Shown here: positions 1-64,000 of the stretch, piece after piece
Layout: each line of letters starts with the position of its first letter
Position numbering within the stretch: the stretch's first letter is position 1
Assembly (NCBI GenBank): GCA_022360445.1
Contig: JAKSCV010000076.1
Span: forward strand, 1-64,000
From: Gammaproteobacteria bacterium
GTDB lineage: Bacteria; Pseudomonadota; Gammaproteobacteria; UBA5861
Length of the DNA: 64,000 nt
Reading direction: 5' to 3'
Translations under genes and position numbers: made by a program
Notes under the pieces: generated by a model
The model's input: only the letters and a program-made list of their open reading frames with translations
Databases searched by the model: none
What the model was told of the DNA's origin: nothing

Positions 1-1539
1 GTGAACAATTTCTCTGCAGATTGCGAGTCCCAACCCTGTTCCTCCTGCGCCATTTTTGGTTTTACTGCTCTGGATAAATTTATCAAAAATCGTTTCAAGC
101 TCCTCGTTAGGCACTCCGATACCTTCATCAGTGATATGCGTGGTCATCATAGTGCCTGGGGCATGGGGTACGCTTTCTTGTGTGGTATGACTCAATGAAA
201 AGCGAATATGAATGGACTTTCCCTGTGGAGTAAATTTGATGGCATTGGAGAGCAAATTATTAAGAACCTGGGAGATCTTTGCGATGTCAGCCTCTGCGAT
301 TGCATCAAAATCCGGTTGATCGATGATAACCTGTAATTCTTTAGGTTGAATTATGGATTCCAGTTCTCCCGCCATTGAGGCCGTCAGCGTATACATATCA
401 ACAGCTTGAATATCCAGTTCCATTTTTCCGGACTCTAGTTTCGATAAGTCCAGTAATGCGTTGAGCAGCTCCAGTAAACGAGCGCCACTGCAGTGGATAC
501 GCGAAAAGTAGGTCCCAAGCTTTTCGAGAGGCACTTCTTTAAGCCGCTTTATCCCAAAGTCTGAAAAGCTCAGGATGGCATGCATGGGTGTACGCAGCTC
601 GTGAGACATGTTGGCAAGGAACTCGGATTTTGCCTCATTGGCTTGTTCTGCAATAGTTAAGGCCTGTCGCAGTTCCTGTGTTTGCTGGTCCACCAGTTCT
701 TGGAGTGTTTCCCTTTGTTTTTTGAGTTGGTTTTCTGCATTTTTAGTGTCTGTGATATCACGGAAAGTGCCTGATGCGCGAATCACTTGCTTGTCACTGT
801 TGTAAATTGCCATTGCGCGTGAGTTGTACCAACGGTACTCTCCGTTTTCATGCTGCATACGGAAATTTTCATCCAGTGGAGAGCCGGTTTTGATCAGATT
901 TCGTAAAGCGGTAATATAGGCAGGTCGGTCATCCGGGTGAACCAGTGTATGAAGCCAGCGGTGTGTCTGCACATCCGAGTCTCCAACCTGCTTGCCCAGT
1001 AGTTCATAAGAACGCGGGTTGAAGTGGGTTTCCCCTGAGTTAAAGTCCCAGTCCCATAAGCCATCTTTACTGCCCTCCATGACAAAACGTAACCGTTCTT
1101 CATTTTGCCGGAGTTCCGTTTCTGCACGTTTGCGCTTGGTGATGTCAAAGATCCAAATTAGGCCGGCCGGCCCTTCAGTCAGCTGAATAATGTTGCTGTG
1201 GACGATAACGTGTCGAACCTCGCCCTGTTTTGAAATGACCTTGGCTTCGTAACCATTTTCAGGGTTGTCCCCGTTGAGGCGCTTTTGGAAACGCTCAAGG
1301 ATCATATTTAAGGAGTCGGGATGTATCCATTCCTTATAAGAAATGTGGAGTAACTCTTCTTCAGAATAGCCCAATAAAATGCTTGTTTGCTGGTTGGCGT
1401 AAAGGCAATGAGGGCCTGATGCAACAATGATTGCGATCGGTGATGCTTGAATAACATGTGCGTATTGTTCCGGTAATATCGAAAACGGATTCGCATTTAC
1501 CGTATTTTTTACGCTTTTTTCTCGAGATATCTTCTTCAT
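1..1539 (-). CDS. PAS-domain sensor histidine kinase, 3' end outside window
   Basis: The open frame runs from ATG at 1539 off the left edge (513 residues visible), so it has no stop here. Two PAS/PAC-like sensor segments occupy about residues 25-140 and 145-270. A coiled coil ending in QANEAKSEF follows, then a HisKA H-box, MSHELRTPMHA, with phospho-acceptor His about 313. The ATPase N-box (NNLLSNAIKF, about 428), G1 (DEGIGV, about 471) and G2 (GTGLGLAI, about 500) are intact. No transmembrane segment or signal peptide is seen, so a soluble cytoplasmic sensor is inferred. A receiver domain could follow beyond the edge, so a hybrid kinase is possible. No clear Shine-Dalgarno precedes the ATG. 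Ligand and partner regulator are unknown. Confidence 0.9.
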   Translation of the reverse strand, partial: MKKISREKSVKNTVNANPFSILPEQYAHVIQASPIAIIVASGPHCLYANQQTSILLGYSEEELLHISYKEWIHPDSLNMILERFQKRLNGDNPENGYEAKVISKQGEVRHVIVHSNIIQLTEGPAGLIWIFDITKRKRAETELRQNEERLRFVMEGSKDGLWDWDFNSGETHFNPRSYELLGKQVGDSDVQTHRWLHTLVHPDDRPAYITALRNLIKTGSPLDENFRMQHENGEYRWYNSRAMAIYNSDKQVIRASGTFRDITDTKNAENQLKKQRETLQELVDQQTQELRQALTIAEQANEAKSEFLANMSHELRTPMHAILSFSDFGIKRLKEVPLEKLGTYFSRIHCSGARLLELLNALLDLSKLESGKMELDIQAVDMYTLTASMAGELESIIQPKELQVIIDQPDFDAIAEADIAKISQVLNNLLSNAIKFTPQGKSIHIRFSLSHTTQESVPHAPGTMMTTHITDEGIGVPNEELETIFDKFIQSSKTKNGAGGTGLGLAICREIVH

Positions 1540-1664
1540 AGATGCAGTCGTTGCGCAATGAACCCTATGCTTACAATAGCCTATTCGTTAATGTAAGGCA
1601 TAGCGGCCAGTTTGTTTAAAGCTGCAACGTAAATAATAAAAAACGATATTCAAGAGGGGAGACT

Positions 1665-2450
1665 ATGCAATACATTTTGACGAAAAAAAAAGGCGCTATT
1701 GGCCACATCACGTTCAATGACCCGGATAATATGAATGCACTAACGCCTGAAGCAATGCAGGAAATTATCTCAGTCTTGTCAAGGTATGAAGAGGATCGTG
1801 ATATTCGGGTTGTGGTGTTTACAGGGTCTGGTAAAGCGTTTTCAGCAGGCGGTAACTATGATTTTTTGAAACGTCTCTATAACGCCACACCGGTAGACAT
1901 TAAAGAGGCGGTCTATAAAAATTTTGCGGGTGGTGTTAAAGCAACCAAAATGTTCCCAAAACCGACTATTGCCGCTGTGAATGGTCCAGCGGTCGGGGCC
2001 GGTTGCGAGCTGGCTATTGCTTGTGATTTCCGTATTGTGAGCGAGCGGGCATTGTTCAGTGAAATATGGGCTCGGTTGGGTGTTATTTGTCCATTGGGTG
2101 GTATGTTTTTGTTGCCGCGCCTGGTGGGCCTTTCCAAGGCAACTGAAATGCTGATGCTAGGGGAGACGGTAGATGGTCAAGAAGCCGTCCAAATTGGATT
2201 GGCCAACCAGTGTGTGCCGCATGCACAATTGGAAGACGAGGTGAGGCGATGGACAGAAAAAATTGCAGCGGGCGCACCGCTGGCCATGTCTGCGATGAAA
2301 GAAGGCCTGCGCCGGGGCATGGAGTCAACCTTGGCGCGCGAATGGGAATATAACATGTTTGCCCAAGCAACCTTAATTAGTTCCGATGATTGCAAAGAAG
2401 GGATTACTTCTGCTATCGATAAGCGTGCTCCAGTGTTCCAGGGCAATTAA
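1665..2450 (+). CDS. Enoyl-CoA hydratase/isomerase (crotonase) family protein
   Basis: A 261-residue crotonase-fold protein preceded by an AAGAGGGGAG ribosome site. The oxyanion-hole segments FSAGGNYDF (about 60-68) and VGAGCELAIACD (about 105-116) and the core FSEIWARLG/PLGGMFLLPRLVGL are present. Length is normal for the family. The family hydrates or isomerises enoyl-CoA thioesters, but the subgroup with FSEIWARLG has no substrate that can be read from sequence. It is monocistronic, convergent with radC (27-bp gap), and divergent from the sensor kinase. A link to the other acyl-CoA genes of the window is inference. Confidence 0.88.
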   Translation: MQYILTKKKGAIGHITFNDPDNMNALTPEAMQEIISVLSRYEEDRDIRVVVFTGSGKAFSAGGNYDFLKRLYNATPVDIKEAVYKNFAGGVKATKMFPKPTIAAVNGPAVGAGCELAIACDFRIVSERALFSEIWARLGVICPLGGMFLLPRLVGLSKATEMLMLGETVDGQEAVQIGLANQCVPHAQLEDEVRRWTEKIAAGAPLAMSAMKEGLRRGMESTLAREWEYNMFAQATLISSDDCKEGITSAIDKRAPVFQGN

Positions 2451-2477
2451 ATGTCATGGTGTTGATATGGGGTCGAT

Positions 2478-3152
2478 TCACAAAAGCCCCTGCTCAGCAA
2501 AAGAAAGATCCTCCCCAGCGCCAACGATCACGTGATCCAGTACACGAATGTCAACCAGATCAAGTGCATCTTTCAATTGTGATGTGACCTGCAGATCAGC
2601 AGCGCTGGGCTCTGCTACGCCTGAGGGATGATTGTGGGCAAAAATGACGGCGGTGGCATTGAAGTTCAAAGCGGATTTCACCACTTCTCGAGGATAAATG
2701 CTGGCCGCGTTAATTGTGCCCCGGAATAGTTCTTCAAACGCAATAACGCGGTGGTGATTGTCAAGAAAGAGGCAAGCGAAAACTTCATGGGGGCGGTTTT
2801 TTAATCGCAAAGCAAGGTATCGACGGGTTTCTGTTGCCGAGGTCAATGCGTCACCTCGTGAGACTTTCTCGAACAGGTAGCGCCGGCCCATTTCCAAAAC
2901 GGCCTGCAGTTGAGCGTACTTTGCATTGCCAAGGCCCTTGCTGGCACAAAAACGTGAACGGTCCGCAGCGAGTAGTGCCCCCAGACCATTGAATTCATCA
3001 AGCAGGTCACGCGCCAGATCGACAGCCGTTTTTCCAGTAACTCCGGTTCTAAGAAATATGGCTAGAAGTTCTGCGTCAGAAAGAGCATCTGCGCCGCGGT
3101 TGAGTAACTTCTCTCTGGGTCTCTCATCTGCCGGCCAATCCGTGATTGCCAT
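2478..3152 (-). CDS. radC: RadC/JAB-domain protein
   Basis: A 224-residue RadC (YicR) protein. The N-terminal helix-hairpin-helix part begins [13 protein letters not shown] and contains [14 protein letters not shown]. The C-terminal MPN/JAB domain carries the metal motif HNHPSG (about residue 170) followed by PSAADLQVT. The motif predicts a zinc hydrolase; the family was named for a recombination-repair role that has been disputed, so function is open. It is divergent from coaBC with about 100 bp between, the usual gammaproteobacterial arrangement. Confidence 0.95.
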
Positions 3153-3254
3153 CTAAAGATTCATCCTCTAAAAACGTAAAAGTGAGTCACAATACCGGTA
3201 TATACCGATGTTTTTCAATGAACGTGTCATAAATTGCTTGTTAGGATATAAGGT

Positions 3255-4472
3255 ATGAAGCAACTGAAAGGTAAAAAAATTCTCTTAGGTATCACCGGCG
3301 GGATTGCGGCCTACAAGAGTGCTGACTTAACGCGCCGACTGGTGGAAGCCGGGGCCGATGTCCGTGTTGTGATGACCGCCGGTGCCATGGCATTTATACA
3401 GCCATTGACATTTCAAGCGCTGTCAGGGAACCCTGTTTCGCGTGATCTTTTGGATGAGTCCGCCGAAGCGGCGATGGGGCATATCGAGCTGGCTCGATGG
3501 GCCGATTGTATTTTAGTGGCCCCTGCGACAGCAAACGGCATTGCCTCACTGGCGCATGGTTTTGCGCATGATTTATTAACAACCTTGTGTTTGGCCACAG
3601 AAGCGCCGATTGCCGTGGCTCCCGCAATGAATCGATTGATGTGGGCGAATCCCGCGACTCAAGCAAACATTCGTACATTAGAAAGCCGAGGTATTCAGCT
3701 TATGGGGCCTGCAGAGGGGGTTCAGGCCTGTGGTGAAACAGGAGCCGGTCGGCTTTTAGAGCCCGCTCTGATTATTGAGGCGCTTGTGCAAATGCTGTTA
3801 CTCTCAAGCCCTGATCTGGGCGGGGTAAAAGTAATGATTACAGCCGGTCCAACCCGAGAAGCCATTGATCCGGTGCGCTTTATCAGTAACCACAGCTCTG
3901 GAAAAATGGGGTATGCTGTGGCAGAAGCGGTGCGGACCCGTGGTGCTGAGGTGACGCTGGTATCCGGTCCGGTCGATCTCCCCCTTCCTAACGGTGTAAC
4001 CTGTCTTTCTGTAGAGAGCGCCCAGGAAATGCACGACATGGTGATGAGACTCATTGCTGATATCGACATATTTATTGGCGTTGCCGCCGTGGCAGATTTT
4101 CGGGCAGCGTTACCGGCCGATCAGAAAATCAAAAAGAATGGAGAGACTTCTCTGGTACTGTCATTGGTTCAAAATCCAGATATCCTGGCATCCGTGGCTG
4201 GACTCGAAAGCCCGCCATTTACGGTTGGGTTTGCGGCAGAAACGCATGATGTTGAACGTTATGCCCGTGATAAGCTAAAACGTAAAAAGCTCAATATGAT
4301 TGCGGCTAATGATGTTTCGGATGAATCGATAGGTTTTCATTCGCACCAGAATGCATTGACCGTGTTTTGGGGAGATGACGGCGTTGAAAAGCTGGCATTA
4401 GCCTCAAAATCACACATCGCCAACCAGTTGGTTTCCTTAATTGCAACACGTTACAAAGAGCAATGTTCATGA
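3255..4472 (+). CDS. coaBC: Bifunctional phosphopantothenoylcysteine decarboxylase/phosphopantothenate-cysteine ligase
   Basis: A 405-residue fusion catalysing two steps of coenzyme A synthesis. The N-terminal flavoprotein CoaC half has [14 protein letters not shown], the active-site His segment [23 protein letters not shown] and the Cys clamp ACGETGAGR. The C-terminal CoaB half has [25 protein letters not shown] and the DQKIKKNG lysine motif. The stop overlaps the dut start as ATGA (4469-4472), so the two genes are translationally coupled. It heads the coaBC-dut-algC-argB run. Confidence 0.97.
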
Positions 4473-4930
4473 ATCGATACGCTTTAGACGTTAAATTGCT
4501 TGATTCACGCTTAGGTACAGAGATTCCCCTGCCTGAATATGCAACATCGGGCTCAGCGGGCCTTGATTTGCGCGCCTGCCTGGAACGTCCTTTAGTGCTA
4601 CAACCGGGGCAGTCTGAACTGATTCCAACAGGGATGGCTATTCATATCAAGGACGAGCAGTTAGCCGCAGTGATATTACCGCGTTCGGGTTTGGGCCATA
4701 AACACGGTATTGTCTTGGGTAACCTGGTGGGCTTGATTGACTCCGATTATCAAGGGCAACTTTTTGTGTCTTGCTGGAATCGTGGTCAGGTCGCGTTTAC
4801 GATTGATGTGGGTGAGCGAATAGCACAATTGGTGTTGGTGCCCATTGTTCAAGCAACTTTTAATATTGTTGATGATTTTCATGCAACGGACCGAGGTGAA
4901 AGTGGTTTTGGTTCGTCCGGTCGTCACTGA
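4469..4930 (+). CDS. dut: Deoxyuridine 5'-triphosphate nucleotidohydrolase
   Basis: A dUTPase of 153 residues hydrolysing dUTP to dUMP and PPi. All trimeric dUTPase motifs are visible: [34 protein letters not shown] and the C-terminal P-loop-like [10 protein letters not shown]. An ATG also lies at 4463, but 4469 is preferred: it makes the ATGA overlap with coaBC and leaves an AAAGAG ribosome site at proper spacing. It is cytoplasmic and follows coaBC as in Pseudomonas and E. coli. Confidence 0.96.
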
Positions 4931-4963
4931 GTCTATTTTACAGTTCAGATAGGGATAAAAAAG

Positions 4964-6337
4964 ATGGAAGTTTCCCCAGCTATTTTTCGCGCGTACGATA
5001 TCCGAGGCGTTGTTGATGAAGTGTTGACACCCGATGTCGTTCGAGAAGTTGGTAAGGCCTTTGGTAGCGAGTGTGAAGCGCAGGGGCAAAAGCGAGTTGT
5101 TGTCGCTAGAGATGGCCGCTTGTCGGGCCCTATGTTATCTGAGGCTTTAATTGATGGTTTGATGTCAACAGGCCGACAAGTGATCGACATTGGGATGGTC
5201 CCCACCCCAGTATTGTACTATGCGACTTACAAGCTGGAGACAGGGACCGGCGTCATGATTACTGGCAGCCACAACCCGCCCAATTACAACGGATTGAAAA
5301 TGATGATGGCGGGGGCCTCTTTGTATGGAGAAGCGATACAGCGGCTGTACCAACGGATTGTCAGTCACGAGGTTTGCACGGCTGAAGGGACTTTAGAGCG
5401 TGTTGAGATTTTGGATGAATATATTCAGCGCGTGGTAGGGGATATCCAGCTTGCAAGGCCGATGAAAATCGGTGTCGACTGCGGTAACGGTGTGCCTGGT
5501 TTGATCGCTGCAGATTTGCTCAGAAAACTGGGTTGTGAAGTGGTTGAGATGTTTTCGGAGGTGGACGGTCGCTTCCCTAACCACCATCCGGACCCGAGCA
5601 AAGTTGAAAACTTGCAGGATCTGATTCGGGCTGTTGGTGAACACAAACTTGAGCTTGGTCTGGCCTTCGACGGTGATGGTGACCGAGTAGGTGTGATTGA
5701 TAACACGGGGCAAATTATCTGGCCAGATCGCCAGATGATCCTGTATTCACGGGATATCTTATCGCGGCATCCTGGCGCTAAAATTATCTATGACGTCAAA
5801 TGCTCGCGGCACTTGGGCCAAGCGATACAAAAAGCCGGAGGTGAGCCGGAGATGTGGAAAACAGGGCACTCAATCGTCAAAGCTCGGATGAAAGAAACCG
5901 GGGCATTGTTAGGCGGTGAGATGAGTGGCCATATCTTTTTTAAAGAGCGCTGGTACGGTTTTGATGATGCGCTCTATACGGCCGGCCGTTTGTTGGAAAT
6001 CCTTTCGAAAGACAACAGACTCGTCTTTGATATCTTTGCAGAACTGCCAGATAGCCTCAATACACCAGAACTGAATGTTAGCTTTGAAGAAGGCGAGCAC
6101 TTTAAGTTTATGGAGCAACTTGTCCAGCAGAGCCAGTTTCCGGGAGCAAAAGTGACGACTATTGATGGGATACGTGTGGATTTTGACGATGGCTGGGGAT
6201 TGGTTAGAGCGTCCAATACAACACCGTCTCTGGTTATTCGTTTCGAAGCGGAAAATCAGCAGGCACTGGAGCGTATTCAAGCTCAGTTCAGAGCAGCCAT
6301 TTGGGCAGTTGATAGCCATTTGACGTTGCCTTTTTAG
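4964..6337 (+). CDS. algC: Phosphomannomutase/phosphoglucomutase
   Basis: A 457-residue alpha-D-phosphohexomutase. The phosphoserine loop is TGSHNPPNYNG (Ser about 102), the metal loop FDGDGDRVG, the sugar-specificity loop GGEMSGHIFF, and the C-terminal phosphate-binding loop RASNTTPSLVIRFEA. Length and motifs match the AlgC/XanA PMM-PGM group. It interconverts hexose 1- and 6-phosphates and so supplies GDP-mannose, dTDP-rhamnose and LPS precursors. It could feed the exopolysaccharide block 3 kb downstream. It lies between dut and argB, the Pseudomonas order. Confidence 0.94.
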   Translation: MEVSPAIFRAYDIRGVVDEVLTPDVVREVGKAFGSECEAQGQKRVVVARDGRLSGPMLSEALIDGLMSTGRQVIDIGMVPTPVLYYATYKLETGTGVMITGSHNPPNYNGLKMMMAGASLYGEAIQRLYQRIVSHEVCTAEGTLERVEILDEYIQRVVGDIQLARPMKIGVDCGNGVPGLIAADLLRKLGCEVVEMFSEVDGRFPNHHPDPSKVENLQDLIRAVGEHKLELGLAFDGDGDRVGVIDNTGQIIWPDRQMILYSRDILSRHPGAKIIYDVKCSRHLGQAIQKAGGEPEMWKTGHSIVKARMKETGALLGGEMSGHIFFKERWYGFDDALYTAGRLLEILSKDNRLVFDIFAELPDSLNTPELNVSFEEGEHFKFMEQLVQQSQFPGAKVTTIDGIRVDFDDGWGLVRASNTTPSLVIRFEAENQQALERIQAQFRAAIWAVDSHLTLPF

Positions 6338-7249
<912 letters not shown>

Positions 7250-7277
7250 AGTATCTATAAACGCAAGTAGGAGGAAT

Positions 7278-8858
7278 ATGGGTATGAATCAAACCCACCG
7301 GGATTACCTTTATAAAAATAATCCGTATTTGGCCCAATCTCGAAAAACTAACATTGCCAATTTATTCCGTCATCAGGTCAAAATATCCAAGAATCAGCGT
7401 GCTGTTGTTGATGGCGATGTGATACTCACTTACCGGGAATTGAATCAACGTGTTAATCGGCTCGCTCACTTTTTTCAAAGTAAAGGTTTGTTGCCCGGAG
7501 ATAGGGCGGCTATGCTCGCCAGTAACCGTTATGAGTATATTGAGGCCGAGTTAGCCGCAGCAAAAACAGGCGTGATTTTGTGCGCACTTAACTGCCGCTT
7601 GACGGAAGCAGAGCTGACCCATTGTATTAACCTCGTTACGCCAAAATTGCTGATCGTTGAAGATGAATTTGCAGCAAAGGTCCGTGATGTGACATCTCCA
7701 CTCAAGCGACTTTCATTAGATAAAGGCTATCGTGAATTAATGCTGTTACAGGCAGAGACGGAGCCCGATTATGAGGGTGATCCTGAGGACGGGTTGGTCA
7801 TTTTATATACCAGTGGCACAACAGGTTTGCCAAAAGGTGCTCTTATTAGCCACCGTGCGATGATTGCTCGTGCGACAGTCTTTCAGGGAGAATTTGGTGT
7901 TACGCGTGATGATGGCTTTATTGCCTGGGCGCCCTTTTACCATATGGCTTCAACGGATCAGTCGCTTGCAACATTGTTGATGGGAGGGACGGTCTTTGTT
8001 GTGGAGGGCTACCAAGGAGAGACAATTTTGGATCTTCTTGAGCGAGAGCAGATTGGTTGGCTAGTACTTATTCCTGGTATGATCGACGCATTTATTCAGG
8101 ACCTTAAGGCACGCACCCATAGCTTTCGACCTAAGAAAGTCACTTGCGCTGGGGCAATGGCGGATCTTGTGCCGCCGCATCAACTCCAGGAAGTTACGCG
8201 TTTACTGGGTGCACCTTATGTCAACTCTTTTGGTTCCACTGAAACAGGCCTGCCTCCTGCTACAAGCAGTCTGTTAGCTATTGGTGAACGACCGACTTCT
8301 TTGGCGAAACGGTTGTCGAAATTGTGTGAGATCCAATTGGTAGATGAGGTGGGTCACCCGGTTCCCATGGGTACGCCCGGCGAACTGATTTTGCGCGGGC
8401 CTACCTTGTTTAGTGGTTACTGGAATGCTCATGATGTAAATGAGCAAGATTTTCGAGGTGGTTGGTTTCATATGGGCGATGTTTTTCGTCAACATGAAGA
8501 CGAAAAAATTGATTTTGTAGACCGATCCAAGTACTTAATTAAGTCAGGGGGAGAAAATATCTATCCGGCGGAAATAGAGCGAGTCTTGTTTACGCATCCT
8601 TATGTTGTAGAAGCCACCGTTGTTAAACAAAAAGATATAAGGTGGGGGGAAACCCCGGTTGCTTATGTAGCAACCAGTGAGGAGGTTTCTGAGAAGGAGT
8701 TGTTGGATAAATGCAGGCAAGCACTAGCCGCTTATAAGTGCCCGAAAGTCATTTACTTTATTCCTTTTGAGGCATTTCCGCGGAGTACTGCAGGTAAAGT
8801 TCAGCGACATTACTTGGAGAAAATCAACAGTGCATCTCAATCTTCTAATGAAAATTAA
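7278..8858 (+). CDS. Acyl-CoA synthetase (AMP-forming, class I ANL superfamily)
   Basis: A 526-residue adenylate-forming ligase. Signatures: P-loop-like LYTSGTTGLPKGALISHRA, NSFGSTETG (A5), the GWFHMGD/DRSKYLIKSGGENIYP hinge region, and the C-terminal catalytic lysine segment STAGKVQRHYL. It should activate a carboxylic acid to its CoA thioester; substrate is not deducible. An AGGAGG site lies just upstream. The second in-frame ATG (7284) has the better spacing, so the protein may start MNQTHRDY. In related genomes pyrE usually follows argB, so this gene may be a local replacement (inference). Confidence 0.9.
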   Translation: MGMNQTHRDYLYKNNPYLAQSRKTNIANLFRHQVKISKNQRAVVDGDVILTYRELNQRVNRLAHFFQSKGLLPGDRAAMLASNRYEYIEAELAAAKTGVILCALNCRLTEAELTHCINLVTPKLLIVEDEFAAKVRDVTSPLKRLSLDKGYRELMLLQAETEPDYEGDPEDGLVILYTSGTTGLPKGALISHRAMIARATVFQGEFGVTRDDGFIAWAPFYHMASTDQSLATLLMGGTVFVVEGYQGETILDLLEREQIGWLVLIPGMIDAFIQDLKARTHSFRPKKVTCAGAMADLVPPHQLQEVTRLLGAPYVNSFGSTETGLPPATSSLLAIGERPTSLAKRLSKLCEIQLVDEVGHPVPMGTPGELILRGPTLFSGYWNAHDVNEQDFRGGWFHMGDVFRQHEDEKIDFVDRSKYLIKSGGENIYPAEIERVLFTHPYVVEATVVKQKDIRWGETPVAYVATSEEVSEKELLDKCRQALAAYKCPKVIYFIPFEAFPRSTAGKVQRHYLEKINSASQSSNEN

Positions 8859-9010
8859 AGCAATAGATTAAGTAAAGAAATCATCTGTGATGGGCGTTAT
8901 AGTTTTGTAGTACTAAAGATTTAAAATAATCTTTCAATGTCAGGTGTTGGTTTTCTTTTGTTGTCGGTGTTTTTAAGTGTTAGGGGAGCCTGTGCCAACT
9001 AGGTTTATCG

Positions 9011-9670
9011 ATGGAGATTTTGAGAGTGTATAGCAAAGTATTTCTGATAGGGATTTTGAGTATAGTTGGATTGGTTAGCTGTGGACGTTCCACGGTGGGT
9101 GTTGTCAGTGATCCTGACGAATTATCGCTATTGAGGATACAGGATCCTAGAGTGGAGCTCGTTGATACCTACCGAATTGGTGTTGATGATCGCCTCCAGA
9201 TCAGCGTTTGGAGAAACCCAGAATTGTCCGTGACAGTGCCTGTTCGGCCTGATGGCAAAATATCTATACCGCTCGTTGGTGATGTGCACGCTGGTGGCTT
9301 GTCTCCGGATGAGGTGGCGAAAAATATTGAGGCACAGTTAGCCAAGTATATTAGAGACCCTAAAGTTGCTGTTATTCTGACGGACCTTGTTAGCCACGAG
9401 TACCTTTCAAGGGTACGTGTTACTGGAGCTGTACGTAACTCCATATCAATGCCTTACAGGCCGGGTGCGACGGTACTTGATTTAGTGTTGTCAGCAGGTG
9501 GTGTAAATGAATTTGCAGCCCCCAATAAATCCGTTTTATATCGCTCAACAGAGGATGGTGAAAAAGCATATCGGGTGAAGCTCGATGATATTTTAAAAGA
9601 AGGTCGCCTAGAGACTAATTATTATATTCAGCCTGGTGATGTTATTACCGTGCCAGAAAAAATATTTTAA
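9011..9670 (+). CDS. Wza-like polysaccharide export lipoprotein
   Basis: A 219-residue outer-membrane polysaccharide export protein. The N-terminus is a lipoprotein signal (SKVFLIGILSIVGLVSC, lipobox LVSC). A poly-export domain follows (YRIGVDDRLQISVWRNPELS), then VPVRPDGKISIPLVGDVHAGG, and a SLBB-like segment (VTGAVRNSISMPYRPGATV). The short length matches the EpsE/exosortase-type export proteins rather than about 380-residue Wza. A GTG at 9026 with ATGGAG upstream is an alternative start. It opens the AT-rich exopolysaccharide block. Confidence 0.88.
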   Translation: MEILRVYSKVFLIGILSIVGLVSCGRSTVGVVSDPDELSLLRIQDPRVELVDTYRIGVDDRLQISVWRNPELSVTVPVRPDGKISIPLVGDVHAGGLSPDEVAKNIEAQLAKYIRDPKVAVILTDLVSHEYLSRVRVTGAVRNSISMPYRPGATVLDLVLSAGGVNEFAAPNKSVLYRSTEDGEKAYRVKLDDILKEGRLETNYYIQPGDVITVPEKIF

Positions 9671-9717
9671 ATGGATTTTTTTATAAGTAAATTAAATTTA
9701 ATAGTGAAGGCCTGAAA

Positions 9718-11292
9718 ATGCAACTGACATCTGACGAGCTGGTCAAATTAATAGTTAAAGAAATAAAAATAAGGAAATTTACGTTCGTTATTTTGTTTTC
9801 TCTAATAAGCCTAAGTTTCCTGTCCTTAGGTGTTGTTTGGCCTAAGAAATATGAATCTTCAGTATCTATCCAGTATGAAGATAGTGACATTATTATGCCT
9901 TTGATGCGTGGAGCAGCAGAAGCAACACAAGTTAAAGATCAAGCCCAGAATGTAAAGAGTATTATATTCGGCCGATCAGTAATGAGAAAAATACTGGAAG
10001 TCGGTGGGTGGTTAGATAAAGACCTGTCTGCAATTGAGCAGGAGCAGCAAATAAAAGAAATCATAAAAAGCACTAATGTGAAAAAGGAAGGTAGGAACAT
10101 CGTTGTAATAACCTATACCGATAAAAGTGCGGAAAGAGCATATATAGTTACGAAAAACTTTGGCGAGTTGTTTGTAGACACGAGTTCTCAAAACCAGAGG
10201 AAACAAAGTAGGGATGCTTATGATTTTATCAACAAGCAAGTTGAATCTTATAGAAAGAAGCTAACAGAAGCGGAAAATAGTTTAAAAATTTTCCAAAGTG
10301 AAAATGCTGATGCAAAGCCTGGCATGAAGGTGCAAGTTGATGAGAGGATTGTTCATTTGAGGCGTGTTGTCGATACGCTAACGTTAGAGCAAAGCGAGGC
10401 TGAAATTAAGTTGAACTCTTTGCAACGGCAGCTGTCAGGAGAAGCCAGGGTAACGGCAAATGTCGCAGAAAAAGGTGAAATTTACGCAAGAATAAGAGCG
10501 TTGCAGACGAAGCTCGATCAACTCAGGTTAAGTTACTTAGACACCTATCCCGACATTATCCGCATTAAAAGACAAATTAAAGACCTGACAGATGAAGCAG
10601 GTGCTTTGAGTGTTTCAAGTTCTAATACTGAAAAGACTTATGTAGGTTTTAGTGAGCCTGCGGGTGACGTTAGGGTGAGCTCTTTATATGATGAACTGAA
10701 AGCTCAAATTTCATCCGTGAAAACAGATCTCCTAACTCTCAATAACCGACTCATTCATAATAGAAGACTTCTCGAAGAAGAGAAACTCAGAGCAGAAAGA
10801 ATTAACAATGTTGAAGCAAAGCTTGCAGAGTTGACCAGAGATTACGAAGTCAACAGAGACATTTATAAAGATTTGCTCCGCCGAAGAGAAAATGCACGTG
10901 TTTCACTAAACCTTGATCTAGAACGTCGTGGTTTAAGTTTTAAAATAACAGAACCGGCAAATTTTCCCATTCTGCCTTCAGGTCTAAGATTTATTCATTT
11001 TATGTTGATAGGCATCATCATGGGAACATTAATCCCTGTCGGATTAATTTTTGCCTTGCTTTATTTTGGTTCAAAACTTCGCCTAGAGCGGAATATTTAT
11101 GAAGACTATGATATTCCACTTATAGAGACTGTGCCAAAGCTATACAGCCCTGCTGAATTAAGTGCTCAACGAGTGGGTATGTTATTAGTCGTGGTTTTAT
11201 TGCTTGGAAACTTATCTATTTTTGTTGGTGTTGGTTGGATGAAGTATCTAGGCGTACCGATTCTGGATACGATAGGTTTGGGAGGAATGTGA
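9718..11292 (+). CDS. GumC/Wzz-type polysaccharide chain-length determinant
   Basis: A 524-residue inner-membrane protein. A transmembrane helix lies near residues 22-42, a long periplasmic coiled-coil section at about 160-400, and a second helix near 420-445. A third hydrophobic helix (MLLVVVLLLGNLSIFVGVGW) lies close to the C-terminus. Length and the two to three helix layout resemble the XrtA-system chain-length proteins (TIGR03007-like). It likely controls polymer length and links the export lipoprotein with the polymerase. Its stop overlaps the next start (TGATG at 11290-11294), so the two are translationally coupled. Confidence 0.85.
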   Translation: MQLTSDELVKLIVKEIKIRKFTFVILFSLISLSFLSLGVVWPKKYESSVSIQYEDSDIIMPLMRGAAEATQVKDQAQNVKSIIFGRSVMRKILEVGGWLDKDLSAIEQEQQIKEIIKSTNVKKEGRNIVVITYTDKSAERAYIVTKNFGELFVDTSSQNQRKQSRDAYDFINKQVESYRKKLTEAENSLKIFQSENADAKPGMKVQVDERIVHLRRVVDTLTLEQSEAEIKLNSLQRQLSGEARVTANVAEKGEIYARIRALQTKLDQLRLSYLDTYPDIIRIKRQIKDLTDEAGALSVSSSNTEKTYVGFSEPAGDVRVSSLYDELKAQISSVKTDLLTLNNRLIHNRRLLEEEKLRAERINNVEAKLAELTRDYEVNRDIYKDLLRRRENARVSLNLDLERRGLSFKITEPANFPILPSGLRFIHFMLIGIIMGTLIPVGLIFALLYFGSKLRLERNIYEDYDIPLIETVPKLYSPAELSAQRVGMLLVVVLLLGNLSIFVGVGWMKYLGVPILDTIGLGGM

Positions 11293-12179
11293 TGATAGAC
11301 CAATCCGATGATTTCCCAAATCGTTATTCTGGCTCCAGCGTAGAGGCTAGTGCAAAAAAAGGGAGTCGAGTTATGGATATAGGAAAAGAAGTCAGCCAGA
11401 AAACGAAAGAGTCTATTGCTCAGCCTTCTTCTCTTAATTTGCCCATGAATGCTGACCTCAGCGGTAGTGAGTTAAACAGCTTAGTTGAAAGCCGGTTGCA
11501 AATTAAACAAATGAAAGAGCTTAATCCTTTAAGCCCTGTTGAGCTCTCGAAGAAAAAAATTATTCATCCCGAAATGAAGGAAAAACAAGTCATTAACAAG
11601 TTTAGAAGCCTTCGAACTAAACTTTTCGGGCATGACTTCAGGAATAACTCAGTTGTACTTGTCTGTACAACACATGAGGGTGGAGGCAGTACTTTTTTTG
11701 CTATAAACCTGGCCGCAGCTATCGCACTGGAGGAAAGTAAAACCTCCTTGTTGATCGATTGTAATCTCAATAACCCATCGATAACGGAAACCTTTGGATT
11801 GAAAGGTGAAGTAGGTCTAACAGACTATCTTGAAGACCCAAATGTTGATTTAGAGAAGATCATATACCCTTCAGGTATCAGTCGTTACCGAGTTATTCCG
11901 GTAGGTACATCCTTAGAAAGCAGTAGTGAGTTTTTTACATCAGTCAGAATGCGCCAATTGCTACAGTTGGCGAGAGAAAGGTATTCGGACAGATACGTAA
12001 TTCTTGATACACCTCCTGTCCTAGGTTCTGCAGATACCAGCATTCTCGCGCCTCTCTGCAATAAACTTTTGGTTGTTGCGCCATATGGTGAAGTCAGTGA
12101 GGATGATTTTTCGCGTACCATTGAAACTGTTGGACCAGAAAGAGTAACAGGTGTCATTTTAAATGAGAAGCTGATTTAA
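11292..12179 (+). CDS. CpsD/CapB-like tyrosine-kinase homologue with degenerate Walker A
   Basis: A 295-residue protein of the BY-kinase/MinD-like fold. The start at ATG 11292 is chosen because GGAGG (11281-11285) precedes it and it overlaps the gumC-like stop; an upstream frame start at 11235 lacks these. Walker A' (LLIDCNLNNPSITETFGL) and Walker B (YVILDTPPVLGSADTSIL) look typical. The Walker A reads THEGGGSTFFAINLA where the family has a GEGKS-type loop, so the phosphate-binding lysine is absent. No C-terminal tyrosine cluster is seen; the protein ends VILNEKLI. It may be an inactive regulator of the chain-length protein. Confidence 0.82.
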   Translation: MIDQSDDFPNRYSGSSVEASAKKGSRVMDIGKEVSQKTKESIAQPSSLNLPMNADLSGSELNSLVESRLQIKQMKELNPLSPVELSKKKIIHPEMKEKQVINKFRSLRTKLFGHDFRNNSVVLVCTTHEGGGSTFFAINLAAAIALEESKTSLLIDCNLNNPSITETFGLKGEVGLTDYLEDPNVDLEKIIYPSGISRYRVIPVGTSLESSSEFFTSVRMRQLLQLARERYSDRYVILDTPPVLGSADTSILAPLCNKLLVVAPYGEVSEDDFSRTIETVGPERVTGVILNEKLI

Positions 12180-12215
12180 GTTGTTAAACCCCATCCCATC
12201 TTATAGAGAATTTTT

Positions 12216-13475
12216 ATGCGCGTCGGCTGCTCAATTTCTTTTAAATTCCAATTAATATTACCCTTAGTATTTTTCTCTTTCTTCTCTTCCTCGTATGCGT
12301 TTGAGCTTAAACAAAGTGTCAGCTTAGAGGAAAGGTATGATAGTAATCTATTTCTCAGAGAAGAAAATGAAGGAGATGAGATCTCTTCATCAATTACGTA
12401 TGAATTTTGGGGGGTTAGCAAAACAAGAAAACTTGATTTTTCGATAGACTCTGCAATTGGTTATCGCTCATATACGAATGATTCCATTGACCCTGATTAT
12501 TTTGGGAGGATGGGTGTTAAGTCAATATATACATTCGATCAGGTAGGGCAATATAAGTGGGTTGTACTGAATAATTTACGCCAAGACCTTATAGACTCTG
12601 ATGGTGCATTTATTAGTGGAAATCTTGAGCACAAAAATAAATTTTCTACGGGTCCGAGAATCAATTTATCAATCTCTCAGAGCAGTCAGATTTTATTGGA
12701 TTTTTTATATGTTGATGAAAGAGTAGAAGATGAAGATGAATATACAGTTAGAAAAAAGGGAAATGCGGCTGTTAATAAAAAGTTTTCAGGTACACATAAT
12801 CTTTCAATAAATTTTAGTGCGGAAGAGGCTTCAGTGCATGATACTGATCCGAGCCAGGATAAAGATTTTCCAATTCACCAGACCGCTTATTTGAAATTTG
12901 ATAATAGCAAAATTACTAATAGCTATTATCTCGCTTTTGGAGGAACTGCTCTTGATTCAGAGTGGGAACCTTATGCAGGTTTAGGCTGGACTAGAAGTTT
13001 AAATAGTTCTAACCGAATATCTTTCGACTACTTAAGGGACTTTAACCTTGACGAAGAAGAAGTCGATGATGAAAATTTGCTCGACCTAAACGGTGAAGAG
13101 TTTCTTGATGACCGGTTAAAGTTTACTTATGAACATGATGCGGCAGATATTTCTACATTTTTTAGTCTCACTTATCGTCGAAAAGACTTTGTAAACAATA
13201 CTGTAGAGGATCAGAGCTATTATGGTTTTCGGGCAGAAGTAAGGGATTATTACTCTAACCGATCAATGTTCGACTACTACCTTCATTTTACTTTGTCAGA
13301 TAAGTCCAATAATAATAGTGAACAAAAAGATGCGTTGTTAGGAACAGCATTAACTTTAATTTATAGTCGTGGTCTTAATTTCGTTTTTAGAGGGGAGTAC
13401 GATACTCGGTTTGACTCAAATAATGACGATTTTAAAAATATAAGTCTCTTTTTATTGATAAGACTTAGCTCTTGA
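12216..13475 (+). CDS. Outer-membrane beta-barrel protein of exopolysaccharide locus
   Basis: A 419-residue secreted protein. The signal peptide ends at about residue 28 (FFSFFSSSYA/FELKQ). The mature part is built of alternating hydrophobic/polar strands such as SLEERYDSNLFLREEN, followed by many aromatic-rich strand pairs, typical of a beta barrel. Position after the export, chain-length and kinase-like genes resembles the TIGR03016/BBP2-type proteins of exosortase-linked exopolysaccharide loci (context inference). It is strongly AT-rich. A canonical C-terminal Phe is absent (ends LLIRLSS). Confidence 0.75.
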   Translation: MRVGCSISFKFQLILPLVFFSFFSSSYAFELKQSVSLEERYDSNLFLREENEGDEISSSITYEFWGVSKTRKLDFSIDSAIGYRSYTNDSIDPDYFGRMGVKSIYTFDQVGQYKWVVLNNLRQDLIDSDGAFISGNLEHKNKFSTGPRINLSISQSSQILLDFLYVDERVEDEDEYTVRKKGNAAVNKKFSGTHNLSINFSAEEASVHDTDPSQDKDFPIHQTAYLKFDNSKITNSYYLAFGGTALDSEWEPYAGLGWTRSLNSSNRISFDYLRDFNLDEEEVDDENLLDLNGEEFLDDRLKFTYEHDAADISTFFSLTYRRKDFVNNTVEDQSYYGFRAEVRDYYSNRSMFDYYLHFTLSDKSNNNSEQKDALLGTALTLIYSRGLNFVFRGEYDTRFDSNNDDFKNISLFLLIRLSS

Positions 13476-13499
13476 TTGTACTCAAAAGACTACCTTGAA

Positions 13500-15011
13500 A
13501 TGGCCATTACACGAAGAAAAAAGCCTGAAGTTGATTTATCTGATCTCAATATACAAAAATTAAAAAATACTTTTTTCATACTGCTTGCCCCTGTTTTTTT
13601 AGTTGGTTTTGGAATTCTGACGGATTGGTTGTTGCCAAAGTTTCTTATCTATGGGGTCGTGCTTTTATTAGGGCTTTTTATCTTTTTTAAAGGTCTTAGT
13701 GATCCAGAGTTTCTCATAGCAGCATTTATTATTTATTTGCCTATGGCAAAGGCGTTCAAGTTTAATATTGCGCCTATGGTTAATGGTACAAATGCTTTCT
13801 TTTTTGCAATATTTGTTTGTCTAGTTTTCTCCTCCAGAGAAAAAAGTAAAGAAATTTTTAAACGGCCTATTCACATTTATGTTGCATGGTATGCTGTTTT
13901 ATCTACATTTTCAGGTATAACAACGATATTATTTATTCCTGACGGAATTTCTTATTTGCTGGGTGAAAGTCTTTATGAGTATAAGGCCTGGGTTGATCAG
14001 TTTGTTTTGTATTTTTTAATCTATAAAGGCATAGATAACAAAGGTTTTGCAAAAAGAGTCTTTTTTTATATGATTCTTGGCAGTGTTTTGATGGAGCTAT
14101 ATGCTATCGAGGAATTACTTAAAAAAATAGGTAGAAGCTCTATTGAGAAATCTCGTGTAGATGGGCCTCTTTACCAACCGAATGATTTTGGTGCTTTTAT
14201 TGTTTATACATCATCAATGCTGATAGCGCTTATTGTTGTTAATATAAGAAATCTAAAAGCCTGGGTTTTAGCACCTTATTTACTCTTTATAGTCCGATTA
14301 TTACTCTCTACTTTTTCTCGTGGAGCTTATCTTGGGTTCGCTGCAGTAGGGTTAGTGTCGGCTTACGTGAAAGGTAAAAGTTTTTTGATATCAATGGGTT
14401 TAGTTGCTGTTTTAGCGGTTATGCTCTTTCCTGAGCTTGTTCCTAATTCTCTTAAAGATAGAATGAGCCAGACAACAGAAAATGATGGTATTGAAGAGAA
14501 GGTCGATCAAAGTACTGAAAGCCGCTTTGTTTTGTGGGATGCCGCTGTTGAAATGACAAAAGAAAGTCCTTTAATAGGTAAGGGTTTTAAAGCTTTCAGG
14601 TATTTAAAAGCAGAATATACTAAAGAAGATGTGAGAGAATCTGATACACACAGTATGTATTTATATCTCAGTTCTCAAATGGGAATTCCTGTTTTGGTTT
14701 TATTCTTATTGATTTTATGGAAACTTTTTATAAAAGGGCGTAATTTATATCTCACATCTGATGATAAAGTAGAAAAGGCGATTGGTTTAAGTGCCGCATC
14801 AATGGTTGCAGGAGTGGCAGTAATTAACGTTTTTGGATCTAGGATGGTCAATATTGAAGTCTGTGCTTATGTTTGGATCATGGTGGTCATAATTGACGTG
14901 TTGACACGAGAGAAAGTGACTAAAGGTAAAAGTAAGTCGAGAGATTTTGATAAGCAAAAGGCTGAAAGCTTAGTTGCATCTGATTTGCCAAAACTGAACA
15001 AGCCACTGTAG
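13500..15011 (+). CDS. O-antigen ligase/Wzy-type polymerase-like membrane protein
   Basis: Multi-pass inner-membrane protein of about 503 residues with ten or more hydrophobic helices. A large extracytoplasmic loop (about residues 330-390) ends in the family hallmark SDTHSMYLYLSSQMGIP with its conserved His. The PNDFGAF and FSRGAYLGF segments are also Wzy-C/O-antigen-ligase-like. It probably polymerises or ligates the exported glycan. The frame is open from a TTG at 13476 directly after the barrel stop; ATG 13500 is preferred although neither has a clear ribosome site. It is the last gene of the block. Confidence 0.8.
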   Translation: MAITRRKKPEVDLSDLNIQKLKNTFFILLAPVFLVGFGILTDWLLPKFLIYGVVLLLGLFIFFKGLSDPEFLIAAFIIYLPMAKAFKFNIAPMVNGTNAFFFAIFVCLVFSSREKSKEIFKRPIHIYVAWYAVLSTFSGITTILFIPDGISYLLGESLYEYKAWVDQFVLYFLIYKGIDNKGFAKRVFFYMILGSVLMELYAIEELLKKIGRSSIEKSRVDGPLYQPNDFGAFIVYTSSMLIALIVVNIRNLKAWVLAPYLLFIVRLLLSTFSRGAYLGFAAVGLVSAYVKGKSFLISMGLVAVLAVMLFPELVPNSLKDRMSQTTENDGIEEKVDQSTESRFVLWDAAVEMTKESPLIGKGFKAFRYLKAEYTKEDVRESDTHSMYLYLSSQMGIPVLVLFLLILWKLFIKGRNLYLTSDDKVEKAIGLSAASMVAGVAVINVFGSRMVNIEVCAYVWIMVVIIDVLTREKVTKGKSKSRDFDKQKAESLVASDLPKLNKPL

Positions 15012-15079
15012 CTTTCTAAGTTAATGAGCTAGCCTTACTCATACTTGGAACTGGCTATCACCCCGTTAATTTTAAGTTG

Positions 15080-15108
15080 TAGAGCATAACTTTTATTTTG
15101 ATGCTCTA
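15080..15108 (+). terminator. Possible terminator hairpin after the O-antigen-ligase-like gene
   Basis: TAGAGCAT pairs perfectly with ATGCTCTA around a T-rich 13-base loop, about 70 bases after the stop of the membrane protein. No U-tract follows, so termination is only suggested. Confidence 0.35.
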
Positions 15109-15303
15109 ACCGGATCTAAATCGATTGATGTTTCTTTCAGGGTATTAGAAGAAAGAAAAGTATCAATTGAAAGTACGGGATGATTTTCCTGAGGGCAGTC
15201 AATACTTCTATGTATTTCCTAGGTTTAGTTTAACCAAATAAACCATCATTAAATAGAAGCTTTCTGTCTTTTACTGATATCGGTTGTGGCGGGTGTTAAG
15301 CGT

Positions 15304-15309
15304 TATAAT
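15304..15309 (+). promoter_or_regulatory. Candidate -10 box for the thioesterase gene
   Basis: A perfect TATAAT lies 34 bases upstream of the chosen ATG at 15343. The only -35-like hexamer, TTGTGG at 15284, is spaced 14 bases away, shorter than usual, so the promoter is tentative. Confidence 0.35.
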
Positions 15310-15342
15310 TTGCTTTCTGACTTTACTATAAGGACTTCCATT

Positions 15343-15732
15343 ATGCTTGAAGACAATACACCAGGCTCTGAGCTTTCGCTCTCACTGAGGACTACCGCAA
15401 TGCCGGCGGACACGAATCCTAACGGCGATATATTTGGTGGGTGGTTGATGTCCCAAATGGATATTGCTGCAGGTATTTTTGCGGGCCAGCAAAATGAAGG
15501 GCGATTCGCAACAGTGGCTGTTGAAAAGATTACCTTTATTAAACCTGTGTTTGTTGGGGATCAAGTCAGTTGCTATTGCAAACTTCTCAAAACCGGTTCA
15601 ACATCAATCACGATGAAAGTAGAAACATGGGTTTGTCGTTTTCGGGGCAGGGCGGTTGAAAAAGTTGCTGACGGTGATTTCATTTTCGTCGCGATTGATG
15701 AAGAGCGACGCCCGGTCGAACATGGGCTTTGA
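15343..15732 (+). CDS. Acyl-CoA thioesterase, hotdog fold (YciA-like)
   Basis: A 129-residue hotdog thioesterase hydrolysing acyl-CoA to free acid and CoA. It shows the YciA/BACH motif NPNGDIFGGWLMSQMDIAAG with catalytic Asp, followed by ATVAVEKITFIKPVFVGDQV. The start at ATG 15343 is chosen for its AAGGA ribosome site and match to YciA length; the frame extends upstream to 15286 without similarity. Soluble cytoplasmic enzyme. It is followed by a DUF1285 gene on the same strand. Confidence 0.9.
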   Translation: MLEDNTPGSELSLSLRTTAMPADTNPNGDIFGGWLMSQMDIAAGIFAGQQNEGRFATVAVEKITFIKPVFVGDQVSCYCKLLKTGSTSITMKVETWVCRFRGRAVEKVADGDFIFVAIDEERRPVEHGL

Positions 15733-15768
15733 TTGTGGGGACGTTATGAATTGTGAGCCTGTTATTTG

Positions 15769-16311
15769 ATGAAAATAAAAGGCCCTGAATCCCTGCTTGC
15801 GCAAGTAGGAGAAACCAAACATCCTCCAGTATGGGGTTGGCATCCTGAACTCAGCGGCGACATTGATATTCGCATTGCCCGGAACGGAACATGGTTTCAT
15901 GAAGGTTCACCTATCGAACGCGATCGTTTGGTCAAGCTTTTTGCAAGCATTCTTAGACGTGAAGGTGATGAATATTTTTTGGTAACACCAGTAGAAAAGT
16001 GGCGTATTCAAGTTGATGACGCGCCTTTCGTGGTTACGTACTTATCAATAGTCGGGGAAGGAAAAAGTCAGCAATTATTGATGAGCACAAATGTTGATGA
16101 CAAAATCGTCGTTGATCGTGAGCATGCCATACACGTCAAAACAGACCCACAGACCGAAGAGCCTTCACCGTCTGTTCATGTCAGAGATCAGCTTTATGCA
16201 TTGATTAACAGAAATGTTTATTATGAGCTGGTGGCAAGTGCACGTGAGGAGAAAGGTCAGATTGGCATTGACAGTTGTGGGATATTTTTTCCGATGGGAT
16301 CTGCAGAATAA
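15769..16311 (+). CDS. DUF1285 family protein
   Basis: A 180-residue soluble protein matching the DUF1285 pattern: PPVWGWHPELSGDIDIRI, the motif NGTWFHEGSPIERDRLVKLF, then REGDEYFLVTPVEKWRIQVDDAPF. The C-terminal half contains YALINRNVYYELV. Structural members pair two small beta domains, but no biochemical role is established. ATG 15769 follows a TTG at 15766. It is 36 bases after the thioesterase gene, probably cotranscribed, and convergent with trxA. Confidence 0.85.
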   Translation: MKIKGPESLLAQVGETKHPPVWGWHPELSGDIDIRIARNGTWFHEGSPIERDRLVKLFASILRREGDEYFLVTPVEKWRIQVDDAPFVVTYLSIVGEGKSQQLLMSTNVDDKIVVDREHAIHVKTDPQTEEPSPSVHVRDQLYALINRNVYYELVASAREEKGQIGIDSCGIFFPMGSAE

Positions 16312-16351
16312 AGAACAACTTGTATGAAGGTAGGGTAAGTCAGTTATGCCT

Positions 16352-16382
16352 GTTACTTGTACCCGTAGAAGGCACAAGTAAC
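16352..16382. terminator. Hairpin between convergent DUF1285 and trxA genes
   Basis: A perfect 9-bp stem, GTTACTTGT against ACAAGTAAC, with a 13-base loop lies in the 96-base convergent gap. It could end transcription from both sides. There is no strong U-tract on either strand. Confidence 0.4.
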
Positions 16383-16407
16383 AAATAGACAGCCAAAGAA
16401 AACAAGG

Positions 16408-16734
16408 CTATACGATACCATCAATAAAATCTGTTAACTGGGATTTAGACAGTGCGCCGACTTTTGTTGCCTCGACCTCACCATTTTTAAAGACCATCAA
16501 CGTTGGAATACCACGAATACCATACTTGGGTGGCGTGTTGGGATTCTCGTCAATATTTAGTTTGGCAATTGTAATCTTTCCTGCATACTCGTCAGCAACT
16601 TGCTCCAGAATCGGGCCAATCATTTTGCAAGGCCCGCACCACTCGGCCCAATAGTCAACAAGTACGGGGGTTTCAGAATGCAGCACGTCCTGCTCAAAGC
16701 TACTGTCGGTGATGTTAATGATGTTGTCGCTCAC
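16408..16734 (-). CDS. trxA: Thioredoxin 1
   Basis: A 108-residue thioredoxin with the active site [13 protein letters not shown] (Cys about 33 and 36) and the cis-proline segment [14 protein letters not shown]. It is a general disulfide reductase in the cytoplasm, working with thioredoxin reductase. A good ribosome site (AAAGGAGAC) precedes the ATG. It is next to a decayed trpB2 gene and not in the common rho neighbourhood. Confidence 0.97.
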
Positions 16735-16959
16735 AAGTGTCTCCTTTAATAATTCGATCAGGTGCTGTAAATAGCCTCTGAACTAATGTGGGGGCTTTTT
16801 TCATAATACCAATGTTCGGTGTTTGAGTAATCAACAATGAAAAAATAGGCTAATAACGGCATGAAAACGACATCATTGAATCTATTTCATCATGGGTCTT
16901 GTGGCCCCTTGGCATCAAAAAGTGGCTGAGCCTTCTACTGAAAGTACTTGAATTGATCG

Positions 16960-17421
16960 GTGACCAGCGGCCAATTTGTTGCATTCAAGCACAAGCCGGA
17001 TGCCTTCTGATTAAGCAAACAACACACCAGCTTGAAAGGATTCCAGTTGGGGAATAGCGATTGCGTTAACCAAACCCTCGTGGTGGAGCTGGCTGACTAA
17101 AGGGGAGTCGCCATGATAACGTACCCGCCTGCATGGATACCCGGTGACATAAAGTCGTGTCCCAGCGTGTACATTGTCATGATTGGCGTTAGGCCTGTGA
17201 CGTCACCATAATCGTATGCGTATGTGCCTTTGGTTAGCGTTGGGCAGGACGTGGGTTCGACGACCATTAACTCAATCGCTTTGCCCGCCGCTTTGCCCGC
17301 GAAAAAAGAAAAGGCGATGCCGCCGAAGTTAGACCCGCCACCACAGGACGCGAGCACCATATCAGCAACGACATTGTTCCAGTGCGTCGGCATATCTGGC
17401 CAGTAGGATTTTGGTGTCCAT
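16960..17421 (-). pseudogene. Decayed TrpB2-type tryptophan synthase beta gene
   Basis: Reading the minus strand, ATG at 17421 (with GGAG upstream) gives MDTKILLA. The frame shifts near 17400 into MPTHWNNVVADM, which joins directly at about 17357 to VLASCGGGSNFGGIAF. TrpB2 proteins have roughly 200 residues between these motifs, so the PLP-lysine region is gone. The frame continues through EPTSCPTLTKGTYAYDYGD and LGHDFMSPGIHAGG. One missing base near 17123 would restore LRYHGDSPLVSQL. An in-frame TAA at 17011-17013 then interrupts GVLFA/SEGI. Traces may continue to about 16870. Family assignment is by motif memory. Confidence 0.8.
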
Positions 17422-17521
17422 TTGCTGCTCCGAGTGGGGTTCTAAAATAACCGGGATTTTGTAAAAGACAGTGGCTCTAAACCCGACAAATGATAAGGCC
17501 TTTATAACACAGAAAAATGTG

Positions 17522-18745
17522 TTATGGGAGCCGCTTTGTGCCGTTCTTGTCGCGAGAAAAGTGATGCATGCCCATCATTTGTTGAGAAAATATTCTTCGC
17601 GCCCAGGGTGAAAAATCAAGAGAAATCAGTCCAAATGCACGCACAGGGCCTAGCCACTCTGCTCCTTCCCTGAAGAGGCGGGCAAGCCCGTCAGTCAGGT
17701 CAGTTGTACGGTTCTGATCGGTTTGCCTCATCTGGGTGAACTGCGTCAGCTGCGTGCTGTCACCGAGCAGGTGGGGAGCGTCTTTCAGTAGACATGTGGC
17801 CAAGGTATCGACATCGCGCAGAGCCAGATTAAAACCCTGTCCGCCCACAGGGTGAAGGCTTCTTCTGGCATTGCCAATAAAAACAGTCCGGCCGGTAAAC
17901 TGTGTTTCACTTTGAACAAGGTAGAGCGGAAAGGCCGTGCGTTTCCCGATCGACAAAAAACGTCCCTGCCGATAACCAAACTGAGCGTGTAGAGTTTTAA
18001 TAAACTCGGTATCTGTCGAAGACACGATCGCCTTGTCAGCCGCATCTACCGTCATAACAATGGAGCATCGTCCATCGTGCAGCGGCAGAATGGCTAATGG
18101 TCCTTGTGGCGTGAAACGCTCATAAGCCTTATTTTTATGAGGCCGTTCCGTCTGAGCGACGGTGATGATGGCTGTTTGCTTATAGTCGGTGTGTTTGGCA
18201 TGTACACCGGTCATTTTTCGAATGGACGAATGACTGCCGTCTGCGGCGACAAGCAAGCGGCAGCGGATAGCGCTGAGGCGGTCATCGGTTGTTGAGACAG
18301 CAAGGTCAACGTCATTATTCGTCTGCGATATGGCGGTGACGCGTGTTGCGCTGAGTAGATCAACGTTTTCTTGCGTCTTAAGGCGTTCCAGCATGACGCG
18401 GTCAAGTCGCCAGGCTTCCACGACGTAGCCCAGAGCAGGTGTGCCCACGTCCTGTCGACCGAGTTGGCAGGTGCCAAAGCGACCTTTTTCCGAGACGTGG
18501 ACGGTATGAATCGGTTCGGCGGATGCCGACAGAGCCGACCAGACACCCAGCTTTTCCAGCAGTAAACGGGTGCTGTAAGACAGCGCGAGCGTGCGGTCAT
18601 CATCATGTGGCTGTGTCTGGTCGTTAAAAGCGTGAGCATCAATCATTGCCACCCGCAGTGTCGTGTCCGCTAAACGGCAGGCCAGCGCTGCGCCAACGAC
18701 TCCGCCACCGACAATGACGAGGTCATAATCCACTGAGATGTTCAT
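17522..18745 (-). CDS. ubiH: 2-octaprenyl-6-methoxyphenyl hydroxylase (UbiH/UbiF family)
   Basis: A 407-residue FAD monooxygenase of ubiquinone synthesis. The Rossmann dinucleotide motif is VIVGGGVVGAALACRLAD (residues 10-27), the DG motif LLVAADGSHSSIRK, and the second FAD motif GNARRSLHPVGGQGFNLALRD. Its ATG overlaps the pepP stop by four bases, the classic ygfB-pepP-ubiH order. The second hydroxylase (visC/ubiI) that follows ubiH in E. coli is absent here; the trpB2 pseudogene lies downstream. A small 8-bp hairpin (17504-17525) spans its stop codon. Confidence 0.92.
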   Translation of the reverse strand: MNISVDYDLVIVGGGVVGAALACRLADTTLRVAMIDAHAFNDQTQPHDDDRTLALSYSTRLLLEKLGVWSALSASAEPIHTVHVSEKGRFGTCQLGRQDVGTPALGYVVEAWRLDRVMLERLKTQENVDLLSATRVTAISQTNNDVDLAVSTTDDRLSAIRCRLLVAADGSHSSIRKMTGVHAKHTDYKQTAIITVAQTERPHKNKAYERFTPQGPLAILPLHDGRCSIVMTVDAADKAIVSSTDTEFIKTLHAQFGYRQGRFLSIGKRTAFPLYLVQSETQFTGRTVFIGNARRSLHPVGGQGFNLALRDVDTLATCLLKDAPHLLGDSTQLTQFTQMRQTDQNRTTDLTDGLARLFREGAEWLGPVRAFGLISLDFSPWARRIFSQQMMGMHHFSRDKNGTKRLP

Positions 18746-20061
18746 GAAGTTGAGGCCATCAGGGCTTCGATCTCCTCAACAGACTTGGGCGCAAGGTCCG
18801 TCAGCACTTCGTTTCCATCACGTGTGACGACGACATCATCTTCAATGCGGATACCAATGTTGGCCAAGGGTTTGGGGACGCCCGACTCTGCCGGAAAGTA
18901 GAGGCCAGGTTCAACGGTGGTGACCATGCCTTTCTCCAGCAGCCGCCAGTCATCGTCCAACTTGTAGTCGCCAACATCATGCACATCCATGCCAAGCCAG
19001 TGTCCTGTCCGGTGCATGTAGAAGGCTTGGTAAGCATTTTTCTTGATCAGCTGATTGACATTACCTTTTAGCAGCCCCAGATGAACCAGGCCTTTGGTCA
19101 GTACTTTGATTGCGGCCTGATGAGGGTCATCCCAACTGTTACCCGGTTTGACTTTATCAATGGCACTCGCCTGTGCTTCCAGAACGATTTCGTAGGCATC
19201 GCGCTGGATACTGGAAAAGCGGCCATTGACGGGAAATGTACGGGTAATGTCGGCGGCGTAGCCCAGATACTCTGCTCCGGCATCAATTAATACCAGATCG
19301 CCGTCCCGCAAAGCATCGCTGTTTTCGGTGTAGTGCAAAATACAGCCATTGGCCCCACCACCAACAATAGAAGGATAAGCCTCACATGCATTGTTTTTGG
19401 CAAATGTGTACGTAAATTCTGCCGCGAGTTGATACTCTGTTATGCCAGGCTTACAGGCTTGCATAGCTCGCATATGAGCTTGTGCGGATATTTTTCCAGC
19501 TTTGCGCATCACCCCGGTTTCCAGCCGACTTTTGTACAGGCGCATTTCGTGCAGAATATGATCAAGCGAGATGAACTCTTTGGGAGGGTGACTGCCTGCG
19601 CGAATATTGGCCCGAACCTGATTGACCCAATGCATCACTTGAGCATCAAATTCAGGGTTAAGGCCCATGCTGTAAAAAATGCGCTCCCCATGTTCCATCA
19701 TTCCCGGCAAAATTTCGTCGATGTCGTCGATAGGAAAAGCATCGTCAGCTCCGAGTGCTTCTGGAGCGCGTTCAACTCCGAGGCGGCGACCGTGCCAAGT
19801 TTCCTGTTGGGGGTCACGTTGCCGACAAAAGAGTATGAATTCACCGCCTTTTCGACCCGGTGCCAGCAGAGCGACAGACTCGGGTTCTGTAAAGCCGGTC
19901 AAATAGAAAAAGTCACTGTCTTGACGGTAAGGGTAGTCTACATCTCGGTTACGCGGCTTTACGTTGGCCGCGGGAATAATGGCGATTGCGTTGTTGCCCA
20001 TTGCCCGCATCAGATTCTGGCGCCGACGATGGTGTTCTTTCAGTTGAGTTTTGTTGAGCAT
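18742..20061 (-). CDS. pepP: Xaa-Pro aminopeptidase
   Basis: A 439-residue aminopeptidase P, a two-metal pita-bread enzyme removing N-terminal residues before proline. The N-terminal creatinase-like domain has RNRDVDYPYRQDSDFFYLTG. Catalytic-domain ligands are visible in IDAGAEYLGYAADITRTFP, HRTGHWLGMDVHDVG, TVEPGLYF and RIEDDVVVT. Length matches E. coli PepP. It lies 26 bp after the UPF0149 gene and overlaps ubiH. Confidence 0.95.
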   Translation of the reverse strand: MLNKTQLKEHHRRRQNLMRAMGNNAIAIIPAANVKPRNRDVDYPYRQDSDFFYLTGFTEPESVALLAPGRKGGEFILFCRQRDPQQETWHGRRLGVERAPEALGADDAFPIDDIDEILPGMMEHGERIFYSMGLNPEFDAQVMHWVNQVRANIRAGSHPPKEFISLDHILHEMRLYKSRLETGVMRKAGKISAQAHMRAMQACKPGITEYQLAAEFTYTFAKNNACEAYPSIVGGGANGCILHYTENSDALRDGDLVLIDAGAEYLGYAADITRTFPVNGRFSSIQRDAYEIVLEAQASAIDKVKPGNSWDDPHQAAIKVLTKGLVHLGLLKGNVNQLIKKNAYQAFYMHRTGHWLGMDVHDVGDYKLDDDWRLLEKGMVTTVEPGLYFPAESGVPKPLANIGIRIEDDVVVTRDGNEVLTDLAPKSVEEIEALMASTS

Positions 20062-20087
20062 ATCCTGCGTCTGTGATGAGTCCGGTG

Positions 20088-20630
20088 TTAGTGAAGCCGA
20101 TGAGTGTTCGCCGTTGACAATTGGAGTTCGTAGTAGATCAGTTGGACGCCCGTGCGGACATATTCTTCGATTTCAACATAGTCCGATTCGTTTTCATTGG
20201 TTTCATCCGGCGTACTGTTGGCCAGGCGGGCAATTTTAACAAAATCACTGATCAGCTCCGTGCTGTCTTCCGGCAAATGTTTAAACGCTTGGAGGCCGCC
20301 TTCGGTGATGCCAATAATAAAGCCTTGACACCAATGGCTCAGCGCTTGTGTTCTCATGTCGAGTGGGCTGTCTTGACCGGGAAGTAGTAGATGAAAATCA
20401 AAAGATTCTTCGCACAGCGATTGCGGTAGCTCTTTGCTGATCTCAGCGATGAGGTGATCAAGCTTGCCGGAATGTTGCTCATCATCGGGGGTGGGGAAAA
20501 TATGTTTTTGCCAGATCTTGGAGTCGGCTTCGTTCTTGGCGCAAAGGGTGCCAACAAGAATGCCATGGCATTCTGCTGCGGATGCGGGGGAACCACATTG
20601 CTTGAGGGCTGTTTCAAGTTCGTCGTACAT
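20088..20630 (-). CDS. ygfB: UPF0149 family protein YgfB
   Basis: A 180-residue YgfB/YecA-type helical protein: residues ECHGILVGTLCAK at about 19-31, WCQGFIIGITEGG in the middle, and ESDYVEIEEYVRTGVQLIY near the C-terminus are family features. In Pseudomonas a YgfB homologue modulates antibiotic-related gene expression; the molecular role here is inferred only from family. First gene of ygfB-pepP-ubiH, divergent from the zapA pair. Confidence 0.9.
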   Translation of the reverse strand: MYDELETALKQCGSPASAAECHGILVGTLCAKNEADSKIWQKHIFPTPDDEQHSGKLDHLIAEISKELPQSLCEESFDFHLLLPGQDSPLDMRTQALSHWCQGFIIGITEGGLQAFKHLPEDSTELISDFVKIARLANSTPDETNENESDYVEIEEYVRTGVQLIYYELQLSTANTHRLH

Positions 20631-20856
20631 ATATTATTTCGCAAGCGTCTGGTCGAGTATTGACTCGATACTCAATAGATTGGTTTTTTGTCCGAAACAA
20701 TGCCTAAGTATAAGGAAGTTTGGGATTCATTCCAGCATGGGTGATGCATTTCGCAAAAATTATTTGTTTAATCAATATCATGCAGGTTTCAGTCGGGGGT
20801 TATATTAAACTAATCGATTGACCCGACTAGGATCGGCACCTACTATTGGAAGCGTT

Positions 20857-21084
20857 ATGGAAAGTGTTTCAAAATCAACAGATCAACAGCTTGAACAGCT
20901 GGCAGAAGAGGTCCAACTGCTTGCGGACTTGTGTGCACGCTTAAAATCTGACATCCAAACGCTACAAGAACAGAATCAGTCGCTGTCACGTGAGCGTTCC
21001 GACTTGATTGAAAAAAATGAGCTAGCCAGGAGCCGTATTGAGGCGATGATCATACGTTTGAAAGCTATGGAAATATCGCGGTGA
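20857..21084 (+). CDS. TIGR02449-type small coiled-coil protein
   Basis: A 75-residue, almost wholly heptad-patterned protein (QQLEQLAEEVQLLADLCARL, then LQEQNQSLSRERSDLIEKN). It matches the small ZapB-like proteins encoded just before zapA in Pseudomonas-type genomes. ATG 20857 is used; the frame is open from 20818 without a ribosome site. The stop overlaps the zapA GTG as GTGA. A divisome role beside ZapA is inferred from position. Confidence 0.8.
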   Translation: MESVSKSTDQQLEQLAEEVQLLADLCARLKSDIQTLQEQNQSLSRERSDLIEKNELARSRIEAMIIRLKAMEISR

Positions 21085-21374
21085 GTGAAGAAAATATTCA
21101 GGTCAAAGTGCAAATACTCGACCGTGATTATCAGCTTGTCTGCAAGGAAGAGGAGCGTAATGACCTTGTCGCTGCGGCGCGCTATCTCGACGACAAAATG
21201 CGCGAAATGAGAGCACGAGGAGGCGTGGCTGGTACCGATCGGCTGGCTGTTGTAGCCGCGTTAAATATCGCACACGAGTTGTTGACTTTACGAGGTGAAC
21301 AGTCGACACTTTCATCACTGTCTTCGCGGGTAGCTGAAATCCGCACCATTGTTCAGAAGGCGTTGAAAGAATAA
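21081..21374 (+). CDS. zapA: Cell division protein ZapA
   Basis: A 97-residue ZapA: N-terminal beta strands (IQVKVQILDRDYQLVCKEEE), the conserved DLVAAARYLDDKMREMR, then DRLAVVAALNIAHELL and a C-terminal coiled coil. It crosslinks FtsZ filaments at midcell. The GTG start overlaps the preceding stop. The 6S RNA lies directly downstream, as in most gammaproteobacteria. Confidence 0.93.
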   Translation: MSEENIQVKVQILDRDYQLVCKEEERNDLVAAARYLDDKMREMRARGGVAGTDRLAVVAALNIAHELLTLRGEQSTLSSLSSRVAEIRTIVQKALKE

Positions 21375-21387
21375 CCGAGTATTGTGT

Positions 21388-21580
21388 TTTGGGCGCGATC
21401 TGCGGTGTTTGCTAGTTACTGGGGTACTCTTGAGCCTAATATCGAAACCCGGGTGCTTGATGCAGTCTGTTGTTGTGCAAGTCCGCTACGAGCGGAAAGC
21501 CTGATACAGGCCATTGGCTCCCACCTGAACCGACTGGTTCAAGGTCAAAAGTAACGGCGGCACGCGTGGAGAGCGTCCTC
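21388..21580 (+). ncRNA. ssrS: 6S RNA
   Basis: The region between zapA and the 5-formyl-THF cyclo-ligase gene is the standard site for ssrS. It carries recognisable pieces: GCGGTGTTTGC near the 5' side, CTTGAGCCTAATAT as the CCTGAGCC-type motif, the hairpin CCTGAACCGACTGGTTCAAGG near 21531-21552, and GGCGGCACGCG at the 3' closing stem. 6S RNA mimics an open promoter and sequesters sigma-70 RNA polymerase in stationary phase. Exact ends are estimated from pairing of GGGCGC (21391) with GAGCGTCC (21571). Confidence 0.78.
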
Positions 21581-21612
21581 CTCCCCCGTTTCAGACTAAA
21601 ACTTCTTCCGTA

Positions 21613-22209
21613 ATGACTTATGAACCACGGAGCCCAACGCTGATGCGTAAGCATATGCGCACAAAGCGGCTTGATTTGAGCGCGCCGCAGCTTCAGCAGC
21701 ATGCCGAGGCTGTGTGCGAGCGGTTGGTCGTTATGGATGTGTACCGATCTGCTCAACATATTGCCGTTTACTGGGCCGTGAACGGCGAGGTGGGGTTGGA
21801 CCCTGTGATTGAAGATGCCTGGGGGAAAGGTAAGCACGTTTATCTGCCCGTACTTGAAAACAAAGCATTGCTTTTCTCGCCCTATCGTCCGGATACTCCT
21901 TTAAAAAAGAACCGCCTTGGTTTGCCGGAGCCTGATGTTCACCCCTCAGCTGCGCTTTCTGGTAAAAATATGGATCTGGCGCTCATGCCATTGGTTGCTT
22001 TTGACTCACAAGGCCACCGAATGGGCATGGGCGGAGGGTTTTATGATCGCAGTTTTGCTTTCCGGCTGACCTCAAATACGAGGATGCGACCGGTCTTGCT
22101 CGGTATTGCTCACGACTTTCAGCGTGTTGACAGGGTTCACAGGGAACCTTGGGATGTGCCGTTAGATGGGGTCATCACCGAGTTTGCCACTTATCTGAGC
22201 AAGGCCTGA
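21613..22209 (+). CDS. 5-formyltetrahydrofolate cyclo-ligase
   Basis: A 198-residue YgfA/Fau enzyme converting 5-formyl-THF to 5,10-methenyl-THF with ATP. N-terminal RKHMRTKRLDLSAPQLQQHA and the C-terminal phosphate loop MGMGGGFYDRSF are diagnostic. It follows 6S RNA, the usual dicistronic arrangement. Its last 19 bases overlap the convergent ilvA end. Confidence 0.93.
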   Translation: MTYEPRSPTLMRKHMRTKRLDLSAPQLQQHAEAVCERLVVMDVYRSAQHIAVYWAVNGEVGLDPVIEDAWGKGKHVYLPVLENKALLFSPYRPDTPLKKNRLGLPEPDVHPSAALSGKNMDLALMPLVAFDSQGHRMGMGGGFYDRSFAFRLTSNTRMRPVLLGIAHDFQRVDRVHREPWDVPLDGVITEFATYLSKA

Positions 22210-23705
22210 TAAGCCGGGTTCTGGGTTTCCTCCCAGTAGGCATAACCCAGCTGTTCTAGTGAGGCCTCAAAGGCTGAGCTTTCTTCAGCAGGGACTTGAA
22301 TACCCGCCAGAACACGACCGTAAGCGGCTCCGTGATTGCGGTAGTGAAACAGGCTGATGTTCCACATACGTCCCAACGTATTCAAGAATACCGCAAGCGC
22401 GCCGGGTCGCTCCGGAAATTCGAAACGGAACAAGCGCTCGTCAGAAACGCCAGTCGCACGACCGCCAACCATATAGCGAACATGCAATTTGCTCATTTCA
22501 TCTCCCGTTAAGTCTGTTACCGCATAGCCCTTGCGTTCTAATTGTTTGAGCAGATCCGATAGCTCGTCAGGCTCACCCCGTAACTGAACGCCCGTAAAGA
22601 TGTGTGCTTCACCGTTATTCGCAAAGCGGTAGTTGAATTCCGTAATATTCCGCTTGCCGAGAGCCTGACAAAACTGGCGGAAACTGCCCACGCGCTCTGG
22701 AATAGCCGCCATCAGCAGTGCTTCGCGATTTTCGCCTATCTCCGCACGTTCAGCAATGTGCCGAAGTCGGTCAAAGTTGACATTCGCACCACTGGTAATG
22801 GCAATCAGCTGTTGTTTTTGCACGTGGTTTTTTTCAACATACTTTTTGATACCGGCGACGCTAATGGCCCCGGCCGGCTCCATTAGCGTGCGGGTATCTT
22901 CGAAGATATCTTTGATGGCGGCACAGGTTTCATCGACATTGACCTCAATGATTTCGTCCACATACTTTTGACACAAATCAAAACAGGCCTTGCCGACTTT
23001 TTTGACAGCGACGCCATCGGCAAACAACCCCACTTGGTCCAGCGTGATGCGCCGGCCTGCGGCCAACGATCGATTCATGGCATTGGCGTCGGCAGGTTCT
23101 ACGCCGATGATGCGAGTTTCTGGCTTCAAATACTTCATAAAGGCCGCAATCCCAGCTGCCAGCCCACCGCCACCGATCGGGATGAAAACAGCGTGTATAT
23201 CATCCGGATGTTGGCGACAAAGCTCGAGGCCGATCGTGCCTTGCCCGGCAATAGTGTCTGGGTCATCAAAGGGGTGAATAAAGCTGTAACCTTTTTCAGC
23301 TTCCAACTCGCGGGCATGGGTATAGGCATCATCATAAGTGTCACCGAAGAGAACCGCTTTGCCGCCGAGCATCTTGACGGCGTTGACTTTAATTTGCGGT
23401 GTGGTTCTGGGCATCACGATAATCGACTTAATGCCTAGTTTTGCAGCGGACTGGGCCACGCCCTGCGCATGGTTACCAGCGGATGCTGCAATGACGCCCT
23501 GCAAGTCAGGCTGTTTTTTCAGAGTATTGAATATTTTGTTGTAAGCGCCACGGCATTTGAATGAAAACACAGACTGCATATCTTCGCGTTTAAGCAGGAC
23601 CTCATTACCCAAACGTTTGGACAATGTAGGCGCGTGTTCCAGGGGTGTCTCGATGGCAACGTCATAGACGCGTGCCGAGAGTATTCTTTCGATGTAGTTA
23701 TCCAT
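22191..23705 (-). CDS. ilvA: Threonine ammonia-lyase, biosynthetic
   Basis: A 504-residue PLP enzyme making 2-oxobutanoate for isoleucine synthesis. The PLP lysine is in SVFSFKCRGAYNKI, the phosphate loop SAGNHAQGVAQSA, and the glycine loop IPIGGGGLAAGIA. Two ACT-like domains follow from about residue 325 (PERVGSFRQFCQALG and FEFPERPGALAVFLN), the form subject to isoleucine inhibition in the family. Divergent from dps. Confidence 0.96.
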   Translation of the reverse strand: MDNYIERILSARVYDVAIETPLEHAPTLSKRLGNEVLLKREDMQSVFSFKCRGAYNKIFNTLKKQPDLQGVIAASAGNHAQGVAQSAAKLGIKSIIVMPRTTPQIKVNAVKMLGGKAVLFGDTYDDAYTHARELEAEKGYSFIHPFDDPDTIAGQGTIGLELCRQHPDDIHAVFIPIGGGGLAAGIAAFMKYLKPETRIIGVEPADANAMNRSLAAGRRITLDQVGLFADGVAVKKVGKACFDLCQKYVDEIIEVNVDETCAAIKDIFEDTRTLMEPAGAISVAGIKKYVEKNHVQKQQLIAITSGANVNFDRLRHIAERAEIGENREALLMAAIPERVGSFRQFCQALGKRNITEFNYRFANNGEAHIFTGVQLRGEPDELSDLLKQLERKGYAVTDLTGDEMSKLHVRYMVGGRATGVSDERLFRFEFPERPGALAVFLNTLGRMWNISLFHYRNHGAAYGRVLAGIQVPAEESSAFEASLEQLGYAYWEETQNPAYQALLR

Positions 23706-23927
23706 GAATTTCCTTGGGCGTTGCCCAAAAAGGCCGACTGTACTAAACCGCCAGAGGTATTGCCAGATTCGGTCCTGTTATTCCAGCATGAGTGATACTA
23801 AAAGCGAGACTCAACATCATTTGACCTTTTTTGATCTAAAAAAATGAATATCTGTATCAGTTTAATCAGTTTTATTAACTCATCAGGGTATTTTATTGTA
23901 GACAACATACCCACACAGGAGATCACC

Positions 23928-24395
23928 ATGAAGGTTAATATCGGTATTTCGGAAGAAAATCGTGAAGCGATTGCCAAGGGCTTAAGTCACCTATTGGCCG
24001 ACAGCTACACCCTATACCTAAAAACACACAACTACCATTGGAATGTGACCGGCCCCATGTTCAATACACTGCACTTGATGTTTGAAAATCAGTACACCGA
24101 GCTTGCCACAGCCGTTGATGAGATTGCTGAGCGGATTCGAGCGCTTGGGTTTCCGGCACCGGGTTCCTATGCTGCATTCTCGGCGCTGAGCTCAATTGAA
24201 GAGGCTACCGGTAGTCCTTCGGCAGAAGAAATGATCAAGCAGCTGGTAGAAGGGCAGGAAGCGGTTGTCAGAACCGCGCGAGGAATTTTCCCGTTGGCCG
24301 ATGACGCCAGTGACGAACCCACCGCGGACTTGCTGACACAGCGGATGCAAGTGCATGAAAAAACTGCGTGGATGCTGCGCAGTTTGTTGAAATAA
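23928..24395 (+). CDS. dps: Dps-family DNA-binding/ferritin-like protein
   Basis: A 155-residue Dps. The ferroxidase ligands are visible in [14 protein letters not shown] and [22 protein letters not shown] 23928 has a strong ACAGGAGAT site; the frame opens earlier at 23844 but that part is non-conserved. Dps stores iron with H2O2 as oxidant and protects DNA. The N-terminus is short and not lysine-rich, so DNA binding is uncertain. The next gene is a peroxiredoxin, giving a peroxide-defence pair. Confidence 0.92.
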
Positions 24396-24417
24396 AGAAT
24401 ACCTGGGGAGATTAGAC

Positions 24418-25152
24418 ATGTTAGCAAACAAAGAAGGGCAAAAAGTACCTACGGTTACGTTCCGTTTACGGGAGAATAATGACTGGGTACTCCTATCCAG
24501 TGATGCACTTTTCGCAAACAAAACCGTGATTGTTTTTTCACTACCCGGCGCATTTACGCCAACGTGTTCCTCGTCGCATGTACCGCGCTTCAACCAGCTT
24601 GCGCCTTACTTTAAAGCGAACGGAGTGGATGACATTATCTGCCTTTCTGTCAACGATGCTTTTGTGATGAATGCCTGGCAGAAAGAACAGCACGCCGAAC
24701 ACATTCACTTTATTGCTGATGGCAATGGGGCCTTCACCGAAGGGATGGGTTTATTGGTGGATAAGGACGACCTTGGTTTCGGCAAGCGTTCCTGGCGGTA
24801 TTCCATGCTGGTGCGCAACGGTGTGATTGAGAAAATGTTTATCGAGCCTGACCAACCTGGCGACCCATTTGAAGTTTCAGATGCGGATACTCTATTTGAA
24901 TATTTATATGGTGATGCAGAAAAACCGTTGGACGTTACTCTCTTAACACGGGAGGGTTGCCCTTTTTGTGCAAAAGCCAAGGCACTTTTGGCAGAGCGGG
25001 GTATTGAATATGAAGCACTTGAACTGAATCAGGACTATTCCTACCGTAGTTTGCGGGCCCTGGCCGCAGCGGATGCTTACCCACAAGTCTTTATCAACGG
25101 TGAGAAAATCGGGGGCTGTGATGATCTTGAAGCCTGGTTGAAAAAGCGGTAA
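24418..25152 (+). CDS. Hybrid peroxiredoxin-glutaredoxin
   Basis: A 244-residue fusion. Residues about 1-160 are a Prx5-type peroxiredoxin with [17 protein letters not shown] (peroxidatic Cys about 49). Residues about 168-244 are a glutaredoxin with active site [13 protein letters not shown] and the cis-Pro segment [14 protein letters not shown]. Such hybrids reduce H2O2 and alkyl peroxides with glutathione alone. It lies 22 bp after dps, likely cotranscribed. The site is CPFC rather than CPYC. Confidence 0.93.
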
Positions 25153-25164
25153 CACCGTATACAC

Positions 25165-25197
25165 TGGGCTCTGCGTCAGGCCAGCAAGTAGAGCCCA
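25165..25197. terminator. Hairpin at the convergent end of the hybrid peroxiredoxin and transporter genes
   Basis: TGGGCTCT pairs with AGAGCCCA around a 17-base loop that contains the stop region of the minus-strand transporter. It could serve both convergent genes. No U-tract is present. Confidence 0.35.
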
Positions 25198-26576
25198 ATA
25201 CCACCCAGTAATGTGCAAGACAGAATATAACGGCCATTCCACTGGTAAGCCACTTGATGAGCGGTTTTGCTCGCCACTTGGGCCACAATCAGGTTACAAA
25301 TAGTGTAGGGCGAAGTACTGACCCCGACACCCCATCCGGAAAGATAGGCCAGGCCCATGGAAATGGGCGAGATGCCTAAGGACTCCGGTGTCGGCATGGC
25401 CGTGCTGAGAATAATGACAGACAGCATGGGGTGTAGGGTTAAATTGGCCATGACAATAATCATCAGAAAGACCAGCAGGGGCAGCCAGCTCACTGAGATA
25501 TCAAAGTAAGCGATGGCATCTGCGATCAACGTGGGTGGCAAGGTTTCTTTGATCAAAACCCCATAAAACCCGGCGCTGAACATCACAATGATTTCGATTC
25601 GGTAGCGAGGGAAAGTCTCTGTCATTTGAGTGATGAGGCGCTTTTGCATCCAGGCGCAGCCCAGCTTCCGGCCCAACGGGTACGACTGCATCAGCATCCA
25701 GATCAGTGCAGCGATGGGGGCGCAGGTCATCATGCCGACAACCATACGTGTATCCAGGGCTTTCTCCATCATCACCGAGGAGCCAAAAATAGCACCAATG
25801 AGCAACAGGAATGGCAAGTGGACTGTCCAGTTCAGCGGTGGGCCATCGCTCTGATAAGGTGGAGCGACGCGCCCCCGGAAGGTGATGCGATCATCCAGCC
25901 AGCCCAACAGCAAAAGTAGAATCACCGCCGCCAGTGCTGCCGGCACGAGCTGTTCCCACGACAGGCTTGGGATTGCCAACAGAACAATCGGCACCGAAAT
26001 CGACAGCGGCGACCAGGCCGGAACCATGGAAAAGCCTCGTTGGATTGCCATCAAAGAACGCCGTTCACGGGTTTTCAAGGTTTGGACACTGCCGCCAACA
26101 GAGGCCAAAGTGTTACTTTTTTTGACCATTGAGCCCAATAGGTTCAAAACGCCAATGCTTAAAATCAATCCAAAAAGATTACTGCCCACCGTTAAGGCGA
26201 GGTAGCGCCTTGAAGGGGGCTGCGTGAGCAGATGTCGGCCTGAAAGTTTGATGCGTTTGGACTTGTCCGAAGCGGCGCGTACAAAACCGAGTGCGACAAA
26301 GAACGTACTCAAAAAGGCTCCGAAAGCGATGCCTTCCTCGACAACGGCCCACGGAGACGTCATATGTGGCCAGAGCAGCGCGGCCAGCACGATAGCAAAG
26401 GCAATCATGACTTTCGTCATCATCGGGCTGGGCCCAATCTCAAGCGCCACATAGACCAGCATGGCCGCATTGGCGACGTGGTAGACAATGGGGAAACCAC
26501 CCGAAAGTTGATCAATCAATGTTGCAATCGCAACACAAGCCAATGCAAAGCCAGAAAGAGTTCGCCCTTTATTCAT
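25176..26576 (-). CDS. Uncharacterised multi-pass inner-membrane transporter-like protein
   Basis: A 466-residue protein with about 11-12 hydrophobic helices. A central cytoplasmic loop (about 105-130, ASDKSKRIKLSGRHLL) separates two halves. Helix-break patterns such as FSMVPAWSPLSISVPIVLL in one half and LAYLSGWGVGVSTSPYTICN in the other look like the paired re-entrant loops of ion-transporter-superfamily carriers (citrate/Na+:H+ type). This is inference from pattern; no substrate or family name is recognised. It is monocistronic. Confidence 0.8.
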   Translation of the reverse strand: MNKGRTLSGFALACVAIATLIDQLSGGFPIVYHVANAAMLVYVALEIGPSPMMTKVMIAFAIVLAALLWPHMTSPWAVVEEGIAFGAFLSTFFVALGFVRAASDKSKRIKLSGRHLLTQPPSRRYLALTVGSNLFGLILSIGVLNLLGSMVKKSNTLASVGGSVQTLKTRERRSLMAIQRGFSMVPAWSPLSISVPIVLLAIPSLSWEQLVPAALAAVILLLLLGWLDDRITFRGRVAPPYQSDGPPLNWTVHLPFLLLIGAIFGSSVMMEKALDTRMVVGMMTCAPIAALIWMLMQSYPLGRKLGCAWMQKRLITQMTETFPRYRIEIIVMFSAGFYGVLIKETLPPTLIADAIAYFDISVSWLPLLVFLMIIVMANLTLHPMLSVIILSTAMPTPESLGISPISMGLAYLSGWGVGVSTSPYTICNLIVAQVASKTAHQVAYQWNGRYILSCTLLGGIGLYLLA

Positions 26577-26632
26577 TACAATCCCAACCCGTCTTGCCTG
26601 ATCATTATTATTTTACTCAGTGGTAGCCTGTA

Positions 26633-26901
26633 CTAGATCCTGCTCACACTTATTAATTGACACCTGCCACACGCCATTTTTTGCTCTTTAGGCTCAGCGA
26701 GAGAGGTTTCATTATTCTAAATGAGCGGCGAGCAACGACGAATAGGCGATTTTAGCGATCAACCCCTCGGGCCACCTGCTATTTTCTCGCTCTTGTCGTG
26801 AGAGCTCGTTCATTTAGCCTGCTAAACCACGCTTTTCGCGTCTAAACTAGACGCTTTTAGCGATCAACAGGAGCAAATTAATGAGTGCGAACAGAACCTA
26901 G
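26633..26901. mobile_element. Miniature inverted-repeat element, family 1, copy A
   Basis: A 261-bp non-coding element (26637-26897) flanked on both sides by CTAG (26633-26636 and 26898-26901), a likely target duplication. Termini pair as ATCCTGCTCACAC...GTGCGAACAGAAC, with the pairing continuing inward through TTATTAATT/AATTAATGA. A 34-bp core at 26704-26737 (TTTCATTATTCTAAATGAGC onward) is about 80 percent identical to 58950-58983 in copy C. Inside are a GCGTCTA/TAGACGC hairpin and two TTTTAGCGATCAAC repeats. It fills most of the 395-bp gap between two minus-strand genes. Confidence 0.75.
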
Positions 26902-26930
26902 CTTATGCCGTGTACGAATAAAATACTACC

Positions 26931-26955
26931 TGCCCCTCGAGCGTTTGCGGGGGCA
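26931..26955 (-). terminator. Probable intrinsic terminator of the glycosyltransferase gene
   Basis: On the minus strand TGCCCC...GGGGCA forms a GC stem directly after the glycosyltransferase stop. It is followed by GGTAGTATTTTATTCG, a moderately T-rich tail. Confidence 0.55.
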
Positions 26956-26971
26956 ACAGGGTGGGAACGGT

Positions 26972-28123
26972 TTAAGCCAGTAACTCTGTGAATAAGGCTT
27001 CAGTCTTTTCAACCAGTTTGGCTGTTGTGAATTCATTGTCCAGCCGGACTTTCCCGGCCCGGCCCATGGTGGCCCGTAGAGAAGCATCCTGAAGCAATTT
27101 TCGAAAGCAATCAGTAAATCGTTCAACTGCGGCATCCGGGACGATGAAACCGGTTTCACCATCAACAACCAGTTCCGCGCATCCGCCTACATCACTGGCC
27201 ACGACAGGTTTGTGACAGGCCATATATTCCAGAATGACATTCGGACAGCCTTCCGAGTGACTGGCCAACACACAGATATCCATGGCATGGATCAAATCCG
27301 GCGCGTCGGTGCGCTGGCCGGTTAAAATGAAGCGCTCGTCCAGCTGGTGCTTGTGAATCATGGCCTGTAACTTCTCGTGCTTGTTGCCATAACCCATCGC
27401 CAGAAAGTAAACATTGTGGCCTTGGTCCCGCAGCTGGGCCATAGATTCAATCATGGACTCGTGATCTTTTTCGAACGTGTAACGCCCCACCATTCCAATG
27501 ACCATGGCATCGGCCGGAATTTTAAATTCTGCTCTCACTTCATTGGCCGGACGAAAATGATCAAAACGACTGATGTCCATTCCATTGTGAATAGTCTTCA
27601 CTTTGTTCTCATGAATACCCCAAACTTTTTTCAAGTGAGGGATGACATTGCCGGCATTGACAATGACGACATCAGTTACTTTTAACAATATTTTGTCCAC
27701 CCAAAAGTGATGCTTTTTTTTCCACGGGTCCATCCCGCGAATAGAGCAGATCACTTTCGGTCTTCCAGCCAGTTTGGCGGCTAAACGGCCATACGTATCG
27801 GATGTGAATAAATAGGTCTGGACAAGATCTGGCTTGATGTCTCTGAATAATTTCACCAGCGTTTTGAGTGTTTTCATATTAAAAAAGCCACTGTGCTCAA
27901 TGTGATGAATCGGGATATCGAGCATCTCAATCTGGGGGGCCAGCGTTTTGATCGAGGCATCCAGATTCACGAGGTGAAAGTCAAAGCGGTCGTGGGACGC
28001 GCCTTTTAAATATTCAATGACCTGCCGTTGAGCACCACCGACACTCAAGTTGTCGATCAGAATAACAATGCGTTTTTTTTCAGGCATAGGAAACAAAACC
28101 TTGTTGTTTTTGAAGAAGTCCAT
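26972..28123 (-). CDS. GT4-family glycosyltransferase
   Basis: A 383-residue retaining GT-B glycosyltransferase. The N-terminal acceptor domain starts KRIVILIDNLSVGGAQRQVI. The linker segment IPADAMVIGMVGRYTFEKDH opens the donor half, and the donor-binding EX7E motif is in SEGCPNVILEYMACHKPVV. A second ATG at 28087 (MPEKKRIV) fits the family N-terminus better; neither start has a clear ribosome site. It is isolated from other sugar genes, so its acceptor is unknown, though it could serve the distant exopolysaccharide block. Confidence 0.88.
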   Translation of the reverse strand: MDFFKNNKVLFPMPEKKRIVILIDNLSVGGAQRQVIEYLKGASHDRFDFHLVNLDASIKTLAPQIEMLDIPIHHIEHSGFFNMKTLKTLVKLFRDIKPDLVQTYLFTSDTYGRLAAKLAGRPKVICSIRGMDPWKKKHHFWVDKILLKVTDVVIVNAGNVIPHLKKVWGIHENKVKTIHNGMDISRFDHFRPANEVRAEFKIPADAMVIGMVGRYTFEKDHESMIESMAQLRDQGHNVYFLAMGYGNKHEKLQAMIHKHQLDERFILTGQRTDAPDLIHAMDICVLASHSEGCPNVILEYMACHKPVVASDVGGCAELVVDGETGFIVPDAAVERFTDCFRKLLQDASLRATMGRAGKVRLDNEFTTAKLVEKTEALFTELLA

Positions 28124-28364
28124 TGTGATCGATCAGGCGGCAACGCACCCAAACACCTCAAAGCCTGGTTGAGTCCCGCTGATATCTTGCGTATCTGTAT
28201 AGGAAACCTCTGAGCGCACTTGGAGCCCTCCATGTAGATAAGCCACTGCTATTTATAGAGGTTTTCGAGAACTTTGTACGTGAACCTTGCAGCGTATTGA
28301 GATAATCAAACAATAAATTATCGAGAGGGAAGCCGGTATCGTTTCGATTGGAACTAAAAGAGAA

Positions 28365-28387
28365 GCGCCTGATAGAGTACCAGGCGC
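28365..28387 (-). terminator. Probable intrinsic terminator of the 5'-nucleotidase-like gene
   Basis: A perfect GCGCCTG/CAGGCGC stem with a 9-base loop lies 30 bases after the stop. On the minus strand it is followed by TTCTCTTTTAGTTCC, a T-rich tail. Confidence 0.6.
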
Positions 28388-28417
28388 AAGAAGAAAGCCG
28401 AATGACATTATGCCGCT

Positions 28418-30415
28418 TTAGGGGAGCACGGTATCACTTCGGGCTGAGAGGTTCTGAATGCGGGTGTCTTCGGCCATTGGGGTATCGGCCGTGCTAAAGG
28501 AGCTGGCGTTGGGGAATTGAACGAGCAGGTATTCCGCCAGTGCGTCCTGCTCGGTGCCGTCGTCAGCAAAAGTAGCGTCGCCGGTCTGCACGCTTTCCAT
28601 TTCCAGGTCAAGCAGTTCGGTCGCGGGGAAGGGATAACCGTCACCGCCGCTGGCGAGAAAGCCCAGTGTCACCATGCGGAATGTGCGGTTGGGGTCGCCC
28701 TGTAGCGCACCATCCTGAACAATCACGTCAGCCGTTTCGCCCGCATCTGCACCGTTGCTGTCGTGCACGATCAGAGAGCGAACGCGCGCGCCAGCTGTGA
28801 GACTGGGGTCAAAGCTGAATGCCATGCCGGAAATCTGGGGAAACTGTCCGGGTGTAGCGCCATCAGCGGTGGCCGAAACAGCGTGTTCCACAATGGCTTG
28901 CAGTTCCGCCGCAGTGACGGTGAGCAGGGTTAGGCTGTTATTGAATCGCAAGGAGTTCTGGATATCGAACTGTGAAATTTGTCCCTCTTCTTTTCCGGCC
29001 GCAGGGATCGCTTTAGGTGGCAGGTAAACCGTGTCGTTAGGGTCTGTAGATCCGGCTGGAATTTCTGTCGAACCAATGGCTGCACGGATACCGCCACCAT
29101 TTTTTAAAGATACCGCGACAGTGGCGTCACTTTGCTGCGCATACCACAGGTTGGCATCAGCGGTGAGGTTGCCAAGATTGGTCTCTTCGGTGCGCACGCT
29201 GCCGCGGATACCGTTGAGGTACACCGTGGTGCGGCCAAAGGTGGTGCCTTCGCGTGTTAACAGCACATCACCGAGGGCGTAAGCCAGCACGGCTACTTCT
29301 GCATTGGCATCGACGTAGGAGAGGTTGTTTTCGATCAACCCCTGCTCGTCGGTGGCGTAGGCGCCGCTAATGACCTCATCGACACTGGAATCAATCAAAA
29401 TGCCGTTCGTGTCAAATTCTACTACCAGGCGGCCCAGATATTTGTAATCGCCGTCGGTGTTGACGATGGCAACGGGTTGGTTGGCCGCAGAAGTGTGCCA
29501 CAACGGATACGTATCCGCAGCGGTGTCGTCAATGCGCAATCGATCTGTGTTGTCCGCCAGCAAGGTGTTGGAACCACCGGCGACGATGATGTCCACGTCG
29601 CTTAACTTTTCAGCCAGAGCTTTTTCTATGGCGATTTGCTGCATGTGCGCGAGCAAAATCACTTTATTGATACCGGCTGCTGTGAGTGCGTCTACGGATT
29701 GCTGGATTTCCGTAGCAAGAGCATCGAGATCCGTGGTGTCGGCAGGACTGATGACAATGTCCTCACCCGGTGAGGAAATAGACGTCAGCGTGGGTGTGGT
29801 CGCGCCGATGATACCAATGGATTCGCCGTCGACATCAACGGTCACATAAGCCGCAATCTTGCCTGCCAGTGTTGAAGCGATCGCGCCATTGGTGCCCACC
29901 AGTGGGCCAAGATCCGCATCGGCGGAGAAGTCCAGGTTGGCTGATAAGTAAGGGAAAGCCGCACCCGGGTAGTCGCCGTCAGCCGCGAGCAGAGAGGCAA
30001 TCTCATCTGGGCCATTATCAAATTCGTGGTTGCCGAAGGCGCTGGCCTGGACACCCATCGCATTGAGGAAGGCGATGTCGCCGCGACCGGCTGAGGGTAC
30101 GCCCAGCAGACTGGCCATGCTGTCGTCGTCACTGGCAGCATACAAGGGGCCGGGGATGTAGTTGTCGCCCGAGGACAACACCAACGTATTATCAGGGTAT
30201 TCGTTCCGAAGTTTCTCTAAAATCGCGGAAAAACGCGGTACATTGCCCACCACATCACCGCCGCCATCGGCATCGGCCATGTGCAGCAGTTGCAGGGTGA
30301 AGGTTTGGGGGTCGTCATCAGAAGTTTCGTCGTCATCATCGTCGCTACAGGCCGTTAAAAACAACGCAAGAACAGCCGCGCAAGAGAGCTTGAGTATCTC
30401 TTTGTTTAGTATCAT
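28418..30415 (-). CDS. 5'-nucleotidase/metallophosphatase lipoprotein
   Basis: A 665-residue secreted lipoprotein. The signal peptide ends in the lipobox LTAC (about residue 22), followed by an acidic tether SDDDDDETSDDD. The N-terminal metallophosphatase domain has LLHMADADGGG, LVLSSGDNYIPG and the metal motif FGNHEFDNG. A 5'-nucleotidase C-terminal domain follows from about residue 390 (LGNLTADANLWYAQ, SLKNGGGIRA). Family members release phosphate from nucleotides or UDP-sugars outside the cytoplasm. It is about 100 residues longer than E. coli UshA. A strong GAGGAAAG site precedes ATG. Confidence 0.9.
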   Translation of the reverse strand: MILNKEILKLSCAAVLALFLTACSDDDDDETSDDDPQTFTLQLLHMADADGGGDVVGNVPRFSAILEKLRNEYPDNTLVLSSGDNYIPGPLYAASDDDSMASLLGVPSAGRGDIAFLNAMGVQASAFGNHEFDNGPDEIASLLAADGDYPGAAFPYLSANLDFSADADLGPLVGTNGAIASTLAGKIAAYVTVDVDGESIGIIGATTPTLTSISSPGEDIVISPADTTDLDALATEIQQSVDALTAAGINKVILLAHMQQIAIEKALAEKLSDVDIIVAGGSNTLLADNTDRLRIDDTAADTYPLWHTSAANQPVAIVNTDGDYKYLGRLVVEFDTNGILIDSSVDEVISGAYATDEQGLIENNLSYVDANAEVAVLAYALGDVLLTREGTTFGRTTVYLNGIRGSVRTEETNLGNLTADANLWYAQQSDATVAVSLKNGGGIRAAIGSTEIPAGSTDPNDTVYLPPKAIPAAGKEEGQISQFDIQNSLRFNNSLTLLTVTAAELQAIVEHAVSATADGATPGQFPQISGMAFSFDPSLTAGARVRSLIVHDSNGADAGETADVIVQDGALQGDPNRTFRMVTLGFLASGGDGYPFPATELLDLEMESVQTGDATFADDGTEQDALAEYLLVQFPNASSFSTADTPMAEDTRIQNLSARSDTVLP

Positions 30416-30627
30416 GATCTTTCCTCGGTGGTGAATTATGTGACCTCTTTAAATAATCCAGCCCGATTGTTACTGGACGATGAATGTTGCACATAAAATC
30501 GTCGGGTGGATGTTCAGTCTGGATCAAGCAAGAACGAGCATGACTCGCGACACGCTTGTATAATGCAAACCGTAAAAGGCGTGGGCCTGCCCACACCACC
30601 GCAATACATAACCCCGAGAGAAACTCG

Positions 30628-30990
30628 ATGCTACTGAAATTAACCCGAAAGGGCCTTGGAAGAATTATTATGGCAATTGACCACCTCACCCGTTCCGCAC
30701 AAAAAACACGCAGTCCTGATGAGCAAGCCAGCGTTGAAGAAGCGGCCAGGCACCTTGCGCTTTACCAGTTTACGGCCTGTCCCTTTTGCATCATGGTGCG
30801 CCGCGCCATGCATCACTTGAACGTACCGATAGAGCTGCGCGACGCTCAGACCTCTCCGCATCGGGAAGATCTCATCAATCAGGGGGGTAAACTACAAACA
30901 CCCTGCCTGAAAATTGACGAAAATGACCAAACGACCTGGCTTTACGAATCCCGCGATATTATTAACTATCTTGAAGAACATTTTGGCTGA
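30628..30990 (+). CDS. Glutaredoxin-like protein
   Basis: A 120-residue protein with a weakly hydrophobic N-terminal helix (LLKLTRKGLGRIIMAIDHL), then a thioredoxin-fold domain with the active site TACPFCIMVRRAM (about 56-68) and the cis-Pro region LQTPCLKIDEN. It ends in a GST-N-like helix YESRDIINYLEEHFG. ATG 30628 follows CCGAGAGAA; the frame is open upstream to 30556. Such proteins are glutathione-linked thiol reductases. It is followed by a GST gene. Confidence 0.85.
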   Translation: MLLKLTRKGLGRIIMAIDHLTRSAQKTRSPDEQASVEEAARHLALYQFTACPFCIMVRRAMHHLNVPIELRDAQTSPHREDLINQGGKLQTPCLKIDENDQTTWLYESRDIINYLEEHFG

Positions 30991-31050
30991 GTCAGTCCGT
31001 CTGGCATGCGGCTGATTTAAACGAATATCGGATGTTATGAAGGAGGAAAC

Positions 31051-31686
31051 ATGATCACACTGTACGGATTTCCAAGAACCCGCGCCACGCGTATCAGTTG
31101 GCTGTTGGAGGAATTGGATTTGGACTACGACTACCAGCTCATCAACTTCAACACTCTCCAGCACCGTTCACCGGATTACCTCGCGCTTAATCCCGGTGGC
31201 AAGGTGCCTGCCGTGCGGGTGGAGGGCCAGCTCATAACGGAGTCGGGCGCGATTGTGACTTTTCTGGCAGATAAATATGCCGAAAAAGGGTTCATCCCGG
31301 CAGCCGGCACACTGGCCCGCGTTGCGCACGACCAATGGAGTTACTTTGCGTTGAGTGAGCTGGAACAGCCTCTGTGGACGCAGGGCAAACACAAGTTTGC
31401 CTTACCCAAAGAACAACGGGTGGCCGAGATCTTCCCCACGGCTGAGTGGGAATTCCAGCGCGCCTTGAGACTCTTCAGCCAAGGGTTAGGTGATCAGCCT
31501 TACATTTTGGGCAGCGACTTTCAAGCTGTGGATGTGTTGCTGGGGCACACTTTGCTTTGGGGGCTGTCATTCAAACAACCCATTGAACAAAGTAACTTGC
31601 AGGCCTACATTGAGCGCTGTAAAGCACGTCCGGCCTTGCAGCGGGCACAAGCACGGGAAAAAGCTTTACTGGAAAGCCTGAGCTGA
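31051..31686 (+). CDS. Glutathione S-transferase
   Basis: A 211-residue canonical GST: N-terminal thioredoxin-fold domain (LYGFPRTRATRISWLLEELD, NPGGKVPAVRVEG, ESGAIVTFLADKY) and an all-helical C-terminal domain (about 85-205). A very strong AAGGAGG site precedes the ATG. The first-helix residues suggest a Ser/Thr-type active site in TRATR, not proven. Probably cotranscribed with the glutaredoxin-like gene. Confidence 0.92.
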   Translation: MITLYGFPRTRATRISWLLEELDLDYDYQLINFNTLQHRSPDYLALNPGGKVPAVRVEGQLITESGAIVTFLADKYAEKGFIPAAGTLARVAHDQWSYFALSELEQPLWTQGKHKFALPKEQRVAEIFPTAEWEFQRALRLFSQGLGDQPYILGSDFQAVDVLLGHTLLWGLSFKQPIEQSNLQAYIERCKARPALQRAQAREKALLESLS

Positions 31687-31715
31687 TTTCTGGCGTTCAA
31701 GGCACTGGCCTGGGT

Positions 31716-32630
31716 TCACGGCGCTTGGACTTGGCTTTTTCCCAGCAATTGTTTTTTCAGGAACAGTCCTGCGCGCTCGACGGCCGTTTGTCCTTCCTCC
31801 AGCATGGGGGCATAGGCGTGCCACACATGGATCATGCCCGGTGCGACTTCCAGGGTAACATCTACGCCCGCCTGCCGAGCATTGTTGGCGAGTGTGGTGG
31901 CATCATCCTGCAGGACTTCGCGCTCCCCGACCTGGATCAGTAGTGGCGGCAACCCGCTAAGTTCGGCGAAGACAGGCGAGACTAACGGTGAGTCTGCCGG
32001 CGTGCTGGCGTGGTACCAGCGCGCGACTTTGCGGATGGCATCGGGAGCGATCATGGGGTCTGCCTCGCGTTGGGTGATGTAGCTATGGGCTGTGCCGGTT
32101 AAGTCGGCCCAAGGGGATATGCAAAGGGCTGCGGCGGGCAGTGGCACGTTCGCATCCCGCAAGGCAATCAGCGTGGCCATGGCCAGGCCGCCTCCGGCTG
32201 AATCACCTCCAATGGCGATAGTACTGGGGGCGTGACCTTGTTCCAGCAACCACTGATAGCTGGTTTTCGCGTCTTCCAGAGCGGCTGGAAACGGGTGCTC
32301 TGGGGCCAGCCGGTAGTCAACGCCCAGAGTGCGGCAGCTACTGGAGCGTGCAAGGTTTTGCATCAGGTAGCGGTGGCTGGTAATCGACCCGGAAGCATAG
32401 CCCCCGCCGTGAAAATAGAGCAGGGTTTTACCCGTGTCACTGGCCGGTGTGCTGATCCATTCGGCATTCATTGCGCCAATTTTGATCGCTTTGGTGGTGA
32501 CATCGGCCGGTGTTTTGAATTTTCCGCCGCCTTCGTCCATAAACTGTCGTGAGGCTTCGATGGCTTGTGCGCCAAGCGGGGTTTGTTTGGTGATGATGCC
32601 GATCAGTTTTTCCAGTTGTTGACGTGACAT
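31716..32630 (-). CDS. Alpha/beta hydrolase, hormone-sensitive-lipase family
   Basis: A 304-residue esterase of the HSL (bacterial family IV) type. It shows the oxyanion motif YFHGGGYASG, the nucleophile elbow GGDSAGGGLA, Asp in REVLQDDA, and His in GMIHVWHAY. The start at 32630 is chosen for a GGGAGGAAACC site, giving MSRQQLEK; the frame opens 24 bases earlier. It hydrolyses short-chain esters in the family; the natural substrate is unknown. Convergent with the GST gene. Confidence 0.92.
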   Translation of the reverse strand: MSRQQLEKLIGIITKQTPLGAQAIEASRQFMDEGGGKFKTPADVTTKAIKIGAMNAEWISTPASDTGKTLLYFHGGGYASGSITSHRYLMQNLARSSSCRTLGVDYRLAPEHPFPAALEDAKTSYQWLLEQGHAPSTIAIGGDSAGGGLAMATLIALRDANVPLPAAALCISPWADLTGTAHSYITQREADPMIAPDAIRKVARWYHASTPADSPLVSPVFAELSGLPPLLIQVGEREVLQDDATTLANNARQAGVDVTLEVAPGMIHVWHAYAPMLEEGQTAVERAGLFLKKQLLGKSQVQAP

Positions 32631-32777
32631 GGTTTCCTCCCGAAAGCATTCCATACAGCCTGCACTGGGGTATACTTTGGCGCAGGTCTACAGGTGGTTT
32701 TGCCTGGTGTTTTTGGGCCCGGTGTACGAGCCTTTATTTGATTGTTTGATTCGCACAATATGACAGGAGTGTTTGCG

Positions 32778-34055
32778 ATGTCCAGTATGGTTGATATGAG
32801 TTCAGAGCAGCTAGTCGCACTTGAGAAAACGTTAAAGTCGCGCTACGACACCCTTAAATCTCAAAACCTGGCGCTGGATATGACGCGGGGAAAGCCAGCA
32901 CCGGAACAACTGGATTTATCGGATGGTTTGCTCACCTTGCCGGGAGCGGGACAGTTTACGTCTCCCGATGGTACCGATTGCCGAAATTACGGGGGTCTGG
33001 ATGGGCTGCCTGGGATGAAGACGTTTTTTGGCGAGATATTGGGCGCTCCTGTTGATCAGGTCATCATTGGTGGTAATGCCAGCTTGAATTTAATGTACGA
33101 TGCCTTGCTGCGGGCTTATGTGTTTGGCGTGTGCGGCGGCGAGCGGCCCTGGAAGGATGAAGAGAAAGTCACATTCCTTTGCCCCTCCCCGGGATATGAC
33201 CGGCATTTTGCGATCACTGAAGAGCTGGGGTTCGACATGATCACGGTGCCCTTGAATGACGATGGTCCGGACATGGATGTGGTGGCGTCTCGGGTAGCTG
33301 AGGACGCCTCCATCAAGGGCATTTGGTGTGTGCCCAAGTATTCCAATCCAACAGGCGCGGTTTACAGTGATACCGTGGTTGATCGGCTCGCCAGTATGCC
33401 AACCGCCGCGCCAGATTTTCGCATCATGTGGGACAATGCCTATGCCGAACACCCACTGGGTTCAGAGTTGGTGGTGGTCAAAAATATTTTGCAGGCGTGC
33501 GAAGCGGCGGGTCACCCTGACCGAGTGCTGATGTTTGCCTCCACCTCAAAAATCAGTTTTGCGGGCGCGGGAGTATCTGCCCTGGCGGCCAGCCGCAATA
33601 ATGTTCAAGACATCAAGGCACGCTTGTCGAAGCAGACGATCGGGCCGGATAAGCTCAATCAACTGAGGCATCTTGCCTTTTTTGGTGATGTCGCCGGGTT
33701 GCGGGCGCATATGCAAAAGCATGCGGCAATCATGCAACCCAAGTTTGCCTGCGTAGATGACATCTTAACTCGTGAACTGGCCGGGACGGGATGTGCCAGC
33801 TGGTCTAAACCGAAAGGCGGCTACTTTATTAGCTTGGATGCAATGCCGGGTTGCGCTAAGCAGATTGTTGCTTTAGCGCTTGAGGCCGGCGTCAAGCTAA
33901 CGGCAGCGGGTGCCTGTTTCCCTTATGGCCAAGACCCACAAGACAGCAACATCCGCATTGCACCGTCATTCCCTTCACTGACGGATATTGAGTCGGCGAT
34001 GGATGTGTTGGCGGTCTGCATTAAACTCGCCTGTGTACGCAAGTTGCTGGCATAG
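32778..34055 (+). CDS. Class I-like PLP aminotransferase (aspartate aminotransferase, PF12897-type)
   Basis: A 425-residue fold-type I PLP enzyme. Conserved parts include LDMTRGKPAPEQLDL near the N-terminus, NYGGLDGLPGMKTFF, the NPTGAVY segment, the PLP lysine in FASTSKISFAGAG, and the C-terminal RIAPSFPSL. These match the subgroup of aspartate aminotransferases with an N-terminal helical extension. The start at 32778 follows CAGGAG; the frame opens at 32742. The substrate is likely an amino acid/2-oxo acid pair. A lipoprotein gene follows. Confidence 0.88.
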   Translation: MSSMVDMSSEQLVALEKTLKSRYDTLKSQNLALDMTRGKPAPEQLDLSDGLLTLPGAGQFTSPDGTDCRNYGGLDGLPGMKTFFGEILGAPVDQVIIGGNASLNLMYDALLRAYVFGVCGGERPWKDEEKVTFLCPSPGYDRHFAITEELGFDMITVPLNDDGPDMDVVASRVAEDASIKGIWCVPKYSNPTGAVYSDTVVDRLASMPTAAPDFRIMWDNAYAEHPLGSELVVVKNILQACEAAGHPDRVLMFASTSKISFAGAGVSALAASRNNVQDIKARLSKQTIGPDKLNQLRHLAFFGDVAGLRAHMQKHAAIMQPKFACVDDILTRELAGTGCASWSKPKGGYFISLDAMPGCAKQIVALALEAGVKLTAAGACFPYGQDPQDSNIRIAPSFPSLTDIESAMDVLAVCIKLACVRKLLA

Positions 34056-34076
34056 CTGCTTTCTGTGGCGTCTGTG

Positions 34077-35024
34077 ATGAAAGCGTTCTCGTTTGTAGCT
34101 TGGCTCGTCTGCGGCTTTCTGGCGAGTTGCAGTCATGCAAGATCACCTTTACCGAAAGATCAGTCTTATGCAGGAGAAATTCATTTTATCCACGACCTTG
34201 AACTGCCGGAAATCAGTGGCATGGCCCCATCGTTTTACGTCGCTGACCATTATTGGATGCTGAATGACAGCGGCCGTTTACCACGCTTGTTTCTTGTCAG
34301 CGCCAATGGAAACGTCATCGCCCGGGTGGATGTGGAAAGCGTTGAAAACACAGACTGGGAAGACTTGGCTCGCTTTACGCACGGGGGCAAATCCTATCTT
34401 TTGATTGCGGATGTGGGCGACAACCTCGCCCAGCGTTCGTCAGTGAATTTGCACTGGGTGGAAGAGCCCGATCTGTCTCAGGGTGTAGTGCCAGGTGTCT
34501 CTGCCGTTAAACCCGTGGGCAGCATTCGTTTGCGCTACGAAGACGGCCCACGGGATGTCGAGAGCGTTGCTGTGGATGAGGTTGCCGGTTGGATTTACCT
34601 GCTGAGCAAACGTGATCAGCCGCCGCGCTTTTATCGACTACCTTTGGTGTCAGCGCCTTCAGAAATAACAGTGGCGATGTTTGTGGCGGAGTTAAACAAG
34701 CACCCGCAGCCCACGATCGAAGAGGTGATGGCCAAGCCGCGATTGGGACCGTTTCGTTACAGTCCGACCGCGATGGACTTGAGCCCGAATGGCCAGCAGC
34801 TTGCTGTATTAGGCTACAACCAGGTTTTTCTTTATTCGCGAGATCATGATGAAAACTGGCAGGAGGTGTTTGCCCGTTCACCGGAAGTTTTGATCAGACA
34901 CCAGTTACGACAGGCTGAGGCTGCCAGCTTTTCGAGAAATGGTAAAAAGGTGATCTTCACCAGTGAAAAATTACCTGCACCAATATTGAGTGTGCCCCTG
35001 CTGAAAGCGGCACGTTCAGATTAA
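34077..35024 (+). CDS. Lipoprotein with beta-propeller-like repeats, unknown function
   Basis: A 315-residue secreted protein. The signal ends in lipobox FLASC (about residue 18). Repeated strand-rich blocks follow: LPEISGMAPSF, WMLNDSGRLPRLFLV, TDWEDLARF, LLIADVGDN, DVESVAVDEVAGWIYLLSK and SPTAMDLSPNGQQLAVLGY. This pattern resembles esterase-like phytase or NHL-type propellers, which is inference only. ATG 34077 is preferred over the GTG at 34065. The 3' end overlaps the convergent kinase gene by nine bases. Confidence 0.75.
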   Translation: MKAFSFVAWLVCGFLASCSHARSPLPKDQSYAGEIHFIHDLELPEISGMAPSFYVADHYWMLNDSGRLPRLFLVSANGNVIARVDVESVENTDWEDLARFTHGGKSYLLIADVGDNLAQRSSVNLHWVEEPDLSQGVVPGVSAVKPVGSIRLRYEDGPRDVESVAVDEVAGWIYLLSKRDQPPRFYRLPLVSAPSEITVAMFVAELNKHPQPTIEEVMAKPRLGPFRYSPTAMDLSPNGQQLAVLGYNQVFLYSRDHDENWQEVFARSPEVLIRHQLRQAEAASFSRNGKKVIFTSEKLPAPILSVPLLKAARSD

Positions 35025-36731
35025 ATGCCATATGCCTTGAATCAGATTGAGCAATAAGAACAAAAGAGCCGCGCTTTGCCAGAACAGGAGCGGGTTGCGC
35101 TCAATCAGGGGTTTGGCGTGTGCCTGGGTGAATTTCTTGTTTGGAGTTTTCAGGTCTTGCTGGAATTCGGACAGGCTGTTGTAACGGAGGTCCGGGTTTT
35201 TCTGAACAGCTTTGGCCAGCGCTCCGTCTAACCAGACAGGCACATTGGGGTTTGTCCTGTGTAAAGGGCGGTATTCGAGGCGGTTGAGGTTGTGTCGTGT
35301 TAAAGCTTCTCCGTAGGGTAATTGACCGGACAGCATTTCATAAATAATGGTCCCTAGCGAATAGATATCAGAGCGGAAGCTGGTGATTTGTCCGGCCAGG
35401 TACTCAGGGGCGGTATAGCTTTCTGTGCCAAGGAGCGCTTCTCGATCAATGGGTGAAACTAGCTCAGCCAGACCAGCCACTTTGGTTGAGCCGAAGTCGA
35501 TAATTTTTAAGGTGCCGAAACGGTCGATCATGATGTTTTCTGGCTTTAGATCCTGATGGATCATTTCCATGCGCTGGAATGTTCGTAACCCCTGGATCAG
35601 CTGCTCAGCAATACCGAGCACAGTATGTAAAGCCGGATTAGGATTGCGGTCTATCCACTGGCGCAGTGTGTCGCCTTCAATATATTCGGTGATTGTGTAC
35701 AGAGCGCTGCGCTGGCGCCGGGGCGCCATAACCTGCATGACGTGGGGATTGTTGATACGACGGCCAATCCATTCTTCATGGAGGAAAAGGTCAATGTAAA
35801 GTGGGTCGTCTTCGAAGTTAAGGGATGGGGTCTTCATGATGAAGTTTTTGCTACTTTCTTCATCAGAGACAAGGTATACCTGTGAACGTTTGCTGGCGTG
35901 TACTTCTCTGACGATGTGGTAACCATCAAGCTGCATACTCGGTGACAGGGGGGGAGGAAAAGGCAAGCTGGTGAGCTCGCGGTAGAATGAGTCTTCATCC
36001 AACAAAGGTAGGGCATCTACCGAGAGAAACAGGCAGCTGATGTTGTCATTGCTGCCTTTTTCAAGCGCGAGATCAACAATCTCCTGGCTGAGTGTTTCCA
36101 GGTGGGTTGACTGGGCGATCGCCTGCGTGATGCGTGCTTCGTCGACAAATTCATGTACACCATCGGTACAAAGAAAAAACAGATCACCCGCTTCTACCGT
36201 GAGTGAGTGGTAGTCTATTTCAATTTCCAGCTCGACACCCATAGCGCGGGAAAGGTATTCGCGCTCATTGGATATGCGAGTTCGGTGATCGCGTGTCAAC
36301 GGCTCAAGGCTGCCGTTGCGGTAGAGGTAAATACGACTATCACCGATATGGAAAATATAGGCACTGGTGGATTTAAGAACGATGGCACTGAGCGTACTGA
36401 TCAGGCCGCGCGAAGTGCCGTACATGCTGTGACCACTGCCGTAGAGCCACCGGTTCAGCGCTGTTAGAATGGTGTGGGCAGACTTTTTGACCGTCCAGGT
36501 TTCCGGCGTCGCGAAGTAGTCTGACAAAAAATTATTAACGCAGACATGACTGGCTTCACGGGCGGAAATAGCGGTGCTGACCCCGTCTGCTATGACTGCC
36601 GCCAGCCCCTTGTTGTGAAGTAAGGGGGCTTCGGGTACGCGGATGCCGACAGCATCTTCATTGGCATCTTTTACCCCCGCGATACTGGCTTGGCTACTGG
36701 AAACTTTCAGCTCAGTTGTATCCGACATCAT
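35016..36731 (-). CDS. Fused PP2C-type phosphatase and Ser/Thr protein kinase with C-terminal membrane anchor
   Basis: A 571-residue bifunctional regulator. Residues about 1-245 form a PP2C phosphatase (IADGVSTAISAREAS, HIGDSRIYLYRNG, CTDGVHEFVD, GSNDNISCLFLSVD). Residues about 265-530 form a Hanks-type kinase: ATP-site lysine in FIMKTPS, catalytic loop IHQDLKPENIMID (HQD in place of HRD), DFGSTKVAG and TAPEYLAG. A hydrophobic helix ends the protein (LLFWQSAALLFLLLNLIQG), placing it at the inner membrane. It follows the nitrate transporter gene by 72 bp; in Pseudomonas a homologous kinase sits between nasA-type and nirB genes. Confidence 0.92.
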   Translation of the reverse strand: MMSDTTELKVSSSQASIAGVKDANEDAVGIRVPEAPLLHNKGLAAVIADGVSTAISAREASHVCVNNFLSDYFATPETWTVKKSAHTILTALNRWLYGSGHSMYGTSRGLISTLSAIVLKSTSAYIFHIGDSRIYLYRNGSLEPLTRDHRTRISNEREYLSRAMGVELEIEIDYHSLTVEAGDLFFLCTDGVHEFVDEARITQAIAQSTHLETLSQEIVDLALEKGSNDNISCLFLSVDALPLLDEDSFYRELTSLPFPPPLSPSMQLDGYHIVREVHASKRSQVYLVSDEESSKNFIMKTPSLNFEDDPLYIDLFLHEEWIGRRINNPHVMQVMAPRRQRSALYTITEYIEGDTLRQWIDRNPNPALHTVLGIAEQLIQGLRTFQRMEMIHQDLKPENIMIDRFGTLKIIDFGSTKVAGLAELVSPIDREALLGTESYTAPEYLAGQITSFRSDIYSLGTIIYEMLSGQLPYGEALTRHNLNRLEYRPLHRTNPNVPVWLDGALAKAVQKNPDLRYNSLSEFQQDLKTPNKKFTQAHAKPLIERNPLLFWQSAALLFLLLNLIQGIWHLI

Positions 36732-36803
36732 GATCTAACCTGCCTGTTTAAAGTGCAGCGTGCCGATTGTTGAGGCCGGATACAAGTGCAGCGGGTGAAG
36801 ATG

Positions 36804-38282
36804 TTAGGTGACATCAATCATTTTGACCGTGCCGTCGGGCATGATTTCTGCCATCTGGCCTTGTGGTTCATCCATAAATACAGCAACAATCAATAGAATA
36901 ACGATCGCTGAGCCGCCAATCACCATAAAAAAAGTCTGTGGCGAGACAAAGGACAAGACGGTCAAAAAGCTCACCGCGCCGACGTTACCATAAGCGCCTG
37001 TCATACCGGCGATTTGGCCTGTCAGCCGACGTTTGACCAACGGTACCATGGCAAAGACGGCACCCTCACCGGCTTGCACAAAAAAGGAACAACACATGGT
37101 CGCAATGACAGCAAGTGGGATCCACCAGGTGCTGTTCAGCTGCCCCAGAATAAAGTAGCCCATGGACAAGCCGCCGATCAAAATTAACAGTGTTTGTTTG
37201 CGGCCAAAGCGATCACTGATCCAGCCGCCGCCAGGGCGCGCTGCCAGGTTCATAAACGCGTATCCTGCGGCCAGCATTCCCGCCGTTTTTTGAGTGATGC
37301 CAGAGTCCTGAAAGGTTTCAAAAAAGAACAGAGGTAACATTGAAACAACGGCCAGCTCGGAACCAAAGGTGACAAAATAGGCCAGATTCAGAATGGCTAC
37401 CTGCTTGAATTGGTATTGATGAATTTCAGGCACCTTGGTTTTGAAAACATCCTTATTAACCTGCCAGATATGCCAGAACTGGTAACAAAAAATGGCCGCG
37501 AGAATAAGATAAACGATTGTCGTTGCTGTTGACGACAGCATGCCAAAGTTCGAAGGGCTCAGGCGCCATGTCAGGATGGCCAGCGCGATGTACATGGGCA
37601 CATTCATAATCGCGTAGAGAATGAAATCACCTTTGCTGGTGACTTCCATAGCCCCACTTTTCTTGGGTTTAAAATAGGTTGAGCCTTTTGGGGTATCGCT
37701 GACGGAGAAAAAGTACACGAACGAGTAGACCAGTGTCAGGCTTCCGGTGGTAGCAATCGCATAACGCCAGCCATCATCCCCACCGTAAAAGAGCGCCAGA
37801 GTGGGAAGAGTGAGCGCGGCGGCAGCTGAACCAAAGTTACCCCAGCCGCCATAAATGCCCTCAGCGAGCCCCACCGTTTTTGCAGGAAACCATTCACTGA
37901 TCATGCGAATGCCAATCACAAACCCCGCGCCCACAAAACCCAACATAAAGCGGGCAACAGCCAATGCCTCATAACTTTTGGCGAATGCAAAAAAGAAGCA
38001 GATGAAGCTGGAAAAGAACAGCAATGCGGAATAAATACGCCGAGGGCCGTATTTATCCACCAGCATGCCAATGATGATCCGGGCGGGGATGGTAAGTGCA
38101 ACGTTAAGAATTAATAAGGCCTTTACTTCCTCGGTTGACAGGTTAAAGGTCTCGCGGATGGAAACCATCAGTGGTGCGCTGTTAAACCAGACAAGGAAAG
38201 TAAGAAAAAAGGCAAACCACGTCATGTGTAAGATGCGGTTTTGCCCAGAAAAAGAAAAAAGATTAATGCGTTCTGTCGACAC
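36804..38282 (-). CDS. nasA: Nitrate/nitrite transporter, NarK/NasA-type MFS
   Basis: A 12-helix major facilitator protein of about 492 residues. NNP-family signatures are [18 protein letters not shown], the first nitrate signature [19 protein letters not shown], and the second [18 protein letters not shown]. The first helix ([18 protein letters not shown]) follows closely after GTG 38282, which has a GAGGGGA site; the frame is open to 38339, but upstream starts lack a ribosome site. It imports nitrate for assimilation. The kinase gene is its only downstream partner here. Confidence 0.93.
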
Positions 38283-38471
38283 TGTAAGAGTCCCCTCGAT
38301 ATTTGTTAGCCCCATGTTTGAGCAAAAATGGTGCCGCAAAGGATTTTTTGCTTTTTTAGGGTGCTATGCACTATTTCAAGGACAGAATGCTGAATTAAGC
38401 GACCTTAAATTGGGCAGATAAATTACGGGTGCACTTTTTTAGTTCGTTTTTGTAGTGGATGGAATGAGGTG

Positions 38472-38502
38472 CGACAAGACAGCGGGAAGCGCTGCCTTGT
38501 CG
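38472..38502. terminator. Strong GC hairpin downstream of the small minus-strand gene
   Basis: CGACAAG-A-CAGCG pairs with CGCTG-C-CTTGTCG: 12 pairs and one A/C mismatch around a GGAAG loop. It lies 19 bases beyond the stop of the gene at 38521-38865 and upstream of nasA. The minus-strand tail is not T-rich, while the plus-strand tail is TGTTTTG. A terminator insulating nasA is the simplest reading. Confidence 0.45.
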
Positions 38503-38520
38503 TGTTTTGAGCGAGTATGG

Positions 38521-38865
38521 TTACCCGCCGGATAATTCCTGAAGGATCATGATGCCCAGTGTATCGGATTCAGCTTCCTCCGATTCGGCAGCACGGACTT
38601 TGAAAATGCCCGTGCTGCCATCCGCGTTGAATGAACCGATGGCTTTCAGGGTTGAGCCATCTTCAAAGTTGAACGTGATGATTCGCTTACCTGGTCCATC
38701 ATTCGACTCAATCGTAATACTTTGTGGTACCAGTATTTCGCTGCTGGCTTTTACATCATCGGTGTAACTGTCCTTAGAGGCTCCCGGATGTGGAGATTCG
38801 CGTTGGCGCCAGAACCTGTTGCATCCACTGTGAGCATGGATGAAAAGCTTGTATAGTGTAGTCAA
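38521..38865 (-). CDS. Small hypothetical protein, possibly 5'-damaged lipoprotein gene
   Basis: An open frame of 114 residues. The C-terminal two thirds look like a real secreted domain (ASSEILVPQSITIESNDG, RIITFNFEDGSTLKAIGSF, DGSTGIFKVRAAES). The N-terminus MTTLYKLFIHAHSGCNRFW has the form of a lipoprotein signal (SGC) but lacks the hydrophobic stretch. The miniature element at 38906-38950 lies 40 bases upstream of the ATG, so the original 5' part may have been lost. No family recognised. Confidence 0.45.
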   Translation of the reverse strand: MTTLYKLFIHAHSGCNRFWRQRESPHPGASKDSYTDDVKASSEILVPQSITIESNDGPGKRIITFNFEDGSTLKAIGSFNADGSTGIFKVRAAESEEAESDTLGIMILQELSGG

Positions 38866-38905
38866 TAGGGTGAACGAATCATGAGAGAGGTGTTTGAGTT
38901 ATTAG

Positions 38906-38950
38906 GCTCTGCTCACACTAAAGGAGCAAGTTAATGAGTGTGAACAGACC
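38906..38950. mobile_element. Miniature element family 1, minimal 45-bp copy B
   Basis: After TTAG (38902-38905) come GCTCTGCTCACAC and, 19 bases later, GTGTGAACAGACC: the two termini of the family nearly back to back. Its last 29 bases (38922-38950) match the right end of copy A (26869-26897) with three differences. It appears to be an internally deleted relic. It lies between a lipoprotein stop (38961) and a small gene start (38865). Confidence 0.65.
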
Positions 38951-38960
38951 CGCAGGTGTT

Positions 38961-39464
38961 TTAGAAACCCTGACAGATGCCTGTTTCTATTAGTTTAACC
39001 GTCATTTCAACGGAGGCTTCTGGCCGACCGCTGAGTGTGAAAAAGGGTGTTGCGGCGTAATCTTGTTGGTAGTCGTCACCCGGGCAGAGTTGTTTGTCGC
39101 GGTTGCCATCAATGCTGATTACAAGGTAGTAGGTTGCTTCATTTGGGTAATCGACCGGTGGGTTTTGAATCAGGCGGTATGCATCATCCGGCCAGCGCGC
39201 AGTGATCGTCCTAGGCAGTTGGGTGAGTGTGTGTTCGGACGTTGCGATCACTGTCGCCGTATTGTCGGCCACATGCTTGTGGGTACCATAGAGGGTGACT
39301 TTAAGTGAGGCCTGGTTGAGATCAAAGGCCGAGTGGTGAGAGACAGATATTTGATAAGGCGATGTGTGCGTTGGCGCGGATTCGCTTTCTTGCTCGCAAC
39401 CGCTCATCAGAGTCAGTACACACAAGAGTGCAGAGAATATGAGCGGGCGGATCACAGACTGCAT
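38961..39464 (-). CDS. YbaY-like lipoprotein
   Basis: A 167-residue lipoprotein with signal LIFSALLCVLTLMSGC (lipobox MSGC). The mature part has a single beta-sandwich-like domain: SLKVTLYG, LTQLPRTITARWP, ATYYLVISIDGN and ASVEMTVKLIETG. This resembles YbaY/YscW pilotin-type lipoproteins (moderate confidence). The ATG at 39464 overlaps the stop of the preceding hydrolase (TGATG), so the two are coupled. Confidence 0.72.
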   Translation of the reverse strand: MQSVIRPLIFSALLCVLTLMSGCEQESESAPTHTSPYQISVSHHSAFDLNQASLKVTLYGTHKHVADNTATVIATSEHTLTQLPRTITARWPDDAYRLIQNPPVDYPNEATYYLVISIDGNRDKQLCPGDDYQQDYAATPFFTLSGRPEASVEMTVKLIETGICQGF

Positions 39465-40354
39465 CAAGGGTTTCCTGGCGCCTTTTTGAAGAGGCTTGCC
39501 AAAAACGGCATTAAGTGAGTGAGGATTTCAGGGGCATTGTCGTGTTGAATCATGTGCCCGGCATTTTCAACGTCAATAAGTTGTGTTGGCCCTGGCCACT
39601 CACCCATGTCAGGGGTATCGCAGTGGGCTTCTGAGTCCAGCCCCCGAAAGATCAGTACGGGCTTATCAAAGTTCATATTAAAGTGTTTCACAATGTCCAA
39701 TGTAACAGGGAGTGGACTTTTGCTCATATGAAGTGGGTCAAACTTCCAGCGGTACCCGGCGGTGATTTTTTCCGTGCCGTGGGTGGCCAAGTCAAGCGCC
39801 AGCGTATGTTCTAACTTCGGATTGCTCTTTTTCAGGCGCTCAGCCGCTGCCTCCAGTGAAGGCAATGTTTTTCGTTCTTTTTTGCGGACATGTCGTGTGG
39901 TCTCGATCCAGCTGTGCATCAACTGGGGGTAGGCCTCTCCCTCGGTTGTTTGAGGGCCAGACCCCTCAACCAGAACCAGGCCCAGGCACTTTTCCGGGTA
40001 GGTTCCAGTGTAAATGGAAGCAACCCGCCCTCCCATAGAATGGCCCATCATCACAAACGGTTCGGGCACCAGTGTCTTGATCACCGCATCCAGGTCACGC
40101 ACGTATTCCTGAAAATGATAATACCCGCCTGGACCGACCCAGTCGCTGTCGCCGTGGCCGCGTGCATCAACAGCAATCAGGCGGTATTCATCAGCCAGGG
40201 CTTGTGCCAGTTTGTCCCAGGTACGTGCATGGTCGAGAAAGCCGTGATGGCAGACGAGGGTTTTAGGGCCTTGCCCCCACTCGACGACGTGAAGAGTGAG
40301 GCCATGTGAGTCAACAAAGTGCGAGGTTGGTGTTAAACGATTTTTTTCATGCAT
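39464..40354 (-). CDS. Alpha/beta hydrolase
   Basis: A 296-residue alpha/beta-hydrolase fold protein. Visible are the oxyanion segment CHHGFLDHARTWD, the strand DARGHGDSDW, the nucleophile elbow GHSMGGRVAS, and the catalytic His region ENAGHMIQHDN. No signal peptide. Probably an esterase or thioesterase-like enzyme; substrate unknown. It is divergent from the acyl-CoA gene set starting at 40455. Confidence 0.9.
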   Translation of the reverse strand: MHEKNRLTPTSHFVDSHGLTLHVVEWGQGPKTLVCHHGFLDHARTWDKLAQALADEYRLIAVDARGHGDSDWVGPGGYYHFQEYVRDLDAVIKTLVPEPFVMMGHSMGGRVASIYTGTYPEKCLGLVLVEGSGPQTTEGEAYPQLMHSWIETTRHVRKKERKTLPSLEAAAERLKKSNPKLEHTLALDLATHGTEKITAGYRWKFDPLHMSKSPLPVTLDIVKHFNMNFDKPVLIFRGLDSEAHCDTPDMGEWPGPTQLIDVENAGHMIQHDNAPEILTHLMPFLASLFKKAPGNP

Positions 40355-40454
40355 ATAAGACTTTGAATATTCTTTACTTTGCTTAATAATACTTATTAAT
40401 AAAAATAAGAAATGACGTTAGCCTATCAGAAAAACTGGGTTAGGAGTTGGCAGC

Positions 40455-41198
40455 ATGCAGAAAGTTGCCTGGGTGACCGGCAGTAGCCGAAATATCGGCC
40501 GGTCGATTGCGGTGGCATTGGCTAAATCGAGCTACGATGTCGCCTGTTTTGCCCGCAATCGGGAAAAGCTGGAAGAAACGGCTGAAATGATTATTGCAGA
40601 AGGCCGGCGTGCAACAGTTCATGTCGGGGATGCCAGTGATGATGCAGCCCTTGAACGTTTTGCCAAAGAAGCTTTTGCGCAGCATGGCCGGGTTGATGTG
40701 GTTGTCAACAACGCAGGCATCACACATGAGGCGAAAGTGGCTGATATTACTCCCGATCAGTTTCGTCAGATTATGGATGTCAATCTACTGGCTTACTACA
40801 CACTGTCCCGTGCGGCATATCCTTTTCTTTGTCAGAGTGGGGAGGGGGTGATTGTCAATATCGGCTCTGTCTACGGTTCGCTTGGTGTACCTTACAACGC
40901 ACCTTACTGTACCTCCAAAGCCGCGATTGAGGGGTTGACGCGCTCGCTTGCCCGGGAGTGGGCGCGGGACCATATTCGGGTTGTGTGTGTCGCACCGGGT
41001 TATGTAAAAACGGATATGCTGGATGCCGTAAACATGACCCCCGAACTTGAAAAACTCATCCTGGGGCGCATCCCACTGAAGCGCTTGGCGCAGTCCCAGG
41101 AGATCGCTGATTTTGTGGCATTCCTTGCTTCCCCCAAAGCCTCATTTATAACAGGCCAGACGTTGGTTGCAGATGGCGGGCAACTGATGTCCGTGTAA
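40455..41198 (+). CDS. SDR-family oxidoreductase (FabG-like)
   Basis: A 247-residue classical short-chain dehydrogenase: cofactor motif TGSSRNIGRSIAVAL, NNAGI, catalytic Ser in NIGSVYGSLG, and YCTSK. The cofactor region RNREKLEE after strand 2 suggests NADP(H). It starts a three-gene run with an acyl-CoA synthetase and an acyl-CoA dehydrogenase, suggesting oxidation or reduction of an acyl-CoA intermediate. Frame and ATG are unambiguous (MQKVAWVTG). Confidence 0.92.
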   Translation: MQKVAWVTGSSRNIGRSIAVALAKSSYDVACFARNREKLEETAEMIIAEGRRATVHVGDASDDAALERFAKEAFAQHGRVDVVVNNAGITHEAKVADITPDQFRQIMDVNLLAYYTLSRAAYPFLCQSGEGVIVNIGSVYGSLGVPYNAPYCTSKAAIEGLTRSLAREWARDHIRVVCVAPGYVKTDMLDAVNMTPELEKLILGRIPLKRLAQSQEIADFVAFLASPKASFITGQTLVADGGQLMSV

Positions 41199-41243
41199 GT
41201 AACCTGGCCCCTTTGAAATAGAGACCAAATGGAGGGTACGAAC

Positions 41244-42830
41244 GTGGAGGAAAAAGATAAACGCATTGAAAAGATCTTTGCCGAGGCGGCTTATGACTCT
41301 CCCGATGTCACGCATCTGCTCTTGGCAGGGCAAGGGACGCGGGTCAGCTATGCGGAAACGTATTACCGTGCCCGATGCCTGGCGGGCGCGTTGCAAAAGC
41401 GGGGAGTGGGGTTTGGCGACCGCGTGGCCAGTTTTCTCTATAACACGCGCGAAGCCTATGAACTGTACATTGCTTGCGGCCTTTTGGGTGCCATCACCGT
41501 GGCGGTCAATACGCAGAGTAAGCCCCGAGAACTGAAGAAGCTGTTTGCGGACTGTGAACCAAAGGCACTCATTTGCAGTAACTTTTATCTCGAGCGTATG
41601 ATCGGTCATGTGCTGCCTGCCAGTGTTGAGGTGCGTGTTGTTACTCACCTGTCAGAGAATACCGGTGTCGCGGGCTGGTTAAATTATGATCTGCTCATGC
41701 AGTCGGCACCCTGTGTGCATCCGGTCAATCAGGGCGGGCCCAAGGATCCGGCGGTGATGATTTATAGCTCGGGCACGACAGGGGAACCCAAAGGTATTTT
41801 ATTGAGCCACCAGGCACTAATCGACAATGCCTTACTGGCTTCCCGGGTTTTAGGCTTGAACTGCACCGACCGCTCGTTGACGCTGCTACCCATATTCAGC
41901 AGTTTTGGGTTTGCGTTTGACTTTTTGCAAATGGGGTTACTCAGAGCTTCGGTCGTGATTTTGCCGGCCTTCTCGGAAACAGAGGCGCTGGATGCCATTG
42001 AGCGTTACCGAGTGACGTTTCTTGCGGGTGTGCCGGTCATGTTCTCGCGCCTGTTTACTCCCAGCCTGATTGAAGCGCGTCAGTTGGATTCACTCCGGTT
42101 AATGGATGTTGGAGGTGGGCCGGTTTCGCCACGGCTGAAAAGCGATCTGAAAAAAACACTGGGTGTTACGGTGTGTGAAAGCTATGGCATGACCGAGATC
42201 TCCCCGGTTGCCAGTGTCCAGTCGTTAAACGATGACCCGGAAAGCAGCTCCTGTGGTCTGCCCTTGCCGGGTTTCGAAGTCAAAGTGGTGGATAGCGGGG
42301 GTGAACCTGTTCCCAGAGGCAAACCGGGAGAGCTGTTGTTTCAATCGCCCACCTTCATGTTGTCCTACTGGAATAAACCTGAGCAAACGGCAAAGACACT
42401 GGCCGGCGGCTGGTTACACTCAGGGGATTACGGCTATCGGGATGAAAAAGGCAACATCCACATCCTTGATCGAACTAAAGACATGATCGTCACCAATGGG
42501 TTCAATGTTTATCCTAAGGAAGTGGAAAACATCATTATGGAGCTGGCAAGTGTTCAGTCGGTTGCTGTTGTTGGAATCAAAGATGACGTACGTGGAGAGC
42601 AGGTCTTTGCCTTTGTTGAACTTCATCCCGGTGGGCACTTAGACCCCAGTGATGTCATCAACTACTGCGACCAACATTTAGCGCGATTCAAAGTTCCACG
42701 GGAAGTCATAATGATCCCTGAAATACCGCTGACCGCTTCGGGCAAAATCCAGCGGTTCAAATTGCGGGAACTGGCCACTCAACAACAAAAAGAACCGGGT
42801 CAAAAGCACACAGAATCCGTGGGTGCCTAG
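41244..42830 (+). CDS. Acyl-CoA synthetase (AMP-forming)
   Basis: An ANL-superfamily ligase of about 528 residues. Motifs: VMIYSSGTTGEPKGILLSHQ, ESYGMTEISP, GWLHSGDYGYRDEKG, DRTKDMIVTNGFNVYP and TASGKIQRFKLREL. The GTG at 41244 is preferred because GGAGGG lies 7 bases upstream; ATG 41229 would place that site inside the gene. It shares only general family features with the ligase at 7278. It probably activates the acid substrate of the downstream dehydrogenase. Confidence 0.9.
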   Translation: MEEKDKRIEKIFAEAAYDSPDVTHLLLAGQGTRVSYAETYYRARCLAGALQKRGVGFGDRVASFLYNTREAYELYIACGLLGAITVAVNTQSKPRELKKLFADCEPKALICSNFYLERMIGHVLPASVEVRVVTHLSENTGVAGWLNYDLLMQSAPCVHPVNQGGPKDPAVMIYSSGTTGEPKGILLSHQALIDNALLASRVLGLNCTDRSLTLLPIFSSFGFAFDFLQMGLLRASVVILPAFSETEALDAIERYRVTFLAGVPVMFSRLFTPSLIEARQLDSLRLMDVGGGPVSPRLKSDLKKTLGVTVCESYGMTEISPVASVQSLNDDPESSSCGLPLPGFEVKVVDSGGEPVPRGKPGELLFQSPTFMLSYWNKPEQTAKTLAGGWLHSGDYGYRDEKGNIHILDRTKDMIVTNGFNVYPKEVENIIMELASVQSVAVVGIKDDVRGEQVFAFVELHPGGHLDPSDVINYCDQHLARFKVPREVIMIPEIPLTASGKIQRFKLRELATQQQKEPGQKHTESVGA

Positions 42831-42855
42831 GCTCAATAACAGAGAAAAAATAAAA

Positions 42856-44004
42856 ATGGACCACTATTTTTTACCAGAAGATCAACACGCGTTTCAAAAT
42901 AATGTACGCCGGTTTGCTGAGGAGCGCATTCAGCCTCAGGCGGAGCAGATAGACCAAACAGCGACGTTTCCTGCCGAGCTGTTTGCCGAGATGGGTGAGC
43001 TCGGCTTTTTAGGTGCGACCACGCCTGAGGTATGGGGTGGGTCCGGTTGTGATGCCGTGATGGTTTGCCTATTACTGGAAGAAGTCTCACGTGCCTCTGG
43101 CGCTGTCGGCAGTTCCTTGAATGCGCACATCAGCCTGGTGGCCACGGTATTGGCCGAACACGGTACTGATGCACAACGGGAACGCTACCTGAAGCCACTG
43201 GCGAGTGGTCAGACCATCGGGGCCTTTGGCCTGACCGAACCCGGTGGAGGCTCCAATGCCGCTGCCTGCCGCACTCGGGCGGACAAGCGCGGTGATCATT
43301 ACATTATTAATGGCGCCAAGTGCTTCATCACGAACAGCACCGTCGCGGATACGTTTATTATCACCGCTCGGACCCAGCCGGGGGATACCTCAACCGGAGT
43401 CTCTGCGTTCATTTTAGAGCGGAACATGCCGGGGTTCAGTATTGGTCCGGACAATGAAAAAATGGGGATGCATGGTTCGCCCACCGCGACATTAACCTTT
43501 GATGAACTAGCTGTTCCGGCAGAAAACCTGCTGGGTAAAGAAGGCCAAGGCTTCCGCCAGTTTGCCAAGGCATTGGATCGAGGGCGAGTGAATGTAGCCG
43601 CTTTGTCGACCGGTTTAGGTCAAGCCGCGCTGGATGCCTGTATTCCTTATGTAAAAGAGCGCGAGCAGTTTGGGCAGCCGATTGCTGCTTTTCAGGGCGT
43701 GCAGTTTCCCATTGCTGACATGGCGACAGAGATCGAAATTGCTCGAGTGATGACCTTGCATGCCGCCCGATTGTATGACGCGAGTCAATCGGTCAAAAAA
43801 GCGGGTGCCATGGCAAAATATTTTGCAGCAGAAGCATCCATCCGTGCCACCAGCCAGGCGGTAGAACTCTTGGGAGGGTACGGTTACATGCGCGCCTACT
43901 CGGTTGAGCGCTATATGAGAGACGCCAAAATGTATCAAATAGGCGAAGGGACCAGTCAGATCAACCGGCTTGTCATTGCGAGAGAAGTACTGGGGCGGTT
44001 TTAA
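42856..44004 (+). CDS. Acyl-CoA dehydrogenase
   Basis: A 382-residue FAD enzyme forming a 2,3-double bond in acyl-CoA. FAD and substrate motifs are FGLTEPGGGSNAAACRTRA, YIINGAKCFITNS and the C-terminal ELLGGYGYMRAYSVERYMRD. The catalytic base Glu is in QIGEGTSQINRLVIARE. ATG 42856 is used; the frame opens inside the previous gene at 42823. Electrons would pass to ETF. Third gene of the acyl-CoA run. Confidence 0.94.
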   Translation: MDHYFLPEDQHAFQNNVRRFAEERIQPQAEQIDQTATFPAELFAEMGELGFLGATTPEVWGGSGCDAVMVCLLLEEVSRASGAVGSSLNAHISLVATVLAEHGTDAQRERYLKPLASGQTIGAFGLTEPGGGSNAAACRTRADKRGDHYIINGAKCFITNSTVADTFIITARTQPGDTSTGVSAFILERNMPGFSIGPDNEKMGMHGSPTATLTFDELAVPAENLLGKEGQGFRQFAKALDRGRVNVAALSTGLGQAALDACIPYVKEREQFGQPIAAFQGVQFPIADMATEIEIARVMTLHAARLYDASQSVKKAGAMAKYFAAEASIRATSQAVELLGGYGYMRAYSVERYMRDAKMYQIGEGTSQINRLVIAREVLGRF

Positions 44005-44233
44005 AAACGTTGCTTGTCAGTGAGTGTCATCTGGGCAGAAGCTGATGTGGATCAACTTTTATCGACTGGGTTATGCGCTTTTATGATGTAAATCAAAAGG
44101 CCTACCTGCTAGGTGAGTAGTATAAAAACTGTCTCTTAGAGGAAATATCCAATACAAAACTGCAGGCAACTTTCTAAATACATTGTATGCACATTCCAGT
44201 AACCATAAATGTTAAACATTCAGTGAGGTGAGT

Positions 44234-45064
44234 ATGGCTCTTCAAGATATCATCGTACATATTGATAACAGCAATGGCTGTCAAAAGCGTCTTAACGCTG
44301 CAATTGCGCTGGCACAGGCACATCAAGCGCACATAACCGGCGTTTATAATATTCCTCCTGCCTATTTGCCTCGTTATGCTGCAGCTGAAATTCCCTTCGA
44401 TATTCGAAAAAAAGAAACAGAAGCAGCAGCCGAACAGGCTAAAAAAGCCGGTGAAATCTTTCAGGAAACGGTTGATCGGGAAGGCCTCCGGAGTGAGTGG
44501 CGTGTTTCCGAAGGTGACTTTGTGACAAACCTTTGCATTCACGCACGTTACACGGATTTGATGGTGCTTGGGCAAGACGATGAGCGGGATTCAAACAGCA
44601 GTGACTTCGCCCCGGATGATGTCATTCTTCGCTGTGGGCGGCCTGTCCTGCTGGTGCCTTTCATTGGGCCTCAGGAAACACTGGGTAAGCGCGTTATGGT
44701 GGCCTGGAATGGTGCGAGAGAAGCAGTACGTGCCGTGAACGATGCGCTGCCTATTTTGCAAAAAGCGGATAAGGTTGAAGTTGTCACCGTCAATATCAAA
44801 ACAGATGGAAACAGTGATAACCAAATTCCTGGTGTGGATATTGCCCACCATTTGGCTCGACACGGGGTTAATGCCACCGCTTCTGCAATGGAGGGTGTGA
44901 ATATCAATATTGGGGATACACTACTGTCTCACGCCTCTGACATAAGTGCTGATCTCGTCATCATGGGCGCTTACGGACATTCCCGGTTGCGGGAGGTGGT
45001 CATGGGTGGGGCGACCCGCTCGCTGCTACACCAAATGACCGTTCCTGTCTTGATGTCTCACTAG
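44234..45064 (+). CDS. Universal stress protein, tandem UspA domains
   Basis: A 276-residue protein of two UspA-like domains. The first begins LQDIIVHIDNSNGC; the second begins RVMVAWNGAREAVRAVNDAL and ends with the nucleotide-binding motif VIMGAYGHSRLREVVMGGATRSLL. The first domain lacks a full GxxG9GS motif, so ATP binding is likely confined to the second. ATG 44234 follows a GAGGTG site. Role: general stress tolerance, inferred from family. Confidence 0.9.
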   Translation: MALQDIIVHIDNSNGCQKRLNAAIALAQAHQAHITGVYNIPPAYLPRYAAAEIPFDIRKKETEAAAEQAKKAGEIFQETVDREGLRSEWRVSEGDFVTNLCIHARYTDLMVLGQDDERDSNSSDFAPDDVILRCGRPVLLVPFIGPQETLGKRVMVAWNGAREAVRAVNDALPILQKADKVEVVTVNIKTDGNSDNQIPGVDIAHHLARHGVNATASAMEGVNINIGDTLLSHASDISADLVIMGAYGHSRLREVVMGGATRSLLHQMTVPVLMSH

Positions 45065-45096
45065 TGTCTTTCTGTAGCCTGGTTGTTTTAATCGGG

Positions 45097-46029
45097 CTAC
45101 TTTTGTTCCGCAGGCTGGGTGGTGGGCGTTTGTACTGATCGCCGGGCCGCCCAGGTTGACAACACCAGCCCGCTGGCAATGGCAGCGACCCCAAAAAGAT
45201 GGAAGGTATGCAATGATTCGCCCAGCAAGGCAATTGCAAAGATCGTTGTGAATATGGGGACCAGGTGGATAAACAGCCCGCCGGTATTGGGACCCAGCTC
45301 CTTCACGCCCAGCCCAAAACAGAAATAACCGATTAACGAAGCAAAGACGGCGGTATAGCCCAGTGAGAACAGAGTCAGCCCATTGAGGGTGATTGGCCGG
45401 ACGAACGTCGCTTCCCACGTATACAGTGGTAGCACGAACAGTGCGGCCAGTGCCGTGGTAGAGGCAAACAGCATCATGGGTGCAATGTCATCCGGGACGC
45501 GCTTAAGTAAAACGGTGTAGGCGGACCAGCAAAATGTGCAACACAGCATAAGCAAATCGCCCCAGGAAAAGCTCAACTTCAACAGCGTTTGTAAATCACC
45601 TCGGCAAATGACCACCAAGATACCAACCGTGGAAATGGCGATTCCCAAAATCTCCAGCGCACGTACTTTAGTGCCCAAGATCGGTGTCGCAAGAATAGGC
45701 ACAATCACGGGTGAAATGGCGACGAAGAGTGCGGCATTGATGGCCGAAGTATTTCGCAGCGCATAAAACTGAAAGGCAGGGTATATGCACACGCCTGTCA
45801 GCGCCACCAAGGCAATCAGCTTCCAGTGTGCTCGTAAAAGGTGTCGCTGGCGGAGGAAAAGAGCAAAATTGAATGCAATCAATAGGGTAGTTACGATTGT
45901 CCAGCGCCAAAAGGTGAGCCCAAAGGGGGGGACATCGGCGCTGATGGCTCGGCCTAGTGTGATATTTCCTCCCCAGCACATGGTAGCAATAACCAACAAC
46001 ACCACCGCTTTGAGTGTGCTTTTATCCAT
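45097..46029 (-). CDS. EamA-family (DMT) transporter
   Basis: About 310 residues with ten predicted helices in two EamA repeats, from AVVLLVIATMCWGGNITLGRA to FGVAAIASGLVLSTWAARRS. Typical repeat-end motifs include LLMLCCTFCWSAYTVLLKR and LGESLHTFHLFGVAAI. The ATG at 46029 (MDKSTLKAV) is chosen as the helix starts immediately after; the frame extends to 46092. Probable metabolite exporter, substrate unknown. Confidence 0.88.
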   Translation of the reverse strand: MDKSTLKAVVLLVIATMCWGGNITLGRAISADVPPFGLTFWRWTIVTTLLIAFNFALFLRQRHLLRAHWKLIALVALTGVCIYPAFQFYALRNTSAINAALFVAISPVIVPILATPILGTKVRALEILGIAISTVGILVVICRGDLQTLLKLSFSWGDLLMLCCTFCWSAYTVLLKRVPDDIAPMMLFASTTALAALFVLPLYTWEATFVRPITLNGLTLFSLGYTAVFASLIGYFCFGLGVKELGPNTGGLFIHLVPIFTTIFAIALLGESLHTFHLFGVAAIASGLVLSTWAARRSVQTPTTQPAEQK

Positions 46030-46205
46030 TTTGCCCACACGGTTTTTATCATTATGTGTAAGCAGCATGAAGTAGTTTTTAGGTGTTTTCAAGCGTGATG
46101 AAGGTCATAGAAAAATATCACTTTCCTACTCGGCTGTGCCGTAGTGCTGTGCCAATTCTGGTAACGCTTCAGCGGAAGAGGTCCGTTGTTTTTCAGTTCT
46201 ATCGT

Positions 46206-46232
46206 GATCGGACTCATCGCCAGAGTCCGATC
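46206..46232. terminator. Perfect 10-bp hairpin between two minus-strand genes
   Basis: GATCGGACTC pairs perfectly with GAGTCCGATC around a 7-base loop, 19 bases after the stop of the gene at 46251-46571. Neither strand has a strong U-tract. It probably ends that transcript or blocks 3' decay. Confidence 0.45.
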
Positions 46233-46250
46233 ATATTGTGTTAGGCTGCG

Positions 46251-46571
46251 TTAACCGATTCTGGTCCAAAAAGACATATCGACAGAGCGCTCATCCAGCA
46301 ATTTCAAGTATGCTTTTGCTGCCGCATGACTCAGCCATAATTGACAGATTTCTTCAGCCCTGGCTTGTGTTGTTGCAAAGGTCATGTCTACATAGAGGCC
46401 GGCGTTTCCCCGCAACAAGAAGCGGGCCAATAGCCCCTCTTGGTTCGTCAGGAACATATTATTTACTTGTTCAGAAAGGGCCAGTAGCTGAGCTTCGTTC
46501 ACGTCTCGTTTCAGGCGAAAAAAAGCAAGTTCAACACCTCTGAAATTAGCTGTTGTTCCACGTAAGATCAT
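46251..46571 (-). CDS. Hypothetical protein of 106 residues
   Basis: A small soluble protein starting at ATG 46571 with a GAGGAG site. The sequence MILRGTTANFRGVELAFFRL, LALSEQVNNMFLTNQEGLL, GNAGLYVDMTFATTQARAEE alternates strand and helix. It could be a ferredoxin-like or dimeric alpha/beta-barrel fold, which is a guess. No family is recognised. It stands alone between an EamA transporter and a GGDEF protein, all on the minus strand. Confidence 0.7.
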   Translation of the reverse strand: MILRGTTANFRGVELAFFRLKRDVNEAQLLALSEQVNNMFLTNQEGLLARFLLRGNAGLYVDMTFATTQARAEEICQLWLSHAAAKAYLKLLDERSVDMSFWTRIG

Positions 46572-46696
46572 GCTGTACTCCTCATTTATATTGGAAGTAC
46601 AAATTATGAGGTTGTGATCTGACAGCACTCTGTCAGTGTCGCTTTGCGAGGCCTTTTTGAGTACCGGATGCTGTATGCAGATTGGCCAGAGACAAC

Positions 46697-47725
46697 TTAG
46701 ATAAAGGGCTGTATATGATGAGCGCTGGGTTTATTGCTAGGTTGTGTTGATTCACTCATTGAATGATTTTTTCGCCATTGTTTCCGTCGATACATTTTTG
46801 CATCACCTTCTGTGAGCATTTCCTGAATGGTTGAGGGCTTTTGATGATCAAACGCGACGATGCCATGTGAAAAAAGAATATCGTATCCACGATCGACAGC
46901 CTCGTTGTAGGTGTCTACCGATTCTCTGAAGCGGCTGATAAAATCTTCGGCGACATCTGGAGTCGTATTGATTAACAACAGGGCAAATTCATCGCCACCT
47001 AAGCGGACAGGGATATCCGAATCTCGGCAGGCGCCTTTTAATTGGTCCGCAAAGGCAATCAGGGCCTTGTCGCCCTCTGCATGTCCGAATTGGTCATTGA
47101 TCGGTTTAAAGTTGTCAAGATCAAAGTAGATCAAGGAAGCGGGTAACCTTTGGCGGGTACAAAACCGCAGGCAGTGGCTTGCCAATAGAGAGAATCCTCG
47201 CCGATTGGAGACTCGCGTTAATTCATCCACTGTGGCCAACTCAATAGCGGCCAGCTCTCGTTCGACGGTTGAAGCCAAGTCTTTCAGTATAGCAAGGTCT
47301 CCGTCATCCAAAGTTCTCGGCTGTTGGTCAATTAGGCACAGCGTTCCCAGCTGTTGACCATTGATCGCTTTTAACGGGCAGCCTGCATAAAAGCGGATGT
47401 AGGGGTCTTCAAGCACCAAAGGGTTATCAGAGAAGCGTTCATCTTCCAAAGCATTAGGGACGATGAAAATATCTTTACTCAAAATAGCGTGCCCACAAAA
47501 AGAAATATCCCGAGGTGTTTCGGAGGCTCCGATCCCAATAGTTGATTTAAACCACTGGCGGTTTTCATCCACCAGGCTGACCAGTGCGATAGGGACATTA
47601 AACAGGCGTTTAGCCATGCGTGTGATGCAGTCAAAACGGTTTTCAGCGGGTGTATCTAGAATACTCAGCGAATGCAATGTTTGAAGCCTGAGTTGCTCAT
47701 CTTTGGGGATAGTGGGTTTTTGCAT
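46697..47725 (-). CDS. GAF-GGDEF diguanylate cyclase
   Basis: A 342-residue soluble protein. Residues about 20-155 form a GAF domain of the DENRQWFKS type (SLVDENRQWFKSTIGIG, FCGHAIL, YAGCPLKAINGQQLGTLCLI). Residues about 165-325 form a GGDEF domain with DELTRVSNRRGF, YFDLDNFKPINDQFGH and an intact RLGGDEFALLL. It should make cyclic-di-GMP in response to an unknown cytoplasmic signal. No inhibitory RxxD site is obvious before the GGDEF motif. Confidence 0.93.
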   Translation of the reverse strand: MQKPTIPKDEQLRLQTLHSLSILDTPAENRFDCITRMAKRLFNVPIALVSLVDENRQWFKSTIGIGASETPRDISFCGHAILSKDIFIVPNALEDERFSDNPLVLEDPYIRFYAGCPLKAINGQQLGTLCLIDQQPRTLDDGDLAILKDLASTVERELAAIELATVDELTRVSNRRGFSLLASHCLRFCTRQRLPASLIYFDLDNFKPINDQFGHAEGDKALIAFADQLKGACRDSDIPVRLGGDEFALLLINTTPDVAEDFISRFRESVDTYNEAVDRGYDILFSHGIVAFDHQKPSTIQEMLTEGDAKMYRRKQWRKNHSMSESTQPSNKPSAHHIQPFI

Positions 47726-47939
47726 TCACATGTCTCCTTCGCAGAGTGTTGAAATCCTTTTAGTTTTCCCGTTATCTGGGTTAGGGCATAAAAACAGCTG
47801 CACATTAAAAATGTATAGTGGGTTTCAAAAAAAATGCCAGTCTCCAAGTGGATTTATTATGCTATTACGCCTCCCTAAAAGGGCATTTATGGCATTAGGG
47901 GTGGCTCGAAAGCTGATGAAAAACAAGCCCGGTCGATTA

Positions 47940-48335
47940 TTAATCGTACTGCTTTCCGTGGTGTCGCAACCAGCCATGCGGATGTTTGTTTTTAGGGTCT
48001 CGATGCGTCCAGTGGACAACACCGCCTTTGGCATTCCATTCGTACTCGCCATAAAACAGAACCTCATCGCCCACACGTAAGCCTGGAATACGGGGTGCGA
48101 GATCAATATTATGGGCAATTAAAACGGTCAAATCTGGATGAATTCGAAGGATAAACCGTTGATGTCTTGAGCCGTGGTTATCATCCGGTAGTTGTTTAAC
48201 AACCGTGCCTGTGCCTTGGACTTGAACATCACTTCTTTGGGCGAAAAATACATCTCTAACATCACTATTGTCGGCGCAGCCTGTAAGAAGCAATATGCTC
48301 AGTAGAAAAAACAAGCGTAAGTCAGGTAGCGTCAT
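47940..48335 (-). CDS. DUF3465 lipoprotein
   Basis: A 131-residue lipoprotein with signal LFFLLSILLLTGC (lipobox LTGC). The mature part matches the DUF3465 pattern: VQGTGTVVKQLPDD, HQRFILRI, VLIAHNIDLAPRIPGL, VLFYGEYEWN and GGVVHWTHRDP. An OB-like small domain is probable; function unknown. ATG 48335 follows an AAGGAAG site; the frame opens 78 bases earlier. Confidence 0.85.
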   Translation of the reverse strand: MTLPDLRLFFLLSILLLTGCADNSDVRDVFFAQRSDVQVQGTGTVVKQLPDDNHGSRHQRFILRIHPDLTVLIAHNIDLAPRIPGLRVGDEVLFYGEYEWNAKGGVVHWTHRDPKNKHPHGWLRHHGKQYD

Positions 48336-48735
48336 CAATCTTCCTTTGAGTGGAGTTACGAACAGAGAAAATAAACAGGCAGAGGCCATTTGGCGAGGAC
48401 ATAGGTTTTGCAATAGCGTATGTCCTGAGGTGTTTTGTAATGACGAGCCCTAATACATCTCCCAAAACCGACCTATTGCAGTTATGAAATTCATCCCTAG
48501 TACTTAATTAGAGGTTCTTTCATTTGGCGGCCCCTTAAAATACGCTTTAGGCGTTGTTGAGTATCCCCGACTCGTGTTGTTGTCTTGTGCATTGTGCATT
48601 GTGCATTGTGCATTGTGCATTGGTTATGGGTTTTATACCATGTGCCCACAACCAGCATTGGTGGTGTTTCAAGGTGTCGGCCCCTGCCTCACGGTTGGCC
48701 TTGATCTGCACGGTGGTCGCAACAGAGGGTGAGCG
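48336..48735. other. Intergenic region between DUF3465 and Pat-like genes
   Basis: About 400 bases between divergent genes. The one clear structure is a heptanucleotide tandem repeat (48585-48622). Short open frames across the repeat are artefacts of its periodicity. No promoter boxes were convincing. Confidence 0.6.
48585..48622. repeat. Heptanucleotide tandem repeat ATTGTGC, about five copies
   Basis: TTGTGC is followed by four exact ATTGTGC units and a partial ATTG. It lies about 115 bp upstream of the Pat-like gene start. Such arrays vary by slipped-strand replication, and a 7-bp step would change promoter geometry (inference). Confidence 0.9.
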
Positions 48736-51405
48736 ATGAGTATTCGACATTTTGACCATGTGTTTAAGCCCCGGTCGATTGCGGTGATTGGTGCGTCTAA
48801 CCGCTCGCGGTCACTGGGGAATATTGTTTTTAAAAATCTTTTGCAGAGCGATTTCAGCGGCGTGCTCACGCCGGTCAACCCCCATCATCAACAGATTGAA
48901 GGCATCTCTGCTGTCCCCTCAGTGGCTGACATGACCGAGGTACCCGATTTGGCGATGCTTTGCACCCCGGCGAAAACAGTACCTGATTTACTGCAGGAGC
49001 TCGGCCGCGCAGGCTGCCAGGCGGCCGTCATCCTCAGTGACGGGTTTCGCGACCGGGGGGATAAAAATGTCTTGCAGGATAAAGTGCAGGCGTTGGCGCG
49101 CAGCCAAGGCCTTCGTATTTTGGGGCCAAACAGTTTGGGGTTTCTCTCTCCCCGGGCCGGTTTGAATGCCAGTGCCGCACACTTGCCCCAGGTGGCACCG
49201 GGCAAGCTGGCTTTTGTTTCTCAGTCCAGTGCTTTATGCAGCGCCATTTTGGATTGGGGTCATGCGAACAAGGTCGGCTTTTCTCACCTGGTGTCGCTGG
49301 GGGACAGCGTGGATATCGATGTGGCCGATGTGCTGGATTATCTGGTTAATGACTACCAGACACGGAATATTCTGCTGTATGTGGAGTCGTTTGGGCATGC
49401 ACGCAAATTTATGTCTGCCGCACGAGCTGCGTCCCGCAATAAGACGGTTCTGATCATCAAGGCTGGGCGGGAAGCCGATGTCCAGGCTGCCGGGTCATTG
49501 GCGCTGGACAGCGAGCAGGTGGTCAATGCAGCCATTACCCGGGCGGGTATGTTGCGTGTGTATTCGTTGAGTGAATTGTTTGATGCGACAGAGACGTTAA
49601 CCTGGTCCAAACCCATCAACGGTCAACGGTTGGCCATTCTCAGCAATGGCGGTGGTCCGGCAACCATGGCGACAGACACCCTCGTTGATCGGGGCGGACG
49701 CCTGGCTGTTTTGGAGCCTGAGACCATTGCGCGCTTGGACCAGCTGATTCCGCGTACCGGGCGCCATCAAAACCCGGTCGATATTACCGGCGTGGCGACT
49801 GCAAAACACTACCTGAGAGCCTGTGAGGCTCTGCTGGAGGATGCTGGTGTAGACACTGTGCTGGTGTTGCATGTTCCCATGGCGGGTATTTCCAGTACGG
49901 ATATTGCCCTGGCGCTGAGTGACACCATCAAAAACGCCAAGAAGCCGGTGCTAACGTGCTGGATGGGTGGGGACTCTATTTACGAGGCAAGAGATGTGTT
50001 CCATCGCTACGGCATCCCTTTTTACGACACACCCTTTAAAGCCGTACGTGCCTTTTTGCACCGGGTAGCTTACCGTCGGACACAAAAAGTTCTGATGGAA
50101 ACCCCGCCAAGTAACAAGCAACGTATCACGCCGGATGAAAAAAAGGCCCACCGAATCATCCAGCAAGCCTTGGATGCGGGCCAAAATCAACTGGATGAGG
50201 AAGCGTCTCACAGCGTATTGGCGGCTTTCGGCTTACCGGTTGTACCAACGCGTTGTGTGCCAATGGTTGAGGCGGGTTGTGAAGCTGCCCGGGTTATGAC
50301 GTATCCCGTCGCAGTGAAAGCAAATATTGTCGGGTTTGAAAGCCGCACAGGGATAGGTGGCATTGTACTGAATGTTGAGAGTGAGAAGGGCTTAAAACAG
50401 GCCTTCGAGTCTATCGAACAACGAGTGGTCGCACAGGTTCCTGATGCTGTGATCAGCAGTTATACCGTACAAAAGATGGTGCGCAAATCGGACGCACTGG
50501 AGCTGGTGGTAGGCGTGCGACAAGACCCGGTCTTTGGCCCGGTGATCCTGTTTGGGCAAGGTGGGTTGGCCGCTGATGTTGCAACGGATATCGCTTTTGC
50601 TTTGCCACCTTTGAATTTAAAACTGGCGCGGGATTTAATGCGGCAAACACGCGTGTATCGGATTTTACGGGGCGACAGCCAGCGCCCAGCGGTGAATCTG
50701 GAAGCTCTCGATCAGGTTTTGTTCAACGTATCGAAGCTGGTCGTGGGCCTGCCTCGCGTCACCGCACTGGATATTAATCCATTGGTGGTCGATGACGTCG
50801 GCGCCGTGGTGGTGGGAGCGCGCATTTGGGTGCAAGATACAGCAAAAACGGGTGAGGAACGCTTGGCAATCCGCCCGTATCCTGTAGATTTGGAAGAGCG
50901 CATCACGTTGCCCAATGGCCGGTTGATTGTGCTCCGCCCGATCCGCCCTGATGACGAGCCCATGCATCAGGCATTTTTCAAACGCCTGGATCCAGAAGAT
51001 ATTTATCTACGGTTTTTTCGTGTCGTGAGGGAATTGAATCACGAAGATATGGCCCACTTTACTCAAATTGACTACGACCGTGAGATGGCGATAATCGCGG
51101 TTGGTGAAACCGACGAGGGTGAGCCAGAAATTCTGGGTGTCGTGCGAGTCGTGAACAGTGCTGACAACCATGATGCTGAGTTTGCGATCATTATTCGACG
51201 CGATCAAAAAGGCCAGCAGTTGGGCCATACGTTGATGGAAAAAGTCATTCGTTACTGCCGGGAAAGTGGCAAAAAGCGAGTGATTGGTGAAACCCTCTAC
51301 GGGAATAGCAAAATGGTCAAGTTGGCGAGGCGGCTGGGATTTAAGGTGACGACCAACTTAACCGATCGCTGCTACTTTATGGAGCTTCCGCTGTGCGATG
51401 ATTGA
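48736..51405 (+). CDS. Pat-like fusion: acyl-CoA synthetase (ADP-forming)-like domains plus GNAT acetyltransferase
   Basis: An 889-residue multidomain protein. Domains in order: CoA-binding Rossmann (KPRSIAVIGASNRSRSLGN, about 10-130), two succinyl-CoA-ligase-like domains (about 150-460, with GRHQNPVDITGVA), ATP-grasp (about 480-700, VAVKANIVGFESRTGIGG), and a C-terminal GNAT (about 720-889) with acetyl-CoA loop DQKGQQLGHTLMEKVIRY. Length and order equal the protein lysine acetyltransferase Pat/YfiQ, which acetylates acetyl-CoA synthetase. Some members are true ADP-forming acetate-CoA ligases, so the exact role is open. Confidence 0.9.
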   Translation: MSIRHFDHVFKPRSIAVIGASNRSRSLGNIVFKNLLQSDFSGVLTPVNPHHQQIEGISAVPSVADMTEVPDLAMLCTPAKTVPDLLQELGRAGCQAAVILSDGFRDRGDKNVLQDKVQALARSQGLRILGPNSLGFLSPRAGLNASAAHLPQVAPGKLAFVSQSSALCSAILDWGHANKVGFSHLVSLGDSVDIDVADVLDYLVNDYQTRNILLYVESFGHARKFMSAARAASRNKTVLIIKAGREADVQAAGSLALDSEQVVNAAITRAGMLRVYSLSELFDATETLTWSKPINGQRLAILSNGGGPATMATDTLVDRGGRLAVLEPETIARLDQLIPRTGRHQNPVDITGVATAKHYLRACEALLEDAGVDTVLVLHVPMAGISSTDIALALSDTIKNAKKPVLTCWMGGDSIYEARDVFHRYGIPFYDTPFKAVRAFLHRVAYRRTQKVLMETPPSNKQRITPDEKKAHRIIQQALDAGQNQLDEEASHSVLAAFGLPVVPTRCVPMVEAGCEAARVMTYPVAVKANIVGFESRTGIGGIVLNVESEKGLKQAFESIEQRVVAQVPDAVISSYTVQKMVRKSDALELVVGVRQDPVFGPVILFGQGGLAADVATDIAFALPPLNLKLARDLMRQTRVYRILRGDSQRPAVNLEALDQVLFNVSKLVVGLPRVTALDINPLVVDDVGAVVVGARIWVQDTAKTGEERLAIRPYPVDLEERITLPNGRLIVLRPIRPDDEPMHQAFFKRLDPEDIYLRFFRVVRELNHEDMAHFTQIDYDREMAIIAVGETDEGEPEILGVVRVVNSADNHDAEFAIIIRRDQKGQQLGHTLMEKVIRYCRESGKKRVIGETLYGNSKMVKLARRLGFKVTTNLTDRCYFMELPLCDD

Positions 51406-51438
51406 TGTGCTGCGTAGCAGGCCGTTTTCGGTTTGAAT

Positions 51439-51694
51439 CTAGGGAGCTTCTAATGAAATCCATACGGTTGCTGCGTGGCTTGAAATCTGCGGTTGCAAAG
51501 CCATACCCTGAGTTCTTGGCGAAATTTGCAATGTAGACAATGTGCGCTTCAGGCCTTGTCTTTGAGCTTGCAGGTTTGCCCGTGCTTTTTGTTCTGGCTT
51601 TTCACAAAATCTAGACATTATTTCAAACTCACATCTCGATCACGAAAAAACCGGTAAGTCAGAAATATCATGGGTTTAATCAGAGGCTCCCAAG
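51439..51694. mobile_element. Miniature inverted-repeat element, family 2, copy 1
   Basis: A 256-bp non-coding element with termini CTAGGGAGCTTCTAATGAAA and, inverted, CTTGGGAGCCTCTGATTAAA. It starts 33 bp after the Pat-like stop and runs into the last codons of ybaK, supplying that stop codon. Its inner part shares CACGAAAAAACCGGTAAG (51641-51658), AGAAATATCATGG and GCGCTTCAGGCCT with copy 2. It carries no transposase. Confidence 0.8.
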
Positions 51695-52158
51695 GTGCAG
51701 AGGCTCGTGAAGGTTCCATCCACAAGCTTTTGCAAATCATCTGGTTTAAGTTCAATTTCGAGCCCTCGCCGTCCCGCGCTGATATAAATCGTTTCGAGCG
51801 TTTGCGCGGAGCGGTCAATCAGCGTCGTTAAACGTTTTTTTTGCCCCAGTGGGCTGACGCCCCCTAAGACATAACCGGTTGTACGCTCGACGTCGGTGGG
51901 AAGTGCCATATTGGCTTTTTTAGCGCCTGCAGCTTTTGCAATGGCTTTCATGCTGAGCGTGGTCGAGACAGGGATGATTCCCAAAGCGAACGCTTGGTTG
52001 TCCAGCTGTACAAGCAGCGTTTTGAAAACGCGAGTTGTGGTAATGCCGAGTTTTTCGGCAGCTTCGAGGCCATACGCATGGCTCGTGGGGGCATGCGTAT
52101 ATCGGTGTACCTGGTGTTGAATATGATGCTTTTTGAGGAGCTGGATGGCCGGTGTCAT
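51676..52158 (-). CDS. ybaK: Cys-tRNA(Pro)/Cys-tRNA(Cys) deacylase YbaK
   Basis: A 160-residue trans-editing protein clearing Cys-tRNA(Pro). Family motifs: RYTHAPTSHAYGLEAAEKLG, RVFKTLLVQLDN with the catalytic Lys, and VLGGVSPLGQKKRL. Length is normal. The last residues (GASD) and the TAA come from the terminal repeat of the family 2 element copy 1. Copy 2 begins 25 bp upstream of its ATG, so the gene has elements at both ends and probably an element-derived promoter region. Confidence 0.93.
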   Translation of the reverse strand: MTPAIQLLKKHHIQHQVHRYTHAPTSHAYGLEAAEKLGITTTRVFKTLLVQLDNQAFALGIIPVSTTLSMKAIAKAAGAKKANMALPTDVERTTGYVLGGVSPLGQKKRLTTLIDRSAQTLETIYISAGRRGLEIELKPDDLQKLVDGTFTSLCTLGASD

Positions 52159-52182
52159 GCGGTCAAAGGGTGTGTGTATTTG

Positions 52183-52336
52183 CTAGGGAACCTCAGATTA
52201 AGTCCGTACTGTTTCTGCGCTTCAGGCCTCGCCTTTGTGGCTTTTATAAGGTCTAAACATTGTTTCAAAACTACGCCTCGACCACGAAAAAACCGGTAAG
52301 CTAGAAATATCATGGACTTAATTAGAGGCTTCCTAG
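52183..52336. mobile_element. Miniature inverted-repeat element, family 2, copy 2
   Basis: A 154-bp element bounded by CTAG at both ends. Terminal repeats are CTAGGGAACCTCAGATTAAG and, inverted, CTAGGAAGCCTCTAATTAAG (then TCC in both). It shares the inner blocks with copy 1 in the same orientation but lacks about 100 bp of the left half. The right CTAG contains the stop codon of the VOC gene (52333-52335). Non-coding. Confidence 0.8.
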
Positions 52337-52704
52337 CGATGTTGATCAACCAGGATTGTGTTGCCGTCGGGGTCGGCAATGACAAAGCTGGCGGGGCCTT
52401 GGGTGTTTTCATCGGCCTCGGTCGCAAAGGTGATGCCTTCGGATTTGAGCTGACGTTGCAGTTCGCGAACATCGGTAAATGTATCCAGAGGTCGGGCGTG
52501 ACTGTCCCATCCGGGATTGAAGGTGAGGATATTTTCTTCAAACATGCCTTGGAAGAGTCCAATCGTATGGTCGCCATTTTTTAAAATGAGCCAGTTTTGT
52601 GTGGGGTCTCCACCAAAAACAGTAAACCCCAGCTTTTCATAAAATTGTTTTGATGCCTCAAGATCTTTTACTGCCAGACTGATTGAAAAAGCGCCGAGTT
52701 CCAT
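52333..52704 (-). CDS. VOC-superfamily (glyoxalase/bleomycin-resistance-like) protein
   Basis: A 123-residue vicinal-oxygen-chelate fold protein: [38 protein letters not shown] and [17 protein letters not shown] with two beta-alpha-beta modules. Metal ligands are incompletely conserved. A GAGCTTG site lies upstream. The stop codon lies in the CTAG end of the miniature element. Function not inferable beyond the fold. Confidence 0.87.
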
Positions 52705-52734
52705 AACAAGCTCCTGGTGTGTGTTCTGTGAGTA

Positions 52735-53355
52735 TTAAACGGATAGCCCTTCGGGTTTTTCTTCCTGGTTTTTAAAGCCCTCTTCAATTTTTTTACGGAT
52801 TTCATCAAGCTTCTGTTCAAGCTCAGGGAGTTTTGCCTTGGTTTTTTCTTCCAGTTCTTCGAGTTGTCGTTTAAGTTCAGGCCACTGCTTGTGAAGTTCC
52901 TGGACAGAGCTGTCGATGCTGTCGTTCAATATTTTCCCAAGTTCCTTGATGTTGCCGAGCATTTTTTCTTTGGAGTCCATTTGGGCCAGTTTGTTGATCG
53001 TTCGATCATAATTGACTTTCCAGGCGCCTTCTGCTTTTTGAAGTTGGGTTTCCAGCTGGGTGCGAAAGGCGGTGTCGTCCTGGATTGTGAGCATGGTTTC
53101 TACGGTCGCAGAATCTCCGTCGATAATAATTTTGCCAAATGTGATGTCTGAAACAGCCAGTTTTTGTGGTTCATCGCTCAGTGTCCCAGGCGACGTGACA
53201 TGCAGTTTGAGTGCGGCCATATCACGTTGCTCGATGGCGCGCCAAAAGTGTTGGCTGGTTTCCAGAGGCGTGAGTTGAGCATCACAGGCCAAAGGGATGA
53301 AGAGCGCCATGATCAGTACCCGGAGAGTTGGTTGTGTTTGCATTGTTTGTCCCAT
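52735..53355 (-). CDS. Secreted coiled-coil protein of unknown function
   Basis: A 206-residue protein with a signal-like N-terminus (LRVLIMALFIPLACDAQ). A DUF4878-like cystatin/NTF2-type domain follows (SQHFWRAIEQRDMAALKLHV, GDSATVETMLTI, WKVNYDRTINKLAQM). The C-terminus is a long charged coiled coil (LKRQLEELEEKTKAKLPELE). An internal ATG at 53343 is an alternative start. The ATG at 53355 lies 4 bases after the metA stop, suggesting coupling. Confidence 0.78.
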   Translation of the reverse strand: MGQTMQTQPTLRVLIMALFIPLACDAQLTPLETSQHFWRAIEQRDMAALKLHVTSPGTLSDEPQKLAVSDITFGKIIIDGDSATVETMLTIQDDTAFRTQLETQLQKAEGAWKVNYDRTINKLAQMDSKEKMLGNIKELGKILNDSIDSSVQELHKQWPELKRQLEELEEKTKAKLPELEQKLDEIRKKIEEGFKNQEEKPEGLSV

Positions 53356-53359
53356 GGTG

Positions 53360-54439
53360 TTACTCAGCTACAAATGGCAGCTTGAGTGGGTTATTGGGGT
53401 TGATGCCGCCCATAAAAGGTTTTTTCCGTTCACGATGAGTCAGCTGGTAGACGCAGCCCATCCAGTTTCCAATCACAGCGGTGGCTGTATCCGTCCATGT
53501 GTTTTGTAATCGTCTGGCAATTTTGGTTTCAGGAAAATCCGGTATTGCCTTTTGTTTGCCGTGCCGGACGTCTGTTAACCGGGCAATGTATTCCGTTAGT
53601 ATTGCTTTTTCCTGTGTCTTAAAATAGTGCTCCGGAAACGCGGGAGGTTTTTCTACCTCGCCATCGGCGTAGCGCTGTGCTTCGCGCTTGTACTCTTTCA
53701 ATAAAGAGATCGTATCGTATTCGGGGTGCCCTTGGAAGAAGACTGTACGGATCCCGTCGGGGCTGGTGGCGAGGTGTACACCCGTTTCACTTTCGACAAG
53801 CGTATGCAGCCCAGCGGCGTCGAACTGGCTGCGCGTGACCACATTCCATCGAGAGTGCGGCACGTCGAAGTGAGTGTTGATATTACTGACCAGTGGGTGT
53901 TCCTTGTGGGTGACCCAGTGTGGGAAGACACCCCAGGCTTTTTGAGCCAGAGGCTTGCGCACCTGTTGGTAGCGCCCCTCGAGTATGGCGTGCGTGGTCA
54001 GGCATGAGCAAAGTGTTGATGTGACGTTTTCGTGCGCCCAGTCAATGACTTCGAACAGTGGCGACCAGAAAGGCTCATTGGATAATGATTCGCTTTGCGG
54101 TGTAGCACCGGTGATAATCAGTGAGTCAAGTCCCTGAGACTGAATGTCTGCAAAAGATTCGTAGTAAGCATCAATGTGTTGCTGAGCGTCCTCATTGCGG
54201 TTGAGTTCAGGCAGTGTGAATATGTGAACATAAAACTGGGCAATAGGATTGCTTTTTCCGATGAGGCGCATAAATTGGCGCTCTGTAGCAGCCAAGGCGG
54301 CGTCTGGCATGATGTTGAGTAGGCCAATGTGTAGATCCCGGATGTCCTGATTGAGTGCTTTGTCGACAGAGAGGACGGTTTGGCCTTCTTTATGAAGCTT
54401 TTCAAATGTGGGCAGTGCGTTATGTGCGACCAGTGGCAT
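53360..54439 (-). CDS. metA: Homoserine O-acyltransferase, MetA/HTS type
   Basis: A 359-residue class-I glutamine-amidotransferase-like acyltransferase. The catalytic Cys is in TLCSCLTTHAILEG, and His/Glu in FFQGHPEYD. The N-terminal LHIGLLNIMPDAALAATERQ is diagnostic for the family. Start ATG 54439 (MPLVAHNAL) has an AAGGAA site; the frame opens at 54616 inside the next gene. It is about 50 residues longer than E. coli MetA at the C-terminus. Succinyl- versus acetyl-CoA use cannot be read from sequence. Confidence 0.9.
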   Translation of the reverse strand: MPLVAHNALPTFEKLHKEGQTVLSVDKALNQDIRDLHIGLLNIMPDAALAATERQFMRLIGKSNPIAQFYVHIFTLPELNRNEDAQQHIDAYYESFADIQSQGLDSLIITGATPQSESLSNEPFWSPLFEVIDWAHENVTSTLCSCLTTHAILEGRYQQVRKPLAQKAWGVFPHWVTHKEHPLVSNINTHFDVPHSRWNVVTRSQFDAAGLHTLVESETGVHLATSPDGIRTVFFQGHPEYDTISLLKEYKREAQRYADGEVEKPPAFPEHYFKTQEKAILTEYIARLTDVRHGKQKAIPDFPETKIARRLQNTWTDTATAVIGNWMGCVYQLTHRERKKPFMGGINPNNPLKLPFVAE

Positions 54440-55295
54440 CTTGCGTTCCTTTCGGGTTTTCCAAGGCGGCTTCAACCAGTTGTAAAAAATCTTGCTCGTC
54501 CCGTAAAGTTGCGATGTCGCGTGATGTGACGGTATAGCCATAAGCCTGAGTGATCGCTTCATAGCGAGGTAACCGGGATCGAAACAGGTGCGGGAAGATC
54601 CAGCGGGTAAAGTCATCAGGGTCTATCTCTGCCGCGTACAAGAGCCCCTTTTCATTCAAATAGTGTGATAAATACTCCTGTAAAAAGGCAGGGCGGTAGT
54701 ACAGAGGTTTCGGGTCTGACTGAGCACGCTGAATTAAAACCTCCTCTTCCTGGGGGTCCGTGGTTTTGATATAGATAAGCAAGGTGTGTTCTGCAAGTAA
54801 TTCAATGATGCCTGGTTCATCCAGCTCACACAGGCTGCCACCAACATCGTTGACAAAATGTTGATAGCCGTACACCGTTTGTGCCTTTTCTATAAAGGCG
54901 GGTACGTCTCGCATGGATTCAATTTCAGCACGGCGGTATTGGGCTTGCCGACTGATGAATTCATTCAATTCAACGCCCCCTTTTTCAGGGTTACCCAGTT
55001 TGCCGACAAAGCTCAACACAGGGCCAAGGTCATCTACTCGAATGTTGTTGCGGATATAAATCCAGTCATTGCGCAGCAGTTGCTTTAAAAACGGCGTTTT
55101 CATTGCTTGTTGTTTGATTAAGTCGAGAATTGCCTCGTCAAGATAGCGGGTACCTATTCGGTAATCACCTGAATAATGAAACCAGTTATACGATCTGAGT
55201 TGGGTGGATAGATGAGTTTTGCCGACACCCGACATGCCCAGTAAGGTGATACGTTTATTGCGCCAGGCGCGAAATGCTTGAGCGGTTAAATGCAT
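54420..55295 (-). CDS. P-loop ATPase/kinase-like protein linked to metA
   Basis: A 291-residue soluble protein with Walker A RITLLGMSGVGKTHLSTQL (about 15-33), then YSGDYRIGTRYL and VNDVGGSLCELDEPGIIELL near the middle. The layout resembles small nucleoside or shikimate kinases, though no specific family is recognised. Its 3' end overlaps the metA start by 20 bases, so translation is probably coupled. A role in methionine metabolism is inferred from this overlap only. Confidence 0.8.
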   Translation of the reverse strand: MHLTAQAFRAWRNKRITLLGMSGVGKTHLSTQLRSYNWFHYSGDYRIGTRYLDEAILDLIKQQAMKTPFLKQLLRNDWIYIRNNIRVDDLGPVLSFVGKLGNPEKGGVELNEFISRQAQYRRAEIESMRDVPAFIEKAQTVYGYQHFVNDVGGSLCELDEPGIIELLAEHTLLIYIKTTDPQEEEVLIQRAQSDPKPLYYRPAFLQEYLSHYLNEKGLLYAAEIDPDDFTRWIFPHLFRSRLPRYEAITQAYGYTVTSRDIATLRDEQDFLQLVEAALENPKGTQDATGRT

Positions 55296-55724
55296 AGGTT
55301 AATGAGTTTTGTCTGTTGTTATCGTGGCATATTAAGCTAATGGGTGGTGGCAAGTTTTGGTGAAAAGGCCATAGACCACCTGACGGTGATGCTTAAAAAG
55401 CACCAGCGTGCATTTTATCAGGATAAACGTCTTCATGTGTCAGATAGCAGATGCTTATATGGTTTCCAATTATCGATAATAGTTGTCTATTATTAGAATA
55501 GTGTAGAATTGAGCGGTCAGTTACTTGAAAAACAATAATATAGGCTGGTCTAGCATGGACGGTGGGCACCTGATCATTCGGCTTTTTTGACTGAAGAGGT
55601 GAAAATTTATGTTGGGAAATGACGTGTGTTGCCAGTTTCACAGCGTCGAGGTCATCTGTTGCTTCCGTTCATTGCCAAAACGCCCACTTTTGTGGCGTAA
55701 AATCAGAGTGGTTTCGTCTGGGCC
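55296..55724. other. Intergenic region before the GGDEF-EAL gene
   Basis: About 430 bases between divergent genes. It contains a perfect 12-bp palindrome ATTATCGATAAT (55469-55480) in an AT-rich patch that could bind a regulator. No gene, tRNA, riboswitch or terminator could be supported; a short minus-strand open frame (55393-55641) has no family features. Confidence 0.55.
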
Positions 55725-57815
55725 ATGACAGATAAGTTTCTGTGTGGGGCGGGTCAGGTGGACCTTATTTTTGATCAAATGTTTGGCTGTGCCAACGATG
55801 TTTATTTGTTGGTAGATTCAGCATCTGACCGGGTGCTCTGTGCGAATCCAAGCGCAACTCAAGTGCTGGGTCTCGAGGTTGCGCAAATAAAAGCGCGCCA
55901 ATTTCAATCATTTTTCCCTGAAGACACACAGTCGTCGGTGGCATCAATGCTGGTGACAGCCATTCGTAGGGGCAGCTCGGGTCGGCGAGTTGTCGAGTGC
56001 TTGAATACCGAGAGCCATCAACGGCTTAAGGTTGGCATGACTGCGGTGAGAGTAAAAGAGGGCAAGCAGTATTGTCTCCTACTTTGTTTGAGCAATGAAG
56101 ATGCGGCACTTCAGGAGCGGGATAGTCTGGCTTTAGAGAAAGAGCGCTTTCAGTTGATGTGTCAGGCTGTCAGTAGCGGGATTATTGCCACCGATACGCG
56201 AGGGCAGATCCAATACATTAATCCGGTGGCAGAAAGATTGTTGGCAGTGTCGGCTGATCAAGTCAGCGAGCGTGCGATTGATGACGTGATGCAGTTGTCA
56301 GCAGAGTCCGGCGGTGAAAAAATTGACAGCCCGTTCATGGCCTGCCTTTCGCAAAGAAAAGAAGTTAACTGTGGCACGGTTATCTTGTTGAACCAGGAAG
56401 GAAAAGAGTACGCGATTCAGCAAACAGCGTCTCCCATGTTGGACAGTCAAGGTTTATTGCGCGGTGCTGTGTTGCTTTTTTCAGATGTGACGGAATGGAG
56501 TGCAACCGCTAATAAAATTGCCTATCAGGCTACTCATGATTCTTTAACGGGATTGGTTAATCGCGAAGAGTTTGAACAGCGGCTGGAAGTCGCCATAACA
56601 GGCGCCCGTGAGCGGAGCCATGAGCACGCTTTATGTTACATCGATCTGGATCGCTTCAAGCTTGTCAATGACACTGTGGGGCATTTGGCCGGTGACGAAC
56701 TCTTGCGTCAGCTTACTGCACTTTTGTCAGGTCAGGTGCGTGGACGGGATACCTTGGCCCGGATCGGAGGTGATGAGTTTGCGTTATTGCTGGAGCACTG
56801 CCCCCCTGATCGTGCGGCCCGTCTGGCGCAGGGCATAATCGAAACCGTTAGGGATTTTCGTTTCACATGGGAAAATTATTCATTTGAAGTGGGTTGCAGT
56901 ATTGGGCTGGTTACGATTGGTACATTGGCCAAAGATACAGAAACCTTGATTCATCACGCCGATATAGCCTGTTACCAGGCAAAGGATAAAGGCCGCAACC
57001 GCTTGCAAATTTACACCTCTGATGAGTCTGCGGGAAAAGTGAGACTGACAGAGAATCAAAAAGTTTCTGACCTCAACCGGGCGTTAAGAGACAACCGGTT
57101 TGAATTGTACTGCCAACCGATTATGTCATTGCCTGAAAAAAACAACCGAGTGGAGCTCTACGAAATACTGCTTCGGTTGAGTCCTCGTAACGATGGCAAA
57201 CTCTTGCCTCCAGGGTCCTTCATTCCTGCTGCCGAGCGATACGGAGTGATGACAAAAATTGACCGCTGGGTGATTGACAAGGCATTTCATTACTTCAGTG
57301 AGGTGATGGCGCATAAAAGGCCGGTCAGTAGCTTGTCGATTAACCTTTCCGGAACCGTCGTAAACGATAAAACACTTCCTAGTTTTATTCATCAACACCT
57401 GAATAAATATCAAGTTCCGGCGAGCAAAATTTGCTTTGAAATTGATGAAACGGCCGTTGTTCGTAATATGGCTTTTGTTCTGCCTTTTCTCACAGAGCTA
57501 AAACAGTTAGGTTGTCGGGTTGCCCTGGACGGTTTCGGCACGGGCTTTTCCTCATTTGGTACACTGAGAAAGTTACCAATCGACTACATCAAAATTGATG
57601 GCCGTTTAGTACAGTCGATCACACACAGTGCAGTCGATCGCTCTGTGGTGGAAGCTATTCACTCAGTGGCCTGCACCTTGGGCGTCAAAACAATAGCTGA
57701 ATATGTCAGTAGCGAGCCCATCATAAAAGTACTGTTGGAAATCGGCATCCATTATGGGCAAGGATACCGCTTAGGCTTGCCCCACCCCCTCACGGCCGAA
57801 AGCGAACCCGCTTGA
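55725..57815 (+). CDS. PAS-PAS-GGDEF-EAL cyclic-di-GMP protein
   Basis: A 696-residue soluble protein. PAS domains lie at about 15-130 and 140-260. The GGDEF domain (about 265-430) has DSLTGLVNREEF, IDLDRFKLVNDTVGH and an intact RIGGDEFALLL. The EAL domain (about 445-690) has ELYEILLRL (EIL for EAL), INLSGTVV, FEIDETAVV, DYIKIDGRLVQ and TIAEYVSS. The catalytic loop reads ALDGFGTGFSS where active enzymes have DDFGTG, so phosphodiesterase activity is doubtful. No ribosome site is obvious before ATG. arsS follows 105 bp downstream. Confidence 0.92.
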   Translation: MTDKFLCGAGQVDLIFDQMFGCANDVYLLVDSASDRVLCANPSATQVLGLEVAQIKARQFQSFFPEDTQSSVASMLVTAIRRGSSGRRVVECLNTESHQRLKVGMTAVRVKEGKQYCLLLCLSNEDAALQERDSLALEKERFQLMCQAVSSGIIATDTRGQIQYINPVAERLLAVSADQVSERAIDDVMQLSAESGGEKIDSPFMACLSQRKEVNCGTVILLNQEGKEYAIQQTASPMLDSQGLLRGAVLLFSDVTEWSATANKIAYQATHDSLTGLVNREEFEQRLEVAITGARERSHEHALCYIDLDRFKLVNDTVGHLAGDELLRQLTALLSGQVRGRDTLARIGGDEFALLLEHCPPDRAARLAQGIIETVRDFRFTWENYSFEVGCSIGLVTIGTLAKDTETLIHHADIACYQAKDKGRNRLQIYTSDESAGKVRLTENQKVSDLNRALRDNRFELYCQPIMSLPEKNNRVELYEILLRLSPRNDGKLLPPGSFIPAAERYGVMTKIDRWVIDKAFHYFSEVMAHKRPVSSLSINLSGTVVNDKTLPSFIHQHLNKYQVPASKICFEIDETAVVRNMAFVLPFLTELKQLGCRVALDGFGTGFSSFGTLRKLPIDYIKIDGRLVQSITHSAVDRSVVEAIHSVACTLGVKTIAEYVSSEPIIKVLLEIGIHYGQGYRLGLPHPLTAESEPA

Positions 57816-57920
57816 TGACACAACGTTGCGACCTTCCCGCCTCGTCAAAAAGGAACTTTTTCAGCTCGTTTGAGTCTCCATAGAAAAATCAATAAACATC
57901 CCCGCTGTACTGGAGCATTT

Positions 57921-58883
57921 ATGCATGATACCTACCCGTTACTTAAAGTCTCGGATTTTCCTCCGATCAAACGATCACATTTAGAAGTCATCCAGGTTAA
58001 TCTTGGTTATTACTGCAACTTGTCATGCTTGCACTGTCACGTTAATGCTGGGCCTAAACGCACAGAAATGATGGATCGGGAAACGGCTGATTACGTGATC
58101 GAATTTATACAAACCAGCGGTGTAAAAACGCTTGATTTAACTGGGGGAGCACCCGAGTTAAATTCACAATTCTACTACTTGGTGGAGGCTGGGAAAAAAC
58201 TCGGTATGCACATTATCGACCGCTGTAATCTGACTGTGCTCGAAGAGCCTGGACAAGAAGCGCTGGCTGAGTTTTTGGCCGAAAATGGCATCCATGTTGT
58301 TGCTTCGCTTCCCTGTTATTTGGAAGAAAATGTAAAAGCGCAACGGGGTAAAAATGTGTATTGGCCGAGCATACGAGGGCTGCAAAAATTGAATCAGTTA
58401 GGGTACGGCAAAGCGGGTTCCGGGCTTGTACTGGATTTAGTGTATAACCCGCAAGGACCGGTTCTGCCTCCTGGGCAAGCTGGTCTGGAGGCGGCTTATA
58501 AAAACCATCTGTCAGAGCATTTTGATGTCGTATTTAACTCCCTGCTAGTACTGGCCAACCTGCCGATTCAGCGGTTTGGCAGCACACTGGTTTCCCGCGG
58601 CCAGTTCGAAGACTACATGGCCCTGTTGAAATCGTCTCACAATGACGATAATCTCGAAGAAGTCATGTGCCGCACGACGATCAGTGTGGATTACAATGGA
58701 TATGTCTATGATTGCGATTTTAATCAAATGCTAAACATGCCTCTGACGGGTAATGCGCTCAAACGCAGGCATATTCAAGAATTAATTGAGGCCAAGCTGT
58801 ACGGATTGCCGATTGCTACAGCGGATCACTGCTATGGGTGCACGGCAGGCCAGGGGTCGAGCTGTGGTGGCGCGTTGAGTTAG
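57921..58883 (+). CDS. arsS: Arsenosugar biosynthesis radical SAM protein ArsS
   Basis: A 320-residue radical SAM enzyme. The [4Fe-4S] motif is NLGYYCNLSCLHCHVNAGP (Cys about 33, 37, 40), and a C-terminal Cys cluster is CYGCTAGQGSSCGGALS. These features and the LDLTGGAPELN strand match ArsS, which joins a 5'-deoxyadenosyl group to dimethylarsenic species on the way to arsenosugars. ATG 57921 follows TGGAGC; the frame opens at 57870. Its stop TAG lies in the TTAG at the left edge of miniature element C. No arsM is in view. Confidence 0.9.
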   Translation: MHDTYPLLKVSDFPPIKRSHLEVIQVNLGYYCNLSCLHCHVNAGPKRTEMMDRETADYVIEFIQTSGVKTLDLTGGAPELNSQFYYLVEAGKKLGMHIIDRCNLTVLEEPGQEALAEFLAENGIHVVASLPCYLEENVKAQRGKNVYWPSIRGLQKLNQLGYGKAGSGLVLDLVYNPQGPVLPPGQAGLEAAYKNHLSEHFDVVFNSLLVLANLPIQRFGSTLVSRGQFEDYMALLKSSHNDDNLEEVMCRTTISVDYNGYVYDCDFNQMLNMPLTGNALKRRHIQELIEAKLYGLPIATADHCYGCTAGQGSSCGGALS

Positions 58884-59144
58884 GGCCTTAACACTTATTT
58901 CAAATCAGCGTTGCTGTCCCAAATAGGGCCAGGCAAGTCACGAGGAGAGAAGTTTGGTTATTCCAAATGAACGACGAGCAACGCCACCTGGCCCTATTTG
59001 GGGCGCAATCCGAAGGGACGGTGCCATTTTTTCGCAGAACGGTGTTACATTTCGCTTATGTACAACGAGTACACAGCGCTCAATGTGCCTTGTTCCGAAA
59101 AAAAATGACCGTCGGCGCTGTTTTGCCATTCATGTGAACAGGCC
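58884..59144. mobile_element. Miniature inverted-repeat element, family 1, copy C
   Basis: A 261-bp element, the same length as copy A, between TTAG (58880-58883) and CTAA (59145-59148). Termini are GGCCTTAACAC...GTGAACAGGCC. The 34-bp core at 58950-58983 matches copy A at the same offset. Inside, CCCAAATAGGGCCAGG (58917-58932) and CCTGGCCCTATTTGGG (58988-59003) are perfect inverted repeats. It separates arsS from the rest of the arsenosugar genes. Confidence 0.75.
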
Positions 59145-59159
59145 CTAACAGGCAAAAAA

Positions 59160-59540
59160 ATGCACATAAACACGACGGGCGTTGCCTGGTTTGAAATTCC
59201 TGTGGAAATATTCTCCCGTGCTAAATATTTTTACAGCCGTGTGTTTGAGTGCACGATACCCACACAACAAATTGATTCGCATTTCGTGGGCTTATTGACC
59301 TTCGGTCAGTCGAAAACTCAAGGTGCGATCATCTGCGCGGAAGGCTACACACCCTCAGAGCAGGGGCCGTTGATCTTCCTCAATCCAGAGTTGGCATTGG
59401 CACCTCTGCTGGAGCGAGTGAACAAATATGGCGGTAAAGTGTTGGCCCCTGCCGTGGCCATACCAGGAGGGGCCGGTTACTATGCCATCATCAGAGACTC
59501 AGAAGGCAATCGTCTCGGTATCAGTGCTACTGATGAGTGA
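59160..59540 (+). CDS. VOC-superfamily protein in arsenosugar cluster
   Basis: A 126-residue protein of the small VOC type: VAWFEIPVEIFSRAKYFYSR, then FVGLLTFGQS, and GGAGYYAIIRDSEGNRLGIS at the C-terminus. The ATG is 12 bases after the miniature element, with ACAGG as ribosome site. It overlaps the next gene by GTGA, so it is coupled to the glycosyltransferases. A role with arsenic is inferred from location; the C-As lyase ArsI is also a VOC protein but has metal ligands not obvious here. Confidence 0.82.
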   Translation: MHINTTGVAWFEIPVEIFSRAKYFYSRVFECTIPTQQIDSHFVGLLTFGQSKTQGAIICAEGYTPSEQGPLIFLNPELALAPLLERVNKYGGKVLAPAVAIPGGAGYYAIIRDSEGNRLGISATDE

Positions 59541-60232
59541 GTAACATCGTGACGGTGAGCTTTATCATCCCCACCCTGAATGAAGAGGCTGTGATTCGGA
59601 AAACTCTGGAATGTCTGCAAGCTGAGCGGGCAAACGGGCATGAAGTTGTGCTCGTCGATGGGGGCAGCCAGGACCAAACGATTGCGTTAGCCCAAGAGTA
59701 TGTTGATTACACCATCCAGTCAGCGCCGGGCCGATCTGTACAAATGAACAGAGGTGCAACTGTCAGCCAGGGCGATATTTTGTGTTTTTTACATGCCGAT
59801 ACACTAACACCTAAAAATTGTGCTGCCGTAATCGAAGAGGCCATCGCAAAAACAGGACGACCCTGGGGACGCTTTGACGTCCGCTTATCTGGGAGCCATT
59901 GCGCGTTTCGGATCATTGAAACCATGATTAATGTGCGTTCTCGTCTGAGCGGTATTGCCACAGGAGATCAGGGCATTTTTGTGCAGCGGGCATTTTTTGA
60001 ACAGCTCGGCGGGTTTCCTGTGATGCTTCTCATGGAAGACGTTCAATTTTCAAAACAGGCCAAGGTACGGTCGCGTCCTGTGTGTTTGTCACAACATTTG
60101 GTCACATCCAGCCGGCGCTGGGAGCAGAACGGTATCTTCAAGACAATCTGGCTGATGTGGCGTCTCCGCTTGGCGTTTTATCTCGGCGCTGACCCCTATC
60201 AGTTAGCTCAACGCTACCGGAATACCCGGTGA
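59537..60232 (+). CDS. TIGR04283-type arsenosugar-cluster glycosyltransferase
   Basis: A 231-residue GT-A (family 2-like) glycosyltransferase. Nucleotide-sugar motifs are SFIIPTLNEEAVIRKTLE, VVLVDGGSQDQTIALA and the metal segment FLHADT; LLMEDVQFSKQ follows. This matches the rSAM-associated glycosyltransferase partner of ArsS (TIGR04283). GTG start overlaps the VOC stop; its end overlaps the next gene by four bases. Confidence 0.88.
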   Translation: MSNIVTVSFIIPTLNEEAVIRKTLECLQAERANGHEVVLVDGGSQDQTIALAQEYVDYTIQSAPGRSVQMNRGATVSQGDILCFLHADTLTPKNCAAVIEEAIAKTGRPWGRFDVRLSGSHCAFRIIETMINVRSRLSGIATGDQGIFVQRAFFEQLGGFPVMLLMEDVQFSKQAKVRSRPVCLSQHLVTSSRRWEQNGIFKTIWLMWRLRLAFYLGADPYQLAQRYRNTR

Positions 60233-60876
60233 GCCGTCGATTAACAGGCGCAAAGGTCATCGTCTTTGGGAAAAAACCCGAGGCAGGGCGGGTAAAAACC
60301 CGTTTGTTTGAAGTCATTTCGCCCATGCAGGCGGCCAGATTGCATACTCAATTACTGGAAAAAACATTAAAAACAGCCAGCGAGGTACCCCATGCGCATG
60401 TGGAAGTCTGGGGAGAAGGTGAGCGCCGGGAGCCGTTTTTTATGTACTTGGCACAACGTTATCAGGCTGTTTTTTATCGCCAAAAGGGTGTTAATTTGGG
60501 GGAGCGTATGCGTTTTACTTTCCAACAGGGGCTGGATGTTCATCGTAAAGTGATCCTAGTTGGATCGGATTGCCCGGCCTTAAGCAAGGCGACATTTCAG
60601 TCCGCGATCCAGTCGTTGGACCGCGTGCCTGCTGTGTTTGTTCCAGCGACGGACGGTGGCTATACCCTGATTGGCTTGAGACAAGTGCACCCTTATCTTT
60701 TCTGGAAGATCGCGTGGGGAACTCAACGTGTTATGGCGCAAACAAGAAGCCGCTTGCAGGTTTTGGGGTGGCGCTGGCATGAATTGCCTAAAATGTGGGA
60801 TTTAGATCGGCCGGAGGACTTAGAAAGGCTGATGAGTTCGGGAATCCAGCCAGTCAGTGGTGATTGGCTGGATTGA
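60229..60876 (+). CDS. TIGR04282-type arsenosugar-cluster glycosyltransferase
   Basis: A 215-residue nucleotidyl/glycosyltransferase A-like protein. Motifs: VIVFGKKPEAGRVKTRLFE, LVGSDCPALSKATFQSAI and VFVPATDGGYTLIGLRQ. It is the second ArsS-associated transferase (TIGR04282). The GTG start overlaps the preceding stop, so VOC and both transferases form one coupled unit. Convergent with the MaoC pair. Confidence 0.9.
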   Translation: MSRRLTGAKVIVFGKKPEAGRVKTRLFEVISPMQAARLHTQLLEKTLKTASEVPHAHVEVWGEGERREPFFMYLAQRYQAVFYRQKGVNLGERMRFTFQQGLDVHRKVILVGSDCPALSKATFQSAIQSLDRVPAVFVPATDGGYTLIGLRQVHPYLFWKIAWGTQRVMAQTRSRLQVLGWRWHELPKMWDLDRPEDLERLMSSGIQPVSGDWLD

Positions 60877-60929
60877 TGAGACTAAGGGAGCAGGGCGGAA
60901 TCTATACCACCCCGCTGATGGACACTATT

Positions 60930-61346
60930 CTATTGATCGCGGACAGTTGCTGTACTGAGAATCAGAGGCTTACCATCCTGATTTGTGGCAGACAGCGCCA
61001 AGTCAGCATAGGCAACACCCTCTTTTTCATACGTTTTGGCGACAACGCCTTTGAATTCAACATTATCACCCGGCCAGAGACGTTCGCGGAACTGTACGTT
61101 GTACTTGTGGACTGTGGTCGGCCCAAACCATTCCACGGGCACGCGGCTTAAAATGCCGGCGGTCAACAGCCCCATACCGAAGACTGTTTCCAGGCCTGCT
61201 TTCTCCGCAAAAGTCTGGTCGTGATGGATGGGGTTGAAGTCGCCACCACCGCCTGCGTATTTCACGAACTGCGTGCGGTTAAAGTCGTTTACGGTGAAGC
61301 TGTATTCGTCGCCTTCTTTAACAGAACTAATCGCTACTTTGCTCAT
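60930..61346 (-). CDS. MaoC-like (R)-specific hydratase subunit
   Basis: A 138-residue hotdog protein carrying the hydratase motif FVKYAGGGGDFNPIHHDQTF with catalytic Asp and His. The downstream strand is WFGPTTVHKYNVQFRERLWPGD. It pairs with the upstream motif-less hotdog gene (ATGA overlap), the split two-subunit form of R-hydratases in actinobacterial and proteobacterial acyl-CoA pathways. Likely substrate: a 2-enoyl thioester. Confidence 0.88.
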   Translation of the reverse strand: MSKVAISSVKEGDEYSFTVNDFNRTQFVKYAGGGGDFNPIHHDQTFAEKAGLETVFGMGLLTAGILSRVPVEWFGPTTVHKYNVQFRERLWPGDNVEFKGVVAKTYEKEGVAYADLALSATNQDGKPLILSTATVRDQ

Positions 61347-61786
61347 TTGACGACACCTCCTGTTTGAATCACAGTGCTTTTGACATGCATGACAACGTTG
61401 CCATTTTTATCTTTGTAATTAATGCCCATGTCATAAAACTGCATTTCGCCACCACGTTTGCCTTTTTTGGTGTAGCCAACAGGCTCTTCGTGCTCAATTG
61501 TCAAGTGTTCACCTGCAAAAATCGGGCGCTCAATGGTCCATTCTTGTGCACCATGTAAGACAAAGCGCAGGTCTAGTCCAAGCAGTTCTACTTTGTTTTT
61601 TTGTCCCGCTGCGGGGAAAAAATTTTCTACCGTAGAGTACGTTGGTGGCATAACAACGGAAGGTAAGCCCGCTTCTTTTGCCGCAATTTCATCATGATAA
61701 AGAGGTTCATCACATTCAATTGAGTTGGCAAACTCATGAATTTTCCCGCGTTCAATGGGAATCCCTGGTGGGTTAATCACAGCCAT
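61343..61786 (-). CDS. MaoC N-terminal-like dehydratase subunit (FAS1-type)
   Basis: A 147-residue hotdog-fold protein: IPIERGKIHEFANSIECDEP, EAGLPSVVMPPTYSTVENFF, the strand LRFVLHGAQEWTIERPIFAGE and GKRGGEMQFYDMGI. It lacks the DxNPxH hydratase motif and would form the structural half of a heterodimer with the overlapping downstream gene. ATG 61786 has a GGAG site; the frame opens at 61804. Confidence 0.87.
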   Translation of the reverse strand: MAVINPPGIPIERGKIHEFANSIECDEPLYHDEIAAKEAGLPSVVMPPTYSTVENFFPAAGQKNKVELLGLDLRFVLHGAQEWTIERPIFAGEHLTIEHEEPVGYTKKGKRGGEMQFYDMGINYKDKNGNVVMHVKSTVIQTGGVVK

Positions 61787-61991
61787 ATCATTTCTCCATA
61801 GCAATTGTAATTATTTAGATGGTATAAAATCGTAGAGTACGTGAAAGATGACTCCAGAGTAAAACTTACAGTTTTTTTAGAGTCTACCAAAATTATCGAT
61901 CTGTCGGATACGCAATTGTGAGTTGGCGCGCTGCGCGGAAGGTGTAAGTGAATAGGATAGTCATTTGAATGAGTTATTTAAGGTGTGAAGT

Positions 61992-62870
61992 ATGTTTTCT
62001 GATGCACAAAAAATAAAATCGTTGCCGTTAGTGAGAGAGGGCAAAGTCCGTTGCCTCTATGCGGTGGATGACAACCACTTTTTGATGGTTGCCACGGACC
62101 GGGTCTCGGCGTTTGACGTGATTCTGCCCACGCCAATTGAGGGTAAAGGCCGCTTGCTGACGGAAATTTCATTGTTCTGGTTTAAGAAAACAGAGCCTAT
62201 TATTCCGAACCATCTTGCAGACCTAGCACTGGAAGAGGTTTTGCCTGATCCGGACGAATACGCCTGGGCGAAAGGCCGGAGCATGCTGGTCAAGCGCTTA
62301 ACACCTCTGCCAGTGGAGGCCATTGTGCGTGGTTTTATCGCCGGTTCCGGGTGGAAAGATTATCAAGCCAGTGGCGCTGTTTGTGGGGTTGATCTACCCG
62401 CCGGTTTGCGGTTGACTGATCCGTTGCCAGAACCTTTGTACACTCCATCCAGTAAAGCAGCTGTTGGTGATCATGATGAGAACATCGACTTTCAGAAAAC
62501 CGAGGATTTGCTGGGCCCTGAGTTGGCAGAGCAGGTTAAGCAGGTAAGCTTGGCTTTGTATCGGTTTGCCGTGGATTACGCGCTCCAACGCGGTATTCTG
62601 ATCGCAGATACGAAATTTGAATTCGGCACCAATGAAAAGGGTCAATTAGTGCTCATGGATGAGGTACTCACACCGGATTCTTCACGATTTTGGCCTGCCG
62701 ATGCCTGGGTGCCAGGAGAGGTTCCACCGAGTTTTGATAAGCAGTTTGTACGCGATTACTTGGAATCTCTTTCGTGGGATAAAAAGCCGCCGGGCCCAAC
62801 GCTGCCTGCTGAGGTCATTGAGAAAACGCGACAAAAATATCAAGACGTTATTCACCGGTTGACGCAATAA
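61992..62870 (+). CDS. purC: Phosphoribosylaminoimidazole-succinocarboxamide synthase
   Basis: A 292-residue SAICAR synthetase, step eight of purine synthesis. Motifs: REGKVRCLYAVDDNHFLMVATD (first 19 diagnostic), LVKRLTPLPVEAIVRGFIAG, GILIADTKFEFG and DEVLTPDSSRFWP. It is the longer, yeast Ade1-like form with C-terminal KKPPGPTLPAEVIEKTRQ, rather than the about 237-residue E. coli type. Monocistronic; plcP-like genes follow. Confidence 0.95.
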   Translation: MFSDAQKIKSLPLVREGKVRCLYAVDDNHFLMVATDRVSAFDVILPTPIEGKGRLLTEISLFWFKKTEPIIPNHLADLALEEVLPDPDEYAWAKGRSMLVKRLTPLPVEAIVRGFIAGSGWKDYQASGAVCGVDLPAGLRLTDPLPEPLYTPSSKAAVGDHDENIDFQKTEDLLGPELAEQVKQVSLALYRFAVDYALQRGILIADTKFEFGTNEKGQLVLMDEVLTPDSSRFWPADAWVPGEVPPSFDKQFVRDYLESLSWDKKPPGPTLPAEVIEKTRQKYQDVIHRLTQ

Positions 62871-62893
62871 AGGGGCCTTAAATCTGACCTGCC

Positions 62894-62933
62894 ATGTCAT
62901 AAAAGGTTCATTCAGCTTTAGCTGTACTGTCAT
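62894..62933 (+). promoter_or_regulatory. Predicted tandem Pho box (PhoB binding sites)
   Basis: Four 7-mers start every 11 bases: ATGTCAT (62894), GGTTCAT (62905), CTTTAGC (62916) and CTGTCAT (62927). The last is a perfect PhoB half site and the first has one mismatch; the inner two are weak. The 7-4-7 phasing is the known Pho box geometry. Ten bases later TAATCT (62944) could be the -10 box, as in PhoB-activated promoters. Confidence 0.6.
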
Positions 62934-62982
62934 GTTTGCTCGCTAATCTTACCTAATGGAAAGACAAAGCGAAAACATACAT

Positions 62983-63777
62983 ATGATGACACCGCTCAAG
63001 TACCGGACGCTCTGGATTTCGGATCTTCATCTCGGAAGTCGAGGGTGCAATGCTGACTATCTCCTCGACTTTCTTCGTAATACACAATGCGACTATCTTT
63101 ACCTAGTGGGCGATATTATTGATCTCTGGGCAATGAAGCGAGGTTTCTATTGGCCGCAGAGCCATAACGATGTTATTCGAACCATCTTGGGTAAAGCCAA
63201 GCATGGGACCAAAGTCATATACATCCCAGGTAACCACGATGAGCCCATCCGTGATCACGTGGGCACGGAGTTTGGCAACATCGAAATCAAAAGGCGCGAT
63301 ATTTTCACAACCGCGACAGGCAAACGCTTGCTGATATTACATGGCGATGAGTTTGACAGCATTGTCTGCTATAGCCGCTTTGTTGCGCATGTCGGTGATG
63401 TTGCCTATGAGCTGTTACTCAAATTCAACCGCTACTTTAACTATGTGCGCCGCAAACTGGGTTACCCCTACTGGTCGATTTCGGCGTATATCAAACATAA
63501 GGTTAAAAATGCTGTGGCTGTGATCAGTAATTATGAAGAAGCGGTCGTCAATGAAGCGCGTAAAGCAAAAGTAGATGGAGTGGTTTGTGGGCATATTCAT
63601 CACCCAGAAATTAAAATTATGGATGGTGTTTTGTACTGCAATGATGGTGACTGGGTTGAAAGCTGCACAGCATTAACCGAAAACTTTGATGGCAAGCTTG
63701 AGGTGATTCATTGGTCGGATCAGCGCAACACATTACACACGCACAATGAAGAGTCGGCTATCGCCAGTCATGTTTGA
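62983..63777 (+). CDS. plcP: PlcP-like metallophosphoesterase (lipid-remodelling phospholipase C; LpxH-related)
   Basis: A calcineurin-like phosphoesterase of 264 residues from this ATG. Metal motifs: WISDLHLGSRG, LVGDIIDLW, YIPGNHDE, LLILHGDEFD and GHIHHPE. WPQSHNDVIRTILGKAKHG matches PlcP proteins, often mislabelled UDP-2,3-diacylglucosamine diphosphatase, which release diacylglycerol from phospholipids in phosphate starvation. The frame starts at 62956, but the predicted promoter would place transcription near there, so 62983 or 62986 is preferred. A glycosyltransferase gene follows after 18 bp, as in plcP-agt operons. Confidence 0.78.
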   Translation: MMTPLKYRTLWISDLHLGSRGCNADYLLDFLRNTQCDYLYLVGDIIDLWAMKRGFYWPQSHNDVIRTILGKAKHGTKVIYIPGNHDEPIRDHVGTEFGNIEIKRRDIFTTATGKRLLILHGDEFDSIVCYSRFVAHVGDVAYELLLKFNRYFNYVRRKLGYPYWSISAYIKHKVKNAVAVISNYEEAVVNEARKAKVDGVVCGHIHHPEIKIMDGVLYCNDGDWVESCTALTENFDGKLEVIHWSDQRNTLHTHNEESAIASHV

Positions 63778-63795
63778 CCGGTTGGCTCAAGTACA

Positions 63796-64000
63796 GTGAA
63801 GGTTCTGATTATTTCTGATGCCTGGCGTCCACAAGTGAACGGCGTCGTGCGTACGCTAGAACAAACGCGGCACTACCTCCAGGCGTGGGGGCATCAAGTC
63901 AACGTCATTGGTCCCGATCAATTCCCGAGCTTACCCATGCCGGGCTACAACACCATCCCGCTGGCTCTTTTCCCGGGGCGGCGATTGGCGAGAATGATTA
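63796..64000 (+). CDS. Agt-like glycosyltransferase, 3' end outside window
   Basis: The GTG at 63796 opens a frame running off the right edge (68 residues). The visible N-terminus, VLIISDAWRPQVNGVVRTLE then LPMPGYNTIPLALFPGRR, is typical of GT4 enzymes of the MgtA/SqdX/Agt group. Next to a PlcP-like gene it is probably Agt, which adds a sugar to diacylglycerol to make phosphate-free glycolipids. The donor sugar cannot be judged from the fragment. Confidence 0.8.
   Translation, partial: MKVLIISDAWRPQVNGVVRTLEQTRHYLQAWGHQVNVIGPDQFPSLPMPGYNTIPLALFPGRRLARMI

What the first reader, a model, noticed from the sequence alone, without database searches (positions are those of the whole stretch)
62894..64000. 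Predicted Pho-regulated PlcP/Agt membrane lipid remodelling operon
A PlcP-type metallophosphoesterase and an Agt-like glycosyltransferase follow four 7-mers phased at exactly 11 bp, ending in a perfect CTGTCAT. In marine bacteria PlcP plus Agt replaces phospholipids with glycolipids when phosphate is scarce. Automated annotation would probably call the first gene an LpxH-type diphosphatase and miss this. The sequence shows the motifs and phasing; the function follows from family knowledge.
Basis: partly seen in the sequence, partly recalled or inferred. Interest (0 to 1): 0.72.

Follow-up and report, generated by a model that had tools for sequence, protein, structure and literature searches.

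The report
Phosphate-starvation membrane lipid swap operon
This is an ordinary but correctly spotted two-gene operon, switched on by phosphate starvation, that very likely strips phosphate-bearing head groups off membrane lipids and replaces them with sugars; the same operon is already experimentally known in Pseudomonas aeruginosa and in marine bacteria.

Summary
The 62894-62933 array (7-mers at 62894, 62905, 62916, 62927) is the top-scoring four-unit 11-bp Pho array of the whole window, on both strands. A TA...T -10 hexamer follows exactly 10 bp downstream; that spacing and the 11-bp period recur upstream of related plcP genes. The phosphoesterase (62986-63777) falls with P. aeruginosa and Sinorhizobium meliloti PlcP, not LpxH (split at SH-aLRT 100). 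It has GNHD where LpxH has GNRD, and the same genome has a separate, bona fide LpxH on another contig. The glycosyltransferase is complete once the contig is extended (63796-64854) and is 49% identical to P. aeruginosa Agt1, whose activity is proven. The genome has PhoR, the end of a PhoB gene cut by a contig end, and Pst. The plcP-agt order occurs in 56 of 77 named genome loci with enough downstream sequence. This is a new member of a known kind; it is not marine-specific. Enzyme activity, PhoB binding and lipid changes in this organism are inferred, not shown.

The parts
62894..62933 (+). Pho box array: four 7-mers at 11-bp period (ATGTCAT, GGTTCAT, CTTTAGC, CTGTCAT)
   Evidence: Sequence; best four-unit score in the window; 0 in 20 million random positions; period 11 conserved upstream of related plcP genes
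62944..62949 (+). Predicted -10 hexamer TAATCT, 10 bp after the last Pho unit
   Evidence: Sequence; in 37 non-redundant related arrays the same offset is T/C at +11 (0.81), A at +12 (0.62), T at +16 (0.62)
62986..63777 (+). plcP: PlcP-type (LpxH2-type) calcineurin-like metallophosphoesterase; first in-frame ATG is 62956, but homologues favour 62986 or 62989
   Evidence: PF00149 45 bits; GNHD motif and tree; 54% identical to P. aeruginosa and 50% to S. meliloti PlcP
63796..64000 (+). agt: start of a GT4 glycosyltransferase gene (GTG start, 18 bp after the plcP stop); continues beyond the window to contig position 64854, 352 aa
   Evidence: Contig extension L004 1897-2955; Pfam GT4 domains; 49% identical to P. 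aeruginosa Agt1 over 325 aa
61992..62870 (+). Upstream neighbour purC, the only purC found in this genome; not part of the operon
   Evidence: PRK13961 431 bits and TIGR00081 257 bits, both over cut-off; one genomic match

Best explanation
A plcP-agt membrane lipid remodelling operon of the PhoBR regulon. When phosphate is low, phosphorylated PhoB binds the 11-bp-phased array at 62894-62933, which takes the place of a -35 element, and starts transcription from the -10 at 62944-62949. PlcP, a metallophosphoesterase, cleaves the phospho-head group from phospholipids to give diacylglycerol. Agt then transfers glucose and/or glucuronic acid from the UDP-sugar to diacylglycerol, giving MGDG and/or GADG that replace phospholipids and free their phosphate. 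Shown here: the sequence features, family membership, gene order, promoter architecture and the presence of PhoR, part of PhoB, and Pst. Inferred from characterised relatives: the enzyme activities, PhoB binding, induction and the lipid products.
For: Tree: 26 PlcP-type and 14 LpxH proteins split cleanly at SH-aLRT 100, with the window protein on the side of the P. aeruginosa and S. meliloti proteins. All PlcP-type rows have GNHD and all LpxH rows GNRD, the published difference between LpxH2 and LpxH (PMC3087551). The window's genome has its own true LpxH, over the curated cut-offs (278 and 257 bits, GNRD), on contig C60. Identity is 54% to P. aeruginosa PlcP, 50% to S. meliloti PlcP, but 22% to its own LpxH. 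Agt is 49% identical to P. aeruginosa Agt1, and the next match in the genome is far weaker (330 against 44 bits). The P. aeruginosa locus has the same plcP-glycosyltransferase order; in that species Agt1 and Agt2 make MGDG and GADG in E. coli and a Pho box precedes the operon (PMC8528852). plcP-agt order in 56 of 77 named genome loci. Pho array and -10 statistics. PhoR over cut-off, PhoB C-terminus with PhoB as best family, two pst loci.
Against: No activity, binding or lipid data exist for this organism. The two middle Pho units are weak, and unweighted counting makes the array only marginally better than control periods. The matrix uses E. coli half-sites recalled from memory. The PhoB gene is cut by a contig end, so the full PhoB was not seen. 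21 of the 77 related plcP loci lack an adjacent Agt-like gene. The named loci were picked as the closest PlcP matches, so the gene-order count is a biased sample.
Confidence: 0.92

Rival explanations
1. The first gene is an LpxH-type UDP-2,3-diacylglucosamine diphosphatase of lipid A synthesis, as databases label it.
For: Its best NCBIfam models are LpxH, though far below cut-off (52 bits against 190; 51 against 134); plasmid records carry that product name.
Against: GNHD instead of GNRD; tree split at SH-aLRT 100; a separate true LpxH in the genome; P. aeruginosa LpxH2 does not replace E. coli LpxH, as reported in PMC3087551; operon with a diacylglycerol glycosyltransferase and a Pho box.
Confidence: 0.03
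2. The operon is a lipid glycosylation operon, but under constitutive or other control; the Pho array is a chance resemblance.
For: Two weak middle units; by unweighted count control periods come close.
Against: Weighted score unmatched in 20 million random positions; period 11 and the -10 spacing recur upstream of related plcP genes; PhoBR is present.
Confidence: 0.04
3. PlcP supplies diacylglycerol, but the glycosyltransferase works in exopolysaccharide or LPS assembly rather than on diacylglycerol.
For: GT4 is a broad family; the NCBIfam matches are all below cut-off.
Against: 49% identity to a proven diacylglycerol glycosyltransferase in the same gene order; its weak NCBIfam matches include glycolipid synthases.
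Confidence: 0.03

Closest known systems
P. aeruginosa plcP-agt1 (PA3219-PA3218), PMC8528852
   Same: Same two genes in the same order, Pho box upstream; 54% (PlcP) and 49% (Agt) identity.
   Different: P. aeruginosa has a second Pho-boxed glycosyltransferase, Agt2 (PA0842). In this genome only the operon's own Agt matched Agt1 strongly; Agt2 itself was not used as a query.
Type 2 plcP-agt clusters of marine bacteria (SAR11 HTCC7211, Erythrobacter NAP1), PMC4796936
   Same: plcP followed by agt; Pho boxes predicted in the plcP clusters; glycolipids replace phospholipids.
   Different: Marine alphaproteobacteria in those examples; this genome's habitat was not established. Those sequences were not compared here.
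S. meliloti PlcP
   Same: Same phosphoesterase clade, 50% identity, 281 aa as in the published LpxH2 description.
   Different: No glycosyltransferase next to plcP in the S. meliloti locus.
LpxH (UDP-2,3-diacylglucosamine diphosphatase)
   Same: Same metallophosphoesterase superfamily and the default annotation name.
   Different: GNRD instead of GNHD, 22% identity to this genome's own LpxH, separate clade.

Membership tests
PlcP (LpxH2-type phospholipase C) | Clusters with PlcP of P. aeruginosa and S. meliloti apart from LpxH | tested here: met
   Tree, SH-aLRT 100. The two reference proteins were identified by gene neighbourhood and length, not by published accession.
PlcP (LpxH2-type phospholipase C) | Metallophosphoesterase motif with GNH(D/E) in block 3 | tested here: met
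   DxH, GD, GNHD, HGD and GHIH all present and invariant across relatives
PlcP (LpxH2-type phospholipase C) | Releases diacylglycerol from phospholipids | not testable with these tools
   Needs an enzyme assay or lipidomics
LpxH | GNRD in block 3 and score over TIGR01854 (190.35) or NF003743 (134) | tested here: not met
   GNHD; 52.1 and 50.9 bits
Agt (diacylglycerol glycosyltransferase) | Full-length GT4 protein similar to a proven Agt, downstream of plcP | tested here: met
   352 aa, 49% identity over 325 aa to P. aeruginosa Agt1, 18-bp gap
Agt (diacylglycerol glycosyltransferase) | Makes MGDG or GADG | not testable with these tools
   Needs expression in E. coli and mass spectrometry
PhoB regulon | Pho box of 7-mers at 11-bp period with a -10 at fixed distance | tested here: met
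PhoB regulon | PhoB and PhoR present in the genome | tested here: inconclusive
   PhoR over cut-off; PhoB only as a C-terminal fragment at a contig start, best match PhoB 95.8 bits over 63 aa
PhoB regulon | Phosphate-dependent expression | not testable with these tools
   Needs expression data

The most novel reading that the evidence does not exclude
The operon lies about 2 kb downstream of an arsenosugar cluster (ArsS and two arsenosugar glycosyltransferases). The Agt could glycosylate diacylglycerol as part of an arsenolipid pathway linked to phosphate scarcity. Nothing tested here supports a functional link beyond closeness, and purC and two dehydratase genes lie between.
Probability: 0.03. 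Interest if true: 0.5.

Novelty: new member of a known kind. Interest (0 to 1): 0.2.

Why it matters
It shows that this unnamed bacterium can probably save phosphate by swapping membrane lipids. It also illustrates a systematic annotation error: in public records PlcP proteins carry the LpxH product name, which hides the pathway. The GNHD versus GNRD residue, Pho box and adjacent agt give a simple rule to re-annotate them.

Tried and rejected
A genome-wide two-unit pattern search with 3 mismatches gave 302 matches against 153 for the backwards control, too unspecific to use. The same-genus genome G001 has no PlcP match, but it also lacks any purC match, so that stretch may simply be missing from its assembly and the absence was not used. 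Pho arrays were sought upstream of the pst operons: pstS1 has a moderate array (9.0 bits), pstS2 none clear. The LpxH reading was rejected. The viral collection scan gave one ordinary relative on a contig listed in IMG/VR. The generic sigma-70 and terminator scan found nothing useful, as expected of a promoter whose -35 is a Pho box.

Full report
What is there. The window's last 1.1 kb holds a phosphoesterase gene and the start of a glycosyltransferase gene behind an array of four 7-mers at exact 11-bp spacing: ATGTCAT (62894), GGTTCAT (62905), CTTTAGC (62916), CTGTCAT (62927). The outer units match CTGTCAT at 6/7 and 7/7; the middle ones only at 4/7 and 3/7. The contig goes on to 65166, and there the glycosyltransferase is complete: 352 aa, 63796-64854, GTG start 18 bp after the plcP stop. 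Upstream lies purC.

Is the array more than chance? A PhoB half-site matrix, built from E. coli half-sites recalled from memory and fixed before scoring, gives the array 17.8 bits, first of 127,922 positions on both strands; the next is 7.1. In 20 million positions of Markov-1 random sequence the maximum was 17.2. By unweighted count the array has 20 of 28 matches, the window's best, but control periods reach 19, so the weights matter. Conservation is an independent test. In 96 regions upstream of plcP-type genes (the window's own included), the median two-unit score is 6.8 at period 11 and 1.0-2.2 at all other periods from 8 to 15; 16 regions reach a four-unit score of 12 at period 11 and none at any other period. 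Aligning 37 non-redundant regions on the array gives a position-locked T/C-A-n-n-n-T at +11 to +16, exactly where the window has TAATCT (62944-62949). This is the 10-bp spacing of PhoB-activated promoters (E. coli pstS, from memory).

The phosphoesterase is PlcP, not LpxH. Its LpxH scores are far under cut-off (52 against 190, 51 against 134). The genome carries a separate LpxH on contig C60 that passes both cut-offs. Reference PlcP proteins came from public records: in P. aeruginosa the gene lies directly before a glycosyltransferase gene and an adenylate cyclase gene, which fits PA3219-PA3218 (PA3217 being cyaB, from memory), and its 270 aa equal the published P. aeruginosa LpxH2 length. The S. 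meliloti protein has the published 281 aa. Tree: PlcP-type and LpxH split at SH-aLRT 100, window protein in the PlcP clade. All PlcP-type rows have GNHD, all LpxH rows GNRD, the distinction described in PMC3087551, which also reports that P. aeruginosa LpxH2 did not replace E. coli LpxH. One relative, L025, has a long branch and its exact place is unsure.

The glycosyltransferase is Agt-like: GT4 domains, 49% identity over 325 aa to the P. aeruginosa protein, the genome's only strong match to it. In P. aeruginosa the proteins PA3218 and PA0842 made MGDG and GADG in E. coli, and a Pho box precedes plcP-agt1 (PMC8528852). A SAR11 Agt does the same, and an agt homologue is the gene most often seen in the vicinity of plcP in marine isolates (PMC4796936). 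Here, 56 of 77 named genome loci with at least 600 bases downstream have an Agt-like gene (40% identity or more, same strand, gap up to 250 bases) after plcP; these loci were chosen as the closest PlcP matches, so the sample is biased.

Regulation. The genome has PhoR over its cut-off and the last 63 residues of PhoB at a contig start directly before it, plus two pst loci. The full PhoB gene is not seen.

Verdict. Corrections: two repeat units are weak, and the operon is not a marine speciality (Burkholderia, Sphingomonas, Chromobacterium, Paraburkholderia). The annotation remark is right: plasmid records call the protein UDP-2,3-diacylglucosamine diphosphatase. This is a new member of a known kind, of modest interest. 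Enzyme activities, PhoB binding and lipid changes in this organism remain inferred.

Noticed in passing
window 57870-60876: Arsenosugar cluster: ArsS radical SAM (447 bits, over cut-off), TIGR04283 and TIGR04282 arsenosugar glycosyltransferases (both over cut-off), with a small glyoxalase-like protein between (the last by eye).
   Followed up: partly
window 60930-61804, - strand: Two adjacent genes similar to mycobacterial-type HadA and HadB (3R)-hydroxyacyl dehydratase subunits, well below cut-off.
   Followed up: no
window 27201-27218, - strand: Strongest two-unit Pho-box-like match in the window (CTGTCACAAACCTGTCGT, 17.4 bits), but inside a glycosyltransferase reading frame (26972-28123), so probably chance or an intragenic site.
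   Followed up: partly
window 28418-30415, - strand: Reading frame resembling a secreted 5'-nucleotidase (by eye), another possible phosphate-scavenging gene.
   Followed up: no
L053 1-189 (genome contig C83 start) and genome contig C48:6-188: phoB appears split by assembly: its C-terminal end lies at the start of C83 before phoR, and an N-terminal response-regulator piece lies at the start of C48; whether both are one gene was not shown.
   Followed up: partly
genome G001 (same genus): No purC and no plcP match in a genome rated 97% complete; most likely an assembly gap at this locus.
   Followed up: partly
L142: P. aeruginosa plasmid pHPA0698-2 carries what looks like the normally chromosomal plcP-agt1 region.
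   Followed up: no
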